Shown piece after piece: positions 1 through 33,869 of a stretch of 33,869 bases of DNA. The notes beneath the pieces are model-generated. The model saw nothing but the letters and a program-made list of their open reading frames with translations, was not told where the DNA came from and made no database searches. The position numbers and the translations under genes were made by a program. How positions within the stretch are numbered: the stretch's first letter is position 1; every line of letters starts with the position of its first letter. The DNA comes from Sphingomonas sp. 28-63-12 (GTDB taxonomy: Bacteria > Pseudomonadota > Alphaproteobacteria > Sphingomonadales > Sphingomonadaceae), in assembly GCA_002281535.1 (NCBI GenBank), contig NCGD01000028.1, positions 1-33,869 on the forward strand. The letters are read 5' to 3'.

Positions 1-434
1 TGGAAAAGAAATGGCATATCGTTGACGCAGACGGCCTGGTGGTCGGTCGCGCGGCGACGATCATCGCCAATGTCCTGCGCGGCAAGCACAAGCCGAGCTA
101 TACCCCGCATGTCGATTGCGGTGACAACGTCATCGTCATCAACGCCGATAAGATCAGGTTCACCGGCAAGAAGCTGAAGGACAAGATCTATTATCGCCAC
201 ACCGGCTATGCCGGCGGCATCAAGGGCGTGGCCGCAGGCAAGATCCTGGAAGGTCGCTTCCCCGAGCGCGTGCTTGAAAAGGCGATCGAGCGGATGATTC
301 CGCGCGGCCCGCTGGGTCGTGATCAGATGCGCAACCTGCGCGTCTTTGCCGGCTCAGAGCATCCGCACGAAGCGCAGAACCCGCAGGTTCTCGACATCGC
401 GAGCATGAACCGCAAGAACAAGGTGGGCAACTAA
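1..434 (+). CDS. rplM: 50S ribosomal protein L13 (5'-truncated by window)
   Basis: The reading frame is open from position 3 with no start in the window, so the gene begins upstream; about 143 C-terminal residues are present. L13 is an early-assembling protein of the large ribosomal subunit. The visible N-terminal part ([10 protein letters not shown] then [14 protein letters not shown]) and the C-terminal half ([30 protein letters not shown]) are typical of L13. The stop TAA overlaps the ATG of rpsI by one base, the classical rplM-rpsI pair. This is a housekeeping flank of the photosynthesis cluster. The identification is secure; only the first dozen or so residues are missing. Confidence 0.96.
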
Positions 435-982
435 TGTCCGATAATCGTCAGTCGCTTTCCGATCTGGGTTCGCTGGCCGGTGGTGCGCCGCAGGCAGTGG
501 CGCCTGCTACCGCGCCACTGGGCGACGCCCTGCCTGTCAACAATTCCGGCCCTAAGCCAGAGCCGATGCCGCTGCGCGAGCAGATCATCGACAAGCAGGG
601 CCGCGCTTACGCCACCGGGCGCCGCAAGGATGCGGTCGCCCGCGTCTGGATCAAGCCGGGTTCAGGCAAGATCACCATCAACGGCCGCGACCAGGAAGTG
701 TATTTTGCACGGCCCACGCTGCGCCTCGTCATCAACCAGCCTTTCGGCGTTGCCGAGCGGACCGGCCAATATGACGTGAACTGCACCGTCAAGGGCGGCG
801 GACTTTCGGGCCAGGCCGGCGCGGTCAAGCATGGCATCAGCCAGGCTTTGACCAAGTACGAGCCGGTGCTGCGCGCGCCCGTAAAGGCCGCCGGGTTCCT
901 GACCCGCGACAGCCGCACCGTCGAGCGCAAGAAGTACGGCAAGGCAAAGGCGCGCAAGAGCTTCCAGTTCTCGAAGCGCTGA
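434..982 (+). CDS. rpsI: 30S ribosomal protein S9 with N-terminal extension
   Basis: The protein is 182 residues, against about 130 for most bacterial S9. The core begins near residue 55 ([21 protein letters not shown]) and ends with the hallmark basic tail [17 protein letters not shown], which reaches the ribosomal P site. Residues 1-50 form an Ala/Pro-rich extension of the sort found in sphingomonads. The ATG overlaps the rplM stop by one base (TAATG), so the two are translationally coupled. A strong intrinsic terminator lies about 20 bases after the stop. The core is certain, and no later start is better supported. Confidence 0.96.
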
Positions 983-1004
983 TTTCTGCATCTTGTTACG
1001 CAAA

Positions 1005-1035
1005 GGGGCGGCCCGGCAACGGGCCGCCCCTTTTT
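1005..1035 (+). terminator. Intrinsic terminator of rplM-rpsI
   Basis: A perfect 10-bp GC stem (GGGGCGGCCC at 1005-1014, GGGCCGCCCC at 1021-1030) with a 6-base loop is followed directly by TTTTT (1031-1035). It lies 23 bases after the rpsI stop and ends the ribosomal operon. Confidence 0.93.
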
Positions 1036-1164
1036 GGTTTGACTGTGTCGTGGGGCGACGTCTCAATAAAGGCAGTCGCCCCCCCCAGTCAGACATTTAC
1101 AGCCCCCGACACCCTGCCAGCCAACACACTTTAAGCCGACACCAAATCCGCTAAACTGCTGGCG

Positions 1165-1644
1165 ATGGACACAGCACTCACCAGTCGCCTGATCGGCTTC
1201 ATCGAGAGCATCGGCATCGCCGTGCGGGCCGGGCCGGTGGCTGCGGACAGCTTCATGCCGGGCCTGAGGGTGCATAGCGGCGGCATCGTCTATGATCCCG
1301 ACCGGCTCGCCCATCCCGGCGATCTGCTCCACGAAGCTGGGCACATCGCGGTGACTGATTCTGCCATCCGCCCGATGCTCGCAACGGTTTCCAGCGATCC
1401 CGGCGAGGAGATGGCGGCGATTGCCTGGTCCTATGCGGCGCTCCGGGCGATCGGCATCGATCCGGCGATCGTCTTCCATGAAGATGGCTATCAGGGCGGC
1501 GGCAGCGTAATCGCCGAAAATTTCGCCAACGGCCATTATTTCGGGGTGCCATTGCTCGAATGGTTCGGCATGGCCGCGACGGCGCGAGAGGCTGAATCGA
1601 CCGGGGTGGCACGCTTTCCAGACATGCAACGCTGGCTGCGCTGA
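1165..1644 (+). CDS. Conserved small protein with HExxH metallopeptidase-like motif
   Basis: This is a 159-residue protein with no signal peptide or membrane segment. HEAGH at residues 56-60 is an HExxH zinc motif, followed by GEEMAAIAWSYAA (80-92), whose glutamates could supply a third ligand as in IrrE-like/gluzincin folds. I cannot name a family beyond that, and activity is not shown. The ATG has only a weak upstream ribosome binding site. The gene stands alone between the rpsI terminator and a convergent minus-strand gene. It is probably a cytoplasmic hypothetical protein of the chromosomal flank, unrelated to photosynthesis. Confidence 0.75.
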   Translation: MDTALTSRLIGFIESIGIAVRAGPVAADSFMPGLRVHSGGIVYDPDRLAHPGDLLHEAGHIAVTDSAIRPMLATVSSDPGEEMAAIAWSYAALRAIGIDPAIVFHEDGYQGGGSVIAENFANGHYFGVPLLEWFGMAATAREAESTGVARFPDMQRWLR

Positions 1645-1675
1645 GTGCGCTGCGACCAGCCTTGTTGTGATCGGA

Positions 1676-2404
1676 TCAGGCCATCGCCCGAACGAAAGTC
1701 TCGATCCGACCGGCATCGATATGCAGCTCATTGAACGAGGGCGGGCTGTCCCGCACGCGCTCTGACAATGTCCCGGCCCCGATCAGCCGCACCTCCCTGT
1801 CGCCCTCCCAGTGCGCGATATCGAAGGGGTCATGGACGTGGCCGGTGAGCACCGCCTGTGCCCCGGCCTGCGCCAATGCGGCGAGCGCCGCCGCACCGCC
1901 GCGCGTGTGCGCCGTGCCGCTGGTGCCGGTCTCGATCAACGGGTGGTGGCAGACCACCAGCACCGTCGCGCCGATCGGTGCACCCTCGATCCGGGCCAGA
2001 GTCTGCGCCAATTCGCCCTGGTTGACCGCCCCTTTTGACCAGTTGAGCCGCCACTGGAACCGGGCCGTGGTGCGCAACGGGACGATATGGATGCCATCGA
2101 GCGCCAGTGGCTGTTCGATCATCCGTTCGAGCCTGTCGTAGCGCGCATAAGGCCGGAACGCGCGAGCAAAAGGGTTGAAATAGGGCAGATCGTGATTGCC
2201 GACTTCGACCGTGACCGGACAGCCAAGCGCGCCGAGCCACTGCGTTGCCGCTGCGAATTCACGACGCCGCGCCCGCATCGTCAAATCGCCGGTGACGGCC
2301 ACTGCATCGGGCTGCTCCTTGCGGACGACATCGGTAAACCATGCCAGCGCGGCGGAGTCCTCTCCCCCGAAATGGATGTCGCTGACATGAAAGAGGCGGA
2401 TCAT
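1676..2404 (-). CDS. Calcineurin-like metallophosphoesterase
   Basis: This 242-residue protein has the full set of metallophosphoesterase motifs: D9-x-H11 (SDIHFGG), GD40LT, GN70H71D, CHHP, and GHVHD near the C-terminus. These residues bind the dinuclear metal centre in the CpdA/Icc-type family. It is cytoplasmic, with no leader. The substrate (cyclic nucleotide or other phosphoester) cannot be told from sequence. Its ATG overlaps the stop of the upstream lipid kinase gene by four bases (ATGA at 2401-2404), so the two are coupled. Many genomes pair these two families, but a shared pathway here is inference. Confidence 0.88.
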   Translation of the reverse strand: MIRLFHVSDIHFGGEDSAALAWFTDVVRKEQPDAVAVTGDLTMRARRREFAAATQWLGALGCPVTVEVGNHDLPYFNPFARAFRPYARYDRLERMIEQPLALDGIHIVPLRTTARFQWRLNWSKGAVNQGELAQTLARIEGAPIGATVLVVCHHPLIETGTSGTAHTRGGAAALAALAQAGAQAVLTGHVHDPFDIAHWEGDREVRLIGAGTLSERVRDSPPSFNELHIDAGRIETFVRAMA

Positions 2405-3231
2405 GCCGGGCTCAGCGTGCTGACAAACTGGCGGCGGGTCATGCCCCCCGTGATCCGCAAGCCCGGCGCGAGCTGGTGGGGCTCCCCATCGAACAAGGCG
2501 AGTACGGGTCGGTCGCCCAGAACCGAGACCGTAGATGCATAGACTTGGGTGACGGCGGCATCTGCCATCCAGTCCCCGGACAGCCAGTCCCAGCCTAGCC
2601 GCGCAATCGATCGCCAGTCACGTGCGTTGACCGCCGCCAGCCGCAACTGCGACGGATCGGGCGAGATCAGCACCGCCTGCACACCGGGCGGCAGACCCGC
2701 CGCGCCGCCAAGACGGATGCCCCGGCCAAAGGTCCGTGCCCAGGCATGGGCGATCGCTCGGCCCAGCCCACGCAGCCGGCCCGCGCGCACCCGTTCGCGG
2801 GCATGAACCCAGCTCGCCGCCGGCCCCAGGATCAGCCCGACATAGGCCCGGTGGGGTCCAGCCTCGACAAAGGGCAAGGCAACCAGTGTCGCGCGCTTGC
2901 ACCCTGTCTTGACGATCGAAGCCGGGTCGGCTTCGCCATGCAGCGTCTTGGCCAGCAGATTCATGGTCCCGCCGGGCAGCAGCAGGAACGCACCGCCCCA
3001 ATCGGCCAGCGCGCTGATCGCCGCGTTGATCGTGCCGTCGCCGGCGAACAAGATGACCGTATCGACCCCGGCTGCCGTCAGGCGGCCAGCATTAGGCAGC
3101 GGGTCGGCCGGGAACTGGCTATGGCCGGCCAGGCGCCATCCCTGCTCGGCGACCAGGGCGAGAAGCGCGTCCACTTTCGCGGGTGCGGTCGATCCCGAGC
3201 CCGGATTGGTAATGAACCAGATATTCTGCAT
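2401..3231 (-). CDS. Diacylglycerol/sphingolipid kinase-family protein (YegS/LCB5 type)
   Basis: From ATG 3231 this is a 276-residue protein. The family signature is present: NPGSGS near residue 8, AGDGTINAAI (nucleotide-binding GDGT loop) and LLPGGTMNLLAK (equivalent to the GT-x-N motif). Such enzymes phosphorylate lipid hydroxyls at the inner membrane. I chose the start at 3231 because the protein from there begins with the family-typical beta strand (MQNIWFITNPGSGS). The open frame extends upstream to 3336 but that part looks non-conserved. The gene is divergent from the lipoprotein cytochrome c and coupled to the metallophosphoesterase downstream. The lipid substrate is unknown. Confidence 0.87.
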   Translation of the reverse strand: MQNIWFITNPGSGSTAPAKVDALLALVAEQGWRLAGHSQFPADPLPNAGRLTAAGVDTVILFAGDGTINAAISALADWGGAFLLLPGGTMNLLAKTLHGEADPASIVKTGCKRATLVALPFVEAGPHRAYVGLILGPAASWVHARERVRAGRLRGLGRAIAHAWARTFGRGIRLGGAAGLPPGVQAVLISPDPSQLRLAAVNARDWRSIARLGWDWLSGDWMADAAVTQVYASTVSVLGDRPVLALFDGEPHQLAPGLRITGGMTRRQFVSTLSPA

Positions 3232-3324
3232 GGACACACAACGCTCGATACGGGATTTGGTCCCGAGACGCTTTGCCGAACCGCGAAAGTGACGCAAAGG
3301 TAATGTTGCACGCACAATTTTCCG

Positions 3325-3342
3325 TGTAATCACCACTTGACA
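3325..3342. promoter_or_regulatory. Perfect TGT-N12-ACA site (PpsR/CrtJ-type operator)
   Basis: TGT at 3325-3327, twelve bases, then ACA at 3340-3342 exactly match the published PpsR/CrtJ consensus TGT-N12-ACA. The right half is part of TTGACA (3337-3342), which could serve as a -35 box for the cytochrome gene starting at 3414. I see no convincing -10 at 16-19 bases spacing, so the promoter itself is not proven. The site lies in the divergent gap between the lipid kinase and the cytochrome. Confidence 0.6.
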
Positions 3343-3413
3343 CTAGCGGTCTCGAATCGCGACATGTCCGGCAAGCCGTGCCATCTCGGCAATCGATGCA
3401 GGAGCAGGAACAG

Positions 3414-3956
3414 ATGCACTCGAACACCACGACTCGTTATGGCGGAATCGCCCTTGGGGTAGCCGTTTCGGCACTGGCGCTGGCGGCATGCTCGCCCAAG
3501 CCGACCACCGAAACCGCCGACACCCCGACCGCCACGGCGACGACAGCGGCACCGGCTGCGGCACCCGCCGCCGCTCCGGCCCCTGCCGCTGCTGCAGCCC
3601 CCGCCGCCGACAATGTCGACACCGTCAGCGGCGCCAAATTCGCCTCGTTCACCGGCGACGCGACCAAGGGCGAAGCCACTTTCGCTGCCTGCAAGGTCTG
3701 TCATGCCGTCGAAGCCGGCGTGAACAAGATCGGGCCGTCGCTTCACGGCATTGTCGGTCGCAAGGCCGGCGAAATTGCCGGCTTCAGCTATTCCGCCGCC
3801 AACAAGGGCAGCGGCATCACCTGGACGCCCGAAAAGATGTTCCAGTATCTCGAAGCACCGCAGCGCGTCGTGCCAGGCACCAAGATGACCTATCCTGGCC
3901 TGCCTGATCCGCAAAAGCGCGCCGACGTGATCGCCTATCTCAAGACGCAGTCGTAA
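3414..3956 (+). CDS. Lipoprotein class I c-type cytochrome
   Basis: The protein is 180 residues from ATG 3414, chosen because GGAG (3401-3404) and AGGAA (3406-3410) precede it; two in-frame ATGs upstream lack such a site. A hydrophobic leader ends in the lipobox LAAC (C26), so the protein is likely lipid-anchored in the periplasm. Residues 27-65 are a flexible Ala/Pro/Thr linker. The heme domain follows, with CKVCH at 93-97 and the likely axial Met158 in GTKMTYPG. This is the layout of tethered cytochrome c2/cy-type electron carriers. A PpsR-type site upstream suggests it may feed electrons to the reaction centre, possibly through PufC; this is inference. A bidirectional terminator follows. 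Confidence 0.9.
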   Translation: MHSNTTTRYGGIALGVAVSALALAACSPKPTTETADTPTATATTAAPAAAPAAAPAPAAAAAPAADNVDTVSGAKFASFTGDATKGEATFAACKVCHAVEAGVNKIGPSLHGIVGRKAGEIAGFSYSAANKGSGITWTPEKMFQYLEAPQRVVPGTKMTYPGLPDPQKRADVIAYLKTQS

Positions 3957-3978
3957 TCGCCTGAGCGAACGAAAAACG

Positions 3979-4011
3979 GGCGGGCCTGGTAACGGGCCCG
4001 CCTATTTTTTT
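3979..4011. terminator. Bidirectional intrinsic terminator
   Basis: GGCGGGCC (3979-3986) pairs with GGCCCGCC (3995-4002). A T-rich run (4005-4011) follows on the plus strand, and an A run (3972-3976) on the left gives a T tail on the minus strand. It serves the convergent cytochrome gene (+) and the tspO-side operon (-). The stop codon of the minus-strand ORF 4002-4265 lies at the edge of the stem. Confidence 0.88.
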
Positions 4012-4265
4012 GCCCGCCGTCCGGGACCAAAGCGCAAATCGGCAAGATGGAAGGGGAATGAGAGCGTCAGCGGCAAGGCGATCCACACCCAGCCCTGCGC
4101 CGTCAGCGCCGCGCGCAATGCCAGCATCATCAGCAGCCCCGGCATCAATCTGCACAAAATGGCCACAATTTGCCAATGGCGGCGCAGCCGCAGCCAGATC
4201 GCCTCGCAGGCGATCACAACCATGATGATGTCACTCGCCACGCCGCTTTCAAACAGCCACACCAT
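4002..4265 (-). CDS. Small hydrophobic protein downstream of tspO
   Basis: This is an 87-residue open frame starting 11 bases after the tspO stop. It has two or three hydrophobic stretches (about residues 8-22, 33-52 and 58-72) and a basic tail (RFGPGRRAKK), so it looks like a small inner-membrane protein. I do not recognise a family. The ATG at 4265 has no clear ribosome binding site, and a TTG five codons earlier is possible. It is the last gene before the shared terminator, in the same direction as bchG-bch2-bchP-tspO, so it is probably co-transcribed. It may be a genuine cluster-associated protein; confidence is moderate. Confidence 0.5.
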   Translation of the reverse strand: MVWLFESGVASDIIMVVIACEAIWLRLRRHWQIVAILCRLMPGLLMMLALRAALTAQGWVWIALPLTLSFPFHLADLRFGPGRRAKK

Positions 4266-4276
4266 CGCGGGTCGGT

Positions 4277-4759
4277 TCAAGAAAACGGGCCGTTCAGCCG
4301 CACGATCGTCATGTTGAGATAGCCGGCAAAGGTCACCCACAACAGATAAGGTACCAGCACGATCGACGCCGCCATCGATCGCCGCCAGCAATAGGTGATC
4401 AGCGACCCGACCGAGAGCCACAGGAAGATCACCTCGATTACCGACCAATCCGGGCGCTGTAACCGAAAGAACAGCAAGCTCCACAGGATGTTGAGAAAGC
4501 CGTTGGTCGCCCACAGCGCAATGAACGTCTCCGCCTCGCGCCGGGTGCGCATGGCGTGCCAGCCAGTCACCAGCGCGACGACATTGATGGCATAAATGAT
4601 CGTCCAGGCAATAGCATAGGCGCGGTCCGGCGGTGCCCAATGCGGCTGGACCAGATGATCATACCATGGCCCTGTCACCGTGATCGTCGCCCCGAGCAGC
4701 GCGACAATTCCGGTGGCCAGCGCCGCTGTCAGGACAGGAAAAACCCAGGCGCGGCTCAT
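4277..4759 (-). CDS. tspO: TspO/MBR family tryptophan-rich sensory protein
   Basis: From ATG 4759 this is a 160-residue protein with five hydrophobic helices and many tryptophans. It carries the family signature QPHWAPPDRAYAIAWTIIYA and a WxxNxxLNxxWSxLFF-like stretch (ATNGFLNILWSLLFF). TspO binds porphyrins. In Rhodobacter sphaeroides it sits in the outer membrane and dampens photosynthesis gene expression through the AppA/PpsR route. Here it follows bchP by four bases and ends the bchG-bch2-bchP run, so it should be made together with late bacteriochlorophyll enzymes. An upstream in-frame ATG at 4795 lies inside bchP and adds 12 atypical residues, so I prefer 4759. Confidence 0.92.
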   Translation of the reverse strand: MSRAWVFPVLTAALATGIVALLGATITVTGPWYDHLVQPHWAPPDRAYAIAWTIIYAINVVALVTGWHAMRTRREAETFIALWATNGFLNILWSLLFFRLQRPDWSVIEVIFLWLSVGSLITYCWRRSMAASIVLVPYLLWVTFAGYLNMTIVRLNGPFS

Positions 4760-4763
4760 GCGA

Positions 4764-5954
4764 TCACGCCGTCGATCCCAGAAGATGGCCCACATCCTTC
4801 ATGAAGATCCTGAAATGGGCCATCGGCTTTTTGCGGACGAGCTCCTTGTTCATATAAGCCTGCCAGGTCAGTTCCTGCACGTCCTTGTCCTCGCAAATCT
4901 TGACGAAGCGCTCGCGGCGCTTGTCATTGCGATACCAGAAATGCTGCATCATCCCCAACACCAGAAATACCTTGCCATGCGCGCGCATGAAGCGCTTGCG
5001 CGCCTGCTTCAGCGCGGCCGGTTTGCCGGTGTCGAGAAAGACCGCAATGGCATCAGCGGCGAAACGCCCGGCTGCCATCGCATAATATATCCCCTCGCCC
5101 GATGCGGGCGCGACCACCCCTGCGGCATCGCCGGCGACCACGACATCGCGGCCATTGTCCCAGCGCTTGAGCGGCTTGAGCGGGATCGGCGCGCCTTCGC
5201 GGCGGATCGTCTCGCAGCCGGCCATGCCGTTATCCGCGCGTAACCGGGTGATCGCATCGCGCAATTCATAGCCCTTATGCGCGCTGCCGACACCGATGCT
5301 CGATGTTTCGCCGTGCGGGAAGACCCAGGCATAAAAATCAGGCGAGAATTTTCCCTGATAGATCACATCGCAGCGCGAAGGATCGAAATCGCTGCTCGCC
5401 GGTGGCGACTTCACAATTTCATGATAAGCGAACACGCACGGCACCCGGTCAGCGCCGCGCAGTTCCTGCCGGGCAACCGCCGATCGCGCGCCATCGGCAC
5501 CGATCACGCTGCTGGTGCGCACACGATGTTCGGCGCCACCGCGGCACTCGGTATAGACGATCACGGCGCAGCCATCGGCATCACGGTCAAGCCGTTCGAA
5601 ATTGCCCGTCCGCCGTTCCGCGCCGGTCAGCGCGGCGCGCGCGCGCAGCCATTCGTCGAAAATCTCGCGATCCACCATGCCGACAAAGCCGTCGCCGACC
5701 GGCATGTCGACCTGCTTGGCAGACGGCGCGATCATCCTTGCCGATGTCGCCTTGGCGACCAGCAAATGATCGGGAATCTCGAAATCCCTAATCAGCCGGG
5801 GCGGGATGGCCCCGCCACACGGCTTGATCCGCCCGGCGCGATCAAGCAGCAATACATGCCGCCCGGCGCGCGCCAGATCGGTCGCGGCGACCGCGCCGGA
5901 CGGTCCGCCGCCGACGACGACCACATCGAAATCGACGGTTGAACGGGTGCTCAT
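4764..5954 (-). CDS. bchP: Geranylgeranyl reductase
   Basis: This 396-residue flavoprotein reduces the geranylgeranyl tail of bacteriochlorophyll to phytyl. The N-terminus has a Rossmann FAD motif (VVVVGGGPSGAVAATDLARA) and the second FAD motif is GDAAGVVAPASGEGIYYAM in the C-terminal half. The start at 5954 is fixed by AGGAGG seven bases upstream; longer in-frame starts are not supported. The ATG overlaps the bch2 stop (ATGA). The order bchG-bch2-bchP is the usual PGC arrangement. Confidence 0.96.
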   Translation of the reverse strand: MSTRSTVDFDVVVVGGGPSGAVAATDLARAGRHVLLLDRAGRIKPCGGAIPPRLIRDFEIPDHLLVAKATSARMIAPSAKQVDMPVGDGFVGMVDREIFDEWLRARAALTGAERRTGNFERLDRDADGCAVIVYTECRGGAEHRVRTSSVIGADGARSAVARQELRGADRVPCVFAYHEIVKSPPASSDFDPSRCDVIYQGKFSPDFYAWVFPHGETSSIGVGSAHKGYELRDAITRLRADNGMAGCETIRREGAPIPLKPLKRWDNGRDVVVAGDAAGVVAPASGEGIYYAMAAGRFAADAIAVFLDTGKPAALKQARKRFMRAHGKVFLVLGMMQHFWYRNDKRRERFVKICEDKDVQELTWQAYMNKELVRKKPMAHFRIFMKDVGHLLGSTA

Positions 5955-7276
5955 GCGATCGCCTCCTGCTGTCTTATCCCCTGCACCGGTGCGCGCGCGC
6001 GCGTGACCCCAAGTGCCAGCCATGCGGCAACGACGAACACGCCCGCCTCACCCGCAAAAACCACCAGAAAGGCGTGCGGCGTGTCGCCGGTCAGTGCCCG
6101 GCCGGCATCGACACCAACCGCCCCGATCAGCCCGCCCAGCCCAAAAGCAATCGCCTGTGCTGCGCCCCACACTCCCATCCGGATACCCGCGCGCGCGGGT
6201 CCCTGGGCACCGGCCAGGCCCATCATCGCGCCGATCGCCGCCACCGCAAACACGCCATTGGCGAAGCCGAGCAGCAGGATATTGGCCTTAAGCGGCCAGT
6301 CGGCGCCGACCTGGGCCGCCATCGCCAAGCCGAGCAGGGCAGCCGCCGAGCCGAGGCAGCCACCGATGATCCAGCGCCGCAAACTCGCCGGTGTGCCGCC
6401 ACCAAACGCGCTACCGAGGATGCCGACCAGGATCATGCCCGCCAGCACCCCGCTATGCTGGGTGCCCGAAAGCTGGGTCGACTGGCCCGGTGTAAAATGG
6501 AACAGCAGCCCGGCAAAGGGTTCCAAAATCATGTCCTGCATCGAATAAGCCAGCATCGACAGGAATACGAAAATCGTGAACTGGCGCGCGTCCGCTTCGG
6601 CCAACATTTCGCGCAGCGCCGTGCCGAAGTCGATCACCGGCGCATCGTCAGCAGCCTCGTCCACCGCCGCCGACCGGCGTTGCTCGACCCCCAGCAATGC
6701 CAACCACGATACGACGAACGCCACCAAGGCAACCCCGCTCGCCACCATGGCAAGGCGCGGCAACGAAAACGGATCGATCAACGCGCCGGCGACATTGGCG
6801 GTCACCACGATGCCGAACACCATCATGATCCAGGTGATCGATGCCGCCGCGGCGCGCCGCTCGGGCGCGACCTGGCTCGCCAACAGGGCCAGCAGCGAGG
6901 TGCCCGCCGCACCGACACCAGCGCCGATCATGCTGAACCCGGTAATCGCGAGAACATATCCAAACGCACTACCAACCGCGAGCGCCGGCAAGGCATCAAC
7001 CGCAACCAGGGCACCGAGCGCAAGCAACGCCATGCCAAAAATGATCCACGGCGTTCGCCGATTGCCCTGATCGGAGCCATGCCCCCACACCGGCCGCGAC
7101 AACTGCACCATATAATGCCAGGCGACCAGCCCCGCCGGCAGCGCCGCCGGCAGCGCATATTCCACCACCATCACGCGGTTGAGCAGCGAGGTGACCAGCA
7201 TCACCATCGCGCCGATCGCGCTCTGGACCAGCCCGAGCCGCACAATCCCCGGCCACCCCAGCGGCTTCGCGTTCAT
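5951..7276 (-). CDS. bch2: PucC/LhaA-family major facilitator protein between bchG and bchP
   Basis: This 441-residue membrane protein with about 12 helices belongs to the PucC branch of the major facilitator superfamily. Its start (GIVRLGLVQSAIGAMVMLVTSLLNRVMVVEY) is characteristic and it ends just before bchP. The equivalent gene in Rhodobacter is orf428/bch2, between bchG and bchP. Relatives LhaA and PucC assist antenna assembly, probably by handling bacteriochlorophyll. Its exact role is not known. Its ATG overlaps the bchG stop by four bases and its stop overlaps bchP by four bases, giving tight coupling of pigment finishing and delivery. The linker at about 215-230 (EQRRSAAVDEAADD) is the cytoplasmic middle loop. 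Confidence 0.92.
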   Translation of the reverse strand: MNAKPLGWPGIVRLGLVQSAIGAMVMLVTSLLNRVMVVEYALPAALPAGLVAWHYMVQLSRPVWGHGSDQGNRRTPWIIFGMALLALGALVAVDALPALAVGSAFGYVLAITGFSMIGAGVGAAGTSLLALLASQVAPERRAAAASITWIMMVFGIVVTANVAGALIDPFSLPRLAMVASGVALVAFVVSWLALLGVEQRRSAAVDEAADDAPVIDFGTALREMLAEADARQFTIFVFLSMLAYSMQDMILEPFAGLLFHFTPGQSTQLSGTQHSGVLAGMILVGILGSAFGGGTPASLRRWIIGGCLGSAAALLGLAMAAQVGADWPLKANILLLGFANGVFAVAAIGAMMGLAGAQGPARAGIRMGVWGAAQAIAFGLGGLIGAVGVDAGRALTGDTPHAFLVVFAGEAGVFVVAAWLALGVTRARAPVQGIRQQEAIA

Positions 7277-8181
7277 AGCCCCACCGCTCCACCCAGCCCG
7301 AACGCCGCTGCCAGCATGCCGAACACATAAAGGCTGGTGCCGGTGGCATTATACCAGGGTGTATATTTGAGCGGATTCGAGAGCAGCCGCGGCATCAGCG
7401 CCAGTTGCGCCACCACGAGCGCGCCGACGATCAGCGCGGCCAGCCCATGTCCCCAATTGACCAGCAACAGCACGACCAGCGCCTGCGGCAACGCCATCAC
7501 CACACAGGCAATCTGTGCCGCCCGATCGACGCCGAGCATTGCCGGCAGCGAACGCACCCCCATCTTACGATCACCCTCTACCGCCTTGAAATCGTTAAGT
7601 GTCATGATGCCATGCGCGCCGAGGCTGTAGAGCAACAGCACGATCAGAATTTCAGCTCGAGGCAAGGTGCCGGCCATCACCGCCGCACCGGTAAACCAGG
7701 TCAGCCCTTCATAGGTCAGCCCAACAACACCCGGCCCCCAGATACCGCTCATCTTCAGGCGCAGCGGCGGCGCGCTATACGCCCAAGCGCAGGCGATGCC
7801 GAGGCAGGTCGCCGCAAACACCCAATAGCCGGCGATCAGCGACACTGCGAGCGACAGCAACGTCCCGCCAATCGCGATCCACAGACCCCATTGACCGGCG
7901 ATCCGGCCCGACGGAATCGGCCGTTCGGGCTGGTTGATCGCATCGACATGACGGTCGAACCAGTCGTTGATCGCCTGGCTGTTGCCGCAGACCAGCGGGC
8001 CGGTCAGCAGGATTCCGACGATCACGAAGGGCCAGCGTTCAGCGAGCGATTCGCCCGACGAAATACAGCCGCACATGAACGCCCACATTGGCGGAAACCA
8101 GGTGATCGGCTTGAGCAGTTCAAGCACATCGCGCGCCGCCGGTGGGCGATTCTTGGCGGTCGATAAAGCTGGCGTGGACAT
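7273..8181 (-). CDS. bchG: Bacteriochlorophyll synthase
   Basis: This 302-residue UbiA-family prenyltransferase esterifies bacteriochlorophyllide a with geranylgeranyl diphosphate in the inner membrane. The first Asp-rich motif NDWFDRHVD is at residues 72-80, followed by the typical PERPIPSGRI. The second is DFKAVEGDRKMGVRSLP. N-terminal LKPITWFPPMWAFMCG matches BchG. No ribosome binding site precedes the ATG. A promoter-like TTGACA-N17-TAGCTT ends only six bases before it, so the message is probably leaderless. The gene heads the bchG-bch2-bchP-tspO unit. Confidence 0.96.
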   Translation of the reverse strand: MSTPALSTAKNRPPAARDVLELLKPITWFPPMWAFMCGCISSGESLAERWPFVIVGILLTGPLVCGNSQAINDWFDRHVDAINQPERPIPSGRIAGQWGLWIAIGGTLLSLAVSLIAGYWVFAATCLGIACAWAYSAPPLRLKMSGIWGPGVVGLTYEGLTWFTGAAVMAGTLPRAEILIVLLLYSLGAHGIMTLNDFKAVEGDRKMGVRSLPAMLGVDRAAQIACVVMALPQALVVLLLVNWGHGLAALIVGALVVAQLALMPRLLSNPLKYTPWYNATGTSLYVFGMLAAAFGLGGAVGL

Positions 8182-8187
8182 TGCCGT

Positions 8188-8216
8188 AAGCTATGGTTGA
8201 CACTCGATAGTGTCAA
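8188..8216 (-). promoter_or_regulatory. bchG promoter, TTGACA-N17-TAGCTT
   Basis: On the minus strand TTGACA (8216-8211) and TAGCTT (8193-8188) are 17 bases apart, and the bchG ATG follows six bases after the -10. The -35 is one arm of a perfect inverted repeat: TTGACACT (8197-8204), a 4-base spacer, then AGTGTCAA (8209-8216). Two near-matches to the PpsR consensus flank it: CGT-N12-ACA at 8184-8201 and TGT-N12-TCA at 8211-8228. The same promoter architecture recurs before ppaA. Confidence 0.6.
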
Positions 8217-8254
8217 ACCAAATTGTCACTCAATCGGGCCGATCCGCCGGATTT

Positions 8255-9685
8255 TCAATTAGGGTCTGACACCAGATTACCCAGCCCGTGCCGATGCAAT
8301 TTCGAATAGAGACTCTGCCGGCTGACCCCGAGGATTTCGGCGGCAGATGCCCTGTTATCCGAAGTATAGGCAAGCGCCGCTTCGATACAGAGCCGCTCGA
8401 TCAGATCGGTCGATTCTCGGACGATGTCCTTCAGCGACATGCGGCCCACCAATTCGGTCAACTGTTCGACCGAACGCGGCAATTGCTGGTTGGTGGCCGG
8501 AGTCTCGCGCAGGCGGCGGCCGACATTGCGGATCGCAAAGCCATAGCACTCGCCTTCCCCCATCGGCGCCGACACCGCCGACACCTCAACCTCTTCCTGG
8601 TTGCCCGCCGCGCCACGGAACACCGCTGATACGTTGCGTACCGCGCCATGCTCCCGGAGCTGGCTGATGATCAGATCGAGATCGATGCCCGGCCGCCCGA
8701 GCCAGTCGCCGAGCTTCAGCCCGCGCAGCCGATCGATCGACGCCATTTCGGTAAGTTCGACGAAGGCAGCATTGCCCGTCATCACGCCCAGATCGCGATC
8801 GACCAGCACAAAGGCGTCCGGCATGCGTTCGATGACGTCGACCAGCTTGGCATCATGCTGATGGCCCTCGACCGGGGCATCGACCGCCGCGATCCGCACC
8901 AGCAGCAATGCGGTGCGCGCCTGGCGGAACAGCCGCGCCGAGAAAATGGCCTCGATCGCCTGGTTCTTGAGTCGCAAGGTGACCGGCGCGATATCATCGG
9001 CCGCTTCGGCTGCACCGAGATGCGCAACAAAGGCTTCGCGGTCCTTGGGATCGACCAGGCCGCTTACGAGCTGGTCGCTGAGCGCTCCTTCCTTGCTGCC
9101 GAACAGCCGGTGCGCGGCCGGATTGGCTTCGCGGATCCGTCGGGTGATCGCGTCGACGATCAGCACCGGCTCGGCAGCCATGTCGAACAACAGCCGATAG
9201 CGGGTTTCAGCCTGACGCAGCCGGACATAGTCGCGCTCAAGCGATTGCTGGGTTTGCAACAGCCGCTGCTGCATGGTCGCGGCGGCGCGCATGTCTCGGC
9301 CAATCGCGATCAGCTGACCGCCCCGCCCCAGGCTGATCATCATATAGCGCACCGGCAAATCGCCCTCGGGGCCGATGTGGTTGACCTGCCGCCAGCGTCC
9401 GGGCTCGCCGGCCAGCGCCGCCACGAGCATCTCAAGGACCTTGCCTTTGCTGTCGCCAACGACGCTGTCCGCCCAGGGCTTGCCGATCCATTCCGCCAGA
9501 CCGGCGCTCATCAGCTCAGTTTCGGCGATCGCGACATCGATAACGATGCCATCAGCGTCCAGGACAAACGCCACGTCGCCGACCGAGCCAAGCAGGGCGG
9601 CGGTTACGTTAGCCGGCAGCGCGCCCGGTATCTGATCGGGGAGCGAGAATGGACGCTGCCTGGGAGGAGCGAGATGCTTGTTCAT
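8255..9685 (-). CDS. ppsR: Redox-responsive photosynthesis repressor PpsR/CrtJ
   Basis: The protein is 476 residues from ATG 9685; the open frame continues upstream only to a TTG. The order is an N-terminal PAS-like domain (about 20-130), a Q-rich helix (MQQRLLQTQQSLERDYVRLRQAE), two PAS domains (RYRLLFDMAAEPVLIVDA onward, and ERMPDAFVLVDRDLGVM onward) and a C-terminal Fis-type helix-turn-helix (RASAAEILGVSRQSLYSKLHRHGL). In Rhodobacter this protein represses bch, crt and puc genes at TGT-N12-ACA sites in oxygen. There are only two cysteines; C433 sits just before the HTH (RLCIEAAL), at the position of the redox-active Cys of CrtJ/PpsR. It follows ppaA by 49 bases and probably shares its promoter. 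Confidence 0.95.
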   Translation of the reverse strand: MNKHLAPPRQRPFSLPDQIPGALPANVTAALLGSVGDVAFVLDADGIVIDVAIAETELMSAGLAEWIGKPWADSVVGDSKGKVLEMLVAALAGEPGRWRQVNHIGPEGDLPVRYMMISLGRGGQLIAIGRDMRAAATMQQRLLQTQQSLERDYVRLRQAETRYRLLFDMAAEPVLIVDAITRRIREANPAAHRLFGSKEGALSDQLVSGLVDPKDREAFVAHLGAAEAADDIAPVTLRLKNQAIEAIFSARLFRQARTALLLVRIAAVDAPVEGHQHDAKLVDVIERMPDAFVLVDRDLGVMTGNAAFVELTEMASIDRLRGLKLGDWLGRPGIDLDLIISQLREHGAVRNVSAVFRGAAGNQEEVEVSAVSAPMGEGECYGFAIRNVGRRLRETPATNQQLPRSVEQLTELVGRMSLKDIVRESTDLIERLCIEAALAYTSDNRASAAEILGVSRQSLYSKLHRHGLGNLVSDPN

Positions 9686-9734
9686 CGACGAGCCGCCGCA
9701 CTCCTTGCGCACTTGAGCAAAACACAACCAATAC

Positions 9735-10625
9735 TCAGACAGCAGCCGCGCTGATCAGTGTATCGACCAAATCCACAGCGACTTGAACCGCGACCTTTGC
9801 GTCGGGCGCCGTGCCATCGGCACCGAGCCTTACCGCAAGGTCAGGGTCTTCAACGAAAATCCTGCCGCCGACCATCACGCAAAGGCGCGGATTCCTCGAT
9901 ACGTTTCGCAACGTAGCAATAACCGACGGCAGGGGCGCAATATGGTAGTCACATGTAATCGTCAATCCGATCAGGTCAAACCATTCACCCGCCACGCGTT
10001 CCAGAAGATCGGGAGTAGATGCCTCGCTCATGCGATCGGTCAGCCAGCCTTCGCGGGAGAACAGCTCTTCGATCACCACCGTGCCAAAGCTGTGCTGATC
10101 GCCCATCAGCGACGAAAATAACGCCCGTCGCCCCGGCCCGACCTGGCGGTCAATCGGCAGCCGCGCGCTCAGTTCATGAACAATTTCCTGCAGCCGCCAC
10201 AGCCCCATCGTCACGTCGACAAAATCGCAGCGGTCATCTTCCCAATATTCGCCAAGCCGCCGGGCGGCCGGCGCCAGGAGATCGACCAGCAGCGCATCGA
10301 TGCCAACGCCGCGGCGCAAGATCACTTCGACATATTCAAGCAGCGCATCGGCCTCAACCTGAAGCGACAGCGGCGCGAAGCCATCGACTTCTTCTGCCGT
10401 AATTTGGTCAGAATCGCCGCGCGCCGCTGGCTTGATATGAATTGGGTGTGATGCCACGAGCCGCGGGATAATTTCGCGCTCGACCAGCTTAGACAGCGAG
10501 GCATCGTCTTGCGCATTCTTGGCCAAGATCGATGGCGGGTCCAGCCGGACATCTGCGTCGCGGACTGGCTGCTTCTTGCGGTAGACAGAGGCAAGCTGGG
10601 CCCCAAATTCCAGTAATGAAGCCAT
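9735..10625 (-). CDS. ppaA: PpaA/AerR-type cobalamin-binding antirepressor
   Basis: This is a 296-residue protein. The middle region (about 90-155) has the helical cap with LGEYWEDD and the W143...H150 pair typical of light-sensing B12 proteins. It is followed by a B12-binding domain with GDQHSFG (175-181), a variant of the DxHxxG cobalamin motif with H178, and GGRIF near the end. AerR/PpaA proteins bind adenosylcobalamin and modulate CrtJ/PpsR in light. The start at 10625 is preceded by GGGGAG with a nine-base gap. The gene lies next to ppsR and divergent from bchF, the standard PGC position. Two tandem promoters and a palindrome lie upstream. Confidence 0.93.
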   Translation of the reverse strand: MASLLEFGAQLASVYRKKQPVRDADVRLDPPSILAKNAQDDASLSKLVEREIIPRLVASHPIHIKPAARGDSDQITAEEVDGFAPLSLQVEADALLEYVEVILRRGVGIDALLVDLLAPAARRLGEYWEDDRCDFVDVTMGLWRLQEIVHELSARLPIDRQVGPGRRALFSSLMGDQHSFGTVVIEELFSREGWLTDRMSEASTPDLLERVAGEWFDLIGLTITCDYHIAPLPSVIATLRNVSRNPRLCVMVGGRIFVEDPDLAVRLGADGTAPDAKVAVQVAVDLVDTLISAAAV

Positions 10626-10650
10626 TCCCGAGCGCTCCCCGCCAAATCGG

Positions 10651-10671
10651 ACGCAAATGAAGAATTTGCGT
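10651..10671. promoter_or_regulatory. Perfect 8-bp inverted repeat in the ppaA leader
   Basis: ACGCAAAT (10651-10658), GAAGA, ATTTGCGT (10664-10671) form an exact dyad ending 26 bases before the ppaA ATG and within the predicted leader of both ppaA promoters. It could be an operator or an RNA hairpin. It does not match the PpsR consensus, and the binding factor is unknown. Confidence 0.5.
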
Positions 10672-10709
10672 TACGGGACATCATGTTTGATCTGGCCCCG
10701 GCGACTCGA

Positions 10710-10738
10710 AAGCTATGCCGAATTTTTGCGGCTGACAA
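10710..10738 (-). promoter_or_regulatory. ppaA proximal promoter P2, TTGTCA-N17-TAGCTT
   Basis: On the minus strand TTGTCA (10738-10733) and TAGCTT (10715-10710) are spaced by 17 bases. The -10 lies in an 11-base direct repeat (AAGCTATGCCG at 10710-10720 and 10744-10754, plus strand), so P2 is a near copy of P1 displaced by 34 bases. The predicted leader is about 80 bases. Confidence 0.45.
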
Positions 10739-10743
10739 TATGG

Positions 10744-10772
10744 AAGCTATGCCGCACCGCACCATCTGTCAA
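10744..10772 (-). promoter_or_regulatory. ppaA distal promoter P1, TTGACA-N17-TAGCTT
   Basis: On the minus strand TTGACA (10772-10767) and TAGCTT (10749-10744) are 17 bases apart, identical in both hexamers and spacing to the bchG promoter. The -35 overlaps the left end of the double PpsR-like operator 10767-10800, so binding there should affect ppaA-ppsR as well as bchF. Confidence 0.55.
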
Positions 10773-10800
10773 AATATTTGGACGTCAGTTTAGGTTGACA
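10767..10800. promoter_or_regulatory. Double PpsR-like operator shared by ppaA and bchF
   Basis: TGT (10767-10769), 12 bases, ACGT (10782-10785), 12 bases, ACA (10798-10800). This is two one-mismatch TGT-N12-ACA sites (TGT-N12-ACG and CGT-N12-ACA) joined at a central ACGT. The outer arms TGTCAA and TTGACA are exact complements and coincide with the -35 boxes of ppaA P1 (minus) and bchF (plus). Confidence 0.5.
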
Positions 10801-10824
10801 CTTTGCCGGAGCCTGCCTTAGTCT
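10795..10824 (+). promoter_or_regulatory. bchF promoter candidate, TTGACA-N18-TAGTCT
   Basis: TTGACA (10795-10800) and TAGTCT (10819-10824) are 18 bases apart. The -10 is poor against TATAAT but shares TA...T with the TAGCTT of the neighbouring promoters. It would start transcription near 10831, giving about 36 bases of leader if the GTG at 10867 is used, or a leaderless message from the ATG at 10831. Confidence 0.45.
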
Positions 10825-10866
10825 CGCCGCATGAGATCAGACGATCAACGCCGGGGAGCGACGCGG

Positions 10867-12758
<1,892 letters not shown>

Positions 12759-12763
12759 GGCCC

Positions 12764-14324
12764 ATGCAGCTGACCGTCTGGACCTATGAAGGACCGCCCC
12801 ATGTCGGCGCGATGCGGATCGCCACCGCGATGGAGGGCGTTCACTACGTGCTCCACGCGCCGCAGGGCGATACCTATGCCGACCTGCTCTTCACGATGAT
12901 CGAGCGCCGCAACAAGCGGCCGCCGGTTACCTACACGACCTTCCAGGCGCGCGATCTGGGCAAGGACACCGCCGAGCTGTTCCAGTCCGCCGCGCGCGAC
13001 GCGTTCGAGCGTTATCAGCCACAGGCAATCCTGGTGGGTGCGTCTTGCACCGCCGAACTGATCCAGGACGACCCCGCCGGTTTGGCAGAGGCGATGCGGC
13101 TGCCCATTCCCGTCGTCGCACTTGAGTTGCCAAGCTATCAGCGCAAGGAAAACTGGGGCGCGGCCGAGACCTTTTACCAGCTCGTTCGCGCGATTGCCGA
13201 CAAGGATGTCCGCCCTGCCCCGCGCGAGGGGCGCCGCCCGTGCGTCAACCTGCTCGGGCCGACCGCGCTTGGTTTTCGCCACCGCGACGACATTATCGAG
13301 ATCACGCGGTTGCTTGAGTCGATGGGCATCGACATCAATCTGGTCGCGCCGCTCGGCGCCAGCCCTGCCGACATCAAGCGCATCGGTACTGCCGATTTCA
13401 ACATCCTGCTCTACCCCGAGATCGCCGATACTGCCGCGCGCTGGCTGGAAAAAACCTTCGGACAAAAGACCGTCCGGACGATCCCGATCGGCTACGGCGC
13501 GACGCGCGATTTCGTCAACGAGGTCGCAGCCCTGGCCGGGGTCGATCCGGCATCGGCGCTCGATAAATCCAACATGCCCTGGTGGAGCCGCTCGGTCGAC
13601 TCGACCTATCTCACCGCCAAGCGGGTCTTCATCTTCGGTGACGCCACCCACGCCATTGCCGCCGCCCGCGTGGCACGCGACGAGCTTGGCTTCGAGGTCG
13701 TCGGTCTTGGCTGCTACAACCGCGAATTTGCCCGCGACCTGCGCGATGCCGCCAAGCTTTACGGCGTCGAGCCGCTCATCACCGACGATTATCTCGAGGT
13801 CGAAGACGCGATCGCCGCGCTGCAGCCCGAACTCGTGCTCGGCACGCAAATGGAGCGCCACATCGCCAAGCGGCTGCGCATCCCTTGCGCGGTGATTTCC
13901 GCTCCCGTCCATGTCCAGGATTTTCCAGCGCGCTATTCCCCGCAAATGGGGTTCGAGGGCGCGAATGTGCTGTTCGATACCTGGGTCCATCCGCTGGTGA
14001 TGGGGCTGGAGGAGCATCTGCTGACGATGTTCCGCGACGATTTCGAGTTCAGCGACTCGGCGGGTGCGAGCCATCTTGGCCATGGCAGCGCTGCCCCGAA
14101 GGCTGTGATCGCCGAGGAAGAAGCCGTCGACGACAGCCCCCTGGCCCCGGTCGCCGAGCCCGAAGTCATCGCGGCACGCGGCTGGACCGCCGAGGCCGAG
14201 AAGGAGCTGATGAAAATTCCCTTCTTCGTGCGGGGCAAGGCACGGCGGAATACCGAGAAATACGCGACCGAAATGGGCCTGGAGGCGATCACCCTCGACA
14301 CGCTCTATGACGCAAAGGCTCATT

Positions 14325-14335
<11 letters not shown>
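12764..14335 (+). CDS. bchB: Dark-operative protochlorophyllide reductase subunit B
   Basis: This 523-residue partner of BchN starts [13 protein letters not shown], with the unusual cluster ligand Asp36 in APQGD (32-36). [12 protein letters not shown] is conserved in the nitrogenase-like fold. The C-terminal 50 residues ([19 protein letters not shown]) are the small PCP_red domain, joined by an acidic/Ala-rich linker ([18 protein letters not shown]). It starts five bases after bchN and overlaps bchH by 11 bases. Confidence 0.97.
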
Positions 14336-19679
<5,344 letters not shown>

Positions 19680-19683
<4 letters not shown>

Positions 19684-21128
19684 AGGCTGGCCGCGCGACC
19701 AGGTTCTGGATGCAGGCGGGAACGAAGTTCCTGCCCTTCGCCGATGCAGCAACCGATGCGTTGCCGCTCAACCGGCTACTGCGCCTGTCGCTGTTCCAGG
19801 TGTCGGTTGGCATGGCCTTCGTGCTGCTGAATTTCACGCTGAACCGGGTGATGATCGTCGAACTCGGCGTGCCCGCCACGTTGGTCGCGGCGATGGTGGC
19901 CCTGCCCCTCCTATTCGCGCCCGCTCGCGCGCTGATCGGGTTCAAGTCGGACAATCACGCCTCGGTCATCGGCTGGCGCCGCGTGCCCTATATTTGGATG
20001 GGTACGCTGTTCCAGTTTGGCGGGCTGGCGTTCATGCCATTTGCGCTGTTGCTGATGTCGGGCCGCGGCGCGCTGGGCAGCGGTGTCGAGATTGGCACGG
20101 CGGCGGCCTGCCTGTCCTTCTTGATGGTCGGCGCAGGCATGGCCCTTGTCCAAACCGCCGGCCTGGCCCTCGCCACCGATCTGGCGCCAGAGGCGAGCCG
20201 CCCGCGCGTGGTCGCGCTGCTGTACGTCATGCTGCTGGTCGGCATGTTTTTCAGCTCGGTCTTGCTCGGCAATCTGCTGCACGACTTCGATCCCAACCGG
20301 CTCGTCGGCGTCATTCAGGGCACCGCTGTCGTCACCGCGATCATCAATCTCACCGCCTCCTGGAAGCAGGAAGCCCGCGTTCGCGGCGGGACCAAACGCG
20401 ATCCCGATGCCGATTTCTCTTCGGATTGGCGCGCTTTCGTCGCCCCCGCCCGCACGCGTCGGCTGCTGGTCGCGCTTGGGCTTGGTGCTGCCGGTTTTGG
20501 CATGCAGGATATCCTGCTTGAACCCTATGGCGGCCATGTGCTCGGGCTCAGCGTTGGCCAGACGACGGCGTTGTCGGCCTTGTGGTCGGCCGGCATGATC
20601 GGCGGCTTTGCCTATGCCGCGCGTGCGCTCGCCCGCCATGCCGATCCGCACAAGATTGCCGGTTTCGGTGCGTTGGTCGGCATCGCCGCCTTTGCCATGG
20701 TCGTCTTTTCGGCGCCGCTCGCGTCGCCAGCGATGCTGTGCGTTGGGGTCGGCGGCATCGGCCTTGGCGGTGGCTTGTTCGCCATTGGTACCCTGATCGC
20801 GACGATGGATCTGGCGCTGCCCGGCAAGGCCGGCCTGGCGCTCGGCGCCTGGGGCGCCGTGCAGGCCAGCGCTGCCGGCGTCGCCATCCTGCTGTCGGGG
20901 GCGCTGCGCGACAGCGTCGGCGCGCTCGCCATGTCAGGCCGCCTGGGGGCTGGCATGATCGATCAGGCCACGGGCTACAGCTTCGTCTGGCATGTCGAAA
21001 TCGGGCTGTTGTTCGCGACACTTGTCGCGCTTGGCCCGCTCGCCCGCCGCATTCATCACCCTGCGTATCGAGACCGTCTCGGCCTCAGTGATTTTCCCCT
21101 TGAAGGATTGAAAGAAGGAACGGTCTGA
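19680..21128 (+). CDS. lhaA: Light-harvesting 1 assembly protein LhaA (PucC family)
   Basis: This 482-residue major facilitator-type membrane protein has about 12 helices. The start LNRLLRLSLFQVSVGMAFVLLNFTLNRVMIVELGVPA and the segment KSDNHASVIGWRRVPYIWMGTLFQFGG are typical of LhaA/PucC. LhaA helps assemble LH1 around the reaction centre. The position bchM-lhaA-puhA is standard. It overlaps bchM by four bases, and its stop shares one base with the puhA ATG (TGATG). It is a paralogue of bch2 in this window. Confidence 0.95.
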
Positions 21129-21898
21129 TGCACTTACAAGTCACACATGGGATTGACGTGGCGCTGATCGTCCTCAACGCCTTTTTCCTCTTTTTCCTGG
21201 GGCTGGTCGTCTACCTGCGCCGCGAGGATCGGCGTGAGGGTTATCCGCTCGAACATGAGCTGACCGGCCGCCTCGAAAGCGAAGGCGGGCTGATCCTCAC
21301 CGCGCCGACCAAGAGCTTCAAGCTGCCCTTCGGCCACGGCACAGTCACCGCCCCCACCAAGGGCCGCGAGCCTGTGCAAGTGCCGGGTGCGCGCAAGTCC
21401 GACTGGTTCGCCGGCGCACCGATCGAGCCGACCGGCAACCCGCTGGTCGATGGCGTTGGTCCCGCCGCCTTTGCCGAACGTGCCAAGCGCCCCGATCTCG
21501 ATTGGGAAGGCCATCCCCGGATCGTGCCACTCAGCTCCGCCGAAGGCTTTTTCCTGGAGCGCAAGGATGCCGATCCGCGCGGCTATACCGTTGTCGCCTA
21601 TGACGGCAAAAAGGCCGGTACCGTCAGCGACATCTGGATCGACAAGGCCGATCGCATGATCCGCTACCTCCAGGTCGATACCGGCGCCCGCCAGGTGTTG
21701 ATGCCGATGACGGTATCCTCGGTCAGCCGCGCCGGCCAAACGGTTACGACCACGTCGATCACCGCTGCGCAATTCGCCGATGCACCAGCGATCGAGGGCG
21801 CCAATGTGATCACCTTGTACGAGGAAGAGCGCGTTCAGGCCTATTTCGGCGGCGGCTATCTCTATGCGACCGCCGCCCGTTCGGAGCCACTGATATGA
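21128..21898 (+). CDS. puhA: Photosynthetic reaction centre H subunit
   Basis: This 256-residue protein has a single N-terminal transmembrane helix (about residues 10-29, ALIVLNAFFLFFLGLVVYL) followed by RREDRREGYPLE and a large cytoplasmic beta-barrel domain. Characteristic stretches are KSFKLPFGHG, VPLSSAEGFFLERKDADPRGYTVVAYDGKKAGTVSDIWID and QVLMPM. The H subunit caps the L/M core and shapes proton uptake to QB. AAGGA precedes the ATG by eight bases. The stop overlaps puhB by four bases. Confidence 0.97.
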   Translation: MHLQVTHGIDVALIVLNAFFLFFLGLVVYLRREDRREGYPLEHELTGRLESEGGLILTAPTKSFKLPFGHGTVTAPTKGREPVQVPGARKSDWFAGAPIEPTGNPLVDGVGPAAFAERAKRPDLDWEGHPRIVPLSSAEGFFLERKDADPRGYTVVAYDGKKAGTVSDIWIDKADRMIRYLQVDTGARQVLMPMTVSSVSRAGQTVTTTSITAAQFADAPAIEGANVITLYEEERVQAYFGGGYLYATAARSEPLI

Positions 21899-22548
21899 TG
21901 ACGGAGTATGAGGTGGAGCCGGTCCCCGGCCTGCCGGGGCTGCTGCCCAAGGGCGAAACGATCATCTGGCAAGGCGGCCCCAATTGGCGGGTGCTGGCGC
22001 GCACGGCGTTCCATACCGGCACCGTCGCGGTCTATTTTGCCGGGCTGACCGCATTCGCGCTGGGCGCTGCGCTTTGGCGCGGTGTCGAGGCCCCGTCAGA
22101 TCTGGCCGGCGTCGGAATCACCGTCGGTGGCATGGTCATCGGCCTGGCGCTGCTGCACCTGCTGGCCTGGGGCGTGGCGCGCACAACGATCTACACGCTG
22201 ACCGATCGTCGCATCGTCCTGCGCTTCGGCGTCGCGCTGCCCAAATGCATAAACCTGCCGCTCGGCATCATCGGCAATGTCGATCTGCGCCACCGGACGC
22301 ACGGCACCGGCGATCTGGCGATCAAGATCACCGGCGAACAGCGGCTCGGCTATGCAGCACTCTGGCCGCATGCCCGGGCCTGGCATTATGTCGAACCGCA
22401 ACCGATGATGCGCGCTGTGCCCGATATCGACACCGTCGCCACGCTGATGGCGCGTGCGTGCCTGTCGATCCAGACCGATGGCCGCGTCGTCCCGATCGAA
22501 ACCGCGACACGTCGCGCGCAGGCAGAAGAACAGGCAGTCGCCGCATGA
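21895..22548 (+). CDS. puhB: Photosynthetic complex assembly protein PuhB
   Basis: The protein is 217 residues. The N-terminal part (PGLPGLLPKGETIIWQGGPNWRVLARTAFH) and the PH-like segment TIYTLTDRRIVLRFGVALPKCINLPLGIIGNVDLR are the recognised PuhB features. Two transmembrane helices lie near 45-63 and 72-90. PuhB aids reaction-centre assembly in Rhodobacter capsulatus. It overlaps puhA and puhC by four bases each. Two consecutive ATG codons occur at the start (21895 and 21898). Confidence 0.94.
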   Translation: MMTEYEVEPVPGLPGLLPKGETIIWQGGPNWRVLARTAFHTGTVAVYFAGLTAFALGAALWRGVEAPSDLAGVGITVGGMVIGLALLHLLAWGVARTTIYTLTDRRIVLRFGVALPKCINLPLGIIGNVDLRHRTHGTGDLAIKITGEQRLGYAALWPHARAWHYVEPQPMMRAVPDIDTVATLMARACLSIQTDGRVVPIETATRRAQAEEQAVAA

Positions 22549-23033
22549 CCACCGCACCGCATTCCCATCATGTCGATGTGCCCAAGGGCGCACTGATCAT
22601 GGCCGGCTTCCTTGTCGTCTCGTCGATCGCGATCACCAGCGCCGCCCGGCTGCTGCAAATGCCCCCTGCCGCCTCACCCGCGTTGATGCGCGCCGAACAA
22701 AAGGTCGCGCCGGTCGCCACGCGCCAATTGCGCTTCACCGATCGTGCCGATGGCGCGGTGGTGATCGAGGATGTCGGCACCGGGAATACTGCGCGCTTGG
22801 TCGAACGCGGCAGCAATAGCGGCTTCATTCGCGGGGTAATGCGCGGGCTCGCGCGCGAACGGCGGATGCGCGGCATCGATTCGCAGCCGGCCTTCAATTT
22901 GACGTTGTGGAAGGATGGCGAATTGTCGTTGACGGATACCGTCACAGGGCGTTCAATCGAGCTCAATTCCTTTGGGTCGACGAACCGCGCGACGTTTCTC
23001 GATCTGCTCACCCGCCCGGAGACTCCCCGGTGA
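22545..23033 (+). CDS. puhC: Photosynthetic complex assembly protein PuhC
   Basis: This 162-residue protein has a short His-rich N-terminus (HSHHVDVPKGALIMAGF), one membrane helix (about 15-35) and a periplasmic domain with LRFTDRADGAVVIED and FGSTNRATFLDLL, as in PuhC. PuhC promotes LH1-RC assembly and reorganisation. Its frame is also open upstream inside puhB, but the ATG at 22545 overlapping the puhB stop is the coupled start. The stop overlaps the GTG of the next gene. Confidence 0.92.
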   Translation: MTTAPHSHHVDVPKGALIMAGFLVVSSIAITSAARLLQMPPAASPALMRAEQKVAPVATRQLRFTDRADGAVVIEDVGTGNTARLVERGSNSGFIRGVMRGLARERRMRGIDSQPAFNLTLWKDGELSLTDTVTGRSIELNSFGSTNRATFLDLLTRPETPR

Positions 23034-23326
23034 TTGCCTTTTCACGAACGCGGTTCGACACACCCTGCCGGATCGAGATCGAAAACAGCCATGAGCATTT
23101 TCACGCGCATGTCGAGCTTGACGGCGGCGTGGCGATCCGCCCGGGCGACAAGGTCCGCGTACACGGCGACCCGATCATGATCCCGTTCGGCCAAAGTGCG
23201 ACGTTTGACCGTATTGCCACGGTGGAGCGGGCGACGCCAATCGAGCGGCTATGGACCAAATTCGCCGGCCATTTTGAAATGACCGAACTCTACGAAGTCA
23301 GCTTTACCCCTGGGAGGCTCGCATGA
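23030..23326 (+). CDS. bciE: Small protein directly upstream of acsF; probable BciE-type cyclase subunit
   Basis: This 98-residue soluble protein starts at GTG 23030, which overlaps the puhC stop (GTGA) and has GGAG eight bases upstream. The frame is open further upstream, but that part is antisense-like noise over puhC. Notable stretches are [37 protein letters not shown] and the end [21 protein letters not shown]. It overlaps the acsF ATG by four bases. Alphaproteobacterial AcsF is known to need a small partner, BciE, encoded in the PGC; position, size and coupling suggest this is it. I name it from context more than from sequence recall. Confidence 0.68.
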
Positions 23327-24399
23327 ACGCTTTGACCAAGATCAAGGCCGCGCCGGGCGACATCCCCGATACGATGGCGATCGCGCGCGAAAGCACCGTG
23401 CTGAGCCCGCGCTTCTACACCACCGATTTCGTGGCGATGGACAAGATCGACGTCACCCCGGTGCGGGCTGAATGGGACAAGCTGATCGCCGAAATGGTCG
23501 CTGATCCCAACAAGCTGCATTTCAAGCGCACCGATAAGTTCGATGGCGTGATCGAAAGCCTGCCCGATGGCCTGCGCGAGGAATTCATCGATTTCCTCGT
23601 CAGCTCGCTGACGTCTGAATTTTCCGGCTGCATCCTCTATGCCGAAATTCAGAAGCGCGCGAAGAACCCCGACATCAAGCAGTTCTTCCGCCTGATGAGC
23701 CGCGATGAAAGCCGCCATGCCGGCTTCATCAACGATACGCTGAAGGATGCCGGCATCGGGATCGATCTCGGCTTCCTCACCAAGACCAAGAAATACACCT
23801 ATTTCCGCCCGAAGTTCATTTTCTACGCGACCTATCTGTCCGAGAAGATCGGCTATGCGCGCTACATCACGATCTTCCGGCACCTGTCGCGCCACCCCGA
23901 ACTGCGCTTCCACCCGATCTTCAACTGGTTCGAGGAATGGTGCAACGACGAGTTCCGCCACGGCGAGGCATTCGCGCTGCTGATGCGCAACGATCCCAAG
24001 CTGCTGCAGGGCCATAACAAGCTGTGGGTCCGGTTCTTCCTCGTCGCCGTCTATGCGACGATGTACGTCCGCGATCACAACCGCCCGCAATTCCACAAGG
24101 CACTGGGCATGGACCCGCAGGATTATGATCTGCAGGTTTTCCGCACCTGCTCGGAAATCACCAAGCAGGTCTTCCCAATGACGCTCGACACCGACAGCCC
24201 GGGCTTTCGCGCCGGCCTGGAGCGGATGCGCAAGGTGTCGCTCGCGATGGAAGCTGCAGATGCGCAGGGCGGCATCATCGGCAAGGTCAAGAAAATCGGG
24301 CTGATTGCCGCTGCCGGCTTCAATTTCCTCCGGCTATATCTCCACCCTGTCCAGAAAAACGCGCTCCCCGCCAATGTTCGGCTGGTGCCGGCCTGGTGA
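23323..24399 (+). CDS. acsF: Mg-protoporphyrin IX monomethyl ester oxidative cyclase
   Basis: This 358-residue diiron enzyme forms the isocyclic ring E using O2. Iron ligands are visible as E99 (TSEFSG), the first ExxH E129-x-x-H132 (RDESRHAGF) and the second E210-x-x-H213 (NDEFRHGEA). Other typical stretches are [34 protein letters not shown] and [14 protein letters not shown] lies upstream of the ATG. No anaerobic cyclase gene (bchE) is seen in the window, so pigment synthesis as visible here depends on oxygen. It is coupled to the preceding small protein and to puhE. Confidence 0.97.
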
Positions 24400-25187
24400 C
24401 CATCCCGCCGCTCTTTTTTGCCCTGCTGATGTGGTTCATCGGCACCGGTGCCGTGGTCTGGCTCGACAGCCGGCCACAGCGCACCTTCAAGACGAGCCAC
24501 CGGATTGCCGGTCTGGTCGCGTTCGCGGCAATGGCGGTCGTGTGGTGGAAGAGCGGCGATTCCAGCTGGTCGGGTGCCTATGTCGGCTTTGCCGCAGCGA
24601 TCCTGATCTGGGGCTGGCACGAAATGGGCTTCCTGATGGGTTTCGTGGCGGGGCCGCGCAAGACCTCCTGCCCGCCCGGACTCGTCGGCTGGGACCGGTT
24701 CAAGGCGGCGACCGCCACCGTCATCCATCATGAAATCGCGATCGCTGCTAATCTGCTGGTGCTGGTCGCGCTCACCTGGGGTCAGCCCAATCAAGCCGCG
24801 CCGCTTACCTTCGCGCTGCTGTTTGGCCTGCGGCTCAGCGCCAAGTTCAACCTGTTCCTGGGCGTCCCCAATCTGAGCGACGAGATTTTCCCGGCGCATC
24901 TGGCGTATCTCAAAAGCTATTTCGGCGAAAAGTCGATCAGCGCGTTGTTCCCGGTGTCGGTCATCGGCTGCGCTGCGGTCGCGACATGGGCATGGTTGAG
25001 CGCCGAAGCGGCGCCCACCGCCAGCGGCCCCGCCGTTACCGCCACCTTGCTCGCCGGCCTTGCCGCGCTGGGCCTGGTCGAACATATTTTCCTGGTGCTG
25101 CCGGTTCGCGATGCGAAGATGTGGCGCTGGGCTTCCGCGTCTAAGCCGACGCCACCAAGTGCGGCCAAAGCCGCCATAATAGAATAA
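24396..25187 (+). CDS. puhE: Photosynthetic complex protein PuhE (DUF3623)
   Basis: This 263-residue integral membrane protein has about seven helices. The GTG at 24396 overlaps the acsF stop (GTGA). Recognisable segments are [34 protein letters not shown] and [21 protein letters not shown] with [11 protein letters not shown]. PuhE influences pigment and reaction-centre levels in Rhodobacter, but its biochemical activity is not known. It sits between acsF and hemA, the usual order. Confidence 0.93.
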
Positions 25188-25203
25188 TACGGGGAGGGAT
25201 TGC

Positions 25204-26424
25204 ATGGATTACGAGGCATTTTTCCAGACTGAGCTCGATACGCTCAAGGACGATGGCCGCTACCGGACCTTCGCAGAGCTCGAGCGCAAGGCTGGTGCCT
25301 TCCCGCGCGCGCGCCACTACACCGATGACGGCGTGGGCGAAGTAACCGTGTGGTGCTCGAACGACTATCTCGGCATGGGCCAGCATCCTGCGGTGCTCGC
25401 GGCGATGCACGACACGCTCGACAGCTGCGGCGCAGGCGCTGGCGGCACCCGCAATATCTCGGGCACCAATCATCACCACGTCCTGCTCGAAACCGAGCTC
25501 GCCGATCTGCACGGCAAGGAAGCGGCATTGCTGTTCACCTCGGGCTATGTGTCGAACTGGGCGGCACTCTCGACGCTCGCTTCGCGCCTGCCCAACTGCG
25601 TGATTTTCTCGGATGCGCTCAACCATGCCTCGATGATCGAGGGCATGCGCCACAGCCGCGCCGAGTGCCACCGCTTCAAGCATAGCGACCCTGCTGATCT
25701 CGATCGGCTGCTGAGCATGGTCGAGCCAGGCCGGCCCAAGCTGGTCGCGTTTGAAAGCGTCTATTCGATGGACGGCGATATCGGCCCGATCGCCGAAATC
25801 CTCGACGTCTGCGAAAAGCACGGCGCGCTGTCGTACATCGATGAAGTCCACGCGGTTGGCCTCTATGGCCCGCGCGGCGGCGGCATTGCCGAGCGCGAAG
25901 GCCTGATGGACCGGATCGACGTGATCGAGGGCACGCTCGGCAAGGCATTTGGCGTGATGGGCGGCTATATCGCGGCCTCAAAGAACCTGTGCGATTTCAT
26001 CCGCAGCTTTGCCAGCGGCTTCATCTTCTCGACCGCGCTGCCGCCAGCGATTGCCGCCGGCGCCTGCGCCAGCATCCGCCACTTGAAGACCAGCCAGATT
26101 GAGCGCCAGCGTCACCAGGAGCGCGTCGCGCAAGTCCGCCGCCGCCTCGACGCGATCGGCATCCCGACGCTCGACAATCCCAGCCACATCATTCCGGTGA
26201 TGGTGGGCGATGCCCACAAGTGCAAGATGATCAGCGACTGGCTGCTTGAGCATCACGGCATCTATGTCCAGCCGATCAACTACCCGACCGTGCCCGTCGG
26301 CACCGAGCGGCTGCGGATCACACCCTCGCCCGTCCACACCGATGGCGATATCGACCGACTGGTCAATGCGCTGTCCGAAATCTGGTCGCAGTGCGAACTC
26401 GCCCGCCGGGCGATGGCGGCCTGA
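25204..26424 (+). CDS. hemA: 5-aminolevulinate synthase
   Basis: This 406-residue PLP enzyme condenses glycine and succinyl-CoA, the first step of tetrapyrrole synthesis in alphaproteobacteria. It shows [26 protein letters not shown], the YIDEVHAVG segment (D213), and the PLP lysine K247 in [22 protein letters not shown] precedes the ATG. It is the last gene of the superoperon, 16 bases after puhE, so precursor supply is tied to the pigment genes. A second hemA elsewhere in the genome is possible. Confidence 0.97.
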
Positions 26425-26446
26425 GGATCAATCAGCCACGCGATTG

Positions 26447-26478
26447 AAAAAGGGGGCTTCGCGGCCCCCTTTTTTTTA
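26447..26478. terminator. Strong bidirectional terminator after hemA
   Basis: AAAAAGGGGGC (26447-26457) and GCCCCCTTTTT (26464-26474) pair perfectly over 11 bp around a TTCGCG loop, with T tails on both strands. It ends the bchF-hemA superoperon and the convergent membrane-protein gene, whose TAA stop lies at 26478-26476. Confidence 0.94.
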
Positions 26479-26868
26479 GGCCGAGCGTCGGCGTGTCATC
26501 CGGCCGGCCAGTCCAGCCAGCGGCACAAGATAGCCCAGATAGACGATATGATACCAAACCGGATAATCCGCCCAGACGCTGTAAAGATGGATGGGCAGCG
26601 ATATAGCGAGAGATATCGTGCCAAGCAGCCATGCGGCGGTCCCGTTGTCCCTGGCGATAACAGTGGCGACGCTCGCGCCCGCGGCAACAGCGGCCGCGCC
26701 CACGGCCAGCCTGGAAACGAGCATCACAAACGAATAGGCCTTTGATGGCGACGCAGCAGCATAGTCTGGCCAGAATCTCAGGGCGGCGACCGTCGCTATC
26801 TTCGTAATGACGATCGCGAGCACGCACCCGATGCTGAGGCTGATGGCGAGGCGCAGCAGCTTGTTCAC
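26476..26868 (-). CDS. Small four-helix membrane protein, unknown function
   Basis: This 130-residue protein has about four hydrophobic helices (5-28, 45-68, 78-97 and 105-122) and a basic C-terminus (GRMTRRRSA). I do not recognise a family. Part of the gene (around 26540-26620) is visibly more AT-rich than its neighbours. It lies 51 bases downstream of the S9 peptidase, same strand, and may be co-transcribed. Nothing ties it to photosynthesis except position between hemA and puf. Confidence 0.6.
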   Translation of the reverse strand: MNKLLRLAISLSIGCVLAIVITKIATVAALRFWPDYAAASPSKAYSFVMLVSRLAVGAAAVAAGASVATVIARDNGTAAWLLGTISLAISLPIHLYSVWADYPVWYHIVYLGYLVPLAGLAGRMTRRRSA

Positions 26869-26919
26869 GTCTCCCCCTCGCTTCCTGCTCCGCCCAACAA
26901 TCGATCGGCGCGCCTTAGC

Positions 26920-28992
26920 TCAATTCAGCTTCGGCTTCACTCGATACTTCCCAAACCACGCCAGGATCGCCGATGCCTTCGCCGCCGATTGCGATGGCCG
27001 TGCGGTAAACCCGCCATGGCTTGCCCCCGGTAGTTTCACCAGCGCGGTCGGCACACCGCGGATCTGTAGTGCGGCATAATATTGCTCGGATTCGCTCACC
27101 GGGGTTCGGTAATCCTGCGCGCCGACCACCACCATCGTCGGCGTCTTCACATTGCCGACCAGGCTGAGCGGGGAGCGATTCCAATAAGCCATCGGATCTT
27201 CCCAGGGTTGTTTGGAAAACCAGTAGCGCGAGGTGAAGCCGGTCGAATCCATCGTCAGCGCCTCGCTCACCCAGTTGATCACCGGCTTTTGCGTCGCCGC
27301 CGCCTTGAACCGATCGGTCTTGCCGACGATCCACGCCGTCAGCACGCCGCCGCCAGAGCCCCCCGTTACGAACAGATTGTCGGGATCGGCCACGCCCATC
27401 GCTATCGCGGCATCCACTGCCGCCATCAGGTCGTCATAATCGCCGCCAGGATATTTCTTGTCGATCAGATTAGCGAAGCCCTCGCCATAAGAGGTGCTGC
27501 CCCGAGGATTGGCGTAGAGCACGGCATAGCCGGCGGCGGCATAAAGCTGCACATCGGTCGCAAAGCTGGGACCATAAGCGCTGTGCGGGCCGCCATGGAT
27601 CTCGAGGATCAGCGGCACCCGTGTGCCCTCGACATAGCCGGGCGGTGTCGCGAGCCATGCCTCGATCGGCGTGCCATCCGGCGATTGCAGGTTGATTTGC
27701 CGGACCGGCGCCAGCGTCTTCGCCGCCAGCGTGACCGCATTGAGGACCGTCAGCTGCGTCGCCCCCCCACCGCCGGCGGTAACGAAGATGTCGGCCGGGT
27801 GCGCCGGGGACCCGCCAGTATAGGCGATGCGGCCACCGTTCGAGACCGAGAAGTCACCACCGGTATACGGCCGATCGAGCCCGCCCCCGGCCAGCCCCCG
27901 CGCCATCACCGTCACCCGGCCATCAAGCCCGACGCGCGCAACTTGCTTCCCGCCATGATCGTCATAGGACACGACCAGCGACCGCCCGTCATGCGCCCAG
28001 ACGACCGTATCGATGCTGCGATCGAGCGCCTGGGTCAGCGTGCGGCCGCCCTTCCCGTCGATCTGCATGACCGACAACACTTCGTTGTCGTTGCTGCGAT
28101 GCGTGTCGTCATGGCCAAGCCACGCCACCCATTTGCCATCGGGCGAGACAGTAGGGGCGAAATCAGGGCCATAACGGCTGGTCAGCGTCGTCAGCTGCCC
28201 GCTGGCGATGTCGAGGGCGTGGACTTCGCTGTTGGCGGGCTCGCGCTCCCAATCGGCGCTGCGCACCGCGCTGAACAGGATGCGCTTGCCGTCGGGCGTC
28301 CAGGACAGCGGCCCGCTATCGTCGACATTGCCAAAGGTCAGCTGGCGCGGCGCCCCGCCATCCGCGGCGACGACGAAGAGATGGTCAAAACCTGGCTTGA
28401 TATAGCCGCCGCCATCGGCGCGATAGGTGACGCGGTCGATCACCTCCAGCGGCTCTGCCCATTGCGCTCCTTCGGGCTTGGCCGGGGCCTTGCCCAACGT
28501 CGTCGGCGTGCCCGGCACGGTCATGACAAAGGCAATCCGGTCGCCCGCCGGTGACCAGGTGATACTGCCCGGGCTCTCCGGCAGGCCGGTGATCCGGGCC
28601 GTCTCGCCATTCGCCATCCAGCGGACGAAAAGTTGCGGCGCCTGACCGTCAACGGCCGAGAAATAGGCCAGCCTGGCCCCATCGGGCGACCAGCGCGGGC
28701 TCGTGTGGTTGCCCGGGCCGGCGATGATCGGCCGCTGCGCGCCCGTGCGGGTATCGACCAGCCAGATCGTCGATCGCGCCCGATCGATCATCACATCGGC
28801 GCTCTGGCGAACATAGGCGATCTGGCTGCCGTCCGGGCTGATCTGCGGATCGGCGGCCTGTTCGAGCCTAAAAAGATCTTCCGCGACGAAGAGGCGGCTC
28901 GGCCCGGTGGCCTCCGCCGTCATGGCCTGCGCGGCGGCGGGTATCGGCGCCAGCGCGGTCGTCAGCAGCAGCAATGTAGCAATAGCGCGCAT
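26920..28992 (-). CDS. Secreted S9-family (prolyl oligopeptidase-type) serine peptidase
   Basis: The protein is 690 residues. A signal peptide (residues 1-22, ending AAAQA) points to the periplasm or secretion. The first two thirds carry WD40/TolB-like beta-propeller repeats (DPQISPDGSQIAYVR, HTSPRWSPDGARLAYF, FAPTVSPDGKWVAWLG). The C-terminal alpha/beta-hydrolase domain has the nucleophile S546 in TGGSGGG, D627 (GAQDYRTP) and H659 (ASHGGF). GGGGAGGG precedes the ATG. Sphingomonads carry many such dipeptidyl/acylaminoacyl peptidases, and the exact specificity is unknown. It lies between the puf terminator and hemA, an accessory gene inside the cluster. Confidence 0.93.
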   Translation of the reverse strand: MRAIATLLLLTTALAPIPAAAQAMTAEATGPSRLFVAEDLFRLEQAADPQISPDGSQIAYVRQSADVMIDRARSTIWLVDTRTGAQRPIIAGPGNHTSPRWSPDGARLAYFSAVDGQAPQLFVRWMANGETARITGLPESPGSITWSPAGDRIAFVMTVPGTPTTLGKAPAKPEGAQWAEPLEVIDRVTYRADGGGYIKPGFDHLFVVAADGGAPRQLTFGNVDDSGPLSWTPDGKRILFSAVRSADWEREPANSEVHALDIASGQLTTLTSRYGPDFAPTVSPDGKWVAWLGHDDTHRSNDNEVLSVMQIDGKGGRTLTQALDRSIDTVVWAHDGRSLVVSYDDHGGKQVARVGLDGRVTVMARGLAGGGLDRPYTGGDFSVSNGGRIAYTGGSPAHPADIFVTAGGGGATQLTVLNAVTLAAKTLAPVRQINLQSPDGTPIEAWLATPPGYVEGTRVPLILEIHGGPHSAYGPSFATDVQLYAAAGYAVLYANPRGSTSYGEGFANLIDKKYPGGDYDDLMAAVDAAIAMGVADPDNLFVTGGSGGGVLTAWIVGKTDRFKAAATQKPVINWVSEALTMDSTGFTSRYWFSKQPWEDPMAYWNRSPLSLVGNVKTPTMVVVGAQDYRTPVSESEQYYAALQIRGVPTALVKLPGASHGGFTARPSQSAAKASAILAWFGKYRVKPKLN

Positions 28993-29115
28993 CGAAAAGC
29001 CCTCCCCATCTTATCGGCGGATGGTCGCGCGGCGCTGGCCGACACGCAAGGCATTTCACCGGCCTGGCGATGAATGGCATGCCCCCAGCAACCAACAACG
29101 CGACCGTCAGCGGAC

Positions 29116-29152
29116 AAAAAAAGCCCTGCTCCCCCTATTTGGGGAGCAGGGC
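29116..29152 (-). terminator. puf operon terminator
   Basis: A perfect 12-bp stem, GCCCTGCTCCCC (29123-29134) with GGGGAGCAGGGC (29141-29152), has a 6-base loop. On the minus strand it is followed by seven T (29122-29116). It lies 23 bases beyond the pufC stop. Confidence 0.94.
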
Positions 29153-29174
29153 ATGATTACAGCGCTTCGCCTCG

Positions 29175-30290
29175 TCAGCGCGTCGCTGTCGGTGCCGCCG
29201 TATTGCCGTCCGCCGCCGCCGTTACCGGAGCGGCCGCTGCCGGCGCAGCCGCCGGCGCTACAAGGACGGCAGGCGCTGGTGCCGGTGCCCCCATCAGCGC
29301 CGGATAGTCTTTCAGCATACTCACCCCACCCAGCGGCTTGTTGATCCCCTGGTGGCAGGTGGTGCAATTCGCCTTCAGCACATCGCCATAAGGACCCTTG
29401 CGGTTGGCCGGGAAGACCGAAGCGAGCGAGGCGATATACTTGTTGTTGATTTCGCCCACCATCCGGATGCCGTACCAGGCCTGCGCCCGCTGCGGCCGGC
29501 TGTTCGACCAGCTCGAAAAGCTGTCGGTATTATGGCAATAGGTGCAGTTGACGTTGAGCGCCGATGACATGTGCATCATCAGGCCATAGGTCTTCTCGGT
29601 CTTGGCGATCGATGCCCCGGGCGTCGCCCCGCGCAACGCACTGACGCCCTGGACGCGGATATTGTTCTTCGCGCCAAGATAGGTGGTGAACGGATCATAG
29701 GGCAACGAGCTGAAGGCAACGCTCGCCACCGGCGTGTCCTGCCCATGCTTGTTGCTCATCACCCTGACCGGACCGCCGGCCGGCGCATCCGCCATCGCCC
29801 AGACATTTTTGGGGATCACGTTACCGGCATGGCAGGTGTAGCAGGTGACGCCTGTCTGTTTGACGTGCGGCGTCCAGTTCTGATTGATGTTGATCGTCAT
29901 CTGCAACATCCGCCGGGCGACAACTTTGGTGTAAAGTTCGTCGGAGGCCATGTTGTTGGGGTTGTGGCAATAATTGCAGCCCTGTTCGGGCGGGGCGATC
30001 CAAGTGCTGATCGCGGCCATCAGATGGTTGAACCGCTCGGTGCTGACATTGCCCAGCACTTTGACGTTCTGATAGGTCTCGCTGGCACGCGGCCCGCTAT
30101 CGTCCGGCGTGGCATAGGGCGGTGCGGGCACCGTCTGCGCGACCAGCCGCTTGGTGGCGATGATCTGGTCCGCGCCCGTGCCGCGATACCCGGTCTGTTC
30201 GATTTTCCGGTGACCGAATTCGCAAGCCGACATGGTCAGCATGACCGATCCGGCCAGGATCGTCTTGGTGATGGTGGCGACGCGGATCAT
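29175..30290 (-). CDS. pufC: Tetraheme reaction-centre cytochrome c subunit
   Basis: This 371-residue protein has four CxxCH heme sites at residues 105-109 (CNYCH), 150-154 (CYTCH), 249-253 (CTYCH) and 309-313 (CTTCH), arranged as two pairs as in the family. A lipobox-like leader (TMSAC, C23) predicts an N-terminal diacylglycerol anchor. It re-reduces the photo-oxidised special pair on the periplasmic side. The tail after residue 335 is an Ala/Pro-rich extension of unknown role. The start at 30290 overlaps the pufM stop (ATGA); the open frame upstream lies within pufM. It is the last gene of the puf operon. Confidence 0.97.
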
Positions 30291-31261
30291 TGCGGTGCTC
30301 CCGGCAAAGTGGCTGGATCGACAACACCGGTGGAGGGATAGGCAGGCGCGTAACCGTGCTGCTGTGCCCATAGGTACCAGTTATCGACGACGGTGCCCGT
30401 CAGCAGGATACCAATGCCGCCCGTAAGCGTCGTCAGCACCGCAAACCACCAGGCCCAGCGGTGGATCGATTCCATCGTGGCGTTGAACCCCATCGTCCAG
30501 CGCCAGAAAAGGGCGGCGCGTTCAGATGCGGTACCACGATCGGTAATTTGCTCGATTTCGCGCTCACCGCCATACCGACCAACGGCCAGGATGGTCGCCC
30601 CGTGCATCGCGAACAGCAGCGTCGACCCGTACAGGAAGGCGATCGAGAGCGCGTGGAAGGGGTTGTAGAACAGATTGCCGTAGCGGATCGAGAAAGCCGC
30701 GGTCCAGTCGAGATGCGGGAAGATGCCATAAGGCACCGCCTCCGACCAGCTGCCCATCAGCATCGGCCGGATGAAGCCCAGCACCAGCATCAGCCAGATC
30801 GCGCTGAGAAACGCCCAGGAGACGTGCGTGCCCATGCCAAGCGCAAGCGCGCGGCGATAGGTGCGCGCCCACCAAAGCAGGACAGAAGCGCTGAAGAAGA
30901 AGCCGGTGATGATGAACCAGCCACCTTCGGCCAGCGGCACCATCGCCTGGAAGCCATATTTCGGCGCCGGCGGCTCGAGCGACAGCCAGAACAGCTGCCG
31001 GACGAACTGGATCGGGTTCCAGCCGACCGAGGCCAGCATGTTGAGACCGATGATCTCGAAAGCGATCAGGCCGAACACCAGCGACAAGGTGCCTAGCCAG
31101 CCGAGATAAATGGGGCCGATCTGCGCGTTGCCGATCTTGCCCAGCCAATAGGAGAAACCGCCCGCCTTGCTGCGGATTTCATGGGCGTCGTTGGTGGGTG
31201 GCCCCATTTCGGGGACACCGCGCAACTGCACCTGCGTAAAGATATTCTGATAGGTTGCCAT
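30287..31261 (-). CDS. pufM: Photosynthetic reaction centre M subunit
   Basis: This 324-residue, five-helix core subunit has special-pair and iron ligands in place: H183 (FPHLDW), H203 (NPFHALS), H220 (AMHGATI) and H267 (ESIHRWAWW), plus E235. These are one residue offset from Rhodobacter sphaeroides M numbering. The ATG at 31261 is set by GGGGAG nine bases upstream. It overlaps pufC by four bases and starts 14 bases after the pufL stop. Confidence 0.97.
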
Positions 31262-31275
31262 GTTGTGCGCTCCCC

Positions 31276-32100
31276 TCAAGCCCAGATCGGCAGATTGAGC
31301 CACCACGTCCACCATTCAGGCCAGCCGCGCGTCCATAGCGGGCCACTGATGATGATGCAGATGGCGCTCCAGAAGCCCGCCGACAGCGCGAGGAACAGGC
31401 CGACACGGTGAATGCCGAGCGTGCCGACCGAATAGCCGATCGTGTCGCGGAAAAAGGCGTCTTCATATTCGGGCGATTTGACGTCTTCGCCCTTTTGCGG
31501 ATTCACTGCCGACAGCACCAGGCCACCATGAAGCGCGAGTGCCAGCGTCGTCGTGAAGAAGAAGCTGACCGCGATCATATGGGCTGGATTGTAGTGGAAG
31601 TGCAGATATTGATAGCCGGTGTTCGACACCCAATCGAGGTGGCTGAAGATACCGTAGGGGAAGCCGAAGCCCCATGCCCCCAATAGCATCGGCCGGATCA
31701 CGACCAGGCTGACATAGGCAAAAATCGCGAAGCCGAATGCAATGGGCACATGATAGCCCATGCCCAGTTTTCGGCAAATTTCCACCTCGCGTAGCGCCCA
31801 TGAGCAGAACGCCCCGATCGCGCAGATCGTGATGATCTGCCAAAGGCCTCCCGCCTTGAGCGGGGCCAGCGCCAGGCCATAACTGATATCGGGCGGCGCG
31901 ATGCTGATCAGCCACGGGTTCCAGGTTGGCCCCAGCGACGCGCCATACAGGATAAGTGCAGTGCCAAGCCCGGCGAAGAACGCCGTCGTGACGCCGAAAA
32001 AACCGACATAAAAGGGGCCGATCCAGAAATCGAACAGGTCACCGCCGATCAGCGTGCCCCCTCTTACCCGATATTTCCGCTCAAAGCTCAAGAGTGCCAT
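31276..32100 (-). CDS. pufL: Photosynthetic reaction centre L subunit
   Basis: This 274-residue core subunit starts [36 protein letters not shown], the classic PufL start. H154 (FSHLDW), H174 (NPAHMIA), H191 (ALHGGL) and H231 (GIHRVG) match the chlorophyll and iron ligands at a one-residue offset from Rhodobacter sphaeroides L. AAGGAG precedes the ATG by eight bases. It is separated from pufA by 150 bases holding two RNA hairpins. Confidence 0.97.
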
Positions 32101-32162
32101 GGAACAGCTCCTTCACCCGTCGGTCAGCGGCGGGATGGCATGAATCTTATCAATCGAGGACT

Positions 32163-32202
32163 GGACGGACCTGGGCGCTGTTAACGCCAGCAGGTCACGT
32201 CC
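32163..32202 (-). other. Intercistronic stem-loop upstream of pufL
   Basis: The arms are GGACG/CGTCC (32163-32167, 32198-32202), GACCTG/CAGGTC (32168-32173, 32191-32196) and GGCG/CGCC (32174-32177, 32185-32188), with small bulges and a 7-base loop. No T tail follows. Such pufA-pufL hairpins block 3' exonucleases in Rhodobacter and raise the antenna to reaction-centre ratio; the same role is likely here. Confidence 0.7.
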
Positions 32203-32219
32203 GCCCCGATTGTCAACTT

Positions 32220-32240
32220 GGTGACAACCGGGTTGCCACC
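32220..32240 (-). other. Intercistronic hairpin just after pufA
   Basis: GGTGACAAC (32220-32228) pairs with GTTGCCACC (32232-32240) over nine positions, one of them a G-U in the minus-strand RNA, with a 3-base loop. It begins 10 bases after the pufA stop and has no T run, so it is likely an mRNA stabiliser rather than a terminator. Confidence 0.65.
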
Positions 32241-32250
32241 ACACGTCTGG

Positions 32251-32439
32251 TCAGGACGCCGGCGCTGCCGGGGTCACTGCCGCTGCGGCCGTCGCTGCAG
32301 GCGGATTGGGTGCTTCGAGCCAATTATAGCGATTGGTACTCAGCAGGATGAAGTGAATCAGGATGGCGAGCGTGAACAGAAATACTGCCAACGCCGTCAG
32401 GACCCTGCGCGGATCAAAAGTTACCCACATTCTCCACAT
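32251..32439 (-). CDS. pufA: Light-harvesting 1 alpha polypeptide
   Basis: This is a 62-residue antenna protein with one membrane helix (about 13-34). H29 in [11 protein letters not shown] is the bacteriochlorophyll ligand, followed by the typical NRYNWL. AAGGAG lies eight bases upstream of the ATG. The C-terminus is Ala/Pro-rich. With PufB it forms the LH1 ring around the reaction centre. It follows pufB by 15 bases. Confidence 0.97.
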
Positions 32440-32454
32440 GGCATAGTCTCCTTT

Positions 32455-32673
32455 TTATACGCTGGCCGAGTGGATCGGCGCGGGCTGCACGAGCGCTGCG
32501 GCATTTTTATAGCCGTCCGTGCCCGGGAACCATGGACGCCACTGCCAGACCAGGAAGTGGGCAATGATGGCCACAATGGTGAAGAACCCCATGCTGACCA
32601 CGAACAGCTTGTGGAATTCCTTCGCTTCGTCGGGCGTCAGGTAGGTACCTGGCCCCATTCTATCGTCGCTCAT
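32455..32673 (-). CDS. pufB: Light-harvesting 1 beta polypeptide
   Basis: This 72-residue antenna protein carries [13 protein letters not shown] before the helix and the bacteriochlorophyll ligand H39 in [18 protein letters not shown]. The C-terminal extension beyond residue 53 is longer than usual. AAGGAA precedes the ATG by eight bases. The ATG overlaps the stop of a 47-codon ORF upstream (ATGA). Confidence 0.97.
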
Positions 32674-32813
32674 ACGTTCGTTCCTTCATCTTCGTTCGAC
32701 CCGACGAGATCAGGCGCGCGGCACGCGTCCCCCGGCGGCATCCACGCAGCGCGAAACGCCACGAAGATCTGGTGATCCGCTTGACGCGGAAATCGGAAGG
32801 CGGGGGCGATCAT
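32670..32813 (-). CDS. 47-residue micro-ORF coupled to bchZ and pufB
   Basis: The ORF begins at an ATG overlapping the bchZ stop (ATGA, 32813-32810) and ends with a TGA overlapping the pufB ATG (32673-32670). AGGAG lies three bases before its ATG. The product ([20 protein letters not shown], then [16 protein letters not shown] and an acidic end NEDEGTNV) has no membrane segment and one Cys. About 70% of third codon positions are G or C, compatible with coding. It occupies the place of pufQ in Rhodobacter but shows no PufQ-like helix. I do not recognise it. It may act only as a coupling device for pufB translation. Confidence 0.5.
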
Positions 32814-33869
32814 GCGCTCCTGCTTTCGGTGATCGCGAGCGCGAGGCGCTCGGCGGTGACTTTCGCCTCGCCCGCGCGGCGCGCGCCACGCTCGGCGGCA
32901 TCGCGGATGCGCTTGGCGGCAGAAATGCGGACCAGCACCGGCTCGCGCTCGACAACCGCGTCCAGCTCCACTTTGGCCTCGTCTTCCCACATCAGCTCGC
33001 GTTCCATTCGCGCCGGTGTCGCCTCGACCTGATCGAGTTGGGCGGCGAGTGGGATGATGTTGAACAGCGCATCGAACAGCGCGTTGCACACTTCCTGGAT
33101 GAGGTAGGTTGCGCCCGAATAGCCCATATAGGGCGTGCCGGTATGGCGGCGGATCGCGGCGCCGGGGAAGGACACAGGCACATAAATGCTGCGCGCGCCC
33201 GTCTCGGCGAGATACATGCGCTCGTTGTAGCTGCCGAACATGATCAGCGGCGGGTTGGTGCGGATCGATTCCAGCACCGCAGCATTGTCGGGCTTCACCC
33301 CCGCCGTCCGCCGGAACGAGAAGTTGCAGGGCAACCCCATGTCGTTTTCGAGGAAATTGCGGATGCCGCGTTCATAGGTTTCGGTCGCCACGACGGCAAA
33401 ACTCGCGGTTGCGAAGAAATCCTGCGTTACCGAACGCCACAGATCCCAGAGCGGCTTGATCGTGGTGTGCTTTTCTTGGCTGATGAACGGCTCGGGATCG
33501 AGCCCGGTCAGCTCGCCGAGCTTGCGCAGGAACAAGGTCGTGCTTTCCAGCCCGATCGGCGCCTGTAGGTAGGGCCGCTCCAATGCCTCGCACAGCCCGC
33601 GTCCGAACTCGCGATACATGCACACATTCACATGCGCGTTGGCGAGTTTCTTGACGTCGGCGAGATGGCTGCCGAGCGGGAACACCATGTTGATCTGCGC
33701 GCCGATGCCCTCGACCAGCCGCCGGATCTCGGCCAGGTCGCTCGGCATGTTGAAGGTGCCGTACATCGGGCCGATGATGTTGACGCGCGGCTTTTCGCCC
33801 TCGCGCAATTCCTTCAGGCTCGGCACTTTCTTGGGGCCGAACTGCGTCCACAGCCAGGTCAGCGCGCGG
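32810..33869 (-). CDS. bchZ: Chlorophyllide reductase subunit Z (5' part beyond window)
   Basis: The C-terminal ~352 residues of about 490 are present; the frame runs off the right edge. BchZ pairs with BchY as the nitrogenase-like catalytic unit that, with BchX, reduces ring B of chlorophyllide. Typical segments are [63 protein letters not shown], and the C-terminal basic helix [19 protein letters not shown]. It runs directly into the micro-ORF and pufB, so bch(C)XYZ and puf are probably one superoperon. Confidence 0.95.

What the first reader, a model, noticed from the sequence alone, without database searches (positions are those of the whole stretch)
32670..32813. Micro-ORF locked between bchZ and pufB where pufQ is expected
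A 47-codon frame starts in an ATGA overlap with the bchZ stop and ends in an ATGA overlap with the pufB start, with an AGGAG before its ATG. Four-base overlaps on both ends are unlikely by accident and fit the coupling style of this cluster. PufQ (about 75 residues, with a membrane helix) is absent and could not fit. The peptide is soluble-looking with an acidic end. It may be a new small factor, a remnant, or a leader that sets pufB translation.
Basis: partly seen in the sequence, partly recalled or inferred. Interest (0 to 1): 0.75.

Follow-up and report, generated by a model that had tools for sequence, protein, structure and literature searches.

The report
Sequence-free relay ORF before pufB
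Between two photosynthesis genes lies a tiny reading frame whose openness and end points are kept by selection while the peptide it spells is not, so it probably serves only to carry ribosomes to the next gene.

Summary
In detail: minus strand, 32813..32670, 47 codons, ATGA overlaps with bchZ and pufB. I compared 128 distinct Sphingomonadales-type bchZ-pufB gaps, the window's included. Read from the start codon inside the bchZ stop, the frame has 6 stops in 5207 codons up to 17 nt before pufB; the other two frames have 55 each. In 120 of 128 its first stop falls within -17 to +12 nt of the pufB ATG, against 42 and 31 for the other frames. The peptide is not conserved: substitutions fall evenly on codon positions (68/67/62; bchZ 128/71/863), and a shared DNA motif is read in all three frames. 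The window differs from its closest relatives by +1 nt early and -1 nt just before pufB, which changes nearly the whole peptide and keeps both overlaps. So this is neither a new protein nor a passive pufQ remnant. It is best explained as a ribosome-relay ORF that couples pufB to upstream translation over a 140-nt gap, at the start site pufQ uses elsewhere. The closest precedent is pufK of Rhodobacter sphaeroides. Selection on the frame is shown; re-initiation is inferred.

The parts
32670..32813 (-). relay micro-ORF, 47 codons plus TGA
   Evidence: frame kept open in the 128-locus set; peptide not conserved
32810..32813 (-). ATGA overlap of the bchZ stop and the micro-ORF start (where pufQ starts in many other lineages)
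   Evidence: ATG or GTG at this place in 122 of 128 loci, A before the stop in 103 of 128 against 7.1% background; an ORF of at least 60 aa starts inside the bchZ stop in 25 of 36 comparator loci of pufQ type
32670..32673 (-). ATGA overlap of the micro-ORF stop and the pufB start
   Evidence: first stop of the frame at +1 in 75 of 128 loci
32817..32821 (-). AGGAG, Shine-Dalgarno-like, inside the last bchZ codons
   Evidence: SD match of 4 nt or more at this place in 54.7% of 128 loci against 23.2% at in-frame control places in bchZ
32682..32686 (-). AAGGA, Shine-Dalgarno-like site of pufB, inside the micro-ORF
   Evidence: SD match of 4 nt or more before pufB in 97.7% of 128 loci
32713..32743 (-). 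conserved DNA element GGATGCCGCC plus hairpin-like arms, read in different frames in different relatives
   Evidence: motif in frames 44/12/12 of 68 loci where it was found; arm-swap signal over relatives with mixed controls; the window's own fold is less stable than shuffles (z +1.9)
32810..33869 (-). bchZ, chlorophyllide a reductase subunit Z, cut by the window end
   Evidence: TIGR02014, 552.6 bits, E 8e-166
32455..32673 (-). pufB, LH1 beta subunit, 72 aa
   Evidence: NF040862, E 4.7e-21

Best explanation
The micro-ORF is a relay that delivers ribosomes to pufB. A ribosome that ends bchZ, or one that starts at the AGGAG in the bchZ tail on an mRNA begun inside bchZ, initiates at the ATGA, translates about 47 codons of no particular sequence across the roughly 140-nt gap, unfolds it, stops on top of the pufB start and re-initiates there with the help of the pufB Shine-Dalgarno site. 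Selection keeps the start, the absence of stops and the place of the stop; it does not keep the peptide. The start codon sits where pufQ starts in many other lineages, so the relay probably took over, or survived from, a coupling role of pufQ after the PufQ protein was lost. Shown: the frame, its ends and the lack of peptide constraint. Inferred: that it is translated, that pufB is reached by re-initiation, and the link to pufQ.
For: Stops upstream of -17 nt: 6 in 5207 codons in this frame, 55 in 5201 and 55 in 5168 in the other two. Open to -17 nt in 124 of 128 loci against 84 and 79; averaged over 43 gap clusters 98.6% against 63.8% and 60.6%, reached by none of 20000 sign flips. The bias follows the bchZ-anchored frame: in the 33 loci whose pufB is in the second phase the frame is open in 33, against 21 and 20. 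The first stop lies within -17 to +12 nt of the pufB ATG in 120 of 128 loci (42 and 31 for the other frames). By parsimony on two bchZ trees at least 75-76 length changes need only 22-25 phase changes, null mean about 41, 0.0005 of nulls at or below; long-range closure of this frame needs 3 changes against 23 and 29. In all 6 loci where the frame would fuse with pufB a stop comes first. No peptide selection: 68/67/62 substitutions by codon position in 19 disjoint pairs, bchZ 128/71/863. In tested gene pairs re-initiation is almost abolished by spacings of about 20 nt (PMC10666635, abstract), so a 140-nt gap would need a bridge.
Against: No expression data; translation is not shown. Four of 128 loci stop far upstream of pufB (L148, L184, L187, L191), 6 of 128 lack ATG/GTG at the overlap, and pufB is still recognised there. 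8 of 128 do not end within -17..+12 nt. Other puf operons seem to manage without this relay: of 15 loci with gaps of at most 200 nt but another PufB type (one of them, L053, titled Sphingomonadales) only 6 are open to -17 nt in this frame (pufQ was not searched for in them). pufB has its own Shine-Dalgarno match of 4 nt or more in 97.7% of loci, so it could initiate alone. The AGGAG-to-ATG spacing in the window is only 3 nt. The phase null is simple (a random phase per distinct length) and the trees are quick ones from bchZ alone.
Confidence: 0.66

Rival explanations
1. Bridge for RNA protection: the frame is translated so that ribosomes cover the gap and keep Rho or RNase E off the bchZ-puf mRNA; re-initiation at pufB is secondary.
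For: It explains the lack of stops with a free peptide sequence equally well. RNase E cleavage within pufQ helps set puf mRNA stability in Rhodobacter (PMC6238624, passages).
Against: It does not predict the preference for the exact ATGA end: the first stop is at +1 in 75 of 128 loci and the ATGA phase holds in 89 of 128 against 33 and 6.
Confidence: 0.16
2. RNA-only regulatory region: hairpins and the pufB ribosome site are what is conserved and the open frame is incidental.
For: A conserved motif and hairpin-like arms at a similar place (about -55 to -28), with own arms pairing better than arms swapped between loci; fold z below -1 in 31% of loci against 11% of a bchZ control.
Against: RNA structure does not explain why one frame anchored on the bchZ stop is depleted of stops about ninefold while the motif itself moves between frames. 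RNAalifold finds no consensus structure on the two alignments tried, and two of three upstream controls give the arm-swap signal too. The window's own fold is less stable than shuffles.
Confidence: 0.07
3. A small functional protein encoded by the ORF.
For: Length is stable (median 47 aa, IQR 44-49, range 13-70 in the 122 loci with ATG/GTG); start and stop are kept; 109 of 128 peptides match at least one other at E<1e-3, which in-register neighbours would give.
Against: Substitutions even over codon positions, GC 0.62/0.64/0.67 by position against 0.75/0.47/0.80 in bchZ, nearly whole-length frameshift against the closest relatives, no family match; the window peptide matches only one (L166) of the other 127 at E<1e-3.
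Confidence: 0.03
4. Passive remnant of pufQ under no selection.
For: Same place and start codon as pufQ in other lineages; pufQ not found.
Against: Neutral decay would close all three frames alike; the other two are closed upstream of -17 nt in 44 and 49 of 128 loci, this one in 4. No PufQ similarity (best E 1.4, against 0.0009-0.047 for six Rhizobiales-type loci).
Confidence: 0.03
5. A pufK-like gate that slows ribosomes by rare codons before pufBA.
For: pufK is an ORF of the puf operon said to gate ribosome entry into pufBA by rare codons (Gong and Kaplan 1996 as cited in PMC5725709, passages).
Against: Only 3 of 44 scored codons are rare in the window; codon adaptation 0.58 is above pufA (0.48) and near pufB (0.62), against a mean of 0.71 (sd 0.08) for 47-codon windows of genes. 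The sequence is free to change. Codon rarity was scored in the window only.
Confidence: 0.05

Closest known systems
pufK of Rhodobacter sphaeroides (Gong and Kaplan 1996, known here only through PMC5725709, passages)
   Same: A short ORF of the puf operon thought to control ribosome entry into pufBA rather than to make a working protein. In 35 pufQ-pufB gaps of Rhodobacterales-type loci the frame ending at +5 of pufB is also the most open one (26 of 35 without stops upstream of -17 nt, against 9 and 12), so a weaker relay may exist there.
   Different: pufK stands in an operon that has pufQ; here there is none, the ORF starts inside the bchZ stop and fills the whole gap, rare codons are few in the window, and a kept frame with a free sequence is shown over many genera. 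The pufK sequence itself was not compared.
pufQ at the bchZ stop in Rhodobacterales (PF05398)
   Same: Same position and often the same 4-base start overlap with bchZ (stated for Rba. sphaeroides in PMC5725709).
   Different: No hydrophobic stretch by reading, no PufQ similarity, about 47 aa instead of about 75, and it ends on the pufB start, whereas pufQ is followed by a gap of 110-216 nt in the 35 loci measured.
Short upstream ORFs that only deliver a ribosome to the next gene; mycobacterial MIRU elements (review PMC12548453, passages)
   Same: The ORF's function is to bring ribosomes to a coupled gene, not its peptide.
   Different: Here it is a lasting part of one operon across the phototrophic members of an order, linked at both ends and evolving by compensated frameshifts.
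Termination-reinitiation at ATGA overlaps (PMC6728339, PMC10666635; abstracts)
   Same: Four-base overlaps at both ends.
   Different: Those abstracts concern pairs of genes; here one partner has no conserved protein.

Membership tests
PufQ (PF05398) | sequence match to the family | tested here: not met
   0 matches at E 10 in the own genome and 0 of 54 relatives at E 0.01; the same model rings in 81 of 198 genomes of a Rhodobacterales-type family. A model built here from pufQ-type loci gives best E 1.4 among 128 micro-ORFs.
PufQ (PF05398) | about 75 aa with one membrane helix | tested here: not met
   47 aa; no hydrophobic stretch by reading, no helix program was run.
PufQ (PF05398) | position directly after bchZ with start overlap | tested here: met
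pufK-type gating ORF | short ORF just before pufB | tested here: met
   ATGA overlap with pufB.
pufK-type gating ORF | rich in rare codons | tested here: inconclusive
   3 of 44 codons below 0.1 relative use; adaptation 0.58 against 0.71 (sd 0.08) for gene windows; window only.
pufK-type gating ORF | sequence relation to pufK | not tested
   pufK sequence not in hand.
translationally coupled gene pair (termination-reinitiation) | overlap or very short distance between stop and next start | tested here: met
   -4 nt at both ends in the window; full overlap at both ends in 73 of 128 loci; stop within -17..+12 nt in 120 of 128.
translationally coupled gene pair (termination-reinitiation) | downstream expression depends on upstream translation | not testable with these tools
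   needs reporters or mutants.
protein-coding gene under purifying selection | third-position excess of substitutions | tested here: not met
   68/67/62 in 19 pairs against 128/71/863 in bchZ of the same pairs.

The most novel reading that the evidence does not exclude
Across the phototrophs of a bacterial order one operon carries an ORF whose only selected property is to be an open frame with fixed ends. It is a ribosome conveyor rather than a gene, left by or replacing pufQ and missed by annotation. Its signature, frame-specific stop depletion without codon periodicity and with compensated frameshifts, could be searched for in any operon and may reveal a class of such relays; a weaker trace of one lies between pufQ and pufB in Rhodobacterales-type loci.
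Probability: 0.6. Interest if true: 0.72.

Novelty: new variant of a known kind. Interest (0 to 1): 0.62.

Why it matters
Small ORFs are usually sorted into 'makes a protein' or 'noise'. This one is under clear selection yet makes no conserved peptide, which supports, in nature and over many genera, the proposal that some ORFs only deliver ribosomes to the next gene. It also gives a candidate answer to how Sphingomonadales, which lack pufQ, keep pufBA tied to the bch genes across a gap far longer than re-initiation tolerates in tested pairs. The one Sphingomonadales record whose annotation I could see has no feature between bchZ and pufB (Novosphingobium capsulatum; that gene table is known to be incomplete), and a single stop-codon mutant would test the idea.

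Tried and rejected
Homologue search with the peptide: only the own locus scored well among 149 family genomes; the other matches (E 0.009-0.1 in 20 further genomes) were weak and I did not follow them. Peptide reading as a protein family: rejected. PufQ or a PufQ remnant still coding: rejected; the controls rang only below the cut-off (5 of 14) and those not at all, so the positive controls are. Rare-codon gate: weak. RNA structure: mean fold z -0.37 over 128 loci, 0.21 in a bchZ control of 64; a best-stem test gave 15.1 observed, 12.5 shuffled, but 14.9 in the upstream part of the gap, with 16% of loci at p<=0.05; RNAalifold gave no structure on two alignments; swapping arms between 64 representatives gave a signal (own 13.8, distant swaps 11.9), but two of three upstream control positions gave one too. 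I treat the hairpin as possible and secondary. A test of frames anchored on pufB showed little difference (stop rates 0.0046, 0.0079, 0.0054; upstream of pufL 0.017, 0.017, 0.037), which is expected if the frame is anchored on bchZ; one search checked this by phase. For pufQ-type loci one search suggested no common bridge before pufB, but a proper count on checking shows that the frame ending at +5 of pufB is the least closed in 35 pufQ-pufB gaps (15 stops in 1492 codons against 40 in 1517 and 28 in 1511); the frame was picked after the fact and is open back to pufQ in 13 of 35. Literature searches 'bchZ + pufB + small ORF' (0 papers), 'pufB + ribosome profiling' (1 paper, not read), 'pufK' (2 papers, one of them not read) and 'pufQ + Sphingomonadales' (3 papers, passages of one read) showed me no report of this ORF in Sphingomonadales; the held library lacks most subscription journals, and Gong and Kaplan 1996 was not read.

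Rows dropped: 191 loci (L024-L214) were examined; L100 had no pufB start, 190 gave 172 distinct gaps, and 44 of these were left out of the 128 because the gap exceeded 200 nt or PufB was not of the Sphingomonadales type as judged by short residue strings. Fifteen of the 44 were looked at separately. Rows G355, G406, G397 and G022 and G605 were not fetched because the match lay at a contig edge or was partial. One search kept the best 80 of 588 relatives.

Full report
Observation. The window carries bchZ, the micro-ORF, pufB, pufA, pufL, pufM and a pufC-like cytochrome in that order on the minus strand (only bchZ and pufB were scanned against family models, the other names rest on reading). The micro-ORF runs from 32813 to 32670, 47 codons plus TGA. 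Its ATG overlaps the bchZ stop by four bases and its stop overlaps the pufB start by four bases. AGGAG lies 3 nt before the ATG, within the bchZ tail. bchZ and pufB are confirmed by NCBIfam models. The peptide has no Pfam or NCBIfam match at E 10.

Data set. BchZ was used to collect junctions: it was found in 17 of 101 and 42 of 295 genomes of the genus and 77 of 397 of the family; 80 named contigs came from a scan that kept the best 80 of 588 relatives. Matches without a locus were fetched, apart from five rows that were partial or at contig edges. Of 191 loci, 190 had a pufB start; 172 gaps were distinct; 128, the window's among them, had the Sphingomonadales type of PufB and a gap of at most 200 nt.

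The frame is kept. Call the frame that starts in the bchZ stop frame 0. Up to 17 nt before pufB it holds 6 stops in 5207 codons; frames 1 and 2 hold 55 in 5201 and 55 in 5168. It is open to that point in 124 of 128 loci, frames 1 and 2 in 84 and 79; averaged over 43 clusters of gap sequence the figures are 98.6, 63.8 and 60.6%, and none of 20000 sign flips reached the difference. The first stop in frame 0 falls within -17 to +12 nt of the pufB ATG in 120 of 128 loci, and exactly on the ATGA in 75. The phase of pufB is the ATGA phase in 89 loci, the next in 33 and the fusion phase in 6; in all six a stop comes before pufB. In the 33 loci of the second phase frame 0 is still open in 33, the other frames in 21 and 20, so the frame is anchored on bchZ and is not inherited from a block next to pufB. 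By parsimony on a protein and a nucleotide tree of bchZ, at least 76 and 75 length changes need only 25 and 22 phase changes, where random phases per length give about 41 (0.0005 at or below), and long-range closure of frame 0 needs 3 changes against 23 and 29 for the others.

The ends are kept. The base before the bchZ stop is A in 103 of 128 loci although A makes up 7.1% of bchZ wobble bases; ATG or GTG stands there in 122, and the stop is TGA in 125. Shine-Dalgarno matches of four bases or more precede this start in 54.7% of loci against 23.2% at control places in bchZ.

The peptide is not kept. In 19 disjoint pairs of equal gap length, substitutions fall 68/67/62 on the three codon positions, while bchZ in the same pairs shows 128/71/863. 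GC by codon position is 0.62/0.64/0.67 against 0.75/0.47/0.80 in bchZ. A DNA motif found in 68 loci is read in frame 0, 1 and 2 in 44, 12 and 12 of them. The window's own ORF is a neat case: against 11 relatives aligned, among them L025, L042 and L150 with 96-97% identical BchZ, it has one extra base near 32806 and one fewer just before pufB, so nearly the whole peptide is out of register, yet both ATGA overlaps and the open frame remain. Two compensating sequencing errors would be needed to explain this away. Among the 128 peptides 109 match another at E<1e-3, as close neighbours in register must; the window's matches only L166.

pufQ. The PufQ model finds nothing in the own genome or in 54 phototrophic relatives; the same model rings in 2 of 385 genomes of the class and 81 of 198 genomes of a Rhodobacterales-type family. 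In 25 of 36 comparator loci an ORF of 60 aa or more starts inside the bchZ stop (the eight printed look like PufQ), as annotated in Roseobacter litoralis and Sulfitobacter alexandrii. Zheng et al. 2011 state that pufQ is absent from the puf operon of the Sphingomonadales they studied, two strains (PMC3176799, passages). A PufQ model built from these loci does not match the micro-ORFs (best E 1.4) but does reach six Rhizobiales-type loci (E 0.0009-0.047). So the start site is shared and the protein is gone; direct descent of the present DNA from pufQ is not shown.

Mechanism. Tested gene pairs almost lose termination-reinitiation when stop and start are about 20 nt apart (PMC10666635, abstract). 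bchZ and pufB are about 140 nt apart in the window. A translated frame with overlaps at both ends removes that distance. A review describes the idea that a short ORF may only deliver a ribosome to the next gene (PMC12548453, passages). In Rhodobacter sphaeroides pufK has been proposed to gate ribosome entry into pufBA (PMC5725709, passages citing Gong and Kaplan 1996). The free sequence argues against a stalling peptide, few rare codons in the window argue against a codon gate (3 of 44), and the preferred ATGA end argues for re-initiation over mere covering of the mRNA. That the ORF is translated at all is inferred.

A trace elsewhere. In 35 pufQ-pufB gaps of Rhodobacterales-type loci the frame that ends at +5 of pufB holds 15 stops in 1492 codons against 40 in 1517 and 28 in 1511, and is open in 26 of 35 loci against 9 and 12; it is open back to pufQ in 13. 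The frame was chosen, and start codons in it are scattered, so this is a lead only. It would fit pufK and the relay idea.

RNA elements. Within the ORF, about 55 to 28 nt before pufB, many loci can form a short hairpin at a similar place, and own arms pair better than swapped arms; but shuffles, RNAalifold and upstream controls give mixed results, and the window's own stretch is less stable than shuffled sequence. A relay ribosome would open such a hairpin just before pufB, but this is a side point.

Limits. Four of 128 loci (L148, L184, L187, L191) stop well upstream of pufB. Of 15 loci with gaps of at most 200 nt but another PufB type (by record title Hyphomonadaceae, Caulobacteraceae, Gammaproteobacteria and others, one titled Sphingomonadales) only 6 show the open frame, so the relay is not a need of every puf operon. 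Of annotated Sphingomonadales records I saw one: Novosphingobium capsulatum has nothing listed between bchZ and pufB (an incomplete gene table), though its gap holds a 48-codon frame with the same two overlaps.

Change on checking. The earlier statement that pufQ-type loci lack any common frame before pufB was wrong and is replaced.

Noticed in passing
window 29175-30371, minus strand: A 398-aa ORF after pufM with four CxxCH motifs (read) looks like a tetraheme pufC; PMC3176799 states that the Sphingomonadales it studied lack pufC. The listed ORF start overlaps pufM by 85 nt, so the true start is probably later.
   Followed up: no
window 32713-32743 and the same place in relatives: A motif around GGATRCCGCCGGG about 45-75 nt before pufB is recognisable in 68 of 128 loci by a loose pattern and is not explained by the relay idea; it may be an RNA element or a protein site.
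   Followed up: partly
first half of the bchZ-pufB gap, about 20-56 nt from the bchZ stop, in relatives: Own-arm pairing also exceeds swapped arms here at two of three offsets, hinting at a second hairpin.
   Followed up: partly
L216-L251, pufQ-pufB gaps: The frame ending at +5 of pufB has the fewest stops (26 of 35 open against 9 and 12), a possible weaker relay or pufK-like frame. Distance from the bchZ stop to pufB is 334-438 nt in 34 of 36 loci.
   Followed up: partly
window 33869: The window ends inside bchZ at the end of contig C26 of G000 (54 contigs), so the upstream part of the operon was not seen in this genome.
   Followed up: no
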